A DNA stretch of 64,000 bases. Origin: Capsulimonadaceae bacterium (lineage in GTDB: Bacteria; Armatimonadota; Armatimonadia; Armatimonadales; Capsulimonadaceae). A program made the translations under genes and the position numbers. A model generated the notes under the pieces. The model ran no database searches. It was not told the DNA's origin and saw only the letters and a list, made by a program, of their open reading frames with translations. Below are positions 1 through 64,000 of the stretch, piece after piece. How positions within the stretch are numbered: the stretch's first letter is position 1; each line of letters opens with the position of its first letter. Where the stretch lies: positions 1-64,000 of the forward strand of contig JARLGU010000012.1 of NCBI GenBank assembly GCA_031292625.1. Direction: 5' to 3'.

Positions 1-240
1 AGCTCAATTTGAGCGTGGTTCGCGCGTTCGGAGACCTCTCTACCCCATCGGAATGGGGTCCCCTTCTCTCCGAAACGGAGAGACTGTTGGCCGCATTGCC
101 AAGCGCTCCTAAGCTCCTCCCGCTTCGGCTCCTCGGCCTCGCTCGGACTCCTGAGCCTGTCGAAGGAGAGGAAGGGGCAAATGAAATGGGAAGGTAGGTT
201 CCGCGCAAAGCGCGCCGAGGCGTAGCCGAGTTAGTTCGCC
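1..240. repeat. Hairpin-rich intergenic repeat region
   Basis: No credible gene is seen here. Three back-to-back hairpins are visible: 42-48 with 53-59, 66-72 with 76-82 (CTCTCCG/CGGAGAG around AAA), and 148-152 with 164-168. The last contains a CTGAGCCTGTCGAAGG-type core of the kind often seen as dispersed intergenic repeats. A 62-codon open frame crossing the region is made of these repeats and was not accepted. The role is unknown; they may be transcription-termination or REP-like sequences. Confidence 0.5.
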
Positions 241-332
241 CTTTTTCTCGCAGGCAGGCAGCCGGCCCACGGGACAAGCGGACCGGAATGATGCGCGGTG
301 GAATGCCGATCAATGACGCACCAGCATAGGTC

Positions 333-460
333 TTATACGACGGCTTCCCGGCCGCCGTGGCCGTTATTGGAAAAGGGCCGGCGCAGCGCTTTCGTGACTT
401 CGTGATATGTGTTGCTAACGGACGTTAGCGGCAAAGGCTGCGCGCGTGTCGACGCGGCCT
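333..460 (+). repeat. Degenerate copy of the palindromic intergenic repeat family
   Basis: The stretch aligns by eye with the copies at 12443 and 25188 in the same orientation. Shared landmarks are GACGGCT followed by CCGGCCGCCG, the GGAAAAGGGCCGGCGC block near 370, and the TTAGCGGCAAAGGC block near 425. The outer ends are not recognisable, so this is probably a decayed or truncated copy. Open frames crossing it on both strands are composed of repeat sequence. Confidence 0.55.
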
Positions 461-614
461 TGCCGATTGCCGTCGTGAACGAGGCGCTTTCAAGCCACGG
501 GTTTGAACATGTGGGCGGCGGCGTGGAATTGTTGCACAAAGCGCCACGGCTGATGGAATCGCCGCGCAGGGGCCGCGCCGCACGCCGGAACGGCCTCGCG
601 CTTGCGTCTACGGC

Positions 615-643
615 TTGTAATCTCGTCAGTAATGTGATATACT
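615..643 (+). promoter_or_regulatory. Promoter of the nusA operon
   Basis: TTGTAA (615-620) and TATACT (638-643) are separated by exactly 17 nt, close to the vegetative sigma consensus. Transcription would start near 650, leaving a leader of about 210 nt before nusA. Confidence 0.7.
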
Positions 644-675
644 ATTTATGAGCTTGAGACACAGTATTGGGTCCC

Positions 676-709
676 AAAGAGCGGGTAGAGCCCCGCTCTT
701 TCTTTGTTT
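676..709 (+). terminator. Stem-loop with T-rich tail in the nusA leader (terminator or attenuator)
   Basis: AAAGAGCGGG (676-685) pairs perfectly with CCCGCTCTTT (692-701) around a 6-nt loop and is followed by CTTTGTTTG. It lies between the promoter at 615-643 and nusA at 861, so it looks like an attenuator of the operon. In many bacteria a short stem-loop precedes rimP-nusA operons; here rimP is absent and the stem-loop precedes nusA directly. Confidence 0.6.
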
Positions 710-860
710 GGAACTGTCTGTGATTAAACTGAGGGGCGCCGATCGCGTCGGACACCCTCACGCGAAGTGGACCGGTCGACGACCGGCGGTGCCTTGGGGC
801 ATGTTGAGAGTTTCTGCACGGTTAGGTTGCTAGAGACTCATTTTTGTCTCGGAGAATAGT

Positions 861-2114
861 ATGAACGCGGAATTTATTGACGCACTGCGCCAAATCGAGA
901 AAGAAAAAGACATCCCGTTCGAGACTCTTATTCGGACGCTCGAGATGGCCCTCGGGAAGGCATATAAGAAGCACTACAACATTCCCGGCGACGTCATCGT
1001 TCATGTTGACGCGAGTAGTTCCAGCAAATCCGCAATCAAGGTTTTTGCGGAAAAGACGGTCGTGACGGCGGTTGAAAACGAGCATGCGGAGATCCTGCTG
1101 AGCGTGGCGCGCGCCAAATACAACGCGGCGGCGCAGTTGGATGATCTTATTAAGGTCGAAGCGACGCCGGAGTCGTGGGGACGGATCGCGGCCCAAACCG
1201 CGCGTCAGGTCATGATGCAGGACTTCCGCGAGACGGAGCGGGAGCGCGTTTTCGAGGAATACAACACCCGGATCGGCGAGGTTGACACAGGCATTGTTCA
1301 GCGCCGGGAAGGGAACAACGTTTATATCAACATTGGCAAGCTGGAGGCGCTGCTTCCGGCGCAGGAGCAGGTGCCGGGCGAGCCTTACAAGTTCAATGAT
1401 CGTATTAAGGTATACTTGCTCGAGGTCCGGCGGACCGGGCGCGGCCCCAGCGTGGTTGTATCGCGGAGCCATCCGAGCCTGATCCGGCGGCTTTTCGAGT
1501 TGGAAGTGCCTGAAATCGCGGACCAGACCGTGTTGATCAAGAGCGTCGCCCGGGAGGCCGGTGCGCGCTCCAAGATCGCCGTATACGCCGAGGATGAGAA
1601 GATCGATCCCGTCGGCGCTTGTGTCGGTCATCGCGGCGGACGCGTTCAGGCGGTTGTTAACGAGCTTTACGACGAGAAGATCGACATCATACGCTGGAGC
1701 CCGAATGTCTCCCTTTTCGTCGCGGAATCGCTTTCGCCTGCCAAGGTTTCGTCGGTGACGGTGAACGAAGAGAAGAAGTCGTGCTACGTGCTCGTGCCGG
1801 ACAATCAGCTGTCGCTGGCGATTGGCAAGAGCGGACAGAACGTGCGGTTGGCCGCGCGCCTGACCGGCTGGCGCATCGATATTCGCTCCGAGTCGCAGGC
1901 GGCCCGGGCTGCGTTCCAGAAGGCTGAAGAAGAGTTTAACGCCGAGCGGGAGCAAGTGGGCGGCGTGGAAGGCGGCGAGCTGGCGGCCGTTGCGGCCGCG
2001 CCGGAGGGCGAAGTCGCCGGCGCCGAGCATACTGAGACAGAAGAGGACAGCGATTTCGTAGCATACGATGAGGATGTTACGATTACCGCGGACATGCTGC
2101 GCGACGACGAATAG
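861..2114 (+). CDS. nusA: Transcription termination/antitermination factor NusA
   Basis: NusA binds RNA polymerase and nascent RNA and tunes pausing, termination and antitermination. The 417-residue product shows the N-terminal polymerase-binding domain (about 1-125), an S1 domain (about 130-205) and two KH domains. KH1 carries GACVGHRGGRVQ near 250 and KH2 carries AIGKSGQNVRLAAR near 318. An acidic tail follows, without the AR repeats of the E. coli protein. The ATG is preceded by GGAGA at 851-855. It is first in the classical nusA-ylxR-infB-rbfA translation operon. The usual upstream partner rimP is missing, and the promoter and a hairpin leader lie directly in front. Confidence 0.97.
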   Translation: MNAEFIDALRQIEKEKDIPFETLIRTLEMALGKAYKKHYNIPGDVIVHVDASSSSKSAIKVFAEKTVVTAVENEHAEILLSVARAKYNAAAQLDDLIKVEATPESWGRIAAQTARQVMMQDFRETERERVFEEYNTRIGEVDTGIVQRREGNNVYINIGKLEALLPAQEQVPGEPYKFNDRIKVYLLEVRRTGRGPSVVVSRSHPSLIRRLFELEVPEIADQTVLIKSVAREAGARSKIAVYAEDEKIDPVGACVGHRGGRVQAVVNELYDEKIDIIRWSPNVSLFVAESLSPAKVSSVTVNEEKKSCYVLVPDNQLSLAIGKSGQNVRLAARLTGWRIDIRSESQAARAAFQKAEEEFNAEREQVGGVEGGELAAVAAAPEGEVAGAEHTETEEDSDFVAYDEDVTITADMLRDDE

Positions 2115-2125
2115 GCGCTAAGATC

Positions 2126-2455
2126 ATGAAGCAGCGTCACGCGCCTGTCCGGTCTTGCACGGTCTGCCGGCAGACATCGGACAAGAGAGAGTTGTTACGC
2201 GTCGTACGCTTACCGGAAAAGGAAGGCGGCCAGGTGGTCGTCGACCCAACCGGCAAGCGTTCTGGCAGGGGCGCCTACGTGTGCCCCGAGGTCCAGTGCA
2301 TCGAAAAAGCGAGGAAGTCCAGGCGCTTTGAACGCGCCCTAGCGGGGGACGCAAACGCGGCCAACCCGCAGTTGTACGACGAGCTCATGTCGCTGGCGCA
2401 GGCCAGGAGCACCAACCCAATTACTTCGATACGGAGCGACCCGCCTATGAAGTAG
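2126..2455 (+). CDS. ylxR: YlxR/RnpM family RNA-binding protein
   Basis: This 109-residue basic protein carries the family landmarks: a CTVCRQ motif near residue 11, the LLRVVR strand, and GRGAYVCP near residue 48. Members bind RNA; the B. subtilis homologue has been described as a modulator of RNase P. The gene starts 11 nt after nusA and precedes infB, the standard position for ylxR. The tail after residue 85 (RSTNPITSIRSDPPMK) looks unstructured. Confidence 0.93.
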   Translation: MKQRHAPVRSCTVCRQTSDKRELLRVVRLPEKEGGQVVVDPTGKRSGRGAYVCPEVQCIEKARKSRRFERALAGDANAANPQLYDELMSLAQARSTNPITSIRSDPPMK

Positions 2456-2502
2456 GAAACTTACGAACACTTGCGAGTGTTCATAATAAGAGGTGATTTT
2501 CC

Positions 2503-4374
2503 ATGCCCGATGGGCGCGATACAAAAAGCAATGTGGCGGTCAAGGAAGCGGCTCAACTAGTCGATGTCCCGGCTGTCGTTTCACTCAAAGATTTTGCCGA
2601 CCTGATCAAAGTGCCGCCGGCGGACATTCAGCGTAAGCTGATGTCGCTTGGCGTTTTAGCTTCGCTCAACCAGAAGCTGCATCCGGACGTCGTAACACGG
2701 CTCGCTAAGAACTTCGGCTTTACGGTCAACATTGTCACGGCGGGCGCCCCTGCGGCCGCCGTCGCGGTGGCTGCCGCGGCCGGGGGCTCCGCCAAACCGG
2801 CGGCGCCTGCCAAAATGCGCGTCAAGGGCGCTGGGGGGCCGGTTGCCAGACCGCCAGTGGTCACAATCATGGGCCACGTCGACCACGGCAAGACAACGTT
2901 GCTGGACGCCATACGTAATGCCAAAGTCGTCGACTCCGAGTTCGGCGGCATCACGCAGCACATCGGCGCCTATCAGGTCGAGATCGACGACCCGCTCAAC
3001 GAGGGGCAGAAGCGAAAGATTACCTTCCTCGACACGCCCGGCCACGCCGCTTTTACAGCCATGCGGGCTCGCGGCGCGCAGGTCACCGATATCGCCGTGA
3101 TCGTTGTCGCGGCCGATGACGGCGTCATGCCGCAGACCGCCGAAGCGATCAGCCACGCCAAAGCCGCCGGCGTTCCGATTATCGTCGCCGTCAATAAGAT
3201 CGACAAGCCTGGCGCAAATCCCGATCGCGTGCTCACACAGCTTACCGAATACGATCTGATGCCGGAGAAATACGGCGGCACCGTTCTGAGTATCGAGGTT
3301 TCCGCCCTCCAGAAGCTTGGCCTAGACGATCTCCTCGAAGGAATCCTCTTAGTCGCCGACGCCGAGGTGGAACCGAAAGCCGATCCCAACGCCCGCGCGG
3401 TGGGAGTTGTCGTCGAAGCCCAGCTCGATAAGGGCAGGGGCGTCGTCGCGACCGTGCTCGTGGAGCAAGGCACGCTCCGCTCTGGAGATGCGATCGTGGT
3501 CGGAGCGTCATATGGGCGAATCCGGGCCATGACCAACTATCTAGGCCAGCGGGTGGAGCGAGCGACTCCCGCGACGCCGGTCGAAATCCTGGGCCTTAAC
3601 AACGTCCCGAGCTCCGGCGATCGTTTGGAAGTCGCCAAGAACGAAAAGGAAGCTCGGCAGAAGGCGAACCTCAAGGCGGTCGAAGATCGCGATGCGAAGC
3701 TCGCGGCGACAACGCGCGTCACGCTTGAGGACCTTGTCAAGCAATACCGCGACGGAACGGTCAAGGAACTGAATGTCATCATCAAGGGCGACGTTCAAGG
3801 CAGCGTGGAAGCGATTCAGGACTCTTTGACGGGCATCAACCATCCCGAGGTCAAGTGCACCTTCATCGCGGTCGGCGTTGGCCCGATCGGAGAAGCGGAC
3901 GTGGAACTTGCGGCCGCATCGAACTCCATGATCTTCGGATTCAATGTCCGCACCGATAACGCGGCTGCAAAGGCCGCGGAGGCCGGACATGTTCAGGTCC
4001 AAGAGTTTAAGATCATCTACGATTTGATCGACGCTGTCAAGTTGGCGATGGCCGGACTGCTCGATCCGGTTTACGAAGAGGTGCCCCTCGGTACGGCCGA
4101 AGTGCGTATGCCGTTTAAGCTTCCGCGCTCTGGCGGAATCGTGGCCGGTTCGTACATTCAGGATGGCAAGGTTACCCGGGGCGCAAGCGTACGCATCCGC
4201 CGCGGCAAAACGCTCGTCTGCGAAGGCAAGGTCGACCAACTCAAGCGCGAGAAGGACGATGTCCGCGAGGTCGCCTACGGCTACGAATGCGGCATCCTGG
4301 TTCCCGGTTACAATCCGGAGATCGGCGACTCGATCGAGATATTCGAGATCAAGAAATCGCTGCGGACAATCTAG
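2503..4374 (+). CDS. infB: Translation initiation factor IF-2
   Basis: IF-2 is the GTPase that places initiator tRNA on the 30S subunit and promotes subunit joining. The 623-residue product has a short IF2_N module (about 24-75), an Ala/Pro-rich linker, then the G domain with GHVDHGKTT (G1), DTPGHAAF (G3) and NKID (G4). Domains II to IV follow and are complete. The protein is short because the long N-terminal extension of enterobacterial IF-2 is absent, as in many deep-branching bacteria. AGAGGTG sits about 9 nt before the ATG and supports this start. Confidence 0.97.
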   Translation: MPDGRDTKSNVAVKEAAQLVDVPAVVSLKDFADLIKVPPADIQRKLMSLGVLASLNQKLHPDVVTRLAKNFGFTVNIVTAGAPAAAVAVAAAAGGSAKPAAPAKMRVKGAGGPVARPPVVTIMGHVDHGKTTLLDAIRNAKVVDSEFGGITQHIGAYQVEIDDPLNEGQKRKITFLDTPGHAAFTAMRARGAQVTDIAVIVVAADDGVMPQTAEAISHAKAAGVPIIVAVNKIDKPGANPDRVLTQLTEYDLMPEKYGGTVLSIEVSALQKLGLDDLLEGILLVADAEVEPKADPNARAVGVVVEAQLDKGRGVVATVLVEQGTLRSGDAIVVGASYGRIRAMTNYLGQRVERATPATPVEILGLNNVPSSGDRLEVAKNEKEARQKANLKAVEDRDAKLAATTRVTLEDLVKQYRDGTVKELNVIIKGDVQGSVEAIQDSLTGINHPEVKCTFIAVGVGPIGEADVELAAASNSMIFGFNVRTDNAAAKAAEAGHVQVQEFKIIYDLIDAVKLAMAGLLDPVYEEVPLGTAEVRMPFKLPRSGGIVAGSYIQDGKVTRGASVRIRRGKTLVCEGKVDQLKREKDDVREVAYGYECGILVPGYNPEIGDSIEIFEIKKSLRTI

Positions 4375-4448
4375 AATGCTGTCTGGTCACTCTGTGTTCC
4401 CCTTCCTTCCGTCGCGGAAAGCGCGGTAGGGGAGCACGGAGCAATACG

Positions 4449-4476
4449 CTCCCGCTTAGACGCGGGAGATTAATTT
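4449..4476 (+). promoter_or_regulatory. Hairpin that hides the ribosome-binding site of the DUF503 gene
   Basis: CTCCCGC (4449-4455) pairs perfectly with GCGGGAG (4462-4468). The GGGAG in the right arm (4464-4468) is the only good Shine-Dalgarno for the ATG at 4477, so the folded stem would sequester it. This suggests structure-dependent translation of this gene inside the infB-rbfA operon. Confidence 0.5.
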
Positions 4477-4758
4477 ATGCGCATCGGTTCGCTTACGGTT
4501 TGGCTTGAAGTTCCTGGCGCGGATTCGCTCAAAGATAAGCGTCAGGTGGTGCGCAGTCTGCTCGAACAGACGCGCCGGAAGTTTAACGTGTCCGCCGCGG
4601 AGGTGGACCAGCTCGATTCATGGCGTCACGCGACGCTCGGATTTGCGATCGTGTCGAACGACGGAGCGTTTATCGATCAGGTTTTCGCGAAGTTGGTGGA
4701 CACGCTTGAGGCGGAGCCGCGGAGCCTGGTGATCGACACTCAGCAGGAGATCGTGTAG
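4477..4758 (+). CDS. DUF503 (YlxP-like) family protein
   Basis: This 93-residue protein matches the small DUF503 family, which sits between infB and rbfA in many bacteria. Typical features are the opening strand, the SLKDKRQVVRSLLEQTRRKFNVS helix region, and the AEVD...W..A.LGFA pattern. Its function is not established; the ferredoxin-like fold and the operon suggest ribosome-related work. Its ribosome-binding site lies in a hairpin (4449-4468). The next gene, rbfA, begins 23 nt downstream. Confidence 0.9.
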   Translation: MRIGSLTVWLEVPGADSLKDKRQVVRSLLEQTRRKFNVSAAEVDQLDSWRHATLGFAIVSNDGAFIDQVFAKLVDTLEAEPRSLVIDTQQEIV

Positions 4759-4781
4759 CGGCCAGGATTGCCGGAACTAAG

Positions 4782-5180
4782 ATGACAGCACCACGTAAAA
4801 CACGTTTGGCGGATACCCTTCGCGCTGAACTATCGGACATTATTCGGCGCCAGATGCGCGATCCGCGCTTTACGGCGTGCCTTCTGTCAATCACCGATGT
4901 CGCACTGACGCCTGACCTGAAGTACGCAACGGTCTACTTCAGCATCCTGGGCGACGAAAGCGCGCGGCAAGACGTTTATAAGGCGTTGAAAGGCGCGGCG
5001 GGCCTTCTTCGGGCTGAACTGAGCAGGACGAAGGCGTTCAAGAGCGTGCCCGAGCTTCATTTTCGCTACGATGAAAGCATCGAACGCGGCGCGCAGTTGC
5101 TCGATTTGATCCAAAAGGCCAATAAGGCCGACGACATCAAGCGTGACGCAGTGGAACACGCTGACCCGGCCGAAAGCTAA
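4782..5180 (+). CDS. rbfA: 30S ribosome-binding factor RbfA
   Basis: RbfA binds immature 30S subunits and helps the 5' end of 16S rRNA mature. The 132-residue product has the single KH-like domain of the family. Recognisable parts are RLADTLRAELSDIIRR near the N-terminus, the ISVTDVAL-like strand (SITDVALTPDLKYATVYFS), and the C-terminal ELHFRYDESIERG signature. Length and operon position are normal. The last codons overlap an alternative GTG start of the next gene. Confidence 0.95.
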   Translation: MTAPRKTRLADTLRAELSDIIRRQMRDPRFTACLLSITDVALTPDLKYATVYFSILGDESARQDVYKALKGAAGLLRAELSRTKAFKSVPELHFRYDESIERGAQLLDLIQKANKADDIKRDAVEHADPAES

Positions 5181-5196
5181 GGTTCGCCCCAATCGC

Positions 5197-6201
5197 ATGA
5201 CGACCGAAGAGTACCAGGACCTGGAAACCTCGCAGCGAACGAAGGCGGCTGCCGCGATCCGCGCGGCAAGTAAGATCGCGATGGCGTGCCACGTCAACCC
5301 CGACGGCGATGCGCTCGGGTCGATGCTCGGGCTTGGCCTTGCGATCGAAGCCGGCTTCCCCGATAAGCAAGTCACGATGCTCGCGCAGGATGGCGTCCCG
5401 TTTATTTACCGCTTTTTGCCCGGATCCGACCGCATTGTCACGCGATCCGGCCCCCTCGACCTCGACTTAGCCATTGTCGTCGATAGCGGCGACATCGCTC
5501 GTGTTGGCAAGTCCATTGAGCCCATCATCTCCAGTGCGCAGTCTGTTTTGGACATTGACCACCATATTGGCGAGGGCTCGTTCGGGTCAGTGCGGCTTCT
5601 GGACAACCGGGCAGCAGCGACGGCTGAGATCATCTTCGATCTCTTGGTGGAGCTGGACCTGCCGATTACGCAGGCGATCGCGACGTGTCTATTCACTGGC
5701 GTCATTACGGATACCGGCTCGTTCCGGTTTATGAACGTTACGCCGCGAACCCTGCGCGTCGCCGCGTCATTGATCGAATTCGGCGCATCTCCAGCGCTCA
5801 TTGCCGAGCAGGTCTTCGACAACCGGCCGTTTGAGGCGACGCGCCTGATGGGCCTGGCGCTCTCCACGCTTTCGTCAACTCCCGACGGCCGCGTGACGTG
5901 GGCGACGGTCAGCCGGGAGGCATTCGATCAGGCTGGCGCGAGCGATGAGGACACGGAAGGCTTCGTAAATCCGGTGCGCGCGGTGCGAGGGACGGAAGTC
6001 GCGATCCTTTTCCGCGAAGTCGCCAAGGGCCGCGTCCGGATTTCGTTGCGCTCAACAGAGCACGTCGATGTCTCCCACGTCGCTGGGAAGTTTGGCGGCG
6101 GCGGGCACCGAATGGCGTCTGGCTGCTCGTACGAGGGCTCGCTCGATGAGGCGGTTGCCGCGCTGGTTGCGGCGGTCAACGAAGCGCTGCCCCGGCCGTA
6201 G
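5197..6201 (+). CDS. nrnA: DHH/DHHA1 phosphoesterase, NrnA-like oligoribonuclease
   Basis: This DHH-superfamily phosphoesterase probably degrades nanoRNA oligonucleotides and/or pAp, like NrnA. The DHH half shows HVNPDGDALGS (metal-binding His and Asp residues), VVDSGD and DIDHHIGEG. The DHHA1 half ends in the substrate-binding GKFGGGGHRMASG motif. I chose the ATG at 5197, which gives 334 residues and lies 16 nt after rbfA; a GTG at 5143 would overlap rbfA by 38 nt and lacks a Shine-Dalgarno. Placement directly after rbfA is the common arrangement. Confidence 0.92.
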   Translation: MTTEEYQDLETSQRTKAAAAIRAASKIAMACHVNPDGDALGSMLGLGLAIEAGFPDKQVTMLAQDGVPFIYRFLPGSDRIVTRSGPLDLDLAIVVDSGDIARVGKSIEPIISSAQSVLDIDHHIGEGSFGSVRLLDNRAAATAEIIFDLLVELDLPITQAIATCLFTGVITDTGSFRFMNVTPRTLRVAASLIEFGASPALIAEQVFDNRPFEATRLMGLALSTLSSTPDGRVTWATVSREAFDQAGASDEDTEGFVNPVRAVRGTEVAILFREVAKGRVRISLRSTEHVDVSHVAGKFGGGGHRMASGCSYEGSLDEAVAALVAAVNEALPRP

Positions 6202-6292
6202 GCGCCGCCCGAACCGGATCTTTCACTTCCCAGGTCCTATCATCCCTTTTCTCGCCCTCAAAATAGAATCCTCCGGCGCGCGGAGCTGAATC

Positions 6293-6427
6293 TTGGCGTC
6301 GTTGAGGAATAATAGAACTGCACGGCTTATCCAGGCGCAGCTCGACGGGGAGCTTAGACGCGGGGATCCGATACGCTTCGGACAGCCCTCGTCTTTTGTC
6401 CCGCCTGAGGCCACAGGAAGCCAATGA
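6293..6427 (+). CDS. 44-residue hypothetical protein, coupled to the next gene
   Basis: A TTG at 6293 preceded by GGAG (6282-6285, 7 nt away) opens a 44-codon frame. It ends in TGA overlapping the next ATG as ATGA (6424-6427), the usual sign of translational coupling. An in-frame stop at 6287-6289 fixes TTG as the first possible start. The peptide is basic at its N-terminus (ASLRNNRTARLIQAQLDGEL) and matches nothing I recognise. Support comes from the ribosome-binding site and overlap only. Confidence 0.45.
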   Translation: MASLRNNRTARLIQAQLDGELRRGDPIRFGQPSSFVPPEATGSQ

Positions 6428-6726
6428 AAATCAAGCTGGTAGAACGAGATTCGGGTTATCTCGGGCAGTATGATGTCTACGCGCTTTTCGATGTCGCCGG
6501 CCCGATCTTCACGGACGACATCGGCGAACGCGATCGTGAACTCCTCCTGAGCCGCATTCATGCCCGCCTTTTCGATCGCGCGCACGTCGAGGAGCGAAGC
6601 TGGTGCATGCCGGGGCCCGACGAGGGCCGGCGCTATAGCGCAATTCGGGTTCTGCGCCGTACGAACTGTCACGGAGATCAGATCGACCTTCCTACCTGGA
6701 TGCTCGCCGGCGGTTTTGGCGGGTAA
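6424..6726 (+). CDS. Hypothetical protein, 100 residues
   Basis: I do not recognise a family. The protein is soluble, has no signal peptide or membrane segment, and has a predicted alpha/beta pattern with strands near MKIKLVER and YDVYALFDV. It contains two cysteines (WCMPG and TNCHGD) and ends Gly-rich. The start overlaps the stop of the preceding 44-codon frame, so the two are probably translated together. A longer minus-strand frame over the same bases is less convincing because this arrangement has a ribosome-binding site and coupling. Confidence 0.55.
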   Translation: MKIKLVERDSGYLGQYDVYALFDVAGPIFTDDIGERDRELLLSRIHARLFDRAHVEERSWCMPGPDEGRRYSAIRVLRRTNCHGDQIDLPTWMLAGGFGG

Positions 6727-6895
6727 TCGCCAGTCGCTCCAGGGATCTTGACCTCGAATAACGCCAGGCTCCGCGTGGCGTTTCTGGAACGCGCCGCGCC
6801 GCGGCGAATGTCGCCGCCATGCAGTCTATCCTCGTAACATTTCCCAACTCCGCGACGCCTTGCGAAACGCACAGGCGTTTGATTCTGCCCACAAT

Positions 6896-6904
6896 GCTAT
6901 AATG
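6896..6904 (+). promoter_or_regulatory. Extended -10 promoter of the membrane protein at 6958
   Basis: TGC followed by TATAAT (6899-6904) is a good extended -10. No clear -35 is present. The start site would lie near 6911, leaving a leader of about 47 nt that contains AGGAG (6945-6949). Confidence 0.55.
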
Positions 6905-6957
6905 GGATAGAGCGCAGCCATTGGTAGCAGCTTGGCGGAGCGGCAGGAGCGATACGC

Positions 6958-7410
6958 TTGAAAAGGAAAATAGACAAGTTTGATGACGAACTTGCAGGCG
7001 AGTACGACGATGTTGAGTTGATCGCCGATGAAGACTACGATCGTCCCCCTGATGACGAAGCGGCGGAGCGCATTCCGGTCTCCGCCAGCGCGTTGCGAAC
7101 GGTGCTGCTGTCGATCGTCGCGTCTTGCCTGATGTTGCTGTTCGTAGCGTACCGTACCGGGAGGGGCTTGTTTGGCCATTCTCCGGCGGAGTCGATCTTC
7201 GTAATTAAGTGGTTAATCGTTGCGGATTTGCCGATCATAATGCTCGGCGCCAGGGCATTGGTTGCGAGCAGGCCTTATGAAGGGACGCCTCTTCGCGGGG
7301 TTGCGATCGCGGCGTCGGCGGTCTCGTTTATCGTGCCAATGTTCCTGGTCAACTCTCTTTGGGTGCTGTTGAACTTAGACAATGCGGTCCCGCAGTTCTT
7401 CAGGCGTTGA
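6958..7410 (+). CDS. Hypothetical integral membrane protein
   Basis: The 150-residue product begins with about 45 strongly acidic residues (FDDELAGEYDDVELIADEDY region). Three probable membrane segments follow, near 46-66, 80-102 and 118-145. No domain is recognised; a small envelope protein with a cytoplasmic acidic tail is the most that can be said. The TTG start is chosen because AGGAG lies 8 nt upstream and an extended -10 promoter precedes it. Confidence 0.7.
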   Translation: MKRKIDKFDDELAGEYDDVELIADEDYDRPPDDEAAERIPVSASALRTVLLSIVASCLMLLFVAYRTGRGLFGHSPAESIFVIKWLIVADLPIIMLGARALVASRPYEGTPLRGVAIAASAVSFIVPMFLVNSLWVLLNLDNAVPQFFRR

Positions 7411-7412
7411 AT

Positions 7413-7439
7413 TTGACGATTTGTAGGTTAAGGTATAAT
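7413..7439 (+). promoter_or_regulatory. Promoter of the clpX-like gene, probably leaderless
   Basis: TTGACG (7413-7418) and TATAAT (7434-7439) are 15 nt apart. The hexamer ends only 8 nt before the ATG at 7448, so the transcript would begin at or very near the start codon. No proper Shine-Dalgarno is present. Confidence 0.6.
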
Positions 7440-7447
7440 TACGGAAC

Positions 7448-8827
7448 ATGAACGTATACTGCATCGTTTGCAATGAGCCCTATAACGCGGACAAGGACAA
7501 GGGGCAGGTCATTCAGATTGACGCCAGGCCTCATTACGTCTGCCGGCGCGACTGGCCTGGCTTTAACGCGGGCGCGGCCTTGCAGAAGCAGATGATGGAA
7601 GCTCTCGGGGTGCGCGGCAACGCCGAGCAAAGCGAGAAGCGCAAGAGCGCCGAACAGGCCCTTTCCGTCTACAGCAAATCCCCTCGCGACATCGTTGCGG
7701 GGCTCGACCAGTATGTCATCGGGCAGGAACGAGCCAAGCAGGAGGTTGCCGTCGCTCTCTACGATCATCATCGTATCCACCAGGGCGACGTGGCGATGAA
7801 GCGCGACGGTGGAACCGCCACGATCGATCTGGAGAAAGCCAATATCCTTCTCGTCGGTCCATCCGGGAGCGGCAAGACGCTGATCGCGCGAACGCTTGCC
7901 AAGTCGCTTGGCGTGCCCTTCTCGTCTTCCGATGCCACCAGCCTTAGCCCGACGGGTTATACAGGCAACGATGTGGAAAGCGTGCTCACGCCGCTGTTTA
8001 TCGACGCAGGCGAGGATGTGGAGTGGGCTGCTCGCGGCGTCGTGTTTATCGATGAGATCGATAAAATCGCGCGCAAGAGCCAGGCTAATCCATCGATCAC
8101 CCGCGACGTAAGCGGCGAGAGCGTCCAGCACGCGCTGCTCAAGCTGATCGAGGGGACCAACGCCCAGCTGCCGCTCGGCGCGTCGGGCCGCAAGCATCCG
8201 GATGCGCCGCCGGAGTATATCGACACCACTAAGATCCTTTTTGTCGGCGGCGGATCCTTCGAGGGCCTTCCCGAAATCGTCGCCAAGAAAATGCACCGGC
8301 CAACTCACCGTACAATGGGATTGCGGGCGACCAACGAGACAATCGCAGGCGATCCGCAGCGCGACTACGAGATCCTGGCCGAAGCGGCGCCCGAGATCCT
8401 GATCGAGAGCTTGATCGAGTACGGATACGTTCCCGAGTTTGCGGGACGCTTCCCGGTGATCGTTCCGCTCGCGCCGCTGACGCACGCGGAGATGCGGCGA
8501 GCGCTGACCGAGCCGAAGAACGCGGTGATCAAGCAGCAGAAGGAGCTCTTCGCGCGCGACGGCATCGAGTTGGTCATCCCGGATGAGACCCTGGATGCGG
8601 TCATTGCGAAAGCGGTTTCGATCAAGACGGGCGTACGCGCTCTGCGTTCGCTTGTTAAGCACATGACGAGCAAGGCTCGCTATCAGCTCTCCGGCGATCC
8701 ATCCGTGACGCGCGTCGAGATCGGTCCCGAGTGTTTAAGCGACCCCTCGGCGTACAAGGCCACCCACTCGCCCGTCGTCTCCGCGCCCGCCGGGCAGGAG
8801 ACGCTGGACTTCAAGCGCGCCGTCTGA
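7448..8827 (+). CDS. clpX: Divergent ClpX-like AAA+ unfoldase
   Basis: This 459-residue protein has the ClpX architecture. Visible parts are Walker A (GPSGSGKT), the pore-1 loop as GYTG instead of GYVG, Walker B with [10 protein letters not shown], the RKH loop (GRKHP), and the sensor-2 arginine (GVRALRSL). Two features are unusual. The N-terminal zinc finger has Cys5, Cys8 and Cys32 but Asp35 where ClpX has the fourth Cys. The ClpP-docking IGF loop aligns with TMGLRA. It may be the lineage's ordinary ClpX or a paralogue with a different adaptor or protease partner. No clpP or tig gene is adjacent. Confidence 0.85.
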
Positions 8828-8844
8828 TCGGCGCGCGGCCACGC

Positions 8845-9462
8845 CTAGTCAACGAACAACCTCGTTATCCACGCGATGAAGCTAGCCGCTTGTGCGCTGT
8901 TGGCGTCTAGGTAACGTGCTGTTATGGCGGTACCCAGCGGCCTTCCAGGCTCCTTTTGCCAGGCGAGCCATGTGTGGATTTGAGCCTTTTTGACATGTTG
9001 GCTTGGAAATCGTTGCCGGTCTCCAAGACCTGCTACGACGGCTTGTGCATCTTGCCAAAGGTTATCGTCTTGCGGAACGAGCTGTTCGACAAAGTGCTCG
9101 AGCATGCCAGTCGTCGAGTTATTGGGCATTAACCACGCGCCGAGCCTCGGCAAACCATCTTCGTCAACGACAGTCCCACTCGCGTCCGGCTGCGCAGGGA
9201 CGGTTTTGTAACCGTATGCCTTTAGCTTCGCCGTTAGCTGCGTCCATCGAGCTGCCAAATCGGTGTCGGCATCCACGATGACACCCAGGCGCGTCAGACC
9301 TGACGCGTCAAGCTCGACGTCCAGCCCCTCGATAAGCGCCTCAATGCCATTCTTTGGGGTAACGACAAATGTTTCGGGCACTCTGTGGTGCTCAAGAAGC
9401 GCCTTACACACGTGCAGATCGTCTACACCTTCGACGAGTAGCTTATTGGTGGGCGAAGCCAT
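8845..9462 (-). CDS. DUF3226 TOPRIM-like protein (partner of the ATPase upstream)
   Basis: The 205-residue protein resembles DUF3226, a TOPRIM-related fold. It has LLVEGVDDLHVCKALLEHH near the N-terminus (a candidate catalytic Glu/Asp) and VIVDADTD near residue 63 (DxD metal site). Its ATG overlaps the ATPase stop by one base (TAATG at 9460-9464), so the two are translated together. TOPRIM-type partners of OLD-like ATPases act as nucleases or effectors in OLD, Gabija and PARIS systems. A defence or DNA-repair effector role is inferred by analogy. It converges on clpX with a 17-nt gap. Confidence 0.75.
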   Translation of the reverse strand: MASPTNKLLVEGVDDLHVCKALLEHHRVPETFVVTPKNGIEALIEGLDVELDASGLTRLGVIVDADTDLAARWTQLTAKLKAYGYKTVPAQPDASGTVVDEDGLPRLGAWLMPNNSTTGMLEHFVEQLVPQDDNLWQDAQAVVAGLGDRQRFPSQHVKKAQIHTWLAWQKEPGRPLGTAITARYLDANSAQAASFIAWITRLFVD

Positions 9463-10553
9463 TACCGCACCTCGATCGCTTGTTCAGTAGCAATGGCAAG
9501 TCTGCGATCGTCATATTCAACAGCCTTCACGACGCCGTCTTTGCCTTCGAGACGAATAAGCATGCCGGTCTGACTGCCATGTTCGGCCGCGACTTCTTGG
9601 AAGGCCTTAATACAGTCTAGACTGTGCGTCGTGGCGAAAACTTGTACGTCTAACTTCAGCGCGACCTGGAACAGTGAGCGCCAGATGTCTGGCATGACCG
9701 TGTAGTGTAGACCGTTCTCGATTTCGTCGACGAACAACATTCCGCCCCTAGCGTTGGCGAGCGCCAACGCCAAATTGAACGCGCGTGTCATTCCGTCTCC
9801 GACACTCCTAAGCGGCAGGACTTCGTTAGATCCACGGAGCTTAACGATCGGAGTGACGCGCGACTGAGAGGTTCCAGCCGTCCTTAGGCTCACGCGTTCA
9901 ACGGCCGGCGCGATAAGGCGAAGGGTTTCGATAATGTCCTGTTCTGAGTCCGTAAGCTGAACTTCGTCCCAAAGTGGACGCACTTCGTGTTCCAGAAGAC
10001 CATCGGAGTGAACGAATTGGTTTGGGATAACCTTTGTGATATCGCTGGGAGTGAACGAACTGTCAAGTATCTTTGAGGCCCTAAAGCGGTACGGAGCATC
10101 ATCGCCATATCTAATAACGACCCAGCGCGCAGCGTCGTCATAATCCGCGACGAATTCCTGTGGGATCGATTGAAGAGTATGTGGGTTATTGGAGTTGTCG
10201 ATCAATGCGAACCATTCCAGCCGAAGTGACATGCGGATTTCTGGATCTGAAGTGCCTATGTGTATTTCGTCGGAATCGCTTACCAGATGTGGCCGGCCAT
10301 TGAACAGGGAATACAAGACTTCGTCAGTCCCCTGAGCGCCTTCCAGCAAGTCACGCCGGTCCAGCAGTATTTCGCGTATCGCTGATCCTGCCGATCCGCC
10401 ATTCGCATAGAGCCAAAGCGCCTCCAATACGGTCGTTTTGCCTACATTGTTCTTGCCGGCGATCAGATTAATCCGACCTAGAGTAGGTATCGTTAGTTTG
10501 CTAAAGGCTCTGAAGTTTTCGATTTCCAGGTTAGGAAGACGAGTCACGATCAT
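9462..10553 (-). CDS. OLD-like AAA/ABC-type ATPase of a two-gene ATPase-TOPRIM module
   Basis: This ATPase of about 363 residues has an SMC/OLD-type head. Parts visible are the IENFRAF strand, Walker A (GKNNVGKTT), the LRSVGDGMTR signature-like region, Walker B (MLFVDEIENGLH), and the switch His (FATTHS). No nuclease domain is fused; the TOPRIM-like protein is encoded separately and immediately downstream with a TAATG overlap. The layout recalls PARIS (AriA/AriB) and split OLD proteins, hence a candidate phage-defence pair. The ATG at 10553 is chosen; a TTG at 10565 is also possible. The base composition looks more AT-rich than the neighbours, hinting at transfer. Confidence 0.8.
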   Translation of the reverse strand: MIVTRLPNLEIENFRAFSKLTIPTLGRINLIAGKNNVGKTTVLEALWLYANGGSAGSAIREILLDRRDLLEGAQGTDEVLYSLFNGRPHLVSDSDEIHIGTSDPEIRMSLRLEWFALIDNSNNPHTLQSIPQEFVADYDDAARWVVIRYGDDAPYRFRASKILDSSFTPSDITKVIPNQFVHSDGLLEHEVRPLWDEVQLTDSEQDIIETLRLIAPAVERVSLRTAGTSQSRVTPIVKLRGSNEVLPLRSVGDGMTRAFNLALALANARGGMLFVDEIENGLHYTVMPDIWRSLFQVALKLDVQVFATTHSLDCIKAFQEVAAEHGSQTGMLIRLEGKDGVVKAVEYDDRRLAIATEQAIEVR

Positions 10554-10804
10554 GCTGGCACCCAATACCTTATGTGTCGGCGCAAGTCAAAGTGCGCAAT
10601 TTCGTGAATATAGATTACCACACGAGATAGAAACCCTTCACTACCCCATCCGCCATCGTCCTCGACTTTGTCTTCCCGCGTCTCACGTCCTACCAAATTG
10701 ATGCGCTTTAGGTCCGTCTTGAGGTGTCGATCGCAGGCGATGCGGGTACATACGCAAAGTTCGCTCGCGATTAAGAGGGATTACTATGTGAAAGGGCCTT
10801 TCTG

Positions 10805-11344
10805 ATGAAACTGGGCTACTTTTGGGTGCTCGCGGGAATTGGCGCGGTTGCGTTGGGAGCGCCGCTTGCGTCGAATGCGGCGCCGCATCGGCACGCATCG
10901 TCCCGTGCGGCAAACAAGACTTCCGGGAGCGTGCCTCCCGCAACGCCCATTCTGCACGGTCCGCTTGATTCGGCGCATGGATACTATTACCGGTTGCGCG
11001 CGCGGGAGCGAGCGTCAGACGGCTCGGGACTCGCAAACGCCGTAATATTGGGCGGCGAGATCATCATGCGCTTCCGCGTGGGGGACGGCGGCTTTACGCC
11101 GATTGAGCGCGCGGAGGAAACACAGGATCGTCTGAACGCGCTGCTTGGAGGCGGTCCGATTTACCCCGAAGACATCTCGACCCGGCCGTTTGGCGACGAC
11201 GCGATCGTTCAGGTGAATGGGCAGCTCCTTTTTACGGCCGATCCAGTGACGGCGGCAATCAACAGTTCTACGCCGATGCAGCTCGCGAACAACTGGGCCA
11301 GCAAAATGCGCGACATCCTGCCAGACCTGACCGCCCCTCACTAA
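10805..11344 (+). CDS. Secreted protein with one MscS-N-like alpha/beta domain
   Basis: This 179-residue product has a clear signal peptide (about 1-26, with a hydrophobic core VLAGIGAVALG and an Ala-rich cleavage site). A Ser/Pro/His-rich linker follows, then one domain of about 100 residues. The domain pattern is a strand (IIMRFRV), ERAEETQDRLNALL helix, VNGQLLFTAD strand, and A..WASKMRDILPDL helix. The same pattern occurs twice in the protein at 22426-23388. It resembles the periplasmic domain that precedes MscS channels in some cyanobacteria; this is from memory of the motif, not a search. Function is unknown. Confidence 0.75.
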   Translation: MKLGYFWVLAGIGAVALGAPLASNAAPHRHASSRAANKTSGSVPPATPILHGPLDSAHGYYYRLRARERASDGSGLANAVILGGEIIMRFRVGDGGFTPIERAEETQDRLNALLGGGPIYPEDISTRPFGDDAIVQVNGQLLFTADPVTAAINSSTPMQLANNWASKMRDILPDLTAPH

Positions 11345-11392
11345 GCGCGTTCAATCGGCCTATTTTCCCGACGACGTAGTAAGGCCAATGGG

Positions 11393-11398
11393 TACAAT
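11393..11398 (+). promoter_or_regulatory. -10 element of a probable leaderless promoter (adenosine deaminase relative)
   Basis: GG-TACAAT ends 6 nt before the ATG at 11405, and there is no Shine-Dalgarno between them. No good -35 is seen. Confidence 0.45.
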
Positions 11399-11404
11399 AG
11401 GCCC

Positions 11405-12442
11405 ATGGCTCTTTACGCTGAACTTCATAGACACCTTGGCGGATCGATCGTGCCTCGCGTGTTCTGGCGATACCTTATCAGGACGGGACATCCGCTTGCG
11501 GATCAGTATCCAGAGTATGATCAGTTCGAGGCTTTCTTCACGCGACCACGCAAGTCGTTGACTGAGTATCTTGAGCTCCACTCGCTTGTCGAGAGCGTCC
11601 AGACCCTCGAAACCATTCCCTATTTCGTCAGCAAGCTCGTACGAGGAGCCTATGTTTTCGAGGGGATCTGCTACCTCGAGCTGCGCTACACGCCGTTTTA
11701 TCGCACAACGAAATCGCGGCCGGATGCGTGGCGCATCGAGCAGATGCGGGACATTGCGCGTCTGGTCGCGCAGGCTGGCCACAGCGAGATTTACCCGATC
11801 ATCATGAGGCAGATCTTCTGCATGCACAGCAAGCTGCCGTACGAAATCAACAGGGCCATGCTTGAACTTGCCGCCGAAGAGCAGGACATCGTTTGCGCCG
11901 TCGACCTTGCCGGCCCTGACGTGCACTATAGCGAGCGCATGGATGAGTGGATCGAGCTTTTCTCGCGTGCGCGCTCGCTCGGGCTCAAGACGACCGGGCA
12001 CCTCTACGAAACCGTTGACGGCTGCGATCCGCGCCTCTTGCCGTACCTCGACCGGATCGGTCACGGCATCCAGATCCCGTTGCTTTATCCCGAGCTTCTG
12101 CCGGAAGTCGCCGATCGCGGGCAATGTTTGGAAATCTGTCCGACAACGTATCTGAAGACGGGGACCCTGCCGAACCTGATGGCCGTCCGCGAAGTATTCC
12201 AGCGCTGCCGGGCGGCAGGCGTGGATGTCGCGATCTGCACGGACAACGCGGGGCTCCACAATGTGCGGCTTCCTTGGGAGATCGAGAACCTGCTTACCAG
12301 CGATATCATCGACTTCAAGATGCTCAATCGCTGCATCGACGCGGCGTTTCGCCATGCGTTCGCGTGGCCTGCCGCGGGCCGAACGCCGCGCGCCTTGCTG
12401 AGCGAGATGCTTACGCCGCGTCCGGCCGAGCACCTGTTTTAG
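11405..12442 (+). CDS. Adenosine deaminase family protein with altered active-site motif
   Basis: The 345-residue protein belongs to the adenosine/AMP deaminase branch of the amidohydrolases. Metal-binding parts are ELHRHLGGS at the N-terminus, GHLYE near 200 (equivalent to HAGE with the catalytic Glu), and RIGHG near 219. EICPTTYL near 246 matches the Glu-x-x-Pro-x-Ser/Asn region. The motif that is SDDP in classical enzymes reads CTDNAG here, so the zinc-binding Asp is kept but the neighbouring Asp is Asn. This suggests a nucleoside-like substrate other than adenosine. The start is set by the promoter-like TACAAT 6 nt upstream. Confidence 0.82.
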   Translation: MALYAELHRHLGGSIVPRVFWRYLIRTGHPLADQYPEYDQFEAFFTRPRKSLTEYLELHSLVESVQTLETIPYFVSKLVRGAYVFEGICYLELRYTPFYRTTKSRPDAWRIEQMRDIARLVAQAGHSEIYPIIMRQIFCMHSKLPYEINRAMLELAAEEQDIVCAVDLAGPDVHYSERMDEWIELFSRARSLGLKTTGHLYETVDGCDPRLLPYLDRIGHGIQIPLLYPELLPEVADRGQCLEICPTTYLKTGTLPNLMAVREVFQRCRAAGVDVAICTDNAGLHNVRLPWEIENLLTSDIIDFKMLNRCIDAAFRHAFAWPAAGRTPRALLSEMLTPRPAEHLF

Positions 12443-12693
12443 AGCGTGTGTAAAGAACGGAAAGATCTTGTAAGACGGCTCCATTGCCGCCGGGGCAATT
12501 TTTGAAAAAGGGCCGGCGCGGCGGTTGCACGGCTTTACGATGTGCGCTGGAATCGGACGATGGCGGCAAAAGGCCGTACGCGAGTTGACTAGGCATCGCA
12601 AATCACCGCCGTGAACGAGGCGCGGGCGAGAAAAGACCCCGGCGGCACGAGCCGTCCTGAATCTTTCTCGCAATACGCCAGTTTCTTACACCC
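12443..12693 (+). repeat. Palindromic intergenic repeat, copy A (MITE-like)
   Basis: The element begins right after the deaminase stop. Its ends are imperfect inverted repeats: GTGTGTAAAGAA...AAGACGGCTC..TGCCGCCGGGGCA on the left, and on the right the complement of GTGTAAGAAACTGG...CAGGACGGCTCGTGCCGCCGGGG. Internal sequence matches copy C (25188) in this orientation and copy B (18825) inverted. It encodes nothing credible. It may be a non-autonomous transposable element or a structured RNA. Confidence 0.7.
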
Positions 12694-12836
12694 ACTTTTA
12701 GAAGAGGTGTCCGCTTGCTATCCGGCGACGAATTCCGTGTTTGTTGCCGGATAGGATCAAAAGCGCCTCGTCGCCGCCTCGCAATTTCTCATGCGCTGCG
12801 CGATGTGAAATCGCCGCGCTACGTGCATTTTTCCAA
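12694..12836. other. Intergenic spacer with a 9-bp inverted repeat
   Basis: CTATCCGGC (12718-12726) pairs with GCCGGATAG (12746-12754) around a 19-nt loop. It lies downstream of rarA (minus strand, stop at 12837) and could be part of its 3' end, though no T-tract follows. Nothing else is seen. Confidence 0.35.
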
Positions 12837-14186
12837 TTACCCCGTCTCGTCCGGCTCCGCGCGCAGGCGGTCGAGGCGCTCTTTGATTTTGCGCTCGTGG
12901 CCGCGGTCGGTTGGAACGTAGTAGGGTTGGGTTTGGATGTCGTCGGGCATGTATTTCTGGCGGACGTAGCCGCCTGGATAGTCGTGGGGGTAAAGGTATT
13001 CGCCGTCGTTGCCGCGTCCGGTTGCGGAGCGTGAATCGCGCAAGTGCTTTGGTACGGGGCGCGAACGTTCCGCTTCCACGTCCGCCATGGCGCGCTTGAG
13101 GCCGATATAGCTTGCGTTGCTTTTCGGCGCGCTGGCGAGGTAGGTGGTCGCCTGCGCGAGATTGAGCTGCGCTTCGGGCAGCCCGACGTATTCGACGGCG
13201 TGCGCGGCGGCGTTGGCGACCACGAGAGCCATCGGGTCCGCGTTGCCGATATCTTCGGACGCGAGGATAACGAGGCGGCGGGCGATAAAGCGCGCGTCCT
13301 CTCCGGCGGTGAGCATGCGCGCGAGGTAGTGGAGGGCGGCATCGGGATCGCTGCCGCGCAGGCTCTTGATGAACGCCGAGATCGTATCGTAGTGGTTGTC
13401 GCCGCTCTTGTCGTAGATGAGCGCCCGGCGTTGGAGCGCTTCTTCGGCGAGCTCGCGGGTGACAATGCGAACGTCGCCGCCGTCACCGGGTTCGGGGCGG
13501 GCGATCAGTGCCGCCGCTTCGAGCGCGTTGAGCGCGGTGCGCGCGTCTCCTTCGCTCCGGTCGAGCAGATGCGCGCGCGCGTCTGCCGCCAGCTCCACAT
13601 TCATCATGCCGAGACCGCGGTCAACGTCGGCGATGGCGCGGTTGAGGATGTTTCCAATTTGCTCGTCGGTGAGCGGCTCGAAGGTGAACACGCGGGCCCG
13701 TGACAACAACGGGGCGTTTACCTCGAAGTAAGGGTTCTCCGTGGTCGCGCCGATCAGGACGACGGTGCCGTTTTCCACGTGGGGAAGCAGGGCGTCTTGC
13801 TGAGACTTATTGAACCGGTGGATTTCGTCGATGAAGAGCACCGTCTTCGCGCCATAAAGCTTGCGGCGCTGTGCGGCGGCCTCGATCACTTTTCGCAGCT
13901 CGGGAATGCCGCCGGTCACGGCGGAGAAATTTTCGAAGCGCGCCTTGGTGACTCCCGCGATAACCCCGGCCAACGTACTTTTCCCGACTCCCGGCGGGCC
14001 GTAGAAGATAACCGACGTGAGCGCATCCTGTTCGATCGCCCGACGCAAGAGCGCGTCTGGACCCAGGATTTGCTCCTGTCCCTCGAACTCATCGAGCGTG
14101 CGCGGACGCATGCGCGCCGCCAGAGGCGTGTTCGGCTCGATTGCCTTGTTGCGAATTCCCGAGGGATCCTGGTCGAAGAGATCCAT
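12837..14186 (-). CDS. rarA: Replication-associated recombination protein RarA (MgsA/WHIP family)
   Basis: RarA is a clamp-loader-like AAA+ ATPase that acts at stalled replication forks. The 449-residue product opens with a MDLFD motif of the kind that binds SSB or clamps. It then shows ARMRPRTLDEFEGQEQILG, Walker A (YGPPGVGKST), Walker B with FIDEIHRFNKSQQDALLP, sensor 1 (IGATTENPYF), the arginine finger region (LLSRARVF), and the C-terminal tetramerisation domain with ASEDIGNADP and YLYPHDYPGGY. The length is normal. A TAGAAT hexamer 7 nt before the ATG suggests leaderless expression. Confidence 0.96.
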   Translation of the reverse strand: MDLFDQDPSGIRNKAIEPNTPLAARMRPRTLDEFEGQEQILGPDALLRRAIEQDALTSVIFYGPPGVGKSTLAGVIAGVTKARFENFSAVTGGIPELRKVIEAAAQRRKLYGAKTVLFIDEIHRFNKSQQDALLPHVENGTVVLIGATTENPYFEVNAPLLSRARVFTFEPLTDEQIGNILNRAIADVDRGLGMMNVELAADARAHLLDRSEGDARTALNALEAAALIARPEPGDGGDVRIVTRELAEEALQRRALIYDKSGDNHYDTISAFIKSLRGSDPDAALHYLARMLTAGEDARFIARRLVILASEDIGNADPMALVVANAAAHAVEYVGLPEAQLNLAQATTYLASAPKSNASYIGLKRAMADVEAERSRPVPKHLRDSRSATGRGNDGEYLYPHDYPGGYVRQKYMPDDIQTQPYYVPTDRGHERKIKERLDRLRAEPDETG

Positions 14187-14193
14187 AGTGGCA

Positions 14194-14199
14194 ATTCTA
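14194..14199 (-). promoter_or_regulatory. -10 element of a probable leaderless promoter (rarA)
   Basis: TAGAAT on the minus strand ends 7 nt before the rarA ATG (14186). No Shine-Dalgarno lies between. Confidence 0.4.
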
Positions 14200-14388
14200 C
14201 CCTCCCGCGTCGCGTGTGCGTGACATAACGATCTTCACGAGGCTCGCGCGGGTGTTCTTGTCCGGCCCAAGCTTACCCAGGCGATCGGGTTGCAGTCTGG
14301 CGCGAATTCTGTTACTTTATTGCGTCATCATGACCGCTTTGTGCAGGAGCTGTCATAATGAGACAGCGGGTATGCAGAGGTTACAGCG

Positions 14389-15828
14389 TTGAAACGCATT
14401 GTCCCGATCTCAATAGTCGTCAGCGTATTGCTTGCGCTGCCTCTCGGCTGGTACTGCGGCACGGCCGGAGCCATCTGGGGGGCGGTGCTCATTGTCGTCA
14501 CGGCAGGCGGCTCGATCGCGTACCTGGGTGACGTCATTGGCTACTCGCTGGGCAAGAAGCGGGTTACGCTGTTTGGGCTTCGTCCAAGGGACAGCGCGAA
14601 GCTGATCGGCATTATCGCGGGGGCGGTCAGCGCCATTGCGGCCGGCGTCGTATTGCTTTTGATCGACGGCGCGTTCCGGGTTGCGCTGTTTACAGGCCAT
14701 GAGCTCGCGCACAACCTCCTCCAACTCCGCCACGAAAACACGCGCCTCGAACGCAGGATCGAGATTTCAAACGCGACACTGCGCAACGCGGAGAATGACA
14801 AGAACCAGGCCGTACGAGCCAAGTCGCTGGCTGAAGCAGATGAGCACAAGGCCGTGGTGGATCGAAACACCGCTCGCGCCGAGTTCGCAGGCGCAACCAA
14901 GGCGCTTGCGCTGGTGCATATCCAGCTTGCCAAGACCCAGGCGGATCTGGCCGTTCGCCAGACCGACCTCGATCGTGCGACGCAGGCGATCAAGGGACTG
15001 CAAGCCAAATCGCTCGATCTCCAGATGCGCAACCGCATCGCCTTGCAGCAGTACAACGAGATCGAGAACAAGATTACCAACGAGGCCATCCCGACAATAA
15101 AGGCGGCGCGCAGCAGCGACGTTGTTTATCGGAATGGTCAGGAAGTCGGTCGCGGAATTGTTCGCAACGGCACAAAAGCCGAGGTTGTGGGAAGTCTTAA
15201 CCAGCTTCTCGATACGCTCAGCGGCAAGGCGGAAGCGGCTGGAGCCGGTCGCGGCGGGTACAAGCGGGCCGTTAAGCTTGCGTGGATCCAACTCAGGACG
15301 AAGAAGGCATCGAGCGGCCACAACGACGAACCAAGCTTCGTGAGCGAAGGGGAACTACTGGACGCACTGGCCGACCAGATCCGCGCTTCCAATTCTGACT
15401 CGGTTGTCGTTATCGCGACATCGCTTGGCAACTCCTTCGAGAACCTTCCCGCGATTCTTCAATTGCACCCGTATCGCAACCATCTCGTTTTGCACGCGGG
15501 GACCGTTTTGGGCGAGACGACGCTCCACAACGAGGGGGGGCTAGGTCCGGAAGAGATCGTCGGAAGGGTGCAGCGTCTTCTCGTTGCGAAAGTACGGCCC
15601 GCGGCAATTGCGGCGGGCGTCATCCCCGTGATCGAATCGACGCGAGCCGAGCCCGAACTCGGCAATCTTCCGTTGGCTGACCTCCTAAAAGTCGTGACGG
15701 AAGTTCAGGCAATCAAGGGCGATTCGACGATTACCGCGATTACGTCGACGGACATATGGTCCGGCGATCAGCTGCATCTGCGTTTTACGGTTAAGCCGGG
15801 CGCCGCCTCGAATGGGGAAGGGCGTTGA
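14389..15828 (+). CDS. DUF3084 membrane-anchored coiled-coil protein
   Basis: The 479-residue product matches DUF3084. It has two N-terminal membrane segments (about 5-48) and a third near 75-100. A long coiled coil follows (about 105-230, rich in Glu, Lys and Ala heptads), then a C-terminal globular part with a second motif of LVLHAGTVLGE near 365. Function is unknown; the shape suggests an envelope scaffold. The TTG start has AGAGG 9 nt upstream. Its stop overlaps the TTG of the RuvC-like gene as TTGA, so the two are coupled. Confidence 0.85.
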   Translation: MKRIVPISIVVSVLLALPLGWYCGTAGAIWGAVLIVVTAGGSIAYLGDVIGYSLGKKRVTLFGLRPRDSAKLIGIIAGAVSAIAAGVVLLLIDGAFRVALFTGHELAHNLLQLRHENTRLERRIEISNATLRNAENDKNQAVRAKSLAEADEHKAVVDRNTARAEFAGATKALALVHIQLAKTQADLAVRQTDLDRATQAIKGLQAKSLDLQMRNRIALQQYNEIENKITNEAIPTIKAARSSDVVYRNGQEVGRGIVRNGTKAEVVGSLNQLLDTLSGKAEAAGAGRGGYKRAVKLAWIQLRTKKASSGHNDEPSFVSEGELLDALADQIRASNSDSVVVIATSLGNSFENLPAILQLHPYRNHLVLHAGTVLGETTLHNEGGLGPEEIVGRVQRLLVAKVRPAAIAAGVIPVIESTRAEPELGNLPLADLLKVVTEVQAIKGDSTITAITSTDIWSGDQLHLRFTVKPGAASNGEGR

Positions 15829-16295
15829 ACGCCGAGCGGCAGGCCGCGATTGTCATTGCAGTGGATCCCGGCACAGTCAAGTGCGGCGTAGCAGTCGTAT
15901 GCGGTCCGCCGGCGGCGGTGCTGTTTAAGACCATTGTGGCGTGTGAGGATCTGATCGATGCGGTCCGCCCGCACATGGAACGGCACGGCGTCATCGCCGC
16001 CCTTGTCGTGGGCGACGGCACGGGGAGCCGCCGCGTCGCCGATTCGCTGTCGGCGGCGTTCGCGCCTGTCAAAATTTGCCTTGTTAATGAGCATGCGACA
16101 TCGGAGGCGGCGCGCGCCCGCTATTGCCTGGTTCATCCTCCTCGCGGCTGGAGACGGTTTCTTCCGCGCGGTCTGCGCGTCCCCGAAGAACCCTACGACG
16201 ACTACGTCGCCGTCATCTTAGCAGAGCGCTGGCTGGCAGGCCGAGGGAAGGCCGCGGACGGCACGGACGCTGGCGGCGTCCCAAACTCCGCATAA
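15825..16295 (+). CDS. RuvC/YqgF-like RNase H-fold protein
   Basis: The 156-residue protein has the RNase H-fold resolvase layout. It opens with IAVDPGTVKCGVAVV (first catalytic Asp and the DPGxxKxG signature). NEHATSEAARARY near 90 supplies the acidic residue of the second motif. PYDDYVAVILAERW near 125 supplies the final Asp pair. It resembles pre-16S rRNA nuclease YqgF and Holliday-junction resolvases but is neither clearly. The TTG start overlaps the DUF3084 stop by 4 nt, so it probably works with that membrane protein. Confidence 0.75.
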   Translation: MNAERQAAIVIAVDPGTVKCGVAVVCGPPAAVLFKTIVACEDLIDAVRPHMERHGVIAALVVGDGTGSRRVADSLSAAFAPVKICLVNEHATSEAARARYCLVHPPRGWRRFLPRGLRVPEEPYDDYVAVILAERWLAGRGKAADGTDAGGVPNSA

Positions 16296-16361
16296 ACAAT
16301 GCCGATTTCCGGCCTCCGCAGCTTATTTCACGAAATATTTTGCAACAAAGTGAAGTTATGC

Positions 16362-16390
16362 TTGTCATAGTCGTTGGCGGCGGGTATATA
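16362..16390 (+). promoter_or_regulatory. Promoter of the SLH porin gene with long leader
   Basis: TTGTCA (16362-16367) and TATATA (16385-16390) are exactly 17 nt apart. The start near 16397 leaves a 5' leader of about 255 nt before 16652. The leader looks structured: GGAGC (16429-16433) can pair with GCTCC around a smaller stem. I see no known riboswitch. Long stable leaders are common for abundant envelope proteins. Confidence 0.65.
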
Positions 16391-16651
16391 TTGCCTGTAC
16401 AAGGCGGATTAGTCCGCTTCCACCGCCGTGGAGCCTTACCGTAACAGGTAGAAATCTACGGCGCTCCGGGAAGTCACTGGTAGGTTGGTTGCTGTAGGAC
16501 CGCGCGATGACGCGATGACCGGCTGGGCTCTGAAGGGAACATGGAAACTTCAAGGTTCGGTCGCTCGTTAGTATTCATGGCATGATCCTCGCTGCATCCT
16601 TAACCACTTGCGTCCTCCCGGGTATTCCTACGGGATCTGAAGGAGAATACC

Positions 16652-18631
16652 ATGAAGAAGATGCTCACAATGGTGGCTGGCGCGGCATTGCTCGCGACCG
16701 CCGTCATGGGCGGAGCCAATGCGCAGGGAAAGGCGAACGGACCGTTCGCTGATGTCCCTACGGATCATTGGGCTTATCAGAGTGTTGAAAAGCTTCGCGA
16801 CGCCGGGATTGTTATCGGTTATCCTGATGGCACCTACGGCGGCCGCCGCGCGCTGACTCGCTATGAGTTTGCGACTGCAATCGCCCGCCTTCTGTCGGCT
16901 CTTCCTGGACCGGTTGACACCAGCCAGTTCGTTAAGAAGTCTGACCTCGGCGGCTACAAGGCCGGTTCCGGCGCTCCTGCGCTTAACCTGAACGGCTATG
17001 CTCAGACGAGCGATCTCGACGCCCTGCGCGCCGAAGTCGGTCGCCGCTTGACCGCCAACGAAGGCGCTGTCGCCGCTCTGCGCGACCTCGTGACGCAGTT
17101 CGCTCCCGAGCTTAAGAAGCTGGGTGTGGACGTTGCGGCCGCCAACGCTCGCATCGACGCTCTCGACAAGCGGGTCACCGCCCTCGAAGAGGAAGTGCGC
17201 CGCGTAAAGATCACCGGTGAGTTGAACACGGTTGCTCGCGCGAACTATAGCAACAGCGACGGCGGCAAGCTCGCCCCGATCGACAAAGACGGCGTTCGCG
17301 TCGCCGGCGGAACGGGCAAGTCGTCCCTCTGGACGAACCCCGAAGTATATGATGACTTCCTGCTGAACATCGCTGGCCGCGTCAGCGACAACACCCAGGC
17401 GGTCGTTAGCATCGATGCAGGCAACTACATCGGATGGCTTCAGAGCTCTTTGTCCCCAGGCTACAAGCCTGCGAACACGAACTTCAATCTGTATCAGGCG
17501 TACGTGACAACTCCGATCAGCGCGGGTTCGACGGGCGCGACGGCCACTCTCGGCCGCTTCACCACGCAGTTCACGCCGCTTACTCTCAAGTACGTCGACC
17601 CGGATAAGTATGCCTACAACCCGCAGACCGACAACGGCGGCGTGGTTACCGAAGGCGCCAAGATCGATCTGGGCGTCGCTGGTGCACGCGTTTCCGCCTT
17701 CGCCGGCAATGCCGACCAGGGCGCTTATGCGATCTCCGCGAACCCCGGTCCGTCGCCTGACGGCGGCCGTCGCCCCGGATCCACCGGCAAGGGTGGCCTG
17801 AGCGTTCTTCCTACCAACAACATGGTTAAGAACATTGCTGGCGCCCGTGTGACTTACGGCAACCCCGACAGCTGGACTGTTGGCGTTACCGGACTCCTCG
17901 GTGATACCGACAACTTCGTGACTAACCCGCTGACTGGGGCTTCGGTGAATACCTTCGGCGTCTACGGCGTCGACGGTTCCATCGTCCTTCCTGCCGGTCT
18001 GAACGCGTTCGGCGAGTTCGCGATCGATACGACGGGTAAGAACAGCCAGTTCGGCAACGACAATCAGTCTGACGGCAATGAGGCATGGAATGCTGGCCTC
18101 GGCTACACCGTCAACGCTCTAACCCTTAAGGTTGACTACAAGGATATCTACACCTACTTCGCGGCTCCGGGCTCCTGGGGCACGATCGGTTCGTGGACGA
18201 ATCCTACCAACATCGAAGGACCTGAGGTTTCGGCGAACTACGTGTTCAGCCCAGTCCTCAGCCTGAACCTGGAAGGCGACTTCTATCAGGGCCAGTACGA
18301 TGTTCGCGGCATCAGCCCGCTTGCCAAGAAGGACGACCTGACCCGCATCAATGGCGGCATCAAGTACGCTCTTGCGACCGACACGAGCCTCGACCTCGGT
18401 TACGAGTGGGTTCAGTGGAATCTCAAGAACAAGGCTGTCGATGCCATCAGCGCGACCGGCAAGCCGGTTGAGCAGTACGTCACGATTGGCGTTGGGCATG
18501 ACCTGAACAAGAACGCTGCTGTCAAGCTCATGTACCAGATCCTGGACTACCAGGATAAGGGTACCGGCTTCGACCAGGGCGGCGATTCCAAGGGTGGAAT
18601 TGTCGTCGGCCAGGCAACGGTCAAGTTCTAA
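16652..18631 (+). CDS. SLH-domain outer-membrane porin (SlpA/SomA type)
   Basis: This 659-residue product has a signal peptide (about 1-24, ending in ANAQG) and one SLH domain (about 30-87, FADVPTDHWAY...GIVIGYPDGTYGG...TRYEFATAIARL). A periplasmic coiled coil follows (about 125-185), then a beta-rich C-terminal half that ends in a terminal Phe (ATVKF), typical of outer-membrane barrels. Such proteins bind pyruvylated cell-wall polymer through SLH and tether the outer membrane, as in Deinococcus-Thermus and cyanobacteria. AAGGAG precedes the ATG. It has its own promoter and a strong terminator, so it is monocistronic and probably abundant. Confidence 0.93.
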   Translation: MKKMLTMVAGAALLATAVMGGANAQGKANGPFADVPTDHWAYQSVEKLRDAGIVIGYPDGTYGGRRALTRYEFATAIARLLSALPGPVDTSQFVKKSDLGGYKAGSGAPALNLNGYAQTSDLDALRAEVGRRLTANEGAVAALRDLVTQFAPELKKLGVDVAAANARIDALDKRVTALEEEVRRVKITGELNTVARANYSNSDGGKLAPIDKDGVRVAGGTGKSSLWTNPEVYDDFLLNIAGRVSDNTQAVVSIDAGNYIGWLQSSLSPGYKPANTNFNLYQAYVTTPISAGSTGATATLGRFTTQFTPLTLKYVDPDKYAYNPQTDNGGVVTEGAKIDLGVAGARVSAFAGNADQGAYAISANPGPSPDGGRRPGSTGKGGLSVLPTNNMVKNIAGARVTYGNPDSWTVGVTGLLGDTDNFVTNPLTGASVNTFGVYGVDGSIVLPAGLNAFGEFAIDTTGKNSQFGNDNQSDGNEAWNAGLGYTVNALTLKVDYKDIYTYFAAPGSWGTIGSWTNPTNIEGPEVSANYVFSPVLSLNLEGDFYQGQYDVRGISPLAKKDDLTRINGGIKYALATDTSLDLGYEWVQWNLKNKAVDAISATGKPVEQYVTIGVGHDLNKNAAVKLMYQILDYQDKGTGFDQGGDSKGGIVVGQATVKF

Positions 18632-18643
18632 CTCGACCTCTCG

Positions 18644-18675
18644 GAAGGGGGCAGAGCAATCTGCTCCCTTCTTTT
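18644..18675 (+). terminator. Rho-independent terminator of the SLH porin gene
   Basis: A 12-bp stem (18644-18655 with 18660-18671, one G-T pair) is closed by a GCAA tetraloop and followed by TTTT. Confidence 0.9.
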
Positions 18676-18824
18676 CCTGCGTCGGTATGAGGTCTACTTT
18701 CGGTATTTAAGACCATACGCGTCGCTGCCGACCGGCCGATGCCGCGGCGCATCGCATTGCATTGTGATATTTCGCCTCCGCGCGTGGAGCTGCAGGTCGC
18801 TCCGTGCGCTTGTTTGCGTCTGAA
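18676..18824. other. Intergenic spacer, no feature seen
   Basis: This stretch lies between the porin terminator and repeat copy B. No credible ORF, promoter or RNA was found. Confidence 0.5.
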
Positions 18825-19172
18825 AGTGTGTGTAATAAACTGGCGTATTGCGAGACCGACTCAGGACGGCTCGTGCCGCCGGGGCACTTTTGGCTCGCGC
18901 CTCGTTCACGGCGGCGATTTACGATGCCTCGTCAACACGCGTACGGCCTTTTGCCGCCATCGTCCGCCGGTCACGGACCGGTCGTGCTCGCGCCTCGTTC
19001 ACGGCGGTGATTTACGATGCCTCGTTAACACGCGTACGGCCTTTTGCCGTCATCGTCCGATCCCAGCGCACATCATGAAGCAGTGAAAGCGATGCGCCGC
19101 CCCTTAATCAAAAACGGCCACGGCGGCCGGGGAGCCGTCTTACAAAACCTTTCGATTCTTTACACACGCTCT
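18825..19172 (-). repeat. Palindromic intergenic repeat, copy B, with internal duplication
   Basis: This copy is inverted relative to copies A and C and longer, about 348 bp. The extra length comes from a direct duplication with a 93-bp period: a unit of about 74 bp starting GCTCGCGCCTCGTTCACGGC occurs at 18893 and again at 18986. A CCGGTC-ACG-GACCGG hairpin (18967-18981) sits between the two. The outer ends are GTGTGTAATAAACTGG and the complement of GCGTGTGTAAAGAATCG. No coding potential beyond repeat-derived frames is seen. Confidence 0.7.
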
Positions 19173-19367
19173 GAGCGCGGGCGTGGACACCGCCTCGATT
19201 GCATGGCGGCTAGACCGAGCGTTCCAAGACCGGAACGGAGCTAGAAGCCCCAGGAGAACAGGGCGCGTGTAGGCAAATCAAGGGCTTGACAGCGTGGCAG
19301 GTTGCGCTTCGGTCGTGAGTGGCCGGAAAGTTCGAGAGGTCCGCATCGCGCGTCGTCCCCTTAAATC

Positions 19368-22226
19368 CTACTCGTGACGCCTGTGGCCAGCGAGAAGGCT
19401 ACGCCCTTTAAGGACGTCCTTAAGGTATTGGCCCGTGTAGGATCCCTTGGTCTGCGCGACGGTCTCTGGAGTTCCTTGCGCTACGATCTTTCCGCCGCGA
19501 TCGCCGCCCTCCGGCCCCATGTCGATGAGCCAGTCCGCCGTTTTGATGACATCCAGGTTGTGTTCGATGACAATCACCGTGTTTCCGCCGCTGGTAAGGC
19601 GCTGCAACAAGGCGATTAGTTTCTTGATATCCGCGAAGTGCAGACCGGTCGTCGGTTCGTCGAGGATGTAGAGTGTTTTGCCGGTCGCACGCTTAGAAAG
19701 CTCGCTTGCGAGCTTGATTCGCTGCGCCTCGCCGCCAGACAACTGCGTCGCCGGTTGGCCGAGCCGAATATAATCGAGCCCGACGTCGTGGATCGTGCGC
19801 AGTTTGCGAACGATGGCGGGGACGTTCTCGAAGAACTCGACCGACTGTCCGACCGTCATGCTCAGGACATCGGCGATGCTCTTGCCTTTGTATTTGACCT
19901 CCAGCGTCTCGCGGTTGTAGCGCTTGCCGTGGCAGACTTCGCACGGAACGAAGACGTCTGGCAGGAAGTGCATTTCGATTTTGATGATTCCTTCGCCCTT
20001 GCACGCTTCGCATCGACCGCCCTTGACGTTGAACGAAAAGCGACCCGGCTTGTAGCCGCGCATCCGGGAGTCCGCCGTCTTGCTGAAAAGGTCGCGGATC
20101 ATATCGAATACGCCCGTGTAGGTTGCCGGATTGGAGCGCGGCGTTCGTCCGATCGGACTCTGGTCGATGTCCACGATTTTGTCGATCTGCTCGATCCCCT
20201 CAAGGGAGTCGTGCGGCTCCCAGCCTGTGTATGTTCGGTAAATCGCGCTTTGCAGTCGGGGGTAGAGGGTCTCCTGGATAAGCGTCGACTTGCCCGAGCC
20301 GGACACTCCGGTGATGCACACGAACAATCCAAGGGGTATGTCGACATCGACGTTTTTCAAGTTGTGTCCGCGCGCTCCGTGTAGCTGGAGGCTGCGGTCG
20401 CCCGGCGTCCGGCGCTCGCGCGGCGTCTCAATCTTCTCGCGTCCGGACAGATATTGGCCCGTTAAGCTTCCCTCGCTCGCCAGAATGGTCTCTAGGCGCC
20501 CCTCCGCGACCACCTCTCCGCCATGCTCTCCAGCGCCGGGACCCATATCGATAATCCAGTCGGCCGCGGCCATCATCTCTTCGTCGTGTTCGACAACGAG
20601 AACCGTGTTGCCCAGATCGCGCAGGCGAATGAGCGTCTCAATGAGCTTGGTATTGTCGCGCTGGTGCAGTCCGATGCTTGGCTCATCGAGAATGTAGAGC
20701 ACGCCCATCAGCCCGGATCCAATCTGCGTCGCGAGCCGAATCCGCTGCGCCTCGCCGCCTGCAAGGGTCGCGGCGGCGCGGCTGAGCGTTAGATAGTCCA
20801 GGCCGACGTTCAGCAGGAAGCCAAGGCGCGCCTGTATTTCCTTGATAACTTGCCGCGCGATGGTTCGTTGGCGTTTCGACATTTCGACGGCATTAAACCA
20901 CTCGGCGAGATGCTCGATGCTCAGTTCGGTCAGGTCGGTGATGTTGCGGTCGCCGATCGTGACGGCGAGTGCGGCCGGTTTAAGACGCTTGCCGGCGCAC
21001 GACGGACAGGGTTTATCGGTCTGGTACTGCGCGAGCCATTCCTTGACGTTTTCGCTTTCGGTTTCGGTCTGCCGCTTCTTGAGCATGCCGACGATGCCCG
21101 TGTAGTCCGACGTGAAGTTGCGCGTGCGCCCCCAGCGATTGCGCATGGATATCGTGACCGCGCCGTCGATCCCGTACAGAAGTGCATGCCGCTGCTCGTC
21201 GGTCATCTCGCGCACCTTTGTGTCGAGCGTAAAGCCAAAGCGGGTCGCGACGCCTTCTAGCAATCCGGTAATCCACTGTTTCGTGCCGCCGTCGCCCAAC
21301 GCGTAAGGGGCGATTGCCCCTTCGCGCAAGGAGAGATCCCAGTTGGGGATAATGCGGTTCGGGTCGAATTCCGTCGTGACGCCCAGTCCGTGGCAGTCCG
21401 GGCATGCGCCGTATGGAGAGTTAAAGGAAAAGGTCCTGGGAGCCACTTCCTCGATGCTTATGCCGCAATACGAGCAGGCGAAGTTCTCGGAGAAGAGCAT
21501 CTCCTCGCCGCCGGCGACATCGATGGCGACGCTGCCCTTGCCCTTCTTGAGCGCCGCCTCGAGAGAATCGGCGAGCCGCCGGTCAATGCCTTCCTTGACG
21601 ATTAGCCGGTCGAGCACGACATCGATCGTGTGCTGCTTGTATTTGTCTAGAACGATGTCTTCGGAGGTTTCTCTCATCTCGCCGTCAATGCGCAGGCGAA
21701 CGAAGCCTTCTTTGCGAAGATCGTCGAGTTCCTTCCGGTACTCGCCCTTGCGGCCCTTGATCAATGGGGCAAGGATCTGGATGCGGCTGGCCTCCGGCAG
21801 GGCCATCACGGTGTCGACCATCTGCTCGACTGTCTGTGAGGCAACGACGCGACCGCAGTTCGGACAATGCGGCGTGCCGGCGCGCGCGAACAGCAGGCGC
21901 AGGTAGTCGTAGATCTCGGTTATGGTGCCGACCGTGGAGCGGGGATTCTTGGATGTGCTCTTCTGATCGATTGCAACCGCGGGAGAAAGTCCCTCAATGT
22001 GCTCAACGTCGGGCTTTTCCATTTGGCCGAGAAACTGGCGCGCGTAGGCCGACAGCGATTCCACGTAGCGGCGTTGGCCTTCGGCGTAGATCGTGTCGAA
22101 TGCAAGCGACGATTTCCCGGAGCCCGACAGTCCTGTAATGACTACGAGTTTGTCGCGCGGGATCTCGACGTTTATGTTTTTAAGATTGTTTTGGCGGGCG
22201 CCGGTGACTTTGATGAAATCGGGCAT
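19368..22226 (-). CDS. uvrA: Excinuclease ABC subunit UvrA
   Basis: UvrA recognises bulky DNA lesions and loads UvrB in nucleotide excision repair. The 952-residue product has both ABC ATPase modules: Walker A motifs [16 protein letters not shown] and [11 protein letters not shown], with matching signature ([24 protein letters not shown]) and Walker B (YILDEP) motifs. The zinc modules are CPNCGR, CSYCG, CPSC and CEACKGEG...CEVCHG. I start it at the ATG at 22226, which begins MPDFIKVTG and has GGAGAG upstream. The longer frame back to 22454 would overlap the divergent gene. A palindrome in its promoter suggests SOS control. Confidence 0.97.
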
Positions 22227-22293
22227 ATAAGCAGCTCTCCGCATCCAACAACGCGCAGGGGCGAAAAGTTCGCGCGTGCCGCTGCCGGATTTG

Positions 22294-22315
22294 CAAACGT
22301 ACGTTTGTAATAGTA
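22294..22315 (-). promoter_or_regulatory. uvrA promoter with candidate LexA (SOS) operator
   Basis: A perfect 14-bp palindrome, CAAACGTACGTTTG (22294-22307), lies just downstream of the minus-strand -10 TACTAT (22315-22310), so it covers the expected start site. It matches 12 of 14 positions of the Gram-positive-type LexA box CGAACRNRYGTTYC. uvrA is a classical SOS gene, so LexA control is a reasonable inference. Confidence 0.55.
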
Positions 22316-22425
22316 CCAGATTTTTGCGATGGCCTGGAGCCCCGGTCTCTGAGCGGCTCACGAAGATTGCGCGAAATTCGATGTTAAAATGTTCGGTCTT
22401 GAGCAAATACGGGTAAGTATGCGCC

Positions 22426-23388
22426 ATGAAAACATCTACAATTGTTGCCCGCACGATCGTCTCAGTTTTGTTGTTAGGATGTTTGATGGTTCCGTCCTAC
22501 GCCAGCGTTGCTGGAAAGCCTACGCCAGGGTGGACGCGCGATCCGATGACTGGGGATGCCGATCTGACATCAGACGGCACGTTCATCCTGCGGCTGCGCG
22601 GGAGTTACAACGGAGTGAGCGCCCAGGACCGCGTCTATCGACTAGGCAAGAGGCTGGACGCAATTCTCGACGACCCGTCGATCAATGCGTCGGATGTTGT
22701 CGTGTATGCGCCGGGCAGGGAAGCGGCGCCGACGATCTTCATTGCAGGCCGGCGCTTCGTTAGCGTCGATGCCGCCGCCGCGGCCGCCGCCGACGCTGCG
22801 CCAAAGGCCGTCGCGATGCAATGGGCAAGGCATATCCAGCAATTGCTGCCCGGCCTAAGCGCCCGGCGGGTAAAAGCGTCCGTTGTCGCGACGCCCGTGC
22901 TGCCTGCGCTCAAGGTCACGGACCGGCTTGAGGACGTCGGCGGAAGCGTTGGCGTCGTCACGTACCAGAACCACGTGCTGCTTCATGTGCGCGGCATTCA
23001 AACTGGAATGGTGACATCGGCGGAAAAGGCGGACGCGATCCAGGAGCGTATGGACGCGGCGCTGGCAAAGGGCGATCCGCGCGAGGGTGCGGATGTGCAG
23101 ATTCAGATATTGCCGGTGCGCGAGATCGGGAGAAGCCGAGTTGCGCCCGTTCGCCTCATTGTGAATGGCATGGGCGTCACCGACATTGATGAGCGAATGT
23201 CTAGCGCGATGGGGTATGCGTCGCCTGACGAGCTGGCACAAGCCTGGATGCACAACATTCAGACCGTGATCGCCAGTATTCCGGTCATCATCACCACGCC
23301 GCAATCGAGTGTTTCGACGCCATCGACGACGACGGATCAAGGCCCTTCCGTACCCGCGAAGGTTCCATCGGAGGGCGCGGCGCTGTAA
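22426..23388 (+). CDS. Secreted protein with two MscS-N-like domains
   Basis: The 320-residue product has a signal peptide (about 1-26, hydrophobic VSVLLLGCLMVPS). Two copies of the domain also seen once in the protein at 10805 follow. Copy 1 (about 45-150) has ILRLRGSYNG, DRVYRLGKRLDAILDD and A.QWARHIQQLLPGL. Copy 2 (about 170-280) has VLLHVRGIQTG, EKADAIQERMDAALAKGD and LAQAWMHNIQTVI. The C-terminus is Ser/Thr/Pro-rich and probably disordered. Function is unknown; periplasmic location is inferred. It is divergent from uvrA. Confidence 0.78.
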   Translation: MKTSTIVARTIVSVLLLGCLMVPSYASVAGKPTPGWTRDPMTGDADLTSDGTFILRLRGSYNGVSAQDRVYRLGKRLDAILDDPSINASDVVVYAPGREAAPTIFIAGRRFVSVDAAAAAAADAAPKAVAMQWARHIQQLLPGLSARRVKASVVATPVLPALKVTDRLEDVGGSVGVVTYQNHVLLHVRGIQTGMVTSAEKADAIQERMDAALAKGDPREGADVQIQILPVREIGRSRVAPVRLIVNGMGVTDIDERMSSAMGYASPDELAQAWMHNIQTVIASIPVIITTPQSSVSTPSTTTDQGPSVPAKVPSEGAAL

Positions 23389-23539
23389 AAAGCGAGAGGG
23401 AATTGAGGCGTCGGCGCGGTGGATTGCCGGAAGCGCGAACCGGAGCGCCATCTCGAATGTAGCTGCCGCACGCTAAGTTTATAGCGATTCGGCGTCTGAA
23501 TACCTGAGGATATTACGCGGCTCGCCCGACATTATAGGC

Positions 23540-23827
23540 ATGGAACCACAGCAAGATTGCCCGGCATCCGGGTCCTCCATCGCGGATAATGCGGGCATCT
23601 GTATCAACCAGACTGCCTCGAATAATCTTCTTCTGGTGCTTCCGGCAAGCGCCAAAGATGAGGGCGCAAGTGACACCGTCCAAGTCTCCGCGCCGCTTGC
23701 GCGCGCGTTTCTTGCGGAGCTCATATCACAAGACGAGATTCTTGCCGAACTGTGTGTTTGCCGCCGCGATGTTGAGGTTGCGGTTGGCCAACTCGATCTG
23801 ATGCTCAGTCCTTATTTAGCGGTATAA
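23540..23827 (+). CDS. Hypothetical protein, 95 residues
   Basis: No family is recognised. Residues 28-90 look like a folded domain with amphipathic helices (SAPLARAFLAELISQDEILAEL). Five Cys are present, two close together as CVCRRD. The ATG has no clear Shine-Dalgarno, and the last 23 bases overlap the 3' end of folC on the other strand. It fills an otherwise empty gap, but the evidence for it is only the open frame and its protein-like composition. Confidence 0.4.
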   Translation: MEPQQDCPASGSSIADNAGICINQTASNNLLLVLPASAKDEGASDTVQVSAPLARAFLAELISQDEILAELCVCRRDVEVAVGQLDLMLSPYLAV

Positions 23828-25166
23828 CCTGCCGTCTACATCCGGCCATCTGAATCGCATGCTCCCATACCGGCGGCGTGAGCTCCCCAACCGTGTAAAA
23901 CGACCCTGTTACGACGACGACGGGGTCGTTTAGCTTTTGCGCCAGGATTAAGGCTTTCACCGCGGCATCTTTGACGGATCCCTCGATGTGAACAGGTCCT
24001 AGACCAAGCCCCTTGGCGGCATTGACGACATCCTCAACCGGCCTTGGCCGGAACGCGGGCTCGGTGGCAATAAGAGCTGCGATATTGATCGCGCGCTTCT
24101 GGCCTGTGCGCAGCAAGGGCAGCAGAATTTCCGCAGGGTCATGGTTGCGCGAGACTCCGACCACGAGGATAACCGGCCGCTCGTTTGCACTCGCCTCGTC
24201 CACGAGCGCTTCCCGCAGAACGCGTCCGGCAAGCTCGTTATGTGCGACGTCTGCGATGATCGTTGGGCCGGATGGGCGAATGACCTCAAACCGCCCCGGT
24301 AGCGTAGCTGTTTCAATCCCCTTCCGATAGGCTTCGGAAGGCACGGGAATGCCGCTCGCGGCCACCGCGATCGCCGCGAGGGCGGCGTTGGCATGCTGGA
24401 AGCGGCCGCGCAACATGAGGGAAACGTGCGAGATCTCGATGCCCGGGCCGCAAATACTCAGCGTACGATCCCCTTCGGTTCGCCACGAGCGGCGTTCCTC
24501 GACACGGATCAGCTTCGCGCCGCGTTGCCGCGCAACGTCCGCCACCACAGCGAACGGCGTATCGTTCTCGATGCCGGTGACGCATACTCCGCCTGGCTTG
24601 ATGATTCCCGCCTTCTCGCCCGCGATCGCCGAAAGCGTGTTGCCGAGAAATTCGACGTGGTCCATCCCGACGTTCGTCACGACGCTAACAAGAGGGTGGG
24701 GAAGAACGTTGGTGGCATCGAGCCTCCCGCCGAGGCCAACCTCGACCACCGCATAATCGACATTACGTTCGGCGAAGTAGAGGAAGCCTACCGCGGTTTT
24801 CAGCTCGAACTCGGTTACGGAACCTAATCCGGCCGCCGCGACATCTTCAATATGCGGACGCAGCTCGGTGACGATTCGCGCGAAGTCGTCTTCGGGAATC
24901 ATCTCGCCGTCAACCTGAATGCGCTCGCGAAGATCGTAGACGTAAGGAGAGAGATAGGCGCCGACCCGGTAGCCGGCGGCGCGCAAAATCGAGGCCGCAA
25001 ACGTGGACGTGGAGCCCTTGCCCTTGGTGCCGCCGACGTGCAGCACTCTCAGCGAGCGATGGGGCGCACCCACCGATTCCAGCAGCGCCTCGAATCGCTC
25101 GTTGCCAAGCTTAACGCCGAAGCGCAACAAGCCTCCCATGTATTCGACCGCCTGCGCGAAGTTCAC
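23805..25166 (-). CDS. folC: Bifunctional dihydrofolate/folylpolyglutamate synthase
   Basis: FolC adds glutamate to dihydropteroate and to reduced folates. The 453-residue product shows the Mur-ligase ATP loop (VGGTKGKGSTSTF), the folate-family loop YLSPYVYDLRERIQVDG, the metal-binding VEVGLGGRLDATN, the NVGMDHVEFLG motif, and LPGRFEV. The C-terminal domain carries DVAHN and VVGVSRNHDP. The start is GTG at 25166. A TATACT hexamer 7 nt upstream suggests a leaderless transcript, with its -35 inside the end of repeat copy C. Confidence 0.94.
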   Translation of the reverse strand: MNFAQAVEYMGGLLRFGVKLGNERFEALLESVGAPHRSLRVLHVGGTKGKGSTSTFAASILRAAGYRVGAYLSPYVYDLRERIQVDGEMIPEDDFARIVTELRPHIEDVAAAGLGSVTEFELKTAVGFLYFAERNVDYAVVEVGLGGRLDATNVLPHPLVSVVTNVGMDHVEFLGNTLSAIAGEKAGIIKPGGVCVTGIENDTPFAVVADVARQRGAKLIRVEERRSWRTEGDRTLSICGPGIEISHVSLMLRGRFQHANAALAAIAVAASGIPVPSEAYRKGIETATLPGRFEVIRPSGPTIIADVAHNELAGRVLREALVDEASANERPVILVVGVSRNHDPAEILLPLLRTGQKRAINIAALIATEPAFRPRPVEDVVNAAKGLGLGPVHIEGSVKDAAVKALILAQKLNDPVVVVTGSFYTVGELTPPVWEHAIQMAGCRRQVIPLNKD

Positions 25167-25173
25167 GGGGCTA

Positions 25174-25201
25174 AGTATACCCGCCTAAGCGTGCGTGTAA
25201 A
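25174..25201 (-). promoter_or_regulatory. folC promoter, probably leaderless, with -35 inside repeat copy C
   Basis: On the minus strand TTTACA (25201-25196) and TATACT (25179-25174) are 16 nt apart. The -10 ends 7 nt before the GTG. The -35 is formed by the GTGTAAAGAA terminus of the neighbouring repeat. Confidence 0.55.
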
Positions 25202-25409
25202 GAATCGAAATGGTTTGTAGGACGGCTCTATTGCCGCCGGGGCAATTTTTGAAAAAGGGCCGACGCGGCGGTTTCACCGGCTTCACGAAGTGCCCTGAGA
25301 TCGGACGATAGCGGCAAAACGATGTACGCGTGTTAACGAGGCGCGGGCAAGAAATTGCCCCGGCGGCCCGAGCCGTCCTGAATCTTTCTGGCAGTACGCA
25401 AGTTTATTG
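25188..25409 (+). repeat. Palindromic intergenic repeat, copy C (MITE-like)
   Basis: This copy of about 222 bp has the same orientation as copy A: AAGCGTGCGTGTAAAGAA at the left, TAGGACGGCTC..TTGCCGCCGGGGCAATTTTTG, an AAAAAGGGCCGACGCGGCGG block, then CCCCGGCGGCCCGAGCCGTCC near the right end. It fills the gap between folC and the VOC gene. No protein is encoded. Confidence 0.7.
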
Positions 25410-25487
25410 GACCGGCGAACGCGGATAGATCCCGTGCCGCCGGCTCAATCTTACCCAACGAATCTGGGGACCCGTTCGCAAGCTTGT

Positions 25488-25898
25488 CTAGAGTTCGTCG
25501 TTGCGGAAGAGCTCGATTACTTCGCCGGCCAAGCCCTTAACGAACGCGATCCGGACATCGACGACGTGATCGCCCGGGATGGCGACATCTTTTGGTTCCA
25601 CGACGCTGGTTGCTCCGAGATCGAGGGCGCGTCGGTAAAGGCCGTCCACATCGGAAACGCGGAGCGCGTAGTGCAGAATTCCCCCCTCGGGGACGGCGTC
25701 GCCTTCCTTGCGTCCCTCGAACACCTCGATATAGTTGCCGTCGCCTGTGTCCAGCATCGCGGCGCGGTTGCCCGCCTCGCCCCAGCCAAAGCGCCGTTGA
25801 AATCCGAACGCGCCAATATAGAACGCGAGGGTTCTGTCAAAATCGAATGCCCGGATGGCTACATGGTGAAATCCGGGGCCTTGCTTGGATGTACTCAT
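25488..25898 (-). CDS. VOC-superfamily (glyoxalase-like) protein
   Basis: This 136-residue protein has the vicinal-oxygen-chelate fold of paired beta-alpha-beta-beta-beta modules. The first module has GFHHVAIRAFDFDRTLAFYIGAFGF, whose His is the usual first metal ligand, and YIEVFEG. The second has LHYALRVSDVDGLYRRALDLGA and GEVIELFRNDEL. This fits metal-dependent lyases or dioxygenases, but the substrate cannot be named. AAGGA lies 8 nt before the ATG. The gene follows dnaA by 32 nt on the same strand and is probably co-transcribed. Confidence 0.85.
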   Translation of the reverse strand: MSTSKQGPGFHHVAIRAFDFDRTLAFYIGAFGFQRRFGWGEAGNRAAMLDTGDGNYIEVFEGRKEGDAVPEGGILHYALRVSDVDGLYRRALDLGATSVVEPKDVAIPGDHVVDVRIAFVKGLAGEVIELFRNDEL

Positions 25899-25930
25899 TG
25901 CATTTCCTTAAGGGGTGTCGTTTCGATGAC

Positions 25931-27538
25931 TTATTGAAGTCGCGCGACGATCTGGTTGATCTTCGAGAGAGTCTGCGGATCTTCCTGCAGTTGTTTGGAC
26001 ATTTTGCGGTGAGCATGCGAAATCGCCGAATGGCTGATATCGCCAAACAGGTGAGCAAGTTCGACGACTGGGATGGCCGTCCGTTCACGCGCGATGTAGA
26101 TGGCGATTTGGCGCGCGGCGGCGACATCGCGCTTACGCGCGGTAATCGCGCTGCCTTCCCCGGCGAGCTGCAGCGGATCGAGACCGAAGAAGGACGCGAC
26201 GGTTTCGACGATATGGTCGAACTCCTGTCCCCCGCCGAGCTGCGACGACTGGGTGAGCAGAGCGACCGTTGGCGGAATCGGCAAGGCGCGCAGGCCGGAA
26301 ACGACCTCGCCATCGGCCTGATTGGGTGCCGAGCCGTTGATTTCGCGCACAGGCCTCCAGTCAACGAAATACGAACCCAGAACATCGGTCGCGAGCTGCT
26401 TGGTCACAGGGCTATGGAACAGCGACGCGTAGGCCATCAGCTTAACCAACGCCCCTTCCAGAGCGCGGATATTAGACTGGATAAGGTTCGCCATATAGAT
26501 CAGAACATCTTCCGGGATCGGGATGTTCTCGACTTCGGCCTTCTTCTGCAGGATGGCGACGCGCATCTCGAGTTCAGGAGGCGCAACATCGGCGATCAAA
26601 CCGCACTCGAAGCGGGAGCGTAGACGCTCGTCCATCATTCTAAGCTCGCGCGGCGACCGGTCGGACGAGATTACAATCTGGCGGCTCATCTGGTGGAGCG
26701 TGTTGAACGTATGGAAGAACTCTTCCTTCGTATGCTCCTTGCCCGCAATGGTCTGAATGTCGTCGACAAGCCACACGTCAACATTTCGGTAGACCGATCG
26801 GAACTCATCGAAGCGGCGCTCGCGCAGGGCGGTAATGTAGGAGTTGGTGAACGATTCGCCGCTGATGTAGGCGATTCGCGCGGTTGGGCGCGTGCTGCGA
26901 ATTTGATGACCGATCGCATGCATGAGATGCGTCTTGCCCAATCCCGGCTGCCCGTAAAGGAACAGCGGGTTATACATCAGCCCCGGCGCATCCGCGACGG
27001 CGACCGCGCCGGCATGCGCCAGACGGTTGGATTTTCCGGTCACGAATGTGTCGAACGTAAACTTGTCGTTAAGAGGAAGCGTGAGCTCGGCTGGCAAAGC
27101 GCTCGATTTGGCAACTGCGGCGGCCTTCTTCCGGGCGCGCGCTTTGGTCTGTTCCTCGGCCTGCTCCGCCGCCGCCTCAGTCGCGGTCGTCGTTGCCGCA
27201 AGCGCGTCGCCAAGGAGCGGACGCGCCGCTGTTGCGCTGGACAGTACGAAGCGGATCTCGAGATCTTCGCGGTTGAGGTTGTTGCGAAGCATCGTCCGCA
27301 AGATGCTTACGTAACGCTTCTCCAACCACTCGCGGGCGAACCGGCTCGGCGTTCCGAGGATCACGACGTTGCCGTCGAGCGCCAGCGGCTGAGTCGGGAG
27401 GAAAAACGACTCGAACGAAGACGGGCTGACCTTGGCCTGCAGCGTCCTGAGCGCGCGGTCCCAGCCGCGGCGCAATGCCAATACGGTCTCGTCCTCGCCA
27501 AGTTCGAGTTGGTCGTCTTCTTTCCAATGAGTGCTCAC
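25931..27538 (-). CDS. dnaA: Chromosomal replication initiator DnaA with divergent DNA-binding motif
   Basis: The 535-residue protein has domain I (about 20-95), a low-complexity Ala/Lys linker (domain II), and the AAA+ domain. The latter has YGQPGLGKTHLMHAIGH (Walker A), VDVWLVDDIQTIAGKE (Walker B), ISSDRSPREL (sensor 1), RLRSRFECGL, and SNIRALEGALVKL. About 40 extra residues separate the ATPase from domain IV. The helix-turn-helix region keeps ARQIAIYIARE but has GDISHSAISHAHRKM where other DnaA proteins have a GRDHSTV-type motif. DNA recognition may therefore differ. The start is GTG at 27538. No dnaN is adjacent. Confidence 0.9.
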   Translation of the reverse strand: MSTHWKEDDQLELGEDETVLALRRGWDRALRTLQAKVSPSSFESFFLPTQPLALDGNVVILGTPSRFAREWLEKRYVSILRTMLRNNLNREDLEIRFVLSSATAARPLLGDALAATTTATEAAAEQAEEQTKARARKKAAAVAKSSALPAELTLPLNDKFTFDTFVTGKSNRLAHAGAVAVADAPGLMYNPLFLYGQPGLGKTHLMHAIGHQIRSTRPTARIAYISGESFTNSYITALRERRFDEFRSVYRNVDVWLVDDIQTIAGKEHTKEEFFHTFNTLHQMSRQIVISSDRSPRELRMMDERLRSRFECGLIADVAPPELEMRVAILQKKAEVENIPIPEDVLIYMANLIQSNIRALEGALVKLMAYASLFHSPVTKQLATDVLGSYFVDWRPVREINGSAPNQADGEVVSGLRALPIPPTVALLTQSSQLGGGQEFDHIVETVASFFGLDPLQLAGEGSAITARKRDVAAARQIAIYIARERTAIPVVELAHLFGDISHSAISHAHRKMSKQLQEDPQTLSKINQIVARLQ

Positions 27539-27650
27539 GGAGATATGCGTTCTTTCAGCCCGTCGTCGGAAAAAATGGTGGCCCGGTTTGTCCGGGCTCG
27601 CGGAGCCGCTCGGAGAGATTTAGGGGCGTCTCTGGCCGGCGGCGCACGAT

Positions 27651-27679
27651 AGTATACCAGATTCAAAATCGACCGGCAA
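27651..27679 (-). promoter_or_regulatory. Main dnaA promoter
   Basis: On the minus strand TTGCCG (27679-27674) and TATACT (27656-27651) are 17 nt apart. The start near 27644 leaves a leader of about 106 nt before the dnaA GTG. Confidence 0.65.
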
Positions 27680-27796
27680 GACGAATCCGGCGGGATTCCG
27701 GCCTTCTTACAGACTCTTTTTTTGAGGGCTCGAAATGACGCGAAACTGCGCTGATGTCGGAATCTCTCTGTACGTGTTAGTGTGTGTTATTGCGAC

Positions 27797-27827
27797 AATT
27801 TAGCTTTAATTATTTGATTGTGCAAAA
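27797..27827 (-). promoter_or_regulatory. Second possible dnaA promoter overlapping a DnaA box in an AT-rich stretch
   Basis: TTGCAC (27825-27820) and TAAATT (27802-27797) are 17 nt apart on the minus strand. TTTTGCACA (27827-27819) is a full match to the relaxed DnaA box TTWTNCACA and overlaps the -35. The surrounding 27790-27840 is unusually AT-rich. This suits DnaA autoregulation. It could also be part of a replication origin, but only one good box is visible. Confidence 0.45.
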
Positions 27828-27882
27828 CGCAAAGTTGAAGGTGATTGGCGCGATGAGACTGAATAACCCGGCCCAAAGCAAA

Positions 27883-27912
27883 CGCCGGCAGGATCATCCG
27901 ATCCTGCCGGCG
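27883..27912 (-). terminator. Perfect 13-bp stem-loop downstream of tpx
   Basis: CGCCGGCAGGATC (27883-27895) pairs perfectly with 27900-27912 around a 4-nt loop. Read on the minus strand it is followed by TTTGCTTTGG, suiting a terminator for tpx, whose stop is at 27935. Confidence 0.8.
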
Positions 27913-27934
27913 GGGAGTTCAAGAGACCGTATGC

Positions 27935-28483
27935 TTAAGCGCCGATAAGCTCTCGCGCCTGCCGTAAAATATCGTCATAATCGGGTTCCAGCGCCACTTC
28001 CGGCATGACCGACGTCAATCGGATTGTTCCCTCTTTGTCTATCAGGAACACGGCTCGCGTCAGCAGGCCAAGCTCCTTGATCAGGACTCCGTAGGCGGGA
28101 CCGAAGTCCGGATCGCGATAGGCGGAGAGGAGGCTCAGGTTCGACACTCGTTCGGACGAGCACCAGCGTTTTTGCGCGAACGGCAGATCCACGGACACCG
28201 TGTACGTCACGAGCTGGTCGGTCGGCAGGTCGGCGACGTGTCGATTGAACTTCACCGTCTCAAGCGAACACACGCTCGTATCGATGCTTGGGACGACGAT
28301 GATCAGGGCGGCGCGCGTGCCGCCTGCCAGAACATCGTTTAGCGTAACGGCCGCCATCCCGTTGGTGATCAGCGTGAAATCCAGCGCCTTATCTCCGACG
28401 GCAAGCTCCTTGCCGACGAGCGTAACGGGTTTTCCTCTGAATTTGACGGCTCCGGGCCGTTCCACGTAGGTCTCTTCACTCAT
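27935..28483 (-). CDS. tpx: Thiol peroxidase (Tpx-type peroxiredoxin)
   Basis: Tpx reduces hydrogen and alkyl peroxides using thioredoxin. The 182-residue product has the VPSIDTSVCSLET active-site motif with the peroxidatic Cys near residue 71. The resolving Cys is in the VDLPFAQKRWC motif near residue 107. The N-terminal half contains GVKFRGKPVTLVG-like strands typical of Tpx. The AAAGGA site lies 11 nt before the ATG. It lies 67 nt after nagA on the same strand, with a strong terminator after it. Confidence 0.94.
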   Translation of the reverse strand: MSEETYVERPGAVKFRGKPVTLVGKELAVGDKALDFTLITNGMAAVTLNDVLAGGTRAALIIVVPSIDTSVCSLETVKFNRHVADLPTDQLVTYTVSVDLPFAQKRWCSSERVSNLSLLSAYRDPDFGPAYGVLIKELGLLTRAVFLIDKEGTIRLTSVMPEVALEPDYDDILRQARELIGA

Positions 28484-28550
28484 AAAATTCGGTCCTTTCG
28501 ATGAAGACCCGGTTGGTGAGACTGGCCTTCAACCGCCAAGCCACGGTATT

Positions 28551-29702
28551 TTACCGCTGGTACGCCGTGATTCCTTCAACGATCGTCGTATCGATTGCTT
28601 CATCTACGGGATCGATGATTACGATGTCCGCGTCCCGGCCTACGCCGAGCCAGCCCTTGCGACTTGCGACCCCGATCTGTCGCGCGGGGACCGTTGCCGC
28701 CATTGTCGCCGCGTCGGCCGGGCCGACGCTAGCGAAGCGCTGCACGTTGGCAAACGCTCGTTCCATTGTCAGCGTGCTCCCTGCCAGCGTCCCGTCGCGA
28801 AATGCCGCTTTCGTCCCATCGGAAATGACTTCCTGACCGCCGAGCGAGTAGACGCCCTCCGGCATGTCGCAGGCGGACATGGCGTCGGTGACCAGGGCGA
28901 TCCGGCGCACCGACTTGAGCATGACCGCAAGCCGCACGATGCGGGGGTCGAGGTGGACGCCGTCGCAGATCAATTCAGCGACGAGTTGCGGCGATGTGAG
29001 CGCGGCTCCGGCGGCTCCCGGCTCCCGATGATGGAGGCCGCGCATGGCGTTGAAGAGATGCGTCGCCTGTGTTGCGCCGGCTTCGATGGCTTCGAGCGCC
29101 TGAGCGGACGTGGCGTCCGTGTGCCCGATCGAGCACGTGATGCCGAGTTCGCGGGCAGCGGAGATGAACGGGATCGCCCCAGCGAGTTCCGGCGCCAGCG
29201 TGATCTGGCGTATGCGGCCATTGGATAGCTCGACCCAATGGCGCAGTTCGTCAATATCAGGCGGGCGAATGGGCGCGACTGGCTGAGCTCCCCGGCGTCC
29301 GCGGCAAAGGTAGGGACCTTCGAGGTGTATGCCAAGGATACGCGCTTCGTCCTGCGCGGGCGCTTCGGCGACGGCGCATATCGCGCGGATGGCCTGATCG
29401 ACATCCGCGCGGCTTGCCGTGATCGTGGTCGCCAGCAAGCCGGTCGTTCCGTGGCGGGCATGGGCGCGAAGGATCGCGCGAACAGAGTCCTCAGTTCCGG
29501 CCATGAAATCCACGCCGGCTCCGCCATGCACGTGCATGTCGATAAAGCCCGATGCCACAAGGAAGCCCGTGCGGTCAAGGTCGATAAGCCCAGACGGCGG
29601 GCGTGCGTCGACTCGCTGGATCACGCCGCCGTCAATCGTGACGAAGCCGTTTTCTATCATGTCTCCGTCGGAAAGTATGTTGCCCTTGATCGTAAATGTC
29701 AT
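28551..29702 (-). CDS. nagA: N-acetylglucosamine-6-phosphate deacetylase
   Basis: NagA removes the acetyl group from GlcNAc-6-phosphate in amino-sugar recycling. The 383-residue amidohydrolase shows GFIDMHVHGGAGVDFM (the first metal-site region), HLEGPYL with the metal-binding Glu, IGHTDAT and ATHLFNAM with the two His ligands, and the catalytic Asp in LVTDAMSA. Length and motif order are normal. No nagB or PTS gene is next to it. It is followed by tpx on the same strand. Confidence 0.94.
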   Translation of the reverse strand: MTFTIKGNILSDGDMIENGFVTIDGGVIQRVDARPPSGLIDLDRTGFLVASGFIDMHVHGGAGVDFMAGTEDSVRAILRAHARHGTTGLLATTITASRADVDQAIRAICAVAEAPAQDEARILGIHLEGPYLCRGRRGAQPVAPIRPPDIDELRHWVELSNGRIRQITLAPELAGAIPFISAARELGITCSIGHTDATSAQALEAIEAGATQATHLFNAMRGLHHREPGAAGAALTSPQLVAELICDGVHLDPRIVRLAVMLKSVRRIALVTDAMSACDMPEGVYSLGGQEVISDGTKAAFRDGTLAGSTLTMERAFANVQRFASVGPADAATMAATVPARQIGVASRKGWLGVGRDADIVIIDPVDEAIDTTIVEGITAYQR

Positions 29703-29877
29703 CAGTTTCTCGCTTAACTGCTCACCCGACGCCTATGAGCGTCCTATATTATTCTCATTTTTTGTGGTCGCGAACAATTCAGGGATCATCTCAATCTCTT
29801 CAGGCACGACGGCATAATGGATTTGACGGTGCCGACACCGGTCTGTTTGGTTCGTGGTTAGGGTGTAACGAATTGCC

Positions 29878-31782
29878 TTGAAGAGACTTCCCCCGCCATT
29901 ACAGGTTGAAGACGCTGGCTCCAGTACGAGACACGATGCCAAGGTCTCGCGCGTTCACTTGCCGGCCGAAGCGCGCACTTGGATCCCTGCTGCGTCCGCC
30001 GCGCTGGCGCTATCTGTTTACGGCTTCTATGTCGAGCCTTCGCTCATCGCGTGGCCGCTTTCTAACCATCGTGCGCCGCTCGTCCTTTTGTTCGCGGTGA
30101 TGGCGTTGATTTCCTGCCTGTGGCCGGTTGCCGCGCCCCGCCTTGGTCAACGCGTCCGGCTGACTCCTCTGGTGGCGCTCTCCGCCATTCTCGTTCTCCC
30201 GCCGGCGCTTGCGACAGTACCGATTATCCTGGCTTCGCTGGTCTTCGTAATCGTTCACCAGGAGGCCGCGGTTCGTCGTCAGGCGCTGGGCCAAAGCCTG
30301 CTGATCATCCTGACCCAGCTAACGACGGGATCGGCGCTGATCCAGATGAGGCTGCTGCCCGTACTCGACCAGAACCTTCCGCCCTGGACCATCTTTGCCG
30401 GCTTGGTTGCGATCGTCGTTTTCGGCGCTCTCTATACCTTCGGCCTGTTCGTCCAGCAACTCCTGCGCCATCGCGCGAGCATCGGAGGACCGGGCGACCA
30501 GATGTGGCGGGTGACTCTCAGCAACGAGTTTACCGTCTATTGCGTCGGAGCGCCGTTCGCGGCCTTGCAGGCCTTTCTTTTGCTGCGCAACGGCGGAGTT
30601 TTGGGCGCGGCAGCGGCTGTCGGAATCGCGAGCCTGCTCGCGCTCGTCGGCAAGTTCGTCGTCGAACGCAAGATGCTTCGCCGCCAGGTCGCCGCGATGC
30701 AGAAATTGACGGAAAGCGCGGCGCTTGGCAAAACCCCCAGCAGCACGCGCCTCGTAGATGAGTTTCTAGATCGCTCGCGCGGGCTTGTTCTTTGCGACCG
30801 TGTTCGGATCTGGCTGTACAACGATGGGGACACCCTGCTCGAGTGCGTCCGGGAGCATCCTAGTCGCCACAATGGATCGAGCCTCGGTTCCGTAAGACGG
30901 ATGGGCGAGGAACTGGTCGGTCGCGTCGCGGAACGCAAGAGCGCGATGATCGTCCCGGATGCGCGGCGCGATGCGCGCCACTCGCTCTATGCACTCAATG
31001 AGCGGCAAAAATCGCAGGTCGGGCCGATCTCCCAGCTGATGGTCCCTCTGGTCGCCAATAACGAAACCCTTGGCGTGATCGAATTCGAACGCCGCCAATG
31101 GGGCGCATTCGGCAATGCCGATCGCGAGCGCATTCAATGCCTTGCAACCCTCGTTGCGATGGGCCTCTCCAATATCCGGCGGCACCAGGATGTCGTCCAG
31201 CTTGCCGTCACCGACGGCCTTACTGGCCTCTACAACAAGCGCCATATCATGTCGATCTTGCAGGACGAGATCCGGCGGGCCGAACGCTATGGTCACACCT
31301 TGTCGATCCTCATGATGGACCTGGACAATTTCAAACAATACAACGACACGTACGGTCACGTGCAGGGCGACGTCATGTTGACGCAACTCGCAAAGATTAT
31401 CCAGGACAGCATCCGGGCCTCGGATCACGCGGGCCGGTATGGCGGCGAGGAGTTTATCGTAATCATGCCGGAAACCAGCAAGCAGGCGGCAAGGCTGACT
31501 GCGGACCGGATGCGCCAGAGCATCGAAACAACGCCCTTCCCAGGACGCTCCCGCGCCCCGGAGACGTTGCCTGCATCCATGGCGGACTGCTTCCCGGAAA
31601 CGGCGGACAACTGGGTCAGCAAGACGATCAGCATCGGCGTCGCCAACTACCCAAGTGACGCGCAGGAAGCTCGCCTGCTCGTCGGGCTTGCCGACGATGC
31701 GCTGTACCAGGCGAAACGCCTCGGACGCAACCGGGTTGTCTCGGCCAACGAGCTCAAGCAGGCTAAACACGCGGCGGCGTAG
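29878..31782 (+). CDS. Membrane-bound GAF-GGDEF diguanylate cyclase
   Basis: The 634-residue protein probably makes the second messenger cyclic di-GMP. Residues 30-265 contain about seven membrane segments of an MHYT/MASE-like sensor part that I cannot name. A GAF domain follows (about 280-440), and the GGDEF domain is C-terminal (about 445-625). The catalytic site is GGEEF (RYGGEEFIVIMPE), and the Mg/GTP-binding region is MMDLDNFKQYNDTYGHVQGD. No RxxD inhibitory site precedes GGEEF at the usual spacing. The TTG at 29878 is the assumed start. A strong terminator follows. Confidence 0.9.
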   Translation: MKRLPPPLQVEDAGSSTRHDAKVSRVHLPAEARTWIPAASAALALSVYGFYVEPSLIAWPLSNHRAPLVLLFAVMALISCLWPVAAPRLGQRVRLTPLVALSAILVLPPALATVPIILASLVFVIVHQEAAVRRQALGQSLLIILTQLTTGSALIQMRLLPVLDQNLPPWTIFAGLVAIVVFGALYTFGLFVQQLLRHRASIGGPGDQMWRVTLSNEFTVYCVGAPFAALQAFLLLRNGGVLGAAAAVGIASLLALVGKFVVERKMLRRQVAAMQKLTESAALGKTPSSTRLVDEFLDRSRGLVLCDRVRIWLYNDGDTLLECVREHPSRHNGSSLGSVRRMGEELVGRVAERKSAMIVPDARRDARHSLYALNERQKSQVGPISQLMVPLVANNETLGVIEFERRQWGAFGNADRERIQCLATLVAMGLSNIRRHQDVVQLAVTDGLTGLYNKRHIMSILQDEIRRAERYGHTLSILMMDLDNFKQYNDTYGHVQGDVMLTQLAKIIQDSIRASDHAGRYGGEEFIVIMPETSKQAARLTADRMRQSIETTPFPGRSRAPETLPASMADCFPETADNWVSKTISIGVANYPSDAQEARLLVGLADDALYQAKRLGRNRVVSANELKQAKHAAA

Positions 31783-31816
31783 ACTGCTCTCAAGGGCCCA
31801 AAAGAGGCAATCCGCG

Positions 31817-31855
31817 AAAAGCGCGCTCTGGCGACGAGGCCGGAGCGCGCTTTTT
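31817..31855 (+). terminator. Strong terminator after the diguanylate cyclase gene
   Basis: A 16-bp stem (31817-31832 with 31839-31854, one G-T pair) is flanked by AAAA and TTTTT, so it can work in both directions and may also end the minus-strand gene at 31876. Confidence 0.92.
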
Positions 31856-31875
31856 CGATGTGCCAGTGTGAGCCG

Positions 31876-32793
31876 CTACTCGACGGCTAGCCGGAACGCC
31901 TCAATCAGCTCGGGATCGCTGTCCGTGGGAATAGAGCAACCCGGGCCAAGAATGAAGCGCGAATCCCCAGCCGCCGCAATAGCCTCGCGGCCCTGGGTAA
32001 TTATTTGGTCCCGCGTGAGGTTGACGAACTGGGTCTCGTCAATGCCGGCCATCAGGCAGCCTTTGTGGATCTTGCGCGCCTCCTGGATGCTCGGCCCGCC
32101 GGCGATATCGCTCCAGCAAACCGCCGAGGCGGGAAGGCTGTGCACGAGGTCGAAGTAGAGGTCGTTGTACCCGTGAAGATGCAGAACGTTCATGGATGCA
32201 TTGTCGACAGCGTGTAGAATCAGGCGGTCGTAGCCCAGAAACTGCTCATTGTATTCCTGACGGCTTGCCCCGGCGGCCGACGCCCCTAAAAGCGCGTAGT
32301 AAATGCCGTCAGACCCTTCGGCGACAGTTGTGGCGGCATACGTAGCCAGGCTGTCCGCGAGCGCGGAGAGGCCTTTGTGGACGGCGCTGGCGTCGGCGCG
32401 AAGATGCGTTAGGAGCCGTCCTTCCGAGAGCAGTTCGGCGTAGTGATAGACCCCAAAGACCGTCGCAAGCATCGGGACGTCCGGATCAAGCTCGGCGCGG
32501 ATCGCGCCGAGCGTATGCAATTGTTTGCCGAAGTTGCCGGCGTGAGGATCCAGACGTTCAAGTTTGGCCCAATCATCGATCGATTCGATTTTGGGAATGG
32601 GCTCGAAGTCGATATCGTGCATGACCTTGAGGATGTCAGGCTTGTAGCGGTTGAAGAAGTCGAGCTCGAGCTGAGCCATTTTCGAATCAGGCCCGGCGGC
32701 CGGATCCGGGTTAAAGTGGTACCAGAAGCAAAAGGGGACGCGATCGGGCTTTTCCCCGTTGATTGCGGCAAGGACGCGCTCTCTCGGTGTCAT
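31876..32793 (-). CDS. Uroporphyrinogen decarboxylase (URO-D) superfamily protein
   Basis: The 305-residue TIM-barrel protein starts MTPRERVLAAINGEKPDRVPF, the family's typical opening. It continues with LHLHGYND, DIAGGPSIQEARKIHKGCLMAGID and FILGPGCSIPTDSD, the last being the C-terminal Gly-Cys motif seen in MtaA/CmuA-type methyltransferases. These enzymes move methyl groups between cofactors or decarboxylate; the true substrate is unknown. It is not HemE. It is a single gene convergent with the diguanylate cyclase. Confidence 0.88.
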   Translation of the reverse strand: MTPRERVLAAINGEKPDRVPFCFWYHFNPDPAAGPDSKMAQLELDFFNRYKPDILKVMHDIDFEPIPKIESIDDWAKLERLDPHAGNFGKQLHTLGAIRAELDPDVPMLATVFGVYHYAELLSEGRLLTHLRADASAVHKGLSALADSLATYAATTVAEGSDGIYYALLGASAAGASRQEYNEQFLGYDRLILHAVDNASMNVLHLHGYNDLYFDLVHSLPASAVCWSDIAGGPSIQEARKIHKGCLMAGIDETQFVNLTRDQIITQGREAIAAAGDSRFILGPGCSIPTDSDPELIEAFRLAVE

Positions 32794-33007
32794 AAGTGAA
32801 ACCTCCCATAATGGAAGTGCCGCCGTGGGTCGGCAATGACGGCTTGGCCGGCGGTGTCGACAGCGCTTTCCGGCATTCTACCGCATATCCATGCGCGTCG
32901 TGTCCTCAGTTCGGCCGAGCGCCCTGATTCTCTCTTGCGGGACTGAAGTTCGTGGCGATCGTTTCCCCGTACAAATAATGGTATTGTAAATTCATTAACG
33001 AATTGGC

Positions 33008-33095
33008 GGCAAACCACCAGGTTTGCCCCTTCATTCGGCGACGAATATAGCCGAACATCAAAGGTATGTTGCCTCCGGAACTCATGAGACCGGAG
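33008..33095 (+). ncRNA. Three-hairpin structured leader, family unknown
   Basis: Three perfect stems occur in series upstream of the gene at 33125: GGCAAACC/GGTTTGCC (33008-33015 with 33020-33027), TTCGGC/GCCGAA (33034-33039 with 33050-33055) and CTCCGG/CCGGAG (33073-33078 with 33090-33095). The last loop holds the palindrome CTCATGAG. It could be a cis-regulatory RNA. I could not match it to a known riboswitch. Confidence 0.35.
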
Positions 33096-33124
33096 ACAGT
33101 TGCTAACGAAAGCAGGTATGCAAA

Positions 33125-33454
33125 ATGCGGGAAACGCGACATGTTGAGACCGCCCATCGGACAGCAGCCATGCGAGCGCGCCTGACAATGATCGATATTG
33201 AGCCAGGCCAGGATCAACGCTATCCTGTTGTGCTTGGAGGCGTTCTCAACGCAGATGATCGCGAGTTGTATATTGCGCTTCCCGGGGTATTTTGGCCCGG
33301 TACTCGTTTCCGGGTCGACTACGCCGGCGAGCAGGAATCCATTACGGTGTTTGCCAGTGTCGCCCGCGTAGACCCGGAAAGCCCGGATGGAACGGAGCGC
33401 TTGGGGCACATGCTGCACGTCATTCCCGATCCGTTCGAAGAGGATGGGGCGTAG
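33125..33454 (+). CDS. Hypothetical protein, possibly PilZ-like
   Basis: The 109-residue soluble protein is mostly beta-strand. The pattern VVLGGVLNADDRELYIALPGVFWPGTRFRVDYAG followed by ITVFASVARVDPES resembles the small beta barrel of PilZ domains. The RxxxR c-di-GMP-binding signature is not evident, so the similarity is weak. CAGGT lies about 9 nt before the ATG, and a structured leader precedes it. A minus-strand frame over the same bases lacks such support. Confidence 0.55.
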   Translation: MRETRHVETAHRTAAMRARLTMIDIEPGQDQRYPVVLGGVLNADDRELYIALPGVFWPGTRFRVDYAGEQESITVFASVARVDPESPDGTERLGHMLHVIPDPFEEDGA

Positions 33455-33587
33455 AGCGGTCTTATCGTCGCGTTACAGATGTCGCGGCGCGATTCCGGTT
33501 TAAATGTTTGTCTGCCATCGCCGCCATACTGATTCCGTGCGCGTTTTATGCAGGCATTTTGCTCCGCGCAGTCGAATAGACGAGATC

Positions 33588-34259
33588 ATGGCTATGACAC
33601 GGATTTCCGAGCAAGGTTTCACATTGGCCGAGGCGGCAGAGCAGCTGCGCGTTCCTAAGAAGACGTTGCGACACGTCTTGACGCGTCCGGATCGCAAGGC
33701 GCGACTGCTTCGAGAATATCGCAACACCAAGAAGGGGCTGATCACGGTCGAGATCATCCCTCAGGATCTTCTTGACGAACTTTCGGCTACGTTGCGCACG
33801 GTTGCCGCCCCGCCTGACGAAGAGGTCGCCGAGCCCAACGATGAGGCAATCGGCGATACGTCCCTCGGCGAGCCATCGTCCGAAACATCCGCGCAAGCGG
33901 ACGCGCCCGCCCAGGAAGACGCTCCAAGTGCGCCAGACGATGTCGATGAGCCGTCAACGTCCGTCGTCGCCGCTCCTTCGATCAATGTTTCAACATCCCT
34001 GCTCGATACCAGCCAATCCGGACCGGGCGACGCCCGGTTGATTGTCGCAACCTACGAACGGCTGCTGTCCGAGAAGGACTCCCGTCTCTCAGATCTGCGC
34101 GCCGCGCTCGACGCGGAACGCGAAAATGGACGGCGGTTGGCGGAGGCGCTTGCCCGCGAACAGGAGACGCTCGCGTCGATGACCCAGCGGCTGGCGCAGG
34201 CCGCGCAAGATTCCTCGCAGCCGCGTTCGTGGTTTGCCCGGCTGTTCGGCGGCCGTTAG
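33588..34259 (+). CDS. HTH (MerR/excisionase-like) protein with coiled coil
   Basis: The 223-residue protein has a helix-turn-helix near its N-terminus (FTLAEAAEQLRVPKKTLRHVL). A long acidic Pro/Ala/Ser linker follows (about 70-150), then a coiled coil (about 160-210, ERLLSEKDSRLSDLRAALDAERENGRRLAEAL split over heptads). The end is an aromatic-basic tail, SWFARLFGGR, that could touch membrane or a partner. This layout recalls KfrA-like and chromosome-organising proteins; regulation or DNA architecture is inferred. I start it at ATG 33588 because upstream codons do not look protein-like. Confidence 0.7.
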   Translation: MAMTRISEQGFTLAEAAEQLRVPKKTLRHVLTRPDRKARLLREYRNTKKGLITVEIIPQDLLDELSATLRTVAAPPDEEVAEPNDEAIGDTSLGEPSSETSAQADAPAQEDAPSAPDDVDEPSTSVVAAPSINVSTSLLDTSQSGPGDARLIVATYERLLSEKDSRLSDLRAALDAERENGRRLAEALAREQETLASMTQRLAQAAQDSSQPRSWFARLFGGR

Positions 34260-34277
34260 GTCATTTTTCTTGACCGC

Positions 34278-34318
34278 TTGACAATCTGACCGGTATAGAG
34301 TAGCATCTATACCAGTCA
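34278..34318 (+). promoter_or_regulatory. Promoter and large palindromic operator of the GntR-LacI regulator
   Basis: TTGACA (34278-34283) and TAGCAT (34301-34306) are 17 nt apart. Inverted arms TGACCGGTATAGA (34287-34299) and TCTATACCAGTCA (34306-34318) differ at one position and are 6 nt apart. The palindrome covers the spacer and -10, so a bound repressor would block RNA polymerase. Self-repression by the regulator just downstream is the simplest reading. Confidence 0.75.
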
Positions 34319-34335
34319 GTTGGAGGGTGGTTCGG

Positions 34336-35544
34336 ATGCCGGGGCAGTCAAGTCAACAAGGTCTTCGCGAACATCGCAAGGTGTTCGAGCTTCTTCGCGA
34401 CCGCATACAGACGGGAGAGTGGGGACCAGGAACCAAACTCCCAGGGCGAATCAAGATTGCACGGGATCTTGGCGTCGGCGTATCCACGGTTGAACGGGCG
34501 ATGGCTCCTCTTGTTGCCCAGGGCCTTCTAGTCGTCGACGATCGCAGCGGGACGTATGTTGCGAGCGGCCTCGCCCCCGATCCTCTTGCAAAACACTCGG
34601 CCCTAGGTCCCGCCGCGCGTTTCGGCGATGCGCCGCGCGTTCCAGTCGGTCTCGTGGTCGCTGGCGGCTTGCGCAACCGGCGCATCGAAACGGTGATCCT
34701 GAGCATAGAGACGCGCCTCGCCGCCGAAAACGTCATGCTTGTGCGTCCCAACCAGCTCGTCTCGATCGACCCTGGTCTTTCCGCCGGACAGCTTGCGTCG
34801 ACCCTCGCGCGATTCGGCTGCGAGGCTCTCGTCGTCATTTCCCTCTACGAAGATGCCGGTTTTGTTCGTGACTTCCTCGAGGACGCCAAAGGGATGCATT
34901 CGCCTGTGGTGTTCGTGACGGCATACGATGTTCAAGGCCCCGTTTCCGTGACGCATTACAGCCGCTTCGATGCCGGATATGCGGCCGCATCGCACCTGTT
35001 TTCGCAGGGCTGGACGAGGCTCGGTTTTGTCGGGCACAGCCGGGTTGGATGGGCGCGCGAACGACTGGAAGGCGCATCCCGAGCGGTCGAGACGCTCTCC
35101 GGCGGCGGCGCGCTCGATGTTCGTTTCGCCCTCGATGCCGATATCGATATCGATCTCGAAGACCCCTCGATGGCGCAGTGCATCGAGTGGGGAAGACGCG
35201 CGACACGGCAGTTGCTAGACGCCAATCCAACGCTGGACGGGCTGATCGCCGCAAACGATTGCGCGGCTCTTGGCGCGATTCGGGCGGTCACGGAACTCGG
35301 ACTTCAGCCCGGAATAGATATCGGGATCATCGGATTCGACGACGATGACATCGCAAGCATCGAAGGGATCACGACTTTGCGGTCGCCATTGGACGAGCTC
35401 GGCGAGGAAGCCGCCAGGCTGGTGCTGCGCCGCATGGCTGGCGATGGCCGCGCGAGCGCGGTGCGCCTTCAAGCCAAGCTGGTCGTGCGACTGTCAAGCT
35501 GTAAGCCCGCGGCTCTCAAGTTTGGCGCGGCGCGAAGGACCTGA
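34336..35544 (+). CDS. GntR-LacI fusion transcriptional regulator
   Basis: The 402-residue protein joins a GntR-type winged helix (about 10-75, LRDRIQTGEWGPGTKLPGRIKIARDLGV...) to a LacI/periplasmic-binding-like sugar sensor (about 95-385). The sensor has LIAANDCAALGAIRAVTELGL and IGIIGFDDDDIA, the hallmarks of that domain. The relatives respond to sugars. The ATG at 34336 has GGAGG 9 nt upstream; the in-frame GTG at 34327 does not fit that site. The operator at 34287-34318 implies autoregulation. The adjacent DMT transporter gene may be a second target, though its palindrome is different. Confidence 0.9.
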   Translation: MPGQSSQQGLREHRKVFELLRDRIQTGEWGPGTKLPGRIKIARDLGVGVSTVERAMAPLVAQGLLVVDDRSGTYVASGLAPDPLAKHSALGPAARFGDAPRVPVGLVVAGGLRNRRIETVILSIETRLAAENVMLVRPNQLVSIDPGLSAGQLASTLARFGCEALVVISLYEDAGFVRDFLEDAKGMHSPVVFVTAYDVQGPVSVTHYSRFDAGYAAASHLFSQGWTRLGFVGHSRVGWARERLEGASRAVETLSGGGALDVRFALDADIDIDLEDPSMAQCIEWGRRATRQLLDANPTLDGLIAANDCAALGAIRAVTELGLQPGIDIGIIGFDDDDIASIEGITTLRSPLDELGEEAARLVLRRMAGDGRASAVRLQAKLVVRLSSCKPAALKFGAARRT

Positions 35545-35558
35545 CCTTCGTGCGCTTC

Positions 35559-35596
35559 TATAATTTTACTTTTGCCATTATTGCAATAATAATGGC
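35559..35596 (+). promoter_or_regulatory. -10 box and palindrome before the DMT transporter gene
   Basis: TATAAT (35559-35564) is followed by an inverted repeat with 9-bp arms, GCCATTATT (35574-35582) and AATAATGGC (35588-35596), around 5 nt. The palindrome would begin at about +3, where repressors commonly bind. No good -35 is seen. It does not resemble the operator at 34287. Confidence 0.5.
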
Positions 35597-35613
35597 GTGA
35601 AGAGGTGAACCAC

Positions 35614-36492
35614 TTGGAAATCGCTCTGGCATTGTGCGTTATTGTAGGCTTGTTGTGGGCGGGAAGCGGAATGGTCTTCAGCCGGATCGCGAGGTCGGGC
35701 TCGGACATGTTGGCCTTTATCGGCGCGACGACGCTCATCTCGATGACCCTGTCATGGGGCGTCACCAACTGGCGCGTCATCGGCCAATGGCACTGCCCGA
35801 GATTGGGCGTACTTGTTGCGCTCATGCTTGCGGCCGGCGTGCTCAACGCCGTCTACCAGCAGTTGTTGCTCGTGTCGATGCGCAACGGGCACAACGCCAT
35901 CGCGTGGACGATTGCGCAGTCGGCGATGGTAACGCCGTTTGTTTGCGGGGTACTGTTCTGGCATGACGTTCCCGCTCCTTTGAAAATCGCCGGAATACTT
36001 TGCCTTATTGCGAGCGTCGCAACATTGGGAGGGGCAAAGATGTCTGGCTCGGAAGTGGGAAACGCCCGCTCCTGGCTTCCGCTTGTGCTCGCGATGTTTT
36101 TCGCGGTCGGCGTCAGTCAGACGATCTTTACGATCCCTTCGCGTTGGACGGGCTGGATAGACCCTGGGCGCCTGCGTCTCCCGCTGTCGTTCGCGGGCGC
36201 GTTGTTGCTCAACGGCGGCGCTGCGCTCGTCAGGAGAGCGCACTTGAGCTGGCAGGTGGCGGCATTTGCGCTCCTGAGCGCATCGCTGACATTTATTGCG
36301 CAGCGGCTTCTCTTTGCGGCGATGGATCAACTGGCGCGCGGCGGGCTGCTTGAGCTCGCCTATCCGTTGGCCGCCGGAGTGTGCATCGTCGGCTTCGCGT
36401 TGTTCAGCGCTTTCGTGCTCAAGGAAACTTACCGGCGTGTTGAGGTGTTCGGAATTGCCCTTGGCTTGCTGGGAATTGCTTGCTTGTTGTAG
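35614..36492 (+). CDS. DMT-superfamily (EamA-like) membrane transporter
   Basis: The 292-residue protein has about ten hydrophobic segments in two similar halves, as in drug/metabolite transporters. LWAGSGMVFSRIA opens the first half, and the last segment ends VFGIALGLLGIACLL, the usual closing pattern. The substrate is unknown. The TTG at 35614 lies 6 nt after AGAGGTG and is preferred over the GTG at 35605. It follows the GntR-LacI regulator by about 70 nt but has its own promoter-like TATAAT and palindrome. Confidence 0.82.
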   Translation: MEIALALCVIVGLLWAGSGMVFSRIARSGSDMLAFIGATTLISMTLSWGVTNWRVIGQWHCPRLGVLVALMLAAGVLNAVYQQLLLVSMRNGHNAIAWTIAQSAMVTPFVCGVLFWHDVPAPLKIAGILCLIASVATLGGAKMSGSEVGNARSWLPLVLAMFFAVGVSQTIFTIPSRWTGWIDPGRLRLPLSFAGALLLNGGAALVRRAHLSWQVAAFALLSASLTFIAQRLLFAAMDQLARGGLLELAYPLAAGVCIVGFALFSAFVLKETYRRVEVFGIALGLLGIACLL

Positions 36493-36600
36493 CAAACAGC
36501 CTCCAGTGCGGCCTTGGGAGACGATATACATCTGTTCTGGAAGCCGGCGCCGGATATGCGATCTCACGCAATATCGGCAAGGGGCGTACCGAGATCGCAA

Positions 36601-36630
36601 AAAAGCGCCGCCAGAGATGGCGGCGCTTTT
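36601..36630. terminator. Bidirectional terminator between convergent genes
   Basis: AAAAGCGCCGCCA (36601-36613) pairs perfectly with 36618-36630 around GAGA. It serves the DMT gene on plus and the secreted protein on minus (stop at 36649). Confidence 0.9.
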
Positions 36631-36648
36631 CAACAATTTGTCTGGAAG

Positions 36649-36978
36649 CTAGCGACCTTTTGGAACAGCGGCGGTTGCAACTTTTGACGGCTGCGCCGGC
36701 AAGGATTCACAGTAGCTGGAAACTTTGGAGACAACTGCGCCACGCGTCGCACTCGGGACGATAACTTCGAGAGACGCAGGAGTCGCCTCCTCCCCAAAAA
36801 TCGCGAAGTAAGGTGTTCCCACCAATTCGATCACCGGAATTTCGATATGCGTTAAGAAACTCGATTGCGGAACCATTCCGCTTTCGGTCTTTGCGGCATT
36901 CGCTCGCGTGCCTACAAGCGCTACGCTAGCAAGCACTATCATGATTGCGGAAATAAATTTGCGCTTCGTATACTGCAT
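36649..36978 (-). CDS. Small secreted protein, 109 residues
   Basis: A signal peptide is clear (about 1-28; basic YTKRKF, hydrophobic ISAIMIVLASVALVG, Ala-x-Ala cleavage at ANAA). The mature part of about 80 residues is mostly beta-strand with one Cys (SSYCESL). No family is recognised. The ATG at 36978 has AAGGA about 8 nt upstream, and a strong terminator lies downstream. An open frame ending 11 nt before it (36990-37280) could be a partner, but its reality is doubtful. Confidence 0.7.
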   Translation of the reverse strand: MQYTKRKFISAIMIVLASVALVGTRANAAKTESGMVPQSSFLTHIEIPVIELVGTPYFAIFGEEATPASLEVIVPSATRGAVVSKVSSYCESLPAQPSKVATAAVPKGR

Positions 36979-37430
36979 ATTCAATATCCTTACTGGAACG
37001 GGCCGCTGTTGATAACATTGGGCTCAACAGTGGAACTACCCCGTTTGTTCCCGGACCTAAACAAATTACGGTTGATAATCTTTCGCGCACGATCTCTTGC
37101 AATTGCCGCCGGACTCTGCCAGACTTCGACGCCATGCTGACTAGCACTTTGGCAAGAAGCATGCCAGGGGCAGTTGCCTTTTATAATATTGGTTATTTTT
37201 CCGAAAAACACAGTAAAAATAACGAGGTATTTTGCCCCAGAATCATCCTTTGGTGGGATGTGAGCACTTTGGAGAGCCATTTTGCGTCAGGCGTTGCGAA
37301 GCCTGGTTGGTTTTGGCTGATCGTGGAAGGTCGAAAAGGAAGCGGTGATAACCGGGTTTACGGCCAAAGGCGATGGCCGATGCTATTGCGATGGGCCGTT
37401 GCGGCAGGCGAATCTCAGCCCCGCCGCGGG
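36979..37430. other. Intergenic region, no confident gene
   Basis: The stretch 37165-37230 is AT-rich and holds a minus-strand TATTATAAAA sequence that could be the promoter of the secreted protein at 36649. Overlapping open frames of 78-96 codons on the minus strand show no family features. Nothing else is supported. Confidence 0.4.
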
Positions 37431-37616
37431 CTATCGTTGCGCGGCGTGAAGGTTAAACGCCGCGTGGCGATGGAAGAAGTGGTGATGGAACGCAACATGC
37501 CGTCGAACTGCGGGGCGGCCTGCGTTGTAATGCGGCTTGCGGTTGATCTCGCCGTGGGCCATGCCTGCAAATACTGCGATGCCGACAGCGATAGCGGCGA
37601 TCATCTCTCGACTCAT
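37431..37616 (-). CDS. Tiny His-rich secreted protein, 61 residues
   Basis: The frame starts at ATG 37616 with GGAGAA about 9 nt upstream. It has a compact signal peptide (MSREMIAAIAVGIAVFAGMAHG). The mature part of about 39 residues is very rich in His, Arg and Asn and contains VAFHHHFFHRH. Such a peptide could bind metal such as Zn, Cu or Ni in the periplasm, but this is inferred from composition. A longer frame reaching 37940 continues upstream without signal features and is less likely. Confidence 0.6.
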   Translation of the reverse strand: MSREMIAAIAVGIAVFAGMAHGEINRKPHYNAGRPAVRRHVAFHHHFFHRHAAFNLHAAQR

Positions 37617-37827
37617 TCGATGCGTTCTCCAGTGAACCCGAAAGGGAAGCGCCCGAAGCGTGCGCCAGCGCACTCCTGCTTCATGGGCCAAAATATTATG
37701 ACCCAAGATTGGGCTTGATCCACCGTTCTTGGAAAAAATAAGCCAAATCCTGACTGTAATGTTAGTTCCGATCGAGTCGAGAGGCCCCACCCGCGCAAAT
37801 GGGCGCCTCTCGATATCGGTCTTCAAT

Positions 37828-38598
37828 TTACGACTTTGCAGCCGGTATGGCGGCGCTTGCGAGACGGAAGGCCGGATGCGCCATTCCCACCGCCGGCTCC
37901 GGACCCATTCGTTCGCGAACCGCGCCTTCAATGGCGGCAACCGCCGAATCGATCGAAAGGTGGTCCATTCGCAGGATCATGTCGTAAGCAGTCGGCTCGT
38001 TGATGTCCCGGCCGAACAGAGTGCTCACGAAAGCGGTCCGTTCGCGATCGGTTGATTTCAAGATTGTTCGCGCGGCGTCCGTCGTAATGTTCTCGCGTTT
38101 CGCGATTGCGTCGATTCGAAACCGCTCCGATGCGCAGAGACGGATCCTCAGCGAAGCCGGCAAGACGAAGTTTGCGCCTCGTCCTATTATGACCTTGTTG
38201 CCCTGGTGAGAAATTGAAACCAGAACCTGCACAAGATGGTGAAAATATCGATCCGGACTCAGAGTCCAGCAATTAACCAGATAACGCAGGACCTGTTCCT
38301 GCACCGATAGCATCCGGTCGTCGAGCCCAGCCGCGAGCTCCGCGCGCACCTTTGCGCTTCGAGCAACCGCGTTTATGATCTCGCGATCCCATAGCTGCCA
38401 TTCGGGACCTAGATGTTCGATCAGCTTGACGCCGACCGAGTGCCCACCCGCTCCATATTCGCGCGAGATGGTAACAATCGTCCGTTCAGGGTCGGATCTG
38501 TGGGCGGGCGGATTTCGCTCATTCTCGCGGCGAACCCGTTCGAGCAGAGACTGTTCCCTGGCTCTTGCCTCGGCAAGATGCGAAATATCCGCAGGCAT
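37828..38598 (-). CDS. Cytidylate-kinase-like family protein
   Basis: The 256-residue protein has a P-loop-like opening of the cytidylate-kinase-2 type: TIVTISREYGAGGHSVGVKLIEHLG. It continues with WDREIINAVA and VIIGRGANFVLP, the latter being a standard motif of this family. About 40 N-terminal residues form a charged helix not found in Cmk. It is not the housekeeping Cmk; the substrate is unknown. The ATG at 38598 has GGAGGTG upstream; an in-frame extension upstream to 38652 is rejected. Confidence 0.85.
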   Translation of the reverse strand: MPADISHLAEARAREQSLLERVRRENERNPPAHRSDPERTIVTISREYGAGGHSVGVKLIEHLGPEWQLWDREIINAVARSAKVRAELAAGLDDRMLSVQEQVLRYLVNCWTLSPDRYFHHLVQVLVSISHQGNKVIIGRGANFVLPASLRIRLCASERFRIDAIAKRENITTDAARTILKSTDRERTAFVSTLFGRDINEPTAYDMILRMDHLSIDSAVAAIEGAVRERMGPEPAVGMAHPAFRLASAAIPAAKS

Positions 38599-38799
38599 GA
38601 CGCACCTCCTCGGGCCGTGTCTGGGGCTGGCCCGGCCCCGCACTGCGAACAACTCCCAATTGGATCTATCCCTTATTCCCCGTCATATTACTATTCCATC
38701 TTTCGTCATCTATAATTCATCTTTTTCTCGTGTGATCTCCCTTTTGTCGCAATCGAAAGTCCTGCTCAATTTGTGAAGCTCGATGCGATTGCAGGCAGG

Positions 38800-38805
38800 T
38801 ATACT
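38800..38805 (+). promoter_or_regulatory. -10 element of a probable leaderless promoter (cobA-hemD)
   Basis: GG-TATACT ends 7 nt before the ATG at 38813. No Shine-Dalgarno and no good -35 are seen. Confidence 0.5.
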
Positions 38806-38812
38806 GAGAATC

Positions 38813-40369
38813 ATGCCAGTTATCGGAACAGTCTATCTTGTGGGCGCTGGTCCAGGCGATCCGGGGCTTTTTACCGTGGCCGGCGCACAGATTATGCGCA
38901 AAGCCGATGTGGTCGTTTACGACCGGCTTGTTCATCCCAGTCTGCTTAAGCTCGCGCCCCCGGAGGCCGACCGGATCTATGTCGGCAAGGCGGCCGACAA
39001 GCACGCGAAGTCTCAGGACGAGATCAACGCGACGCTGGTAACGCAAGCGGCGCGCGGCCAGACCGTCGTGCGCCTCAAAGGCGGCGATCCATTTGTCTTC
39101 GGACGCGGCGGCGAAGAGGCGGAGTATCTGCGCGAACACGACATTCCGTTCGTCGTCGTTCCCGGCGTAACCAGCGCAATCGCGGCCGCCGCATACGCGG
39201 GCATTCCGGTGACGCACCGCGATGTCGCGTCGTCGTTTGCCGTCATTACCGGACACGAACGCGATGACGCGCACGAAAGTGCGACCCGGCAGCCCGGTCA
39301 GGCCGAGGGCCGTCGCTCCTGGGAGAAGATTGCAGGCGCCGCGGATACGCTCGTTTTCCTGATGGGAGTGGACAGCCTCTCGGAAATCGCGTCTAAGCTG
39401 ATCGAAAACGGACGTTCCCCCGCCACCCCCGTGGCCGTTGTGCAATGGGCGACATGGGCGGGGCGTCAACAGACCGTCGTGGGCGTCCTAAGCGACATCG
39501 TGGACCGTGTCCGTGCGTCGGGAATTACCGCGCCGGCGGTCACCGTGATCGGAGAGGTCGTCTCTTTGCGCGACCGCATCCGATGGTGGGATAACCGTCC
39601 TCTCTCGGGCAAGCGGATCGTCGTCACCCGTGCGCGGGAACAGGCGTCGTCGTTGGTGGACGTTCTTCATGCCGAGGGGGCCGAACCGATCGAATTCCCC
39701 GTGATCCAGATCGTTCCCCCGCCCGATCACTATGCGGCGCTTGACGATGCCTTGACGCGGCTGGAAAGCTACGAATGGGTCGTTTTTACGTCGGTCAACG
39801 GCGTCAAGGGCTTTTGGGAGCGGCTGGCGCAAAAGGGGCGCGACTCGCGCGATTTGCATAATTGCAAGATCGCGGCGATTGGCGTCGCAACGTCCGATGC
39901 GTTGGCGGAGATGGGGATCAGAGCCGATTTTGTGCCGACAGTCTTTACCGGCGAAGAGGTCGCGCGTCAGTTCCCGGAAGTCACCGGCGCGAAGACCGTG
40001 CTCGTCCCCCGCGCTCTCGAGGCTGGCGATGTGCTACCGGAGTTGCTTATCGAGCGGGGACTGGATGTCGACATGGCGGCGGTCTACGAAACCGTCCTGG
40101 ACGGGCGCGGGGCGGATGAAGTGCGGGCGCGCATCGAAGAAGGGACCGTGGACATCGTGACGTTTACGTCCTCGTCCACGGTCAAGAACTTCGTCACCGC
40201 AATGGGACCGACGCCGCCATCGATGGCCGGGATCGTTCTCGCGTGCATCGGACCGACAACCGCGACGACCGTCCGCGAGCTGTTCCAGCGCGAGCCGGAC
40301 ATCATCGCCGAAGAATATACGATCGCCGGTCTTGTCGAAGCGCTTCGCAAAACGTACGCGGCCGGATGA
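38813..40369 (+). CDS. cobA-hemD: CobA-HemD fusion: uroporphyrinogen-III C-methyltransferase / uroporphyrinogen-III synthase
   Basis: The 518-residue protein joins two tetrapyrrole enzymes. Residues 1-245 are the SAM-dependent methyltransferase, with YLVGAGPGDPGLFT, VVYDRLV and LKGGDPFVFGRGGEE. Residues about 260-510 are the uroporphyrinogen-III synthase, with GKRIVVTRAREQASSL and VVFTSVNGVKGFWERL. It makes uroporphyrinogen III and converts it to precorrin-2 for sirohaem or cobalamin. The ATG at 38813 is preferred to 38783 because the methyltransferase fold begins there and the -10 hexamer lies 7 nt upstream. No other haem gene is adjacent. Confidence 0.93.
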   Translation: MPVIGTVYLVGAGPGDPGLFTVAGAQIMRKADVVVYDRLVHPSLLKLAPPEADRIYVGKAADKHAKSQDEINATLVTQAARGQTVVRLKGGDPFVFGRGGEEAEYLREHDIPFVVVPGVTSAIAAAAYAGIPVTHRDVASSFAVITGHERDDAHESATRQPGQAEGRRSWEKIAGAADTLVFLMGVDSLSEIASKLIENGRSPATPVAVVQWATWAGRQQTVVGVLSDIVDRVRASGITAPAVTVIGEVVSLRDRIRWWDNRPLSGKRIVVTRAREQASSLVDVLHAEGAEPIEFPVIQIVPPPDHYAALDDALTRLESYEWVVFTSVNGVKGFWERLAQKGRDSRDLHNCKIAAIGVATSDALAEMGIRADFVPTVFTGEEVARQFPEVTGAKTVLVPRALEAGDVLPELLIERGLDVDMAAVYETVLDGRGADEVRARIEEGTVDIVTFTSSSTVKNFVTAMGPTPPSMAGIVLACIGPTTATTVRELFQREPDIIAEEYTIAGLVEALRKTYAAG

Positions 40370-40375
40370 CGTCTC

Positions 40376-41782
40376 CTACGCCGCGCGAAGCTCCGGTCCG
40401 GCTGCCCCATGGGCGGCCGCGGCCTGAAGCGTACGTCCCCCGCGCGCGATCTGCTGGAGCACGCTGACGCAGTTTTTGTCGAGGCCCGTGCGCGATTGCT
40501 CGTCCAGGATGCGGAAGACGCTCTCGAGCGGCATGGCGGCGCGTTGCGGCCGCTCGGATGTCAGCGCGTCGTAGACGTCGGCGACGGCGACGATTCGCAT
40601 ATCGAGGTCAAGCAGTTCCCCCGTGACGCCTCGGTGATAGCCGCTGCCGTCGAGCCGCTCATTGTGCGAGCACGCGATCGCGCCAAGGCGTCGAAATCCG
40701 CTGATCGGCGTCAGGATCTGCTCCGTGCGGAAGGGATATTTTTTGATGCGCTCCCACTCTTCCGGCGTCAGCTTCTGCGGCTTCTCCAGAATATTGTTAG
40801 GGACGGCAAGCTTGCCAATATCGTGTAGCAGGGCTGCTCGTTTGAGGATGCGCAACCGATCCGGCGGCAACTCCATCGCCTCGCCCATTTGAACCGCATA
40901 CTGACTGACGCGCTCGGAGTGCGCGCGCATGTACGGCGATTTGGCGTCGACAATCCGGGCGAATGCCTGGCAGACCTTGTCGACCTTGGAATCCTGTTGA
41001 ACTCCCTGGAGGAACGCCGTGTCATAAAAGCTTAGAAGCTGCCGGGGACGCTCCTTGAGGTGTGTCCAGAACCGATGATCCGTCTCGAACGATTTCGCGA
41101 TCTGGAACATATCGGGATCAAACTTGACCCCTGACTGCTTACCCAGCGCGGCGTATGCGCGCTCGGGGCCATAGGCGGCTGCGAACGTATCGAGCGCGGT
41201 CGCAAGTGCGATGATCCGGCCAAAGACCGGGATCGAATGGGACGACCTGCCGGAAGGCAAGCCGCTGCCATCCCAATGTTCGTCGGCGGCCTTAATGCCT
41301 TCGATTACGACCTCGTCCAGATCCAAGGTGCGAACCGCCGCTTCCGCTCCAATCGCTCTATCGCGATTGATGCCCGTGCGGACCGACATCGAATTGGCCG
41401 CATTGCGCATGATCCGCCGCGCGCGGTTGAGCGGGTTGTCATCCGGACGGATGTACTTTGCGAAGAAATTGGCTACCTCGACGGAGCTGGACCAATCCAG
41501 GAGTCTTAACGAGCGCTTGGCCTCAACTTCGTTGGCCGCGAAGAGCTGCCAGAGTCGCGTGGACGTGCTCGAAGCCCCTGCGTCCTTGAGCATTAGCGCG
41601 TAATGGAGGCGGAGCAACATCTGCTCGGACAACCCCATTGCGGTCGCGATCCGCAGGCCAATCACGCAGGCTCGGACAGCATGACCGGAAGGCTGTCCGG
41701 CGGTGATGTCCAATGCGGCGCTGAGTGACGTGAGAAGATCTCCAAGTCTGAGTGGTTTGTGCGTCGTTGTAGCAGTTGGCAT
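40376..41782 (-). CDS. HD-GYP-like protein with tandem HD domains
   Basis: The 468-residue protein has a degenerate N-terminal HD region (about 30-210, with LKDAG where HD is expected and a EHWDGSGLP remnant). An intact C-terminal HD domain follows (about 275-445) with HDIGKLAVPNNIL and HNERLDGSGYHRG. The GYP motif reads GYH. HD-GYP proteins hydrolyse cyclic di-GMP; the altered motif leaves activity uncertain. No membrane segment or receiver domain is present. It converges on cobA-hemD with a 6-nt gap. The diguanylate cyclase at 29878 is a possible functional counterpart. Confidence 0.85.
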   Translation of the reverse strand: MPTATTTHKPLRLGDLLTSLSAALDITAGQPSGHAVRACVIGLRIATAMGLSEQMLLRLHYALMLKDAGASSTSTRLWQLFAANEVEAKRSLRLLDWSSSVEVANFFAKYIRPDDNPLNRARRIMRNAANSMSVRTGINRDRAIGAEAAVRTLDLDEVVIEGIKAADEHWDGSGLPSGRSSHSIPVFGRIIALATALDTFAAAYGPERAYAALGKQSGVKFDPDMFQIAKSFETDHRFWTHLKERPRQLLSFYDTAFLQGVQQDSKVDKVCQAFARIVDAKSPYMRAHSERVSQYAVQMGEAMELPPDRLRILKRAALLHDIGKLAVPNNILEKPQKLTPEEWERIKKYPFRTEQILTPISGFRRLGAIACSHNERLDGSGYHRGVTGELLDLDMRIVAVADVYDALTSERPQRAAMPLESVFRILDEQSRTGLDKNCVSVLQQIARGGRTLQAAAAHGAAGPELRAA

Positions 41783-41912
41783 GTGTGCGCGATCTATCCC
41801 GTGAGATTCCGCCGCGTTTATGCCATGAATGCATGCGCGGTGTTATATTAAATTTTGGATAAGAATGCGGATACGGTTACCGGTAAGGATACCGGTTTGG
41901 TCACACTGTCAA

Positions 41913-42335
41913 TTATTCCGGCTGGGTTTGTCCGGGAAAGACGGTGAAACGCCGGTGTCCAAGGGGGTACGTGCCGGTCATTATGTCGACGAAATAAACG
42001 CCAAGCTCCGGGAGGGAGAGGCCTATGATCTCGACGGAGATATCGAGGACGCTTACCGGATCGGCAAACGACGCTTCCGAATCGAAGCGCATCAGGTCCG
42101 CGCCGCTCGGGGTTCGAACGATAAACGAGATTGGCCACGTTCCACGTCCATCGGTGAGCGACGCCATTACGAACATGCGGTGATGGCTTGTCGGAACCTG
42201 CGCGACGACGATGCTATTGAATAAGCTCACCAAAGTCTTGTTATTGGTGCGCTTGTCTTCGATGATCTCGTTGCAGATGATCACGGAGATGCAGCTTGGC
42301 GGATTGGTCGGCGGCGTCGCGGCAAAGTCACTCAT
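41913..42335 (-). CDS. DUF6941-like beta-sandwich protein (chromosomal copy)
   Basis: The 140-residue protein has the pattern I recall for DUF6941: CNEIIEDKRTNNKTLVSLFNSI, a P..HHRMFVMASLTDG strand pair, then SVEIIGLSLPELGVYFVDI near the C-terminus. It is a clear paralogue of the protein encoded within the IS1595-like element (62106-62519): ICN[DE][IV]IEDK.TNNKTLV.LFN is shared almost unbroken. The function of the family is unknown. ATG 42335 is chosen; an in-frame extension to 42431 lacks similarity to the paralogue. It is divergent from hisG. Confidence 0.75.
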   Translation of the reverse strand: MSDFAATPPTNPPSCISVIICNEIIEDKRTNNKTLVSLFNSIVVAQVPTSHHRMFVMASLTDGRGTWPISFIVRTPSGADLMRFDSEASFADPVSVLDISVEIIGLSLPELGVYFVDIMTGTYPLGHRRFTVFPGQTQPE

Positions 42336-42542
42336 GAGAGTCCATTCGTGCGCTTGGCCGTGAAATCCTTCCCGTTCGACGCGCAAAGGGGCGCCGTCCG
42401 AACGGATGGTCAGCGAGGGGCAGGTTGACACGAGCGCCCTGCGAGCCCCATAATAATCCCGAAATTAGTGTAAGATGTCGCGTCCCGCGCTTGAATGGTC
42501 AGGCAGGTCGCACGGAGCGGTGTTCGCTCCAGGAGAACGCTT

Positions 42543-43412
42543 TTGAAATTACGAATTGGTTTGCCCAAGGGCAGCCTGCAAGAGGCGACATTCGCCCTAT
42601 TTAAGAAAGCCGGATGGGATTTCAAGTCGTCAAGCCGATCCTATCAGCCGGTTGTCGACGATGTCGAACTCGACCCGATCCTCCTGCGCGCGCAGGAGAT
42701 TCCTCGCTACGTCCACGCCGGGGTGCTCGATGCGGGCATCACGGGGTTTGACAATGTTGTCGAATGCCAGGCTGATGTCCATGAGGTTGCCGAACTCGTC
42801 TACAGCAAGGTGACCAGCCGCCCGTACCGCTGGGTTCTTGCCGTCCCCGGCGACTCGCTGATCAAGGGCCCCAAGGATCTCGAAGGCAAGCGGATCGCCA
42901 CGGAGATGGTGGGCCTGACGAATCGTTACCTGGCGAAGCATGGCGTAACGGCGAATGTCGAGTTTAGCTGGGGCGCGACCGAGGTGAAGGTTCCGGAACT
43001 CGTCGACGCGATCGTCGAAGGCACCGAGACCGGCAGCACGCTCAAGGCGCACGGCCTTAAGATTATCGATACGCTATTGGAGAGCACGACTCGTCTGATT
43101 GCCTACAAGCCGTCGTGGGAGGATGCCGAGAAGCGCCTGAAGCTCGAGAACATTGCAATGCTGCTGCAGGGCGCCCTGGATGCCGATACGCTTGTGGGGC
43201 TCAAGATGAACCTGCCGCGGGCGGAGATCCAGAAGGTGTCCGAGATCATCCCGGCTCTTCGCAGGCCGACGGTTTCGCCGCTCGCGGACGAGGACTGGGT
43301 TGCGTTGGAGACGATCATCCCCGAGAAGATCGTTCGCGACATCATTCCGGCTCTTAAGCGCGCCGGCGCGACGGGAATCGTCGAGTACCCGCTCAATAAA
43401 GTGATCTACTAG
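42543..43412 (+). CDS. hisG: ATP phosphoribosyltransferase, long form
   Basis: HisG catalyses the first step of histidine synthesis. The 289-residue product opens [21 protein letters not shown]. It carries [10 protein letters not shown]-like and [10 protein letters not shown] motifs, and the PRPP loop region [17 protein letters not shown]. The length and the extra C-terminal domain mark the HisZ-independent long form, usually feedback-inhibited by histidine. The TTG start is fixed by AGGAG 7 nt upstream. No other his gene is nearby. Confidence 0.95.
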
Positions 43413-43494
43413 GCACATGACTTTCGCTTGCCGTGCGTTAAGCGAGCGGTTACCCCTAATTGGTCAGGTCTTAGGAATGCTTCCGTGCCCGCTG

Positions 43495-43565
43495 GGCCAT
43501 TTTTCAAGCGCTTCGCGTGCGGCCTGCCAACAGGCTGAGTGTCGAGCGGCTAAAGAAAAATGGCC
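43495..43565. repeat. Long-loop inverted repeat with inner hairpin
   Basis: GGCCATTTTTC (43495-43505) pairs with GAAAAATGGCC (43555-43565). Between them GCCTG-CCAA-CAGGC forms an inner hairpin. The T- and A-tracts suit a two-way terminator or a decayed mobile fragment. It lies in a 346-nt gap after hisG in which I see no gene. Confidence 0.4.
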
Positions 43566-43758
43566 AGTCCGGCCATCGAGGGCATCTTAATCCGAGATCT
43601 CGTGCCCGTCGAACGGTCGAGGCGACAATCTGCGCTCACATTTTCCATTTCTCCCCGCCGGGCTCCAAAACAAGCCGGATAGACGGTAAAGATTCTCGTT
43701 CAGCCGTCCATTATTAGATCGTGCCCGGCAAGCCGCGGATCCTTAATCGGGTGAACGC

Positions 43759-44229
43759 ATGCGGCGCAAAATCGTCACGGATGGTACTCTTTTGGACAGC
43801 GCATCATATCGCAACGCCCGGCGTATTGCAGGTCTCGTGATCGTCCTGGTCGCGATCGTCGCCGCAGCCGTCTTCGTTCATCGTTACGCGACGCAGGTGG
43901 AACTTCGGTTCATTAACGATTCCGGGCGGAATCTATCGGACATTCAGGTCTATCATTCGCCGAACCGGTTCTATCTAGGGTCGCTCGACTATGGCGACGA
44001 GCGCGTCGTGACGATCCCGGCGTACAACTCCGGAGGCTACCGCCTTTCGTTTGTCCCCGAGAAGCTGGATCGGCGTTATTTCGTCTGTCCCGAGTACCTG
44101 CATCCCGGCGCACACGTCGAATGGACGGTTAAGCGCAGCGGAGCGGTGGTCGGGAAGGTCGCGTGGCTGCCTGGTATCTGGCAGGCCGATTCGCGCGCCT
44201 TTTCTCATGCGCGCGGCCTGAAGGATTAG
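43759..44229 (+). CDS. Hypothetical single-pass membrane protein
   Basis: The 156-residue product has one membrane segment (about 24-43, RIAGLVIVLVAIVAAAVFV) and a C-terminal domain predicted beta-rich and extracytoplasmic. It contains LRFINDSGRNLSDIQVYHSPNRFYL split over strands, and one Cys (FVCPEY). No family is recognised. The ATG at 43759 is preceded by GGGTGA. It converges on metK. Confidence 0.65.
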   Translation: MRRKIVTDGTLLDSASYRNARRIAGLVIVLVAIVAAAVFVHRYATQVELRFINDSGRNLSDIQVYHSPNRFYLGSLDYGDERVVTIPAYNSGGYRLSFVPEKLDRRYFVCPEYLHPGAHVEWTVKRSGAVVGKVAWLPGIWQADSRAFSHARGLKD

Positions 44230-44310
44230 CGCGCCGCTTGCATTCCCGCGGATGGCACGCAAATAAAAGCCCCCGAACCGGCGCCGGTCCAGGGGCTGTT
44301 CTTGCTAAGC

Positions 44311-45471
44311 CTAACCCTTCAGCAAAGCCGCCTTGTCGGTCTTCTCCCAGCCGAATTCGGCGTGGCCGAAGTGGCCGTTCTTGGCGGTCTGCACGTATTG
44401 CGGCCGCAGGAGATCGAGCAGCTCGATGATCCCTCGCGGCGTCAGGTCGAAGTTGGCCTTGACTCGCCGGGCGATCTCTGCTTCGGGAACTTTGGCGGTT
44501 CCAAAGGTCTCGACAAGCACCGAGACTGGCTCCGCGACGCCGATGGCGTAGGCGAGCTGGATCTCAGCTTGCTCGGCAAGCCCCGCCGCGACGATGTTCT
44601 TGGCGATAAACCGCGCCGCGTACGCCGCCGAACGGTCTACTTTCGACGGGTCCTTGCCGGAGAACGCGCCGCCGCCGTGACGGGCATAACCGCCGTAGGT
44701 GTCCACGATGATCTTGCGGCCGGTGACGCCGGTATCCGCCTGCGGACCGCCGATCGTGAAGATGCCGGTCGGGTTGACGTAGTACTTGATCGCGCCATGG
44801 ACGTATTCGCCGTACTCCTTGAGGACCGGCTGAATCACGTTGGTTTGAACGAGGCTTTCGACGTCGGCCCTGGAGAGGTCCGGGTGGTGCTGGGCGGAGA
44901 GGACGATGGTGTCGATGTAGAGCGGCTTGTTCGTCTGTGCATCGTAGGCGATCGTGACCTGAGATTTGGCGTCGGGGCGGAGACTGCGTGGTTCGCTGGC
45001 CTTGCGGAATTGCGTGAACTTCGCCATCAGCTTGTGCGCGATCGTGATCGGCAACGGCATCAGTTCCGCCGTTTCCGAGCACGCGTATCCGAACATCATT
45101 CCCTGGTCGCCAGCGCCTTGCGCCTTATCGCCCTTCGCGGATTCATCGACTCCGACTGCAATGTCGGGCGACTGCTTTTGAAGGGCAATGAGAACTCCGG
45201 TCGTGTTGCCGTCGAAGCCCAGGTCGGTATCGTTGTAGCCGACTTCGTTGATCCGCTCGCGAACCTTGTCGGCGATTTCGACGTAGCCTTTGGTGGTCAC
45301 CTCTCCGGCGACGACGGCCAGTCCGCGGGTCAAGAGCGTCTCAACCGCGACGCGCGAGCCCCGGTCTACTTCGAGAAGCTCGTCGAGGATGGTATCCGAG
45401 ATCTGGTCGGCGAGCTTGTCGGGATGGCCTTCCGACACGGATTCCGACGTAAACAGCTTAATTTCTGCCAT
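44311..45471 (-). CDS. metK: S-adenosylmethionine synthase
   Basis: MetK makes S-adenosylmethionine from methionine and ATP. The 386-residue product has [20 protein letters not shown] at the N-terminus, [12 protein letters not shown] (the ATP-binding hexapeptide region), and [16 protein letters not shown] (the P-loop-like motif). ATG 45471 has AAGGATG upstream; the longer frame to 45528 is rejected. A SAM-I riboswitch and its own promoter lie upstream, so SAM should repress it. Confidence 0.97.
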
Positions 45472-45527
45472 GAGTTTGCATCCTTTTCTGATCTTACGTG
45501 ATAGGATAGCAACCTGCGGGGTTATCA

Positions 45528-45556
45528 AGAAGAGGGCGAAGCGATCATTAATCGCT
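45528..45556 (-). promoter_or_regulatory. Alternative hairpin behind the riboswitch (candidate expression platform)
   Basis: On the minus strand AGCGAT (45556-45551) pairs with ATCGCT (45545-45540). AAGAG (45564-45560) can extend the stem with CTCTT (45534-45530). AAGAG belongs to the 3' side of riboswitch stem P1, so the two structures exclude each other. The T-tract after it is poor, leaving the mechanism open. Confidence 0.45.
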
Positions 45557-45561
45557 CAACT

Positions 45562-45707
45562 CTTATCTCGCGAGGAATCTCCTCGCCGGATTTAGCACCG
45601 GTCTCCCACACCGCGAGCCGGCCGGCAACGAGAGCCGCCGCGGCACGCCGCGCGTAAGATGGTTGTTGTGGCTTCACAGGGCCGTTCCCTCCACCACTCT
45701 TGATAAG
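45562..45707 (-). ncRNA. SAM-I (S-box) riboswitch of metK
   Basis: Read on the minus strand, the aptamer starts CTTATCAAGAGTGGTGGAGG, then GAACGGCCCTGTGAAGCCAC and AACAACC, then GGTGCTAAATCC, and closes with GATAAG. These are the conserved S-box core elements in order; P1 is CTTATC/GATAAG. It lies between the metK promoter and metK. Confidence 0.95.
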
Positions 45708-45738
45708 GGCGCGCAATGCTATTTGACTAACGGTTATT

Positions 45739-45768
45739 ACTATACTACGCCTATCGGCTAGCTGTCAA
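45739..45768 (-). promoter_or_regulatory. Promoter of metK
   Basis: TTGACA (45768-45763) and TATAGT (45744-45739) on the minus strand are 18 nt apart. The start would be near 45732, about 25 nt before the riboswitch. Confidence 0.8.
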
Positions 45769-45823
45769 GGAAGCCAGCAATAGTATATAAGACCGATTGG
45801 CTTCCTCGCGACCCAGCCACTCC

Positions 45824-48800
45824 TTACCCGCCGGGCGTTCCCGAAATGGCATCGATGAGCGGGTCGGCTTGCAGTTTGTTGAAGTCGAAGAGCGACGGTT
45901 GTTGCACGGTAACGGCTGGATCTTCGGGTTTTGGCGCGGGCTTGCCGGCGCGTGTCAGGACGATTGCGCGGACGTTTGCGTCCTTGCCGAACGTGTCGAT
46001 GTTCCCTGCGAGCACTTCCGCGTGCAACTTCGGGACGCGTGCGACGCCGTACTTCAGCCACTTCGCCAGGGTGATACGTCCGTCCTTCGGATCGTTGTCG
46101 GCCTGCGACGCCCGCAAACCGTCGTGGACCAGCGCGTACGTGAGCAGCCCGTCTCCGACCGTGCTGCTCTCGATGGCGACATCGTCCGCCTGCGAGGCCG
46201 CCAGAATGCGCATACCCTTGTCGTACGCCAGTTGCCCGAGCCCGCGGCTGTCCATCGGCCCCGGCTTGAACGCTGCCCCCTCGACCGACGCGGCTGAGTG
46301 GCATGCATCGATCACCATCGCGATCTGCCCGGCATCCACATTGCGCAGCCAGTCTGACAGGTCGCCGCTGCTGATCGCAGCGTTTATAAAAGCGTCGTCG
46401 AGGACGTGGTGCGGTCCCGGTCCCATGTTGCGTGGGATAAGGTAGAAGTTGCCGTCATCGTCGGCTGCGCCGTGAGACGAGAACATGATCAGCACCATGT
46501 CTTCGGGACTTGCCTTCGCCAGCTTGTCGCCGTTCGGAACAGCCGCGCGCGCTTCTGCGGTGACGGGATGTCCCGCGAGCAGGTCCAGCACGGTCTTGAA
46601 GTTCGCTTTGGTCGCGCTGTGCTCGGTGTTGGAGGAGAGTAAGGGGACGGTGACGACATCGGCGTATTGTTTTGTGCCGCCGAGCCGCTGATTCGTGGCC
46701 GTCAGGCGGGAGGACACTTCGCTCAGGAACCGGGTGGCATCGTTGACGCAAAACTGCAGATCGAGATCGGGATCCTCGTTTCGGTTGACGCCGACCGCGA
46801 TAAGGTACGCGCGTCCCGGTACGGGAGTGGCAGCCGGCAGAGTGACCACGACGCGCGCAGTGTCGCTTTTGATAAGGTCGCAGTTGAAGGCGTATGCGGT
46901 GAGTGCAACACTTTTGCGCCCATCGCGCGGCAGCCGGACGGGAAACGAGTACGTGGTTTTGCCGGAGGCCGGCGCCGCAGTCACGGTACTTCCTCCGGGG
47001 GCGTCAGCCAGATAGCCAACGAGTTGTCCATCGCGGAAGAGGCGCAGATCGTACGCAGCGTTGTCTTTCGGGGCGGGTACCCTGCTCCTCCGCGTAATCT
47101 CGCTGAACCCCTTGGGTGGCGTGCCGTTGGGACGCGCGACGGTGATCTTGACGATCACTTGCTGAGTATCTGAGGGATCGACGACAGGATTTGGATCGAT
47201 GGTTATCGTCGGCCGCTGGCAGTAGAGACTTGCGATATCTGGTACGGGCTTTTGAAGCGATGGATCGTTGTTGAGAAGGCGCGGCAAGAGGCGCGGCTCG
47301 TAAAACTGGCGCATGAAAAGGTCGATCGGCAGCGGCGTGTTGTCCGGCATCACCCAGTGCAGCATGCTGCTGCATTCTTCCGGGGCATTCGTGTCGAAGC
47401 GGCCGTCAGGCGCCGCCACGGCCCATCCTCCATCAGGGAACATGTACGCAGTGCATAAGGGCTTCTTGTCAGCGACCCTAGTGTATGCAACGGAGTTGTC
47501 GTTGCCGACGCTCTCCATAATACTGCCGTCGGGGCTGAATTGTATTTCCGAGCAACGTGCCGTGTGGCTTCGGTTTTCGCCGATCTTTTTCCCAGTTTCA
47601 AGGTTGTAAAAAACGGTGCATCCGTCCATGCCGCCAAGTATGCCAATCGACCTATCAGGCGAGAAGCCGAAGGCGCTTGTAAACGGACCATGAGGCATTC
47701 CAGTCGTCATCTCGCCCGTATTGACGTTCCAGGATGTCGAAGCGAACAATGTTTGGCTGTCAGGGCTAAATGCCATCGCGAAGTCGCCAAGATCGTGATC
47801 CCATTCCAACGTGTCGACGAGTTTGCGGATCGGCGTACCCGACGCGGCGTCCCATAGCCTGACGCTATTACCGGTTGCCGTTGCGACGATTTTCCCGTCC
47901 GGGCTATAGGCGACGGAGCGTACCCCTCCTGCGAGGGGCCCTATCGAGTAAAGTTCTTGTGTGCGTGCAACGTCCCATACTTTTGCCGTTTTGTCGTTGG
48001 AGCCTGTAATCATCCGCCGTCCATCCGGGCTGAACGCAATACTGCTGATGGGATTCTTGTGGCCGGTGAACGTCGCGCAGAGTTTTCCTGTAGCGACGTC
48101 CCAAATGCGTACTGCATTGTCTTGGCATCCGCCAGCTAGCATGTGTGCTCCCGGCGCAAACACCAACGCTCTCGTTATGGTCGCGGGATCCTCCATTGTT
48201 GAGATCACCTTGCCGGTGTACGTATCCCAGACACGTATGGGCGCCTTGCTAGAGCCGCTTGCGATTGTCCTGCCGTCGGGACTGCAGGCCGAAGCGCTCG
48301 CAAAACTTGAGCGGTCGCCAATCGATTGTACGGCTGTTCTAGTAGCGTAGTTGTTTATGACCGCCGTCCCGCTTGCGCACCCACTCGCAAGGAGACTCCC
48401 GACTGGGTTGAATGCTAGGGCGTGTACGGCGTTATTTCCAGCTATCGTACATAGAGACATGTCGGAAGAGACATCGACTATCGTCAGAGCCACGGCTCCG
48501 CATGCGACCCGCTTTCCATCCGGACTGAACTCCAAACTGTTAATTCCACGAAATTGTTTGTCGCTAAGTTGCGCCATAAGATTGCCTGTCGAGGAATCCC
48601 AAATCCTAACGTCGCCGTCCCTTGATCCGCTGGCCAGAACCTTGCCGTTGGGACTGAAAGCAAGAGCTGTTACCCAATCCTTGTGTCCAGATAATGTCCG
48701 CAGAGGGCGGGCAGACGCTATATCCCATAGGACGATATTCTTGTCTCGAGAGCCGCTCGCAAGCGTGGTCCCGTCCGGCGTGAACGCGCATGACGCCACG

Positions 48801-49720
48801 GGGCCCTGATGGCCGGAGAGCGTTTTTAGCAATGCGCCTTTTGCGGGGTCCCAGACATACAAGTTGTTGTCGAACCAATTCCCTGTCGCAAGCATGCTTG
48901 TGTCCGCACTAAATGCGCCGCAAAACGCCCTCCACTTGGTGGCGAGATTCACTGAGTTGGAATGTCGTCCGGTTGACGTGTTCCATCGATAGACATCTCC
49001 AAGTTGGTTAACTGCCCGAAGGTAGAGCCCATCAGGACGATACGCCATCGCCGTGATCGGGAGGCAGTTCGTTTCAAGCACCCTGATCAGCATGCCGGTC
49101 GCAAGGTCCCACAGTCTGACCGTCGCATCGGAACTACCTCCCGCTGCCGTTGCTAGAGTCTTGCCGTCTGGACTGAAGGCTACACAGCCTATAGTGCTGT
49201 TGTGACCCATTTGCAGAATCAAACGTGGTCGGTCGGCCGTGTCAACTTCTACTTGTCTTGGCGTTACCTCTGTCACCAACTTCACGTCGCTCGCGGCAGG
49301 CGTGACGACGATCTGCTTCGGGGCGACCGCAATCAGCTTGTCGTGACAGGCCGCGATGCCCATCGTTGCGCGACGAGTTGGCAGCGCCGCGAGTGCCTGC
49401 TCGTACAGCCTTAGGGCATCGTCGGCGTGACCGGCTGTCAGCTGGGTGTCGGCGGACGCGCAGAGGAAGTCGCTGTCTGCGGCAGCGGCTTTGGCGACGC
49501 CTGCTTTGGCGCGTGGGGATCTCGGCAGGAGTGCGAGCACCTGCTTGTACAGCTTAAGCGCATCGTCCGGGCGCCCGCCCTTGAGCGCGGTGTCGGCGGC
49601 AGCGCAAAGCTTGGTCCCTTCGGCGATGCGCGCCTGGAGGTCGTCGCCAGGCGCTCGGGCGTTGACGAGGGATACGAACATAAGGCAGAGCAAAGTGACA
49701 ACAACTGGCATTCTCTTCAC
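45824..49720 (-). CDS. Secreted TPR-WD40-caspase (peptidase C14) protein
   Basis: The 1298-residue protein has a signal peptide (about 1-23) and two TPR-like repeats (about 30-130, ALKLYKQVLALLPRSPRAKAG). About 14 WD40 repeats follow (about 170-800), enough for two seven-bladed propellers, with many SPDGK..ASGS.D..V.LWD units. After a beta-sandwich (about 860-970) comes a caspase-like domain (about 975-1250). It has YLIAVGVN, the catalytic His in MFSSHGAADD and the catalytic Cys in IDACHSAAS. The signal peptide places it in the periplasm or outside. A role in regulated proteolysis or cell death is inferred. The GTG start keeps the basic N-terminus. Confidence 0.92.
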   Translation of the reverse strand: MKRMPVVVTLLCLMFVSLVNARAPGDDLQARIAEGTKLCAAADTALKGGRPDDALKLYKQVLALLPRSPRAKAGVAKAAAADSDFLCASADTQLTAGHADDALRLYEQALAALPTRRATMGIAACHDKLIAVAPKQIVVTPAASDVKLVTEVTPRQVEVDTADRPRLILQMGHNSTIGCVAFSPDGKTLATAAGGSSDATVRLWDLATGMLIRVLETNCLPITAMAYRPDGLYLRAVNQLGDVYRWNTSTGRHSNSVNLATKWRAFCGAFSADTSMLATGNWFDNNLYVWDPAKGALLKTLSGHQGPVASCAFTPDGTTLASGSRDKNIVLWDIASARPLRTLSGHKDWVTALAFSPNGKVLASGSRDGDVRIWDSSTGNLMAQLSDKQFRGINSLEFSPDGKRVACGAVALTIVDVSSDMSLCTIAGNNAVHALAFNPVGSLLASGCASGTAVINNYATRTAVQSIGDRSSFASASACSPDGRTIASGSSKAPIRVWDTYTGKVISTMEDPATITRALVFAPGAHMLAGGCQDNAVRIWDVATGKLCATFTGHKNPISSIAFSPDGRRMITGSNDKTAKVWDVARTQELYSIGPLAGGVRSVAYSPDGKIVATATGNSVRLWDAASGTPIRKLVDTLEWDHDLGDFAMAFSPDSQTLFASTSWNVNTGEMTTGMPHGPFTSAFGFSPDRSIGILGGMDGCTVFYNLETGKKIGENRSHTARCSEIQFSPDGSIMESVGNDNSVAYTRVADKKPLCTAYMFPDGGWAVAAPDGRFDTNAPEECSSMLHWVMPDNTPLPIDLFMRQFYEPRLLPRLLNNDPSLQKPVPDIASLYCQRPTITIDPNPVVDPSDTQQVIVKITVARPNGTPPKGFSEITRRSRVPAPKDNAAYDLRLFRDGQLVGYLADAPGGSTVTAAPASGKTTYSFPVRLPRDGRKSVALTAYAFNCDLIKSDTARVVVTLPAATPVPGRAYLIAVGVNRNEDPDLDLQFCVNDATRFLSEVSSRLTATNQRLGGTKQYADVVTVPLLSSNTEHSATKANFKTVLDLLAGHPVTAEARAAVPNGDKLAKASPEDMVLIMFSSHGAADDDGNFYLIPRNMGPGPHHVLDDAFINAAISSGDLSDWLRNVDAGQIAMVIDACHSAASVEGAAFKPGPMDSRGLGQLAYDKGMRILAASQADDVAIESSTVGDGLLTYALVHDGLRASQADNDPKDGRITLAKWLKYGVARVPKLHAEVLAGNIDTFGKDANVRAIVLTRAGKPAPKPEDPAVTVQQPSLFDFNKLQADPLIDAISGTPGG

Positions 49721-50029
49721 GGCAGCGCCTCACGTCATCGGTTAAGCGGCCAAAGCGGCCAGAGCGAGCCAAGTGCCTTACTATACGGAGTGTTTATGCC
49801 TGTCAGGAGACTGGCATGGAGCGGCGGTTTGCATGGGGATTTCGCAAGTGTCGATCTTGGGGAATCGGCACAACAGGCGGCTCGTGTGGCGAGCGCGAAC
49901 TTTACCCCTTGTTTGCAAGTATACGTCCCGGTATACAAAATTACAAGAGTGATTGCGCGATTGGTGAAATATTTCACAGCATGCGGTGCGCCGGGCAATT
50001 AGGGGTGGTTGCCCGGCGCTCTGTCGTCG
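49721..50029. other. Intergenic region containing the caspase gene promoter
   Basis: Apart from the promoter at 49918-49946, the region holds a short direct repeat, GCGGCCAAA/GCGGCCAGA near 49746. No credible gene is seen. Confidence 0.5.
49918..49946 (-). promoter_or_regulatory. Promoter of the WD40-caspase gene
   Basis: TTGTAA (49946-49941) and TATACT (49923-49918) on the minus strand are exactly 17 nt apart. A palindrome, GTATACCGGGACGTATAC, spans 49936-49919 across spacer and -10 and could be an operator. The leader is about 190 nt. Confidence 0.65.
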
Positions 50030-50440
50030 TTACATCGGCTTTTCGCAGTTGATCATCCAGGGCGTGCCGAACTGGTCGATCAGCATCGCGAATCGCAGTG
50101 CCCAAAACGTCTCGCCGATCGGCATCTTGGCGACGCCGTTTTCGACAAGCGCGGCGTAGATCCGTTCTGCCTCGGTGGGCTCGTCAACGTTAACGGACAC
50201 CATCATGCCTTGCGGCGTCGTGTAATACTCGGGCGGGGCATCGCCTCCCATCAGGACATTGTCGCCAAAGATAAGGCGCGCGTGCATGATTCGCGAAAGC
50301 TGATCCGCCGGCATGTCCTTGGCCATCGGCGATTCGCCGTTGGTAAACATCGCGACGATTTTGCCGCCGAAAACCTTCTCGTAGAATCGAAACGCGGCCT
50401 CGCATTGGCCGTTAAAGCCGAGATACGGATTGATGGTCAT
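50030..50440 (-). CDS. VOC-superfamily (PhnB-like) protein
   Basis: The 136-residue protein has the PhnB/YjdN pattern: NPYLGFNGQCEAAFRFYEKVFGG at the N-terminus, MHARLIFGDNVLMGGDAPP in the middle, and WALRFAMLIDQFGTPWMINCE at the end. Members form small dimers of the glyoxalase/bleomycin-resistance fold; most have no known activity. The ATG has AAGGAG nearby. It stands alone, with the TSUP transporter gene 114 nt upstream on the same strand. Confidence 0.88.
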   Translation of the reverse strand: MTINPYLGFNGQCEAAFRFYEKVFGGKIVAMFTNGESPMAKDMPADQLSRIMHARLIFGDNVLMGGDAPPEYYTTPQGMMVSVNVDEPTEAERIYAALVENGVAKMPIGETFWALRFAMLIDQFGTPWMINCEKPM

Positions 50441-50554
50441 TGTGCGCTCCTTAAAGCAGTAGATGGGCTGTCTGGTGCGTTGTGCCGGATGACGAGACAG
50501 ACCTCTTCCAGGATGTTCCTCGATTTGGGATTTGCTTAAACGCAGGCGAAAATG

Positions 50555-51379
50555 TTAATGAGCGGATTCGCCTGGCCGGGGAGCAACTGGCACGGAGAGC
50601 TGGCGCACGACGATGACGGCTACGAGCGCGACGGCGTAGACGACCAGCATTTCGCGGTTGTGGTGGTGCATGGCCGCCGCCTGCGAGCCGCCGAGAGCGC
50701 CGAAGAGGGCGCCGAATGACATCCACACGGCGGATCGAGGCTCGATCAAACTGCGGCGCGCGTAGATGAGGGCGGCAGGGATCGAATTGGCGAGAAGGAT
50801 CGCCATTGCGCACGCCTGAGACGCGAGCATCGTCGTTCCGGCGATATAATAGAGCGCTGGGACGATCAGCAGGCCCGCGAGGTCGAAGAGGCGCCCCGCC
50901 AGTCCGGCAGCGGCGCCGAGGCCGATCGACCACGCCAGAGACCAGGGCGACGCGAAGGCATCGCCGGCCAGAACATGGAAGCGGACAAGCCCGTAGGCGT
51001 TTGCGATCATCAGCGCCGCCAGGAGGACGCCTGCAACCGCTCCGATCACCCGGCCGGTCACGATGATGCTCGGCGACATCGCCCCGATGCGCTGTCCGAG
51101 AGACGCACCGAAAAGAAAGCCGATCGCGACGCCGATCGTGAGTGGCCAGTCGAGCGCGCGGTGTTGGGTGTAGGCCAGGATTCCAGTCAGGGAACTGAAC
51201 GATGCGATCGTCAACGCGGAGCCAATCAGGCGCGTATCGCGAAGGCCGATCAGCCAGTGCAGCAGGGGCGCGACCAGGTACGAGTTCGTCATTCCGGTCA
51301 GGCCGGTGAGGACGCCGCAGGGTACTCCCACGACCGCGAGGACTGCGTTTTTCAGGTAAGATAAGTTTGGACGCGCCAT
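50555..51379 (-). CDS. TSUP-family (TauE/SafE) membrane transporter
   Basis: The 274-residue protein has eight hydrophobic segments in two halves, typical of the sulfite-exporter TauE/SafE family. GVPCGVLTGLTGMTNSYLVAP near the N-terminus is the usual first-segment motif. The relatives move sulfite or organosulfonates, but the substrate is not readable here. ATG 51379 is chosen because the hydrophobic first segment starts just after it. The frame extends to 51814 but those codons lie over lipB on the other strand and are not convincing. Confidence 0.85.
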   Translation of the reverse strand: MARPNLSYLKNAVLAVVGVPCGVLTGLTGMTNSYLVAPLLHWLIGLRDTRLIGSALTIASFSSLTGILAYTQHRALDWPLTIGVAIGFLFGASLGQRIGAMSPSIIVTGRVIGAVAGVLLAALMIANAYGLVRFHVLAGDAFASPWSLAWSIGLGAAAGLAGRLFDLAGLLIVPALYYIAGTTMLASQACAMAILLANSIPAALIYARRSLIEPRSAVWMSFGALFGALGGSQAAAMHHHNREMLVVYAVALVAVIVVRQLSVPVAPRPGESAH

Positions 51380-51553
51380 TAGGATCTCGATAACGAGGTT
51401 GCGGTCAACTCGCCGGCAAAACCATTTTGATTCCGGTCCAGCTTGAGGCCGTGCGCGGGGCGCTGCCTTAAATTGACCGTCGCAGGCTTCGAAGCGCGAT
51501 TGGGTCCAGGCCCAGCCTGGTTTGGGAAAACTTCGCCCGCATTGTACCAGATA

Positions 51554-52303
51554 ATGCCGCAGCCATGCCGCGTCACATCGTTCCGCTCCGGTCCCGTTGA
51601 TTACGTTGCCGCCCTTTCTTGGCAGCGCCGACTTCAGGTCGCCCGGCAGGCCAAGATAATCCCCGATACGCTCCTGCTCCTTGAACATACGCCGGTCGTC
51701 ACCGTGGGCCGGGGCAGCCGCGACCTCACGGATTTGACGGCGGGCGAGGATGGTCTCGCTTCTCGCGGGATCGCGCTTGCGATGACGGATCGCGGAGGCG
51801 AGATGACGTACCATGCCCCAGGGCAGCTTGTCGGCTATCCAATTCTCGATCTTTCAACCCATGGCAGCGATCTGCACCGGTACTTGCGCGACATCGAAGA
51901 GACGATCATCCGGGCGCTGAGCGTATTCGGCGTGTCTGGCGGCCGTATTCCCGGCCTGACCGGCGTTTGGGTCGGCCAGGAGAAGATCTGCGCGATCGGA
52001 ATCAAGGTCTCGCGTTGGGTGACGATACACGGCTTCGCGCTCAACAACGACATTGACCTTTCGCCGTTTCAACGGGATTTCGTGCCCTGCGGCATCCACG
52101 ACAAGGGCGTCACGTCGCTTGCGCAACTGGGCGTCACGGCGAAACGAATCGAGGTCGAACAAGCCTGCTTGGGCGCATTTGCCGAGGTTATGGGTGTGGA
52201 ATTCGCGAATGTGACGGAACGCGGCATGCTGTCAATCCTGGCCGATCTCGCATATTTGGATCAGAATGGATCAATCGCGACGGGCGCGGCGACGATCCGG
52301 TAG
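51554..52303 (+). CDS. lipB: Octanoyltransferase LipB
   Basis: LipB transfers octanoate from acyl carrier protein to lipoyl domains. The 249-residue product has RGGEMTYHAPGQLVGYPI, the lipoate-family motif. The catalytic Lys is in KICAIGIKVSRWVTIHGFALN, and the catalytic Cys is in FVPCGIHDKGVTSL. I start at ATG 51554; the frame continues upstream to 51443 but without family similarity. No lipA is adjacent. Confidence 0.94.
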   Translation: MPQPCRVTSFRSGPVDYVAALSWQRRLQVARQAKIIPDTLLLLEHTPVVTVGRGSRDLTDLTAGEDGLASRGIALAMTDRGGEMTYHAPGQLVGYPILDLSTHGSDLHRYLRDIEETIIRALSVFGVSGGRIPGLTGVWVGQEKICAIGIKVSRWVTIHGFALNNDIDLSPFQRDFVPCGIHDKGVTSLAQLGVTAKRIEVEQACLGAFAEVMGVEFANVTERGMLSILADLAYLDQNGSIATGAATIR

Positions 52304-52307
52304 CTGG

Positions 52308-52313
52308 TATACT
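52308..52313 (+). promoter_or_regulatory. -10 element of a probable leaderless promoter (gene at 52320)
   Basis: GG-TATACT ends 6 nt before ATG 52320. The context GGTATACTGAG is identical to that before cobA-hemD. There is no Shine-Dalgarno. Confidence 0.5.
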
Positions 52314-52319
52314 GAGCCC

Positions 52320-52601
52320 ATGAAGGTTCGCATTTTGCTCGTCTTGGAAGATCGCACGATCGACGAGACAGTTGAAGCTCCTACGGTTGACGAAGTATTA
52401 ACCAATCTGCGCGATTGCGTCGCAAGGCAACTTGGCTGGAAGGGTGTATTCCTTAAGGCGCTCACGCCGCTGCAATTCGCGCAGGAGGCTGTACGGAAGT
52501 ACAATGAGGCGCAGGTCAAGAACGAACCGCTGCCTCAAACTTTTGATGAATTCTTGAAGTTTGGTGAGAAGACCGGTTATCTTACCGTATTGGAGAAGTA
52601 G
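52320..52601 (+). CDS. Hypothetical protein, 93 residues
   Basis: The soluble protein starts with a beta strand (MKVRILLVLEDRTIDETVEA), then a helix (TVDEVLTNLRDCVARQLGW) and a charged C-terminus. The opening loosely recalls HicB-like or DUF1902-like small folds, but I do not recognise a family. The ATG at 52320 is supported by the TATACT 6 nt upstream. The next gene encodes a Lon-N-like protein, 126 nt on. Confidence 0.65.
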   Translation: MKVRILLVLEDRTIDETVEAPTVDEVLTNLRDCVARQLGWKGVFLKALTPLQFAQEAVRKYNEAQVKNEPLPQTFDEFLKFGEKTGYLTVLEK

Positions 52602-52727
52602 CTCCACGGCTCAAGACTCACTCGGCCACGCTCTGCGAAGGGCGGCTGGGTGGACGATGCGCGGCCTCCGGCAATGGGCCAGGCGACCTTGACCACCGGA
52701 TGGCGCTGAAGTACGGGGAACACCGCA

Positions 52728-53441
52728 ATGTTGGATCTGGAGCGCGTACCGATTTTTCCGCTGCAAGCCGTTCTGTTTCCGGGCACGAGCATACCGCTCA
52801 ATATCTTTGAGGCCCGCTACACGCAGATGGTTGAGGAATGTCTCGCAGCCAATTCTCCCTTTGGAGTCGTCCTGATCGTCGAAGGAACCGATGTTGACGA
52901 TGGCAGCGGACCTCCGGTCATCTCGAGCGTCGGCTGCCTCGCACGCATCTCCCGCAGCGATAAGCTAGACGACGGCCGCTATTACATCGAGGCGACCGGC
53001 AGCACGCGCTTCATTCTGGAAGAGACATCGACCGGCAGTCCGTATCTTACGGGACGCATCACGCCGATCGAGGAAGAGGCCGGCGACCCTGTGCAGATCG
53101 ACAACCTTTGCCGAGGCATACGCGGCCAGTTTCGCAAGTATATCGTCAAGCTCTTTAAGAAGCTCAACAGGACCGTTAGCACAATCCAGCTCCCCGAGGA
53201 TCCGACTTCGCTCTCGTTCGCCGTCGCCGGTGCAATGGAGATTTCGCTGGCCGAAAAGCAAAAGTTGCTCGAAATGCGGCGCACCGATGAGAGGCTCGCA
53301 AGGGTATCGGAGCTTCTCCGCTCGCAGCCGGATCCGGTCGCGACGCCGATTATCGAAGGTGAGCAAGGGGGCGATCCGCAAGGACCCACAATCAAGCGGG
53401 TCTCCGCCAAAACCCTCCGCTCACTGGTCTCGCGCAACTAG
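52728..53441 (+). CDS. Lon substrate-binding (N-terminal domain) family protein
   Basis: The 237-residue protein matches the stand-alone Lon N-domain family. It has VPIFPLQAVLFPGTSIPLNIFEARYTQMV at the start, split over the usual strands, FGVVLI, and GCLARI. A helical C-terminal part follows (about 130-200, QLPEDPTSLSFAVA). No AAA+ or protease domain is present. Such proteins may bind unfolded or specific proteins; their role is not settled. Confidence 0.9.
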   Translation: MLDLERVPIFPLQAVLFPGTSIPLNIFEARYTQMVEECLAANSPFGVVLIVEGTDVDDGSGPPVISSVGCLARISRSDKLDDGRYYIEATGSTRFILEETSTGSPYLTGRITPIEEEAGDPVQIDNLCRGIRGQFRKYIVKLFKKLNRTVSTIQLPEDPTSLSFAVAGAMEISLAEKQKLLEMRRTDERLARVSELLRSQPDPVATPIIEGEQGGDPQGPTIKRVSAKTLRSLVSRN

Positions 53442-53543
53442 CGAGAGAGCCGTTTGCAAGCCAGACTTTCTCACCCAGGGGCCAAACCTCTTCCGTGAGC
53501 CTCGCGGAGAAGGCAATCACCGGGCGCGGCTTGCCGCGTGCTC

Positions 53544-54215
53544 TTATCGAACTCCGATGAATTTGTGCGTCTGCAACGAAAGGCGAAACTCTTGCGGGTG
53601 GGCCAGGATGGCCTCGGTGCAGAGCGCGACCGCCGCGGGGTTGAGAGCGTTGGGCTGCAGCAGCGCGGCTTTATCGTGGCGGCGGCGGCTTTCGAGAGCG
53701 TATGCGAGATCGTCAGGGTCGTCGATCACATATTTGAATTCGGCGGCGTTCTCGTAGTACCAACGGTCGAGCCGCGCGCCCTGGCGCTCTTTTGGCGAGA
53801 CCGTAATATGATCCAGCCCCCAGTCGGGGCGCGCCCGAGTGCCATTGGTCTCGATCTGCAGTTGCCAGCCGCGTCCCTTGAGGATGTCGCACAGCGGCGC
53901 GAAATCGTGGATGGTCGGTTCTCCGCCGGTCAGGCAAGCCCACCGGCAGCCGCGACCAATCGTCTCGACTTCTTCGGCAAGCTCATCTGGATCGCATCCG
54001 CGCTGGACGCGAAAGTCCGTGTCGCAAAACCAGCAGTCGCAGTTGCATCCGGCCGAGCGAACGAAGACCGTCGCCTGCCCGCTGCGTAGACCTTCGCCCT
54101 GCAGCGAGTAGAAGAGTTCGACGATGGGGATTCGTCCGGCCTTGACCATCGCCATCGCATCGCGCGTCGCCTGAGCAGGATCGGGCGTTTCGCCCCGGTA
54201 AATTCTTGCTTCCAT
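53544..54215 (-). CDS. queE: 7-carboxy-7-deazaguanine synthase QueE
   Basis: QueE is the radical-SAM enzyme that makes the deazaguanine ring for queuosine. The 223-residue product has the substrate-end motif ELFYSLQGEG and the iron-sulfur cluster motif CNCDCWFCDTDF (CX3CX2C pattern). TGGEPTIHDFAPL is the SAM-binding GGE, and IETNGTRARP and ITVSPKE follow. No queC or queD is adjacent. A TATAAT is present on the minus strand at 54283-54278 as a possible -10. Confidence 0.93.
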   Translation of the reverse strand: MEARIYRGETPDPAQATRDAMAMVKAGRIPIVELFYSLQGEGLRSGQATVFVRSAGCNCDCWFCDTDFRVQRGCDPDELAEEVETIGRGCRWACLTGGEPTIHDFAPLCDILKGRGWQLQIETNGTRARPDWGLDHITVSPKERQGARLDRWYYENAAEFKYVIDDPDDLAYALESRRRHDKAALLQPNALNPAAVALCTEAILAHPQEFRLSLQTHKFIGVR

Positions 54216-54405
54216 GGTTGTCTTGCCGCTCGGGCGCCCGCTGCCCCGAATCGCGGGACCGATTTGACACCCGGCGGATTATACCGCAAAATAAGAGGGA
54301 GCTTTTGCGCGGCCGTCACGATGCAACGACGCCTCAAGCCTTTAGAGGGCAAGCGTCATCGAATGGCATTCGTGTTCGCGACGGCTCACCCAGGATACAA
54401 CCCAA

Positions 54406-55035
54406 TTGACTGACGATCCAAACATAAGGGAGCTGTTGGCTCAGGCTGGGCCAGCGCTTGGGCCTGATTGGACGACGCGCCGTGCGGAATACCGTACTCT
54501 TTGGCCGCTCTTGTCGCGGCGCAACGGATTTTATGCGTTCGCCGCGTCCCTGCATGTCTTTCCGCTTGGGCGTCCGGCAAGCGCGCGAGAGATGGATATC
54601 GAGCGGTGGAACTCGGCCGGTCTTTGGCGCGGCGCTTATGGGCCTTCAATCGACGGGCTGATCTTCTTTGCCGAGGACGTCTTTGGCGAGCAATTTGCGG
54701 TCGATGGCGTCAGCGTGGTTCGCTTTAACCCCGAAACCGGCGATATTCAGCGGTATGCCGCTGGACTTGACGAATGGGCGATGCGGGTGCTCGACGGCCC
54801 CGACTACGAGACCGGCTTTGGATTAGCGAGGCAATGGGAGCGTATACACGGCACGCTAGAGCCTGGCCGGCGTCTCTTGCCCGAAACGCCCTTCGTTCTC
54901 GGCGGAGGGTTCACGATCCATAACCTTTTTGACGGAGATGCGATCGAAGGCATGCGGTTTCGCGCGGATCTAGCGCAGCAGGTGCGCGATGTTCCCGACG
55001 GCGCGGCGGTGCGTCTGGTAATCCCCGAGCGGTAA
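54406..55035 (+). CDS. SMI1/KNR4-like (SUKH-type) protein
   Basis: The 209-residue protein resembles SMI1/KNR4-family proteins: LSRRNGFYAFAASLHVFPLG near residue 38, SIDGLIFFAEDVFGEQFAVDG near 82, and a C-terminal PFVLGGGFTIHNLF. SUKH proteins often act as immunity proteins against toxins, but there is no toxin here, so a housekeeping role is equally likely. The TTG start has AGGA 10 nt upstream. The ABC ATPase gene begins 11 nt after it and may be co-transcribed. Confidence 0.7.
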   Translation: MTDDPNIRELLAQAGPALGPDWTTRRAEYRTLWPLLSRRNGFYAFAASLHVFPLGRPASAREMDIERWNSAGLWRGAYGPSIDGLIFFAEDVFGEQFAVDGVSVVRFNPETGDIQRYAAGLDEWAMRVLDGPDYETGFGLARQWERIHGTLEPGRRLLPETPFVLGGGFTIHNLFDGDAIEGMRFRADLAQQVRDVPDGAAVRLVIPER

Positions 55036-55046
55036 GGAATGCGGCA

Positions 55047-55979
55047 ATGAGCACCGATGCGGCGATCGATATTCAGGATCTGCGAAAAGAGTATGGTGCG
55101 ACGCTGCCAGGCCGGACGCGCTTCGTGGCCGTCGACGACCTGAGCCTGACGGTTCCGCGCGGGCAGGTGTTCGGTTTCCTCGGACCCAATGGCGCGGGGA
55201 AGACAACCACAATCAACATGCTGCTCGGGAATGTGTTCCCCACATCGGGCGGGGCCAAAATTCTCGGCGTTCCGGTTGGCGACCGTAAGGTGCGAGCTCG
55301 CATTGGCTTTCTTCCGGAAAAGTTCCAGTTCCACGATTACCTTACCGCCGAAGAGTTCCTGGATCTGCACGGCCGTCTCTACGGCATGCCGCGCGCATTG
55401 CGCCGGAAGCGCGCGCACGAAGCGCTCGACAGGGTGGGCCTGTTGGCGCGCCGGCGCTCACGGCTGCGCGAGTTCTCGAAGGGGATGCAGCAGCGAGTCG
55501 GTCTCGCGCAGGCGATCTTGAACGAGCCCGACCTCGTCATCCTCGATGAGCCCACGTCGGCCCTCGACCCGATCGGCCGGCGCGCCGTGCGAGACCTCAT
55601 TCACAGCCTCAAGGAGAGCGGCACAACTGTCTTTTTGAACTCTCACCTGCTCTCCGAGATCGAAATGACCTGCGACGAGGTGGCGATCATCAAGGCCGGC
55701 AAGGTCGTCCGCCAGGGCTCTATCGACGATCTGCTCGCCGATCACACTGCGGTCGAAATCCGCGTCGACGACTATACGCCTGCCGTTCGCGACGCAATCG
55801 CCGGTCTCTCGGTCGCCGTATCGCTTGGCGACGGTCTTGTCACGGCGACGCTGGCCGACGGCCGCGACGTGCCGGACATTGCCGCCGCGGTCGTCGCGGC
55901 CGGCGGCAGGTTGCGCGAACTGACGACCCGCCGCGACAGCCTCGAAGAGCTGTTCATCCGCGTTGTAGAAGAGGAGTGA
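55047..55979 (+). CDS. ABC transporter ATP-binding protein
   Basis: The 310-residue protein has all ABC motifs: GPNGAGKTTTINMLLG (Walker A), FSKGMQQRVGLAQAI (signature), LVILDEPTSALDPI (Walker B) and NSHLLSE (switch His). A C-terminal extension of about 80 residues resembles that of CcmA/NatA-type exporters. No permease gene is next to it, so the membrane partner must be elsewhere. It follows the SMI1-like gene by 11 nt. Confidence 0.92.
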   Translation: MSTDAAIDIQDLRKEYGATLPGRTRFVAVDDLSLTVPRGQVFGFLGPNGAGKTTTINMLLGNVFPTSGGAKILGVPVGDRKVRARIGFLPEKFQFHDYLTAEEFLDLHGRLYGMPRALRRKRAHEALDRVGLLARRRSRLREFSKGMQQRVGLAQAILNEPDLVILDEPTSALDPIGRRAVRDLIHSLKESGTTVFLNSHLLSEIEMTCDEVAIIKAGKVVRQGSIDDLLADHTAVEIRVDDYTPAVRDAIAGLSVAVSLGDGLVTATLADGRDVPDIAAAVVAAGGRLRELTTRRDSLEELFIRVVEEE

Positions 55980-56003
55980 GGCGGGCGGTTAGTTGAAGGC
56001 CTG

Positions 56004-56021
56004 GAGGGTTCAATAACCCTC
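56004..56021. terminator. Small hairpin between convergent genes
   Basis: GAGGGTT (56004-56010) pairs with AACCCTC (56015-56021) around a 4-nt loop, between the ABC ATPase and the minus-strand URO-D gene. There is no T-tract, so termination is uncertain. Confidence 0.4.
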
Positions 56022-56058
56022 TCGGGCACAAGGGCGTCCAGCCTCCTCGCTCGCCCCC

Positions 56059-57294
56059 TTATCCGGCCAGCCTTTCCGCTTCGCCCCGCGCGATTTGCGT
56101 CCATCGCACTGCGCGGGACGGATCGTTGCCGATCGTATGGCAATCCTTCATGATTACCTCGATATGGCAGCCGCGCGTGACTTCAAGGTCGTGCCGCAGC
56201 GTCTCGCGGATACGCTCTTCGGGGAACGCGTCCATTGCGAGGTCGGCGGGATTGGGCTTCATCGAATAGACATACTTGTCCTGAAGGTTATCCGCCATTA
56301 CGGCGCGGTCGGACCACGGCGAGACCGAAACGCGGCGAAGGTTGGGGATTTCCTTTATGTATTTCCAGCGCAGGTCGAGGGCTTCGCAACAGCCGTAACA
56401 GCTCAGGCCGTAGAGGTTGATAATCGGCAGCTGGTACGGAAGGACGAATTCCGCGAACATGCCGGGCGAGACGCCGACGGTTTCCTGGCTCTCCGAAAGG
56501 CACCACAGGTCGCGCAGTCTGACGTGGCCATCGAAACCGTCCGCAGGCAGTTCGCGGGTCCAGCCAAACCCTCCGGAGCCGACGTACGATCCGTCGTTGT
56601 TCAGCGTTAGGAGCCCGTTCTGTTCCAGCGATTCGAGTCGCGCGATCGTGCCGTCGCGCAAAATGGCCATGAGCCGGTGCAGGTTGTCTGGCTCGTCGAG
56701 CATGTCGACCATGAGCTGTTCGAGACCGCGCAGGTTCGCGAGGGTCGACGTCAACCCCGTGGTCCAGTGCCAGCCGTTCTTGAGGCGAACCGGCAGGATG
56801 CCGCAAAAGAGCTCATTGGCTTGCTCCAGCTTTTCGTTGGTTGCCTTCCAGTCCACGGTGACCGTTGGGAAGCGAAGCTCGTGGAGCTGATCGTATGATT
56901 TGATCGGCGCATCCCAAACGAACGAGCCGCCGTTCTCCCCGCCGATTCGCCGCGGCGATAACCCCCAGTCCGTCTGCGAGGCGACATGGCCGACGTTCCA
57001 GAACGGCTCGATGACGCGGTCGTCGCACATGGAACGGCCCCAGAAGATTTCGCGCCGCAGCTGCCACTCGCAGCCTCGCGCCTCGTCCGAGACGCACTGC
57101 AGATCCTCGCCTCGGATAATCTCGTGCCAGCCGTTTTCGGGATCGCAGAATACCAATGGCCGCGTAGGCTTGAGCGCGTTATGGTCGTACCATAACCGGC
57201 GCTTTTCGGTCTCGATCGGTCTGGCCGCAAGCTCAGCGATCTCGGCGGCGAGTCCTCTGAGTATCGTGCGGTCTCTGGAAGGCAACAATGTCAT
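56059..57294 (-). CDS. Uroporphyrinogen decarboxylase (URO-D) superfamily protein
   Basis: The 411-residue protein belongs to the long URO-D-like group found with sugar or secondary-metabolite genes. Typical parts are EQLMVDMLDEPDNLHRLMA in the middle, LYGLSCYGCCEALDLRW with three Cys that may bind metal, and RRVSVSPWSDRAVMAD. The reaction is unknown; relatives include corrinoid methyltransferases. AAGGAGAG precedes the ATG. It follows the phytanoyl-CoA dioxygenase gene by about 105 nt on the same strand, and both are divergent from the AraC regulator. Confidence 0.85.
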   Translation of the reverse strand: MTLLPSRDRTILRGLAAEIAELAARPIETEKRRLWYDHNALKPTRPLVFCDPENGWHEIIRGEDLQCVSDEARGCEWQLRREIFWGRSMCDDRVIEPFWNVGHVASQTDWGLSPRRIGGENGGSFVWDAPIKSYDQLHELRFPTVTVDWKATNEKLEQANELFCGILPVRLKNGWHWTTGLTSTLANLRGLEQLMVDMLDEPDNLHRLMAILRDGTIARLESLEQNGLLTLNNDGSYVGSGGFGWTRELPADGFDGHVRLRDLWCLSESQETVGVSPGMFAEFVLPYQLPIINLYGLSCYGCCEALDLRWKYIKEIPNLRRVSVSPWSDRAVMADNLQDKYVYSMKPNPADLAMDAFPEERIRETLRHDLEVTRGCHIEVIMKDCHTIGNDPSRAVRWTQIARGEAERLAG

Positions 57295-57399
57295 GTGTCT
57301 CTCCTTTGTCTTGCGTGCAAGTGCTTGATGCTGTCATCTCGCCCAAGGTCGGCGCTCCGGCCTTGGCGCGAGATGGCTATCGTAAACCCGGCGATGCCC

Positions 57400-58221
57400 C
57401 TAACGCGGCGCCAATGCGCGTGTGCGCTCGACGACGCCGTCCCATTCGCCATCCAGGTTGTCGCCATACGCAAGCAGGCCTCCGTCGTAACGATCGCCCG
57501 TCAGATAGGGATGCTTGGTGTCGGCGTGACGGCTCTGAAAATACGCCGCATCGACAGCCTTGCCGTTGACGAAATGGTACGCCGCGCCTGCACGATCATG
57601 CTCGGTACGGTTCGCACCGGTTGCATGGGCGACGCCGTACGCGAAGAAGATCACGCCTCCGGCCTGCATAATGGCGGGAACCACGTTCTCCTCGCTTGGG
57701 TAGCAGCGGATATGGTGGTCGCTGTCGGGGTCTCGCGTATGCTCGAGTTTGCTAAGGTGGCTGCCGGGAATCACCCGCAGCGTGCCGTTTTCCAGGTTGG
57801 CGTCATGGACGGCGATCCACATCGCGGCGCCCATGAGCGGCTGTTCGATCTGGAAATAGGCGTTGTCCTGGTGCCAGTTCGTCCCCGCCCCGTGGCGCGC
57901 GGGTTTGAGAAATACCTGGTCGAGATGGAGTACGACCGGGTTCCCGATGAGCTCGGAAATTGCGGCGCGAACCTCGGGCGCGAACGGCAGCGTTTTGAAC
58001 AGTTCGCTGTGCGGCGACATCGGGCAAAGCTGAAGATTGGCCTTGGTCGTCGAATGGGTCGCGCCATCGCCTTCCGTCGCGACGTTGCGCAACTTGCCTT
58101 CACGCTTGAATCGCTCGATTTCGCCTTGCATCGCGGCGACCTCCCGGCTCTCGAAGAAGCCTGGAACGATTAAATAGCCCTCGGTTTGAAATTGGTCCAA
58201 CTGATTGCTTGTAAATGTCAT
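57400..58221 (-). CDS. Phytanoyl-CoA dioxygenase (PhyH) family protein
   Basis: The 273-residue Fe(II)/2-oxoglutarate-type enzyme has the HxD...H iron site: WHQDNAYF near residue 123 (His and Asp) and the distal His in YGVAHATGANRTEH near 200, followed by an Arg of the type that binds 2-oxoglutarate. LNGTLRVIPGSH-like residues lie between. The substrate is unknown; bacterial relatives hydroxylate small molecules. ATG 58221 has GAGGAG 10 nt upstream. It probably forms an operon with the URO-D gene under AraC control. Confidence 0.88.
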   Translation of the reverse strand: MTFTSNQLDQFQTEGYLIVPGFFESREVAAMQGEIERFKREGKLRNVATEGDGATHSTTKANLQLCPMSPHSELFKTLPFAPEVRAAISELIGNPVVLHLDQVFLKPARHGAGTNWHQDNAYFQIEQPLMGAAMWIAVHDANLENGTLRVIPGSHLSKLEHTRDPDSDHHIRCYPSEENVVPAIMQAGGVIFFAYGVAHATGANRTEHDRAGAAYHFVNGKAVDAAYFQSRHADTKHPYLTGDRYDGGLLAYGDNLDGEWDGVVERTRALAPR

Positions 58222-58286
58222 GGTTTTGCACTCCTCACACAATACACCGGCTACAGGCCAGCGAATATTGATAGCCCATCATACAT

Positions 58287-58330
58287 TGAGGAGAATAGTT
58301 AAGTCGTTCGCATTTCAGGTGAGGAGAATA
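58287..58330. promoter_or_regulatory. Two direct repeats 33 bp apart between phyH and araC (candidate AraC sites)
   Basis: TGAGGAGAATA occurs at 58287-58297 and 58320-58330, exactly 33 bp (about three helical turns) apart. A GAATATTGA element also occurs at 58263 and 58326. Direct repeats in phase are typical of AraC-family binding sites. The region lies between divergent genes. Confidence 0.55.
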
Positions 58331-58389
58331 TTGAACATTGGGCATAAGAACCGGTACACTTGTACGTCGATGTCTTGGGGGGGTGAACG

Positions 58390-59301
58390 ATGCCGCGAAC
58401 TCTTTCACATGAAGGCTATGTCGGCGCGCAGTGCCTTGTGGATGAACTGCGCATGGCTGGGCATTCACGCTTAAACCGCCCGCAGGCGAACAGCCTTCGC
58501 CCGCACATGCACCACGCTGCGTTCGAGATTTGCTATATCGCCGACGGAATGGCGAATTGGTGGGTGGAAGACGGCACGTACGAGGTGCGCGGCGGTCAGT
58601 TTTTCGTGACGAAACCAGCGGAGCTTCACGGGGGCGTCAACTCCTCGGCGTCGCCTGCGGAGCTCTATTGGGCTCAGGTGGTTATCCCCGATCGCGGCGC
58701 TTTTCCCGGTCTGAGCGAAGCCGAAACCGAGCGGATGCACGAGGGGTTGTGGAATATTCGCGACCATGTATTCCACGCGAGCACGGACCCGTCGCCGCTC
58801 TTTGACAGGCTTCTCGACTGTTTGCAAAGCGAGACGGAGTTTCGCATGCTGTCCCTGCGCATCGCCCTGCACGAACTGCTGCTGCGCGTGCTGGCGGACG
58901 CTCCGCCTGCCGATAATCAGGGCCGTGCATGCTTGTCTGAAGGCTCGCCGCATGTGGCGAGAGCGCTATCGTGGATCGATGAGCATTTGGCGGATGAGTT
59001 CAGCGTCGACGACATCGCGGCCGCCTGCGGAATCGCCGTGAGTTACCTGCACAAACTGTTCGCGGACGAAATGGGTGTAACCCCGGGAGAATACCGGACT
59101 GGGGCGCGGATATCGAGAGCGAAGCGCCGCCTGAAGGACGACGCACAGTCGATCACCGCGATCGCCCTCGATCTTGGCTTCTCGTCCAGCCAGTATTTCG
59201 CCACGGCCTTCAAAGCTCGCACCGGCATGACGCCCCGTCAATACCGCATCTGGTCCCGCCAGGATACGCCGCCGTGCCGCGTCCCGGCGTACGTCGATTG
59301 A
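58390..59301 (+). CDS. AraC-family transcriptional regulator
   Basis: The 303-residue protein has a cupin-like N-terminal sensor (about 35-130, HHAAFEICYIADGMANWWVEDGTYEVRGGQ split over strands). Two helix-turn-helix motifs are at the C-terminus (about 195-290, SVDDIAAACGIAVSYLHKLFADEMGVTPGEYR and ALDLGFSSSQYFATAFKARTGMTPRQYR in pieces). It likely controls the divergent phyH-uroD operon. ATG 58390 is preceded by GGTGA. Confidence 0.93.
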   Translation: MPRTLSHEGYVGAQCLVDELRMAGHSRLNRPQANSLRPHMHHAAFEICYIADGMANWWVEDGTYEVRGGQFFVTKPAELHGGVNSSASPAELYWAQVVIPDRGAFPGLSEAETERMHEGLWNIRDHVFHASTDPSPLFDRLLDCLQSETEFRMLSLRIALHELLLRVLADAPPADNQGRACLSEGSPHVARALSWIDEHLADEFSVDDIAAACGIAVSYLHKLFADEMGVTPGEYRTGARISRAKRRLKDDAQSITAIALDLGFSSSQYFATAFKARTGMTPRQYRIWSRQDTPPCRVPAYVD

Positions 59302-59397
59302 TGGACAGGCGCTGATTGCGTGCTCTTTTTCGGTTTTGCGCCAATTCGCGGCTCGAAGCTTTACGGGCCTCGGCGCGGTGAGGTTGTCGGACGGGCC

Positions 59398-60354
59398 TCA
59401 GTATTCCTTCGTCACGTCCACGATGTTCGACAGCGGTTCGCCGTCAATAAACCGTCGCAGGTTCGCTAGGAACAGCGCTTTCAGGCGCACATCAAGGCCG
59501 GATGTTTGGCCGAACGCGAAGTGCGGGGTGATGTAGACGTTCGGCATGTCCCAGAGCGGGCTGTCTTGCGGCAACGGTTCGACCGCAAAGACATCAAGAC
59601 AAGCGCCGCCGATCGCACCGGATTGCAGCGCGCGGATCAACGCCTTTTCGTCGACGATTGCTCCCCGGGCGATATTGATCAGCCAGGCGTTGGGCTTCAT
59701 TCGTGCGATCCGGGGTCCGGAAAGCAGTCCGCGCGTTTCGGGAGTGAGCGGCGCGGCAATTACGACGAAGTCGCTCCGAGACAGGAGACGGTCCAAGCCT
59801 TCCGGCCCAGTCAACGCCTCATCGACGCCAGCGACCGTGCCTGGCGTGCGCTTCAGACCTAGCGTCCGAATGCCCATTGCCTTCGCTCGGGTGCAAACAC
59901 CCTGGCCGATTGCCCCGAGGCCGATGACGCCAACGGTCTGGCCGTGCAGCTCGGCGTGTGGGATGCCGCTCCAGCGTCGCGCCCGCTGCGTTACGATCTG
60001 CTCCTCGATCCGGTGGGCGACGGCGAACATCCACGAAAGAACGAACTCTGCGATGGGTATCTCGTACGCGGGGCTCGAATTGGTGACGATCAGATGAGGC
60101 TTGGCGCGGACGGCGTCCGTCAGAACCATGTCCACGCCGGCGCTCTCCGTGTGCAGCCATCGGACGTTGGGACCGGCTTCGACGATTTCCGAGAACCTGA
60201 GCCCCCCGCGCCAGCGAAATACAACCTCGGCGCGATCAAGGTCAGGGACTGGCGTCGCGTCTTCGGTAAACGGGAGCAAGACGGCCTCGGGCGCGACAAC
60301 GGCCGCTTCGGGCACAAGCTCTTCGTGAAGCCACGAGGGCACAAGGACAATCAT
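59398..60354 (-). CDS. D-2-hydroxyacid dehydrogenase family protein
   Basis: The 318-residue protein is an NAD-dependent dehydrogenase of the D-isomer 2-hydroxyacid family. It has VIGLGAIGQGVCTRAKAMG (Rossmann loop), the catalytic Arg in INIARGAIVDE, and Glu and His in VEPLPQDSPLWDMPNVYITPHFAF. The first 90 residues are the catalytic domain part. Which hydroxyacid it uses is not readable. A CATAAT hexamer 6 nt before the ATG suggests a leaderless transcript. Confidence 0.92.
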   Translation of the reverse strand: MIVLVPSWLHEELVPEAAVVAPEAVLLPFTEDATPVPDLDRAEVVFRWRGGLRFSEIVEAGPNVRWLHTESAGVDMVLTDAVRAKPHLIVTNSSPAYEIPIAEFVLSWMFAVAHRIEEQIVTQRARRWSGIPHAELHGQTVGVIGLGAIGQGVCTRAKAMGIRTLGLKRTPGTVAGVDEALTGPEGLDRLLSRSDFVVIAAPLTPETRGLLSGPRIARMKPNAWLINIARGAIVDEKALIRALQSGAIGGACLDVFAVEPLPQDSPLWDMPNVYITPHFAFGQTSGLDVRLKALFLANLRRFIDGEPLSNIVDVTKEY

Positions 60355-60360
60355 GGGACT

Positions 60361-60366
60361 ATTATG
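60361..60366 (-). promoter_or_regulatory. -10 element of a probable leaderless promoter (dehydrogenase gene)
   Basis: On the minus strand CATAAT ends 6 nt before the ATG at 60354, without a Shine-Dalgarno. Confidence 0.45.
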
Positions 60367-60464
60367 TCACGGAATTTTGACGTAACACGTGCAACCTTCG
60401 GTCAGATTCTTAGCTGACACCTTACGTATAACCCCTTCGTTCGGTCACCGAGAGGGTGCAAGAA

Positions 60465-60471
60465 AAATTGG
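60465..60471 (+). repeat. Left target-site duplication of the IS1595-like element
   Basis: AAAATTG directly precedes the left inverted repeat, and the same seven bases follow the right end at 62989-62995. With one more base each side it is 7 of 8, near the 8-bp duplications typical of IS1595. Confidence 0.7.
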
Positions 60472-60483
60472 GCGATTACATAC

Positions 60484-60512
60484 TTGGCACATAATCCCTA
60501 TGGCGGTATGAT
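60484..60512 (+). promoter_or_regulatory. Transposase promoter overlapping the left inverted repeat
   Basis: TTGGCA (60484-60489) and TATGAT (60507-60512) are 17 nt apart, and the -35 lies inside the inverted repeat. The -10 ends 6 nt before GTG 60519, so the transposase mRNA would be leaderless. Confidence 0.65.
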
Positions 60513-60518
60513 GTAGAC

Positions 60519-61490
60519 GTGGAAAGCGAATACGCAACCCCAAAGACGCTACAGGAAGTAATCCTGCATTTTTCGAGCGACGATGTTTGTCACGAGTTCA
60601 TGACTAACATGCGTTGGCCGAACGGCGTAGCCTGCCCGCGATGCGGTGATACTGCGATTGGTTTCGTTAAGACGCGCCGTATATGGAACTGCAAGGGCTG
60701 CAAGAAACAGTTCACCGTCAAGGTCGGTACGATCTATCGAGGATAGGCCGCTGAGTTTCAGACCTGGCTACCCGCCTTCTGGCTGCTTGCCAATGCCAAG
60801 AATGGGATAAGCTCCTGCGAACTCGCGCGCTCGCTCAACGTGACGCAAAAGACCGCTTGGTTCACGCTGCATCGCATCCGCACCGTACTAGAGACCGGGA
60901 GCGTCGAAAAGCTCTCGGGCGAAGTCGAAGCGGATGAAACCTACGTCGGCGGCAAGGTCAGGAACGACAAGCGCCGGATCGGCAAGGTCAAAGCTGGACG
61001 CGGCGATAGTGGCAAGACGGTCGTCTTCGGCGTCCTAGAACGAGCAGAACACGAGTTTGAAGCCTCCCGAGTGCAGGCAACCGTCGTACCTTCGGCAAAG
61101 AAGACGGTTCTAAGCAAAGAGATCCGCGAACGCAACAGTGAGTTTACAACGCTCTACACGGACTCGTGGAAGGGCTATCGCGGGCTATCCTCTGAGTACC
61201 TGCATCAGTTCGTAGACCACACCGTAATCTATGCAATGGGGCAGGCTCACACCAACGGGATCGAGAACTTCTGGTCACTCCTGAAGCGCGGCTTGAACGG
61301 GACGCCTATCAGCGTCGAACCGTTCCATCTGAAACGGTACATCGCCGAACTCGTCACGAACAACCACGACGACGACGATGCAGGCCGGTTCTTGGTAGCC
61401 CTTGAAAAAACAGAAGGCCGTCGGCTCACGTATGATGAGCTGACGACCTCGTACGAAGCGTACTATGACATGATGCTACCGCGTGAGTAG
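60519..61490 (+). pseudogene. IS1595-family (ISXO2-like) transposase with one in-frame amber codon
   Basis: The frame runs for 323 codons apart from a single TAG at 60744-60746. The N-terminal part has a zinc ribbon (CPRCGD...CKGCKKQF). After the TAG the same frame continues with the ISXO2-type sequence WLPAFWLLANAKNGISS and VTQKTAWFTLHRIR. The catalytic motifs are all present: EADETYVGG, YTDSWKGY and HTNGIENFWSLLKRG. Only the one codon breaks it, so it is either recently inactivated or read through. The TAG sits just after the VGTIYRG region that joins the zinc ribbon to the catalytic domain. Confidence 0.85.
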
Positions 61491-61495
61491 CATTA

Positions 61496-61849
61496 CTAGA
61501 AAGACATTTGCGGGTTTATCACCCTAATAATCGCCCGGCTTGCCTTGTCGGTCGCCCCCTGCGTCAACTCGCATGCCCTATAAGCTATCAAACTCTCTGC
61601 CACTGAGAAGAGATACGATGGTCGCAAGTAGCTCTGACGATTGAGACTGCCATTCTGCATGTCTGCCATGTCAAGAGAGATAATGTATGGGTCTGGTGCA
61701 TTCTGGGCAGATATAAGGCAAAGTAGATAATCCGTAGACGACTTGAAGCTCCACGACGCTACAACTAGAGCGGGTCGTAGTTTTGAGCCGGACATGACAG
61801 AGAAAGGAAAGGGAACGACCACGATGTCGCCCCTTACAAATCTTGCCAA
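61496..61849 (-). CDS. MazF/PemK-like toxin
   Basis: The 117-residue protein has the MazF/PemK-like barrel opening FVRGDIVVVPFPFSVMSG and SKLRPALVVASW. The later strands DYLLCLISAQ and SLNRQSYLRPSYLFSVAESLI also fit. These toxins are mRNA endoribonucleases. The TTG start lies within the last codons of the antitoxin-like gene (16-nt overlap), the order antitoxin-then-toxin usual for type II systems. It is the last gene of the IS passenger operon and ends 5 nt from the transposase stop. Confidence 0.8.
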   Translation of the reverse strand: MARFVRGDIVVVPFPFSVMSGSKLRPALVVASWSFKSSTDYLLCLISAQNAPDPYIISLDMADMQNGSLNRQSYLRPSYLFSVAESLIAYRACELTQGATDKASRAIIRVINPQMSF

Positions 61850-62109
61850 GCCTCATCCTCCGCAGGATCATTCCAAATTTTACCTAACGTTTCCTCAGAG
61901 GCAAACATGGTGATCTGGGTTTCACACTCGTCATCTGCACCCAGAAACTGCACCGTCTTCCAAGCGTACGTGATAGAGGACAACTGCTCGATCGGCGCTT
62001 CAAACGCACCTGCATTGGTCGCTACGGGCAAAAAGGATATAGACGGCGATGATATTTCGCGATGATCGTTAGTTTCTATATAAGGCGCGCCGCAGATTTT
62101 TATTGTCAT
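61834..62109 (-). CDS. Antitoxin-like protein of the IS passenger operon
   Basis: This 91-residue protein overlaps the toxin gene by 16 nt and the DUF6941-like gene by 4 nt (ATGA). Its acidic, Trp-rich C-terminus (EETLGKIWNDPAEDEAWQDL) is the kind of tail that antitoxins use to wrap MazF-type toxins. The N-terminal part is not a recognisable AbrB or MetJ fold, so DNA binding is uncertain. The antitoxin call rests on position and the C-terminus. Confidence 0.65.
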   Translation of the reverse strand: MTIKICGAPYIETNDHREISSPSISFLPVATNAGAFEAPIEQLSSITYAWKTVQFLGADDECETQITMFASEETLGKIWNDPAEDEAWQDL

Positions 62110-62519
62110 AATTTGGGCATCCCTTGGGCCTGCATTACTGTAAACTTACGCGACATCAAATATTTGTCGCCAGATGTCAATTCGATCCTGTATTCGCCAA
62201 ATTCCGGTAAAGGGAACCCAAGTAGCTGCACGACAATATCCAGCACTTCCAGCGGGTTATTGCCGTTGGCTTCACCATTGGCACTTAGAACCTCTGAACC
62301 ACTTGGCCCTAATACCGAAAAACGAACCGGCACCTTGCTTCGTATATTCGTTATGGAAGCAACCAAACACATCTTGGGGTGCCTGGCGGGTACACTTTGC
62401 GCCGTGATGCCATTGAACAGGTTAACCAACGTCTTGTTGTTGGTTGTCTTGTCTTCAATGACATCATTGCAGATCGCCAATAGAACGCATAACGGAGAAT
62501 CAACGATGCTATCGTTCAT
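62106..62519 (-). CDS. DUF6941-like protein carried by the IS element
   Basis: The 137-residue protein is closely similar to the chromosomal protein at 41913-42335. It shares AICNDVIEDKTTNNKTLVNLF, P..HP.M.LVASIT, VQLLGFPLPEFGEYRIELTSG, and a C-terminal RKFTV. Its ATG overlaps the stop of the small upstream frame by one base (TAATG), has AAGGA 9 nt upstream, and its stop overlaps the next ATG as ATGA. The function is unknown. Being inside a toxin-antitoxin operon suggests a link to the toxin, as a chaperone or third component. Confidence 0.78.
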   Translation of the reverse strand: MNDSIVDSPLCVLLAICNDVIEDKTTNNKTLVNLFNGITAQSVPARHPKMCLVASITNIRSKVPVRFSVLGPSGSEVLSANGEANGNNPLEVLDIVVQLLGFPLPEFGEYRIELTSGDKYLMSRKFTVMQAQGMPKL

Positions 62520-62695
62520 TAACTTGGGTCCTTGCGCAATCCGCCGACTTTCTCTTTGTCAGCTCGAACCCGCGACGGACCAGCATTAATGGCTTTACGG
62601 ACAAGCGATTCAAATCGCTTCCACGTCTCGGATGGATTCGCCGCGATCTTGGGATCTGGTTTGGCTACCTGATCGGCCATACGACACGCTTTCAT
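62519..62695 (-). CDS. Small hypothetical protein, first in the IS passenger operon
   Basis: This basic peptide of 58 residues or fewer contains NPSETWKRFESLVRKAINAG followed by a Lys/Arg-rich tail. This looks like small conserved proteins with a RFE.LV+ helix that I have seen before toxin-antitoxin-like genes, but I cannot name the family. The stop overlaps the DUF6941-like ATG by one base. ATG 62695 or 62680 or a TTG at 62707 could be the start; none has a good Shine-Dalgarno. Confidence 0.5.
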   Translation of the reverse strand: MKACRMADQVAKPDPKIAANPSETWKRFESLVRKAINAGPSRVRADKEKVGGLRKDPS

Positions 62696-62802
62696 GGGAG
62701 GACACAAACGAAGACGAAGCTAGCTCACGGTCGCTCGTGTCCTTTAGCGCGACCGACGCAGCAGGCATCAAAGATCCGCGGATGCGCGAATCACACGGCC
62801 AC

Positions 62803-62831
62803 ATTATAGCGCGACATGCGATACAAGTCAA
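62803..62831 (-). promoter_or_regulatory. Promoter of the IS passenger operon
   Basis: On the minus strand TTGACT (62831-62826) and TATAAT (62808-62803) are exactly 17 nt apart, a near-consensus promoter inside the element. Transcription would start near 62796. Confidence 0.8.
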
Positions 62832-62988
62832 TCAAAATGATAAACTGAGCTTATTATCGGTTTTCGTCACCTACATCTTTAATGCTCTCCGAAGCCCGTT
62901 CGTTCCGTATATCCACCCTTCACCTCCAATATGCCTTGCGAACATCCGTGCGTAAACGCTAACCTAGTGTGTCAGTTATATAATCGCC

Positions 62989-62995
62989 AAAATTG
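62989..62995 (+). repeat. Right target-site duplication of the IS1595-like element
   Basis: AAAATTG directly follows the right inverted repeat and equals 60465-60471. Confidence 0.7.
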
Positions 62996-63002
62996 CGACG
63001 AT

Positions 63003-63040
63003 TCGTACGACGGTTCCCCGGCCGCCTTGGCGGCTTGAGG
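63003..63040 (+). repeat. Remnant of the palindromic intergenic repeat
   Basis: GTACGACGGTTCCCCGGCCG followed by CCTTGGCGGC resembles the start of the copy at 333-360. The rest is missing. It lies just outside the IS right end. Confidence 0.35.
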
Positions 63041-63066
63041 CGGCCGCGAGCGCGCATTCCGTTCGT

Positions 63067-63756
63067 CTACAGGCCCAGCGTAGGCTCCTCGAGTAGCGGC
63101 GCGATGTACGATGGATCGTCAGCGCCAACGCGGTTTACCTTTTTGTCCACTTTGAACGCAACCATTTCGAGCGATGGGAAGGGCTTCAGAAGGGACATTG
63201 CCGCATGGGGATCGGTCAAGACCGGATCCAGCCACGCCGCTTCGTCCTCGCGCCGCAACATTGCAGGCATGCGCGTATGGTAGGCGGCTATCAATTCGTT
63301 CGCGGGGATGGTAATAATCGTAAAGCTATGCAACGCCCGGCCATCGGGTCGCCTCCACGTTTCCCACAGGCCCGCGATGCCAAACACCGAAGCGTCACTG
63401 AGGCGAATATACAGCGGCTGCCGCTCTTTGCCGTCGGCAACCCATTCGTAGAAGCCATCGGCCGGGATAATGCATCGACGCGATCTGAGAGCGTTCTTGA
63501 ACGCCGGTTTCTCGGCCAACGTCTCCGCACGCGCATTGATCAGCTTCTGCCCGGCACTTTCATCGGCTGCCCAAACTGGCGTTAAGCCCCACCGGAAGCC
63601 TGCGAGATGACGGCCGTTGCCGTCCACCAAGATCACGGCCGCGGTGTTCGCCGGGGCGATGTTATAGCACGGCTCGACATTAAATAATACGTCCGGGTCG
63701 TCGAATCGCTCAAGCACTTCGGCGAGCGAATGATACAGCGTAAATCGTGCGCACAT
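63067..63756 (-). CDS. SRAP-domain protein (HMCES/YedK), abasic-site DNA-protein crosslinker
   Basis: SRAP proteins shield abasic sites in single-stranded DNA by covalent attachment of their Cys2. The 229-residue product has MCARF with Cys2, CYNIAPANTAAV, RWGLTPVW, INARAETLAEKPAF, IIPADGFYEW with the catalytic Glu, and HTRMPAML with the catalytic His. All key residues are present. A TACACT 6 nt before the ATG suggests a leaderless mRNA. Confidence 0.95.
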   Translation of the reverse strand: MCARFTLYHSLAEVLERFDDPDVLFNVEPCYNIAPANTAAVILVDGNGRHLAGFRWGLTPVWAADESAGQKLINARAETLAEKPAFKNALRSRRCIIPADGFYEWVADGKERQPLYIRLSDASVFGIAGLWETWRRPDGRALHSFTIITIPANELIAAYHTRMPAMLRREDEAAWLDPVLTDPHAAMSLLKPFPSLEMVAFKVDKKVNRVGADDPSYIAPLLEEPTLGL

Positions 63757-63762
63757 GCGATG

Positions 63763-63768
63763 AGTGTA
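63763..63768 (-). promoter_or_regulatory. -10 element of a probable leaderless promoter (SRAP gene)
   Basis: GG-TACACT on the minus strand ends 6 nt before the ATG at 63756. There is no Shine-Dalgarno. Confidence 0.45.
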
Positions 63769-63773
63769 CCCAT

Positions 63774-63812
63774 GCGAACCAGCGGGATCCGGCGAAGGTC
63801 CCGCTGGTTCGC
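63774..63812. terminator. Long perfect hairpin between the SRAP gene and the next gene
   Basis: GCGAACCAGCGGGA (63774-63787) pairs perfectly with 63799-63812. It lies downstream of the minus-strand partial gene ending at 63838, so probably ends that transcript, although no T-tract follows. Confidence 0.55.
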
Positions 63813-63837
63813 TGCGGCGGGCCGACGGCTTGGCGGT

Positions 63838-64000
63838 TTACTTGTCTCCGGCAACTGCCTGCCGTGCCGGCGGGCATTCAAACGTTAGCGTCATCCTTGT
63901 AATCCCCTCGTAATGCACGTCGACGAATGGACCATTCTTCACTGCCCTATAGTCGCTTGCGTCTGAAGCGACTCGAACCGTTAGCCCGGGGAGCTTCCAC
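63838..64000 (-). CDS. C-terminal part of an unknown gene, cut by the window edge
   Basis: A minus-strand frame is open from the window end (64000) to TAA at 63838, about 53 codons. It reads like real protein: LTVRVASDASDYRAVKNG, then PFVDVHYEGITRMTLTFE, then a short ending ARQAVAGDK. The pattern is alternating beta-strand with no family that I recognise. The start lies outside the window. The hairpin at 63774-63812 follows its stop. Confidence 0.5.
   Translation of the reverse strand, partial: WKLPGLTVRVASDASDYRAVKNGPFVDVHYEGITRMTLTFECPPARQAVAGDK

Follow-up and report, generated by a model that had tools for sequence, protein, structure and literature searches.

In the stretch of 64,000 nucleotides analysed here (the window), the segment from 60471 to 62988 is very probably a cargo-carrying element of the IS1595 family, a transporter IS, with a cargo slot that holds a toxin-antitoxin-like operon including a DUF6941 gene. 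It belongs to a family of cargo-swapping elements of which little has been described. The slot would be framed on the left by an inverted repeat and the transposase, and on the right by an inverted repeat, a promoter and the start of a small ORF; the transposase would work on both ends and move whatever stands between them. This bears on the open question of why toxin-antitoxin pairs spread widely and swap partners readily. The elements are a minimal vehicle of 2-4 kb with one transposase, and the same ends surround varied toxin-antitoxin or restriction modules, within the genome and across the phylum, so that exchange becomes directly traceable and the idea that addiction helps a transposon can be tested with a simple element.

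Ends and transposase of the element

The inverted ends proposed in the preliminary description were recovered: GGCGATTACATACTTGGCACAT and the reverse-complemented GGCGATTATATAACTGACACAC match at 17 of 22 positions, with all 17 matches in the first 21. The left inverted repeat (60471-60492, forward strand) contains the -35 box of the transposase promoter and is homologous to the left end of a second copy of the element, located on contig C13 of the same genome. The right inverted repeat (62967-62988, reverse strand) matches the end pattern exactly, and over 30 nt it shares 90% identity with the right end of the C13 copy. AAAATTG, also reported before, flanks the element on both sides, at 60464-60470 and 62989-62995, consistent with a target duplication of 7 bp. 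Target duplications of the IS1595 family measure 8 bp, as do those of the sister copies, and the C13 copy has an exact 8-bp duplication (GAAATTAA); the difference suggests that the left junction of the window element has likely lost 1 nt. The element had been placed at 60472-62988, of which the right end holds, and the true start is one base earlier, at 60471. As its duplication is one base out of register, the window copy is not part of the end-plus-duplication scan described below, and its case rests on its identity with the C13 copy, which is ~90% at the right end and over 1,018 bp from the left end.

The same observations bear on the possibility that an IS1595 transposon landed beside a resident toxin-antitoxin operon and that the right inverted repeat arose by chance. 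Such an operon does exist elsewhere, with the same four genes in the same order and no IS (L151, see below). Nevertheless, this reading is highly improbable and already contradicted by the 90% identity of the right end to that of the C13 copy, by the flanking repeat, and by the same layout with other cargo in the sister copy.

When the genome was searched with the end pattern for solo ends or non-autonomous copies, only the four ends of the two elements and three sites of another repeat were found. A candidate inner end at 61528-61535 (TAATCGCC), within the toxin gene, was rejected as a match of only ~8 bp without a flanking duplication. The dehydrogenase gene flanking the element is present in six relatives of the same family. 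In none of them was a transposase, DUF6941 or MazF gene found beside it, over ~1.5 kb or as far as the contig reaches. The right-hand neighbour gene was not found beside the dehydrogenase gene in the relatives, and as the two neighbours were not found together there, no empty target site can be demonstrated.

The transposase gene (60519-61490, forward strand) matches both IS1595 transposase domains in Pfam, the Zn-ribbon PF12760 with 60.8 bits and DDE_Tnp_IS1595 (PF12762) with 116.2 bits. Comparison with the intact 324-aa transposase of the C13 copy reveals two 1-nt indels close to each other, an insertion and a deletion. The in-frame TAG (60744-60746) that lies between the two breaks the gene, which carries an additional 6-nt deletion farther along. 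An intact transposase frame, as in an autonomous element, is present in the C13 copy and lost in the window copy. A transposase promoter (TTGGCA-17-TATGAT) is predicted at 60484-60512 on the forward strand, and its C13 counterpart agrees with the consensus at 12 of 12 positions. With a dead transposase and retained ends, the window copy would depend for any movement on a transposase supplied in trans, such as that of the C13 copy (93% identity). No resolvase gene was found inside the element among its ORFs and by Pfam, and a search of plasmids with the transposase returned only relatives of less than 60% identity.

Sister copies and their differing cargo

The C13 copy (L007), whose transposase scores 190.3 bits against NF033547, shares three blocks with the window copy. 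The first comprises the left end and the transposase (1,018 bp, 90.6% identity), the second is a segment of 130 bp that includes the start of the small ORF (62613-62742 in the window, 84%), and the third is the right end (90% over 30 bp). Between these blocks the cargo differs: the C13 copy carries DUF3467, a 172-aa protein and a HEPN-like protein, the latter with 17.3 bits for HEPN, below the cut-off of 22. The limits of the common blocks place the exchanged segment between the transposase stop and about codon 33 of the small ORF, and the conserved segment at 62613-62742 would form the right-hand boundary of the exchange. Judging from where identity begins and stops, cargo may be exchanged by recombination in the conserved transposase and promoter/small-ORF blocks. 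A third, more distant copy on contig C59 has a transposase of 49% identity and adjoins a convergent pair of DUF433-like and DUF5615-PIN genes.

Relatives of the transposase occur in 25 of the 291 genomes of the phylum, and wide regions around them were scanned for matched ends and a target duplication. This yielded 16 elements, one of them the C13 copy and the remaining 15 spread over 14 further genomes. Their ends agree at 17-22 of 22 positions, each has an exact 8-bp duplication, and the joint end-plus-duplication scores are 33-38; shuffled controls (n=60) had a median score of 25 and reached 30 at most. Three further elements came close (L097, L100, L113). Each surveyed element is 1.9-4.4 kb long, ~2-4 times the length of the transposase gene, and extra ORFs are present in every one. 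The preliminary description had read the operon as a passenger and asked for other copies with such ends, and the C13 copy and the 15 elements in the 14 relatives, all with cargo, bear this reading out. It had overlooked the most telling feature, the variation of the cargo between copies.

According to Pfam, the cargo, which is often of the toxin-antitoxin or restriction-modification kind, includes PemK, ParE_like, PIN, PIN_10/DUF5615 with DUF433, SocA/Panacea antitoxin, HTH_3, an EcoRI-type methylase with GmrSD/HNH, a C5 methylase with HNH, an N6/N4 methylase, DUF4145, DUF6932 and DUF7689. A HEPN-like protein of ~290 aa, labelled by eye, adjoins four transposases (L092, L097, L101, L102). Two elements, L093 and L113, differ in their end types, and their transposases share 55% and 34% identity with that of the C13 copy. 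The cargo of both nevertheless consists of the same two genes (32% and 33% identity), an indication that cargo passes between lineages.

IS1595 elements with passengers have been known as transporter ISs since 2009 (Siguier, Gagnevin and Chandler 2009, cited in PMC3129680). The elements studied here resemble them in the transposase family, the inverted repeats, the location of passengers within the IS and, in the sister copies, the 8-bp duplication. In the window the operon lies inside the ends, and the sister copies have other cargo inside exact duplications. In contrast to those transporter ISs, different copies here have different passengers, which are often toxin-antitoxin- or restriction-like, and a small protein is retained alongside; the window copy also differs by its broken transposase. 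Titles and abstracts of the open-access literature gave no paper on IS1595 elements with toxin-antitoxin cargo, and no description of swapping toxin-antitoxin or restriction cargo in IS1595 or of companion peptides was found in the open-access literature. Three features appear to be new: the systematic exchange of cargo, the small companion protein that is retained, and the association with DUF6941.

The toxin-antitoxin-like operon and DUF6941

Four coupled genes run on the reverse strand from 62680 to 61496, convergent to the transposase, in the order small ORF, DUF6941, antitoxin-like gene and PemK/MazF toxin gene. The three overlaps described earlier are all correct (TAATG at 62517-62521, ATGA at 62106-62109 and 16 nt at 61834-61849), and so is the predicted sigma-70 promoter TTGACT-17-TATAAT, which matches at 11 of 12 positions (62831-62803, reverse strand). 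The small ORF (62519-62680, reverse strand) encodes 53 aa and shares its first ~33 codons with the C13 copy. Its start is most likely at 62680, giving 54 codons with the stop; this start is common to the window and sister copies.

The last gene (61496-61849, reverse strand) encodes a PemK/MazF-like toxin of 117 aa, with 31.4 bits for PF02452 (cut-off 23.1) and a match to the MazF-like phrog_1936; no match was found among PDB sequences. It is preceded by a gene for an antitoxin-like protein of 91 aa (61834-62109, reverse strand), which overlaps the toxin start by 16 nt and ends in the C-terminal motif SEETLGKIWNDPAEDEAWQDL. The 91-aa protein matches none of the Pfam antitoxin families, and a structure model built without an alignment was uninformative (pLDDT 36). 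The same C-terminal motif recurs in the antitoxins encoded before related PemK toxins in other genomes, which have the C-terminal segment SE..L..W....ED.AW..L in common and unrelated N-termini, and antitoxin genes overlap the toxin start at most loci of this PemK family. The PemK/MazF gene and the overlapping gene upstream of it support a putative type II-like toxin-antitoxin operon, in which the 91-aa protein may restrain the toxin through its C-terminal segment. As in MazEF/PemIK, a small gene, here antitoxin-like, precedes and overlaps the PemK/MazF toxin gene, but its product lacks a MazE/AbrB domain, and the operon begins with two further genes, the small ORF and DUF6941.

The DUF6941 protein (62106-62519, reverse strand, 137 aa) scores 60.9 bits against PF22091 (cut-off 27). 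Its structure model is an all-beta sandwich with a pLDDT of 84.7, and the best fold matches are UNC119, RhoGDI, PA1606 and the C-terminal domain of Wzt, with TM-scores of ~0.4-0.6, so that the predicted likeness to Ig-like beta-sandwiches is at the level of the fold only. A SecB-type chaperone was rejected as the likeliest identity, since the model is all-beta and Ig-like and its 50 best structural matches include no SecB. The operon resembles toxin-antitoxin-chaperone (TAC) systems in having a third gene, and differs from them in the predicted Ig-like fold of its product in place of a SecB-like one. The preliminary description had suggested a third component or a chaperone; the fold search lends no support to the chaperone, and a third component is plausible, as DUF6941 recurs next to toxin genes.

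Members of the DUF6941 family are found in 110 of the 291 genomes of the phylum, and most of the genes examined stand alone, which suggests another function there. At other loci DUF6941 accompanies toxins. In genome G156, from another family, a small ORF, DUF6941, a 74-aa antitoxin and PemK follow each other in the order seen in the window (L151), and no IS1595 ends or transposase were found near this chromosomal operon. DUF6941, antitoxin and PemK also form L195 and, with a truncated toxin, L215; at L194 a fragment of DUF6941 is fused to the antitoxin C-terminus, and at L183 DUF6941 is followed by a 109-aa gene and a PIN gene. Within IS1595 elements, DUF6941 is followed by a 75-aa protein and a ParE-like toxin at L121, and precedes gene pairs without a known function at L117 and L118. 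In the C13 copy and in L115, DUF3467 takes its place. The same-order operon outside IS1595 and the position of DUF6941 at the head of other toxin operons indicate that the operon is an independent unit, apparently picked up by the element. The four-gene set had been presented as a passenger of the transposon; it is present in the element, but it is not specific to it, given the G156 operon.

DUF6941 and the small ORF may, on the other hand, be independent hitchhikers on the transcript, the toxin-antitoxin unit consisting of the 91-aa protein and MazF only. We regard this as a serious possibility, if a little less than an even one. It agrees with the stand-alone DUF6941 genes in most genomes examined and with the related PemK toxins that have an antitoxin and no DUF6941 (L193, L197, L199-L202). 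It does not readily explain why DUF6941 lies directly upstream of toxin operons in the window and at L151, L195, L215, L121 and L183, why several of the DUF6941-toxin loci show translational coupling, or why L194 joins a part of DUF6941 to the C-terminus of the antitoxin. Furthermore, a recognisable N-terminal domain is, by eye, frequent in antitoxins without DUF6941 and seemingly absent in those with it. As a third component, DUF6941 could supply what the non-conserved N-terminus of the antitoxin lacks, namely dimerisation, stability or control of the operon. The open-access literature contains no paper naming DUF6941 and none that couples DUF3467 with toxin-antitoxin systems, and the association gives the DUF6941 family a first functional lead.

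Possible benefit of the cargo and companion peptides

In the transporter-IS reading, loss of the element would be penalised by the operon, and the insertion would be stabilised through addiction. Stabilisation by addiction has been proposed for the toxin-antitoxin pairs (ParE, Gp49, PIN, HEPN) that Tn3-family transposons acquired repeatedly at a fixed place (Lima-Mendez et al. 2020, PMC7157771). Both cases have in common that unrelated toxin-antitoxin families are taken up by one transposon family. The Tn3 modules, however, adjoin a resolvase and a res site, whereas the element described here has no resolvase and its cargo is convergent to the transposase; in addition, the cargo extends to restriction genes, DUF6941 and DUF3467. 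Toxin-antitoxin genes beside transposases have also been noted for Panacea systems (PMC8832971).

The benefit may instead lie in protecting the host against phages, which the data do not separate from addiction. The cargo would then be selected as phage defence, by abortive infection or restriction, and the elements would be small defence shuttles and not addiction devices. Pairs of methylases with HNH/GmrSD nucleases, HEPN-like proteins and Panacea antitoxins in other elements are consistent with this view. For the cargo proteins of the window and C13 copies, however, PADLOC gave nothing beyond one chance-level match and NCBIfam nothing above its cut-offs, and in several cargo proteins a defence domain cannot be recognised. 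We consider defence possible, with the balance somewhat against it.

Beyond the cargo-carrying element itself, a lineage-specific companion peptide may be kept during cargo exchange and couple the cargo to the transposon, with the window operon being a three-component system with DUF6941. This joint reading is tentative and on the whole unlikely; in it, the peptide could be a regulator of transposition or a generic toxin-binding tag. If true, the elements would form a transposon class of their own, which swaps its cargo and owes its spread to addiction through toxins or restriction. In the elements with the second end type (group B: L113, L115, L117, L118, L121), the cargo proteins differ from one another except for the motif F-x2-[DA]-L-x2-A-S-[RQ], which is present in all five. 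It has 5 matches in 229,928 residues, each of them within one of these elements, and 251,583 control residues gave no match, a count that overstates its significance, as the motif was defined after viewing the sequences.

In most elements with the end type of the window copy (group A), the transposase is followed by an ORF of 50-70 aa with the consensus ..F....K.ILKVPKxEIDRRxAE.. (alignment A2). The small ORFs of the window and C13 copies match this alignment weakly (hhalign E 0.001, probability 21%; HMM E 0.01 and 0.11), a suggestion that they may be related to the A2 family. The small companion protein had no match in plasmids. In the 291 genomes, the A2 profile identified 24 places, of which 22 are within 2 kb of an IS1595 transposase (distances by eye), including 8 of the 10 that were not part of the set used to build the profile. 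The companion protein can serve as a marker for finding further such elements.

Cargo of IS1595 elements in relatives

A conserved two-gene cargo, encoding a protein of about 310-326 aa and a 185-aa protein that looks membrane-bound, occurs in two distant element lineages, at loci L093 (2634-4174) and L113 (2372-3848; coordinates here and for the pairs below with the transposase on the + strand). Pfam gave no informative match for either cargo, and we regard it as a candidate for an unknown toxin-antitoxin or defence pair. Methylase and nuclease genes are paired at L095 (2214-4524) and L104 (3232-4492), one an EcoRI-type methylase with GmrSD/HNH and the other a C5 methylase with HNH; both pairs sit within IS1595 ends with exact 8-bp duplications and look like restriction-modification systems. 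Four different IS1595 transposases (L092, L097, L101, L102) are each followed downstream by a protein that is HEPN-like and about 290 aa long, sometimes accompanied by an HTH_3 antitoxin-like gene.

DUF6941 genes away from the element

The window holds a second DUF6941 gene at 41913-42431 (-), 43% identical to that of the element; it stands alone, with no IS1595 or toxin genes in its vicinity. Among the relatives, L194 (G110:C404, 1331-1513) carries an in-frame fusion of a DUF6941 N-terminal fragment with the PemK antitoxin C-terminal segment. At L184 (G112:C96, 3509-4593, reversed locus) DUF6941 overlaps an 89-aa gene, and opposite lies a weak HicB-like gene; this may be a further DUF6941-associated toxin pair.

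Further repeats in the window's own genome

The third IS1595 transposase of this genome (C59; L009, 954-3492) is intact and 49% identical, and has both a companion-type small ORF and a convergent DUF433-like/DUF5615-PIN pair; the right end of this element was not found. Three near-identical GGCRATTTGATATRTTACACAC sites (C19:5947-5968, C24:37126-37147 and C62:19250-19271 of G000, the same genome) differ from the element's ends and may represent a separate repeat family.
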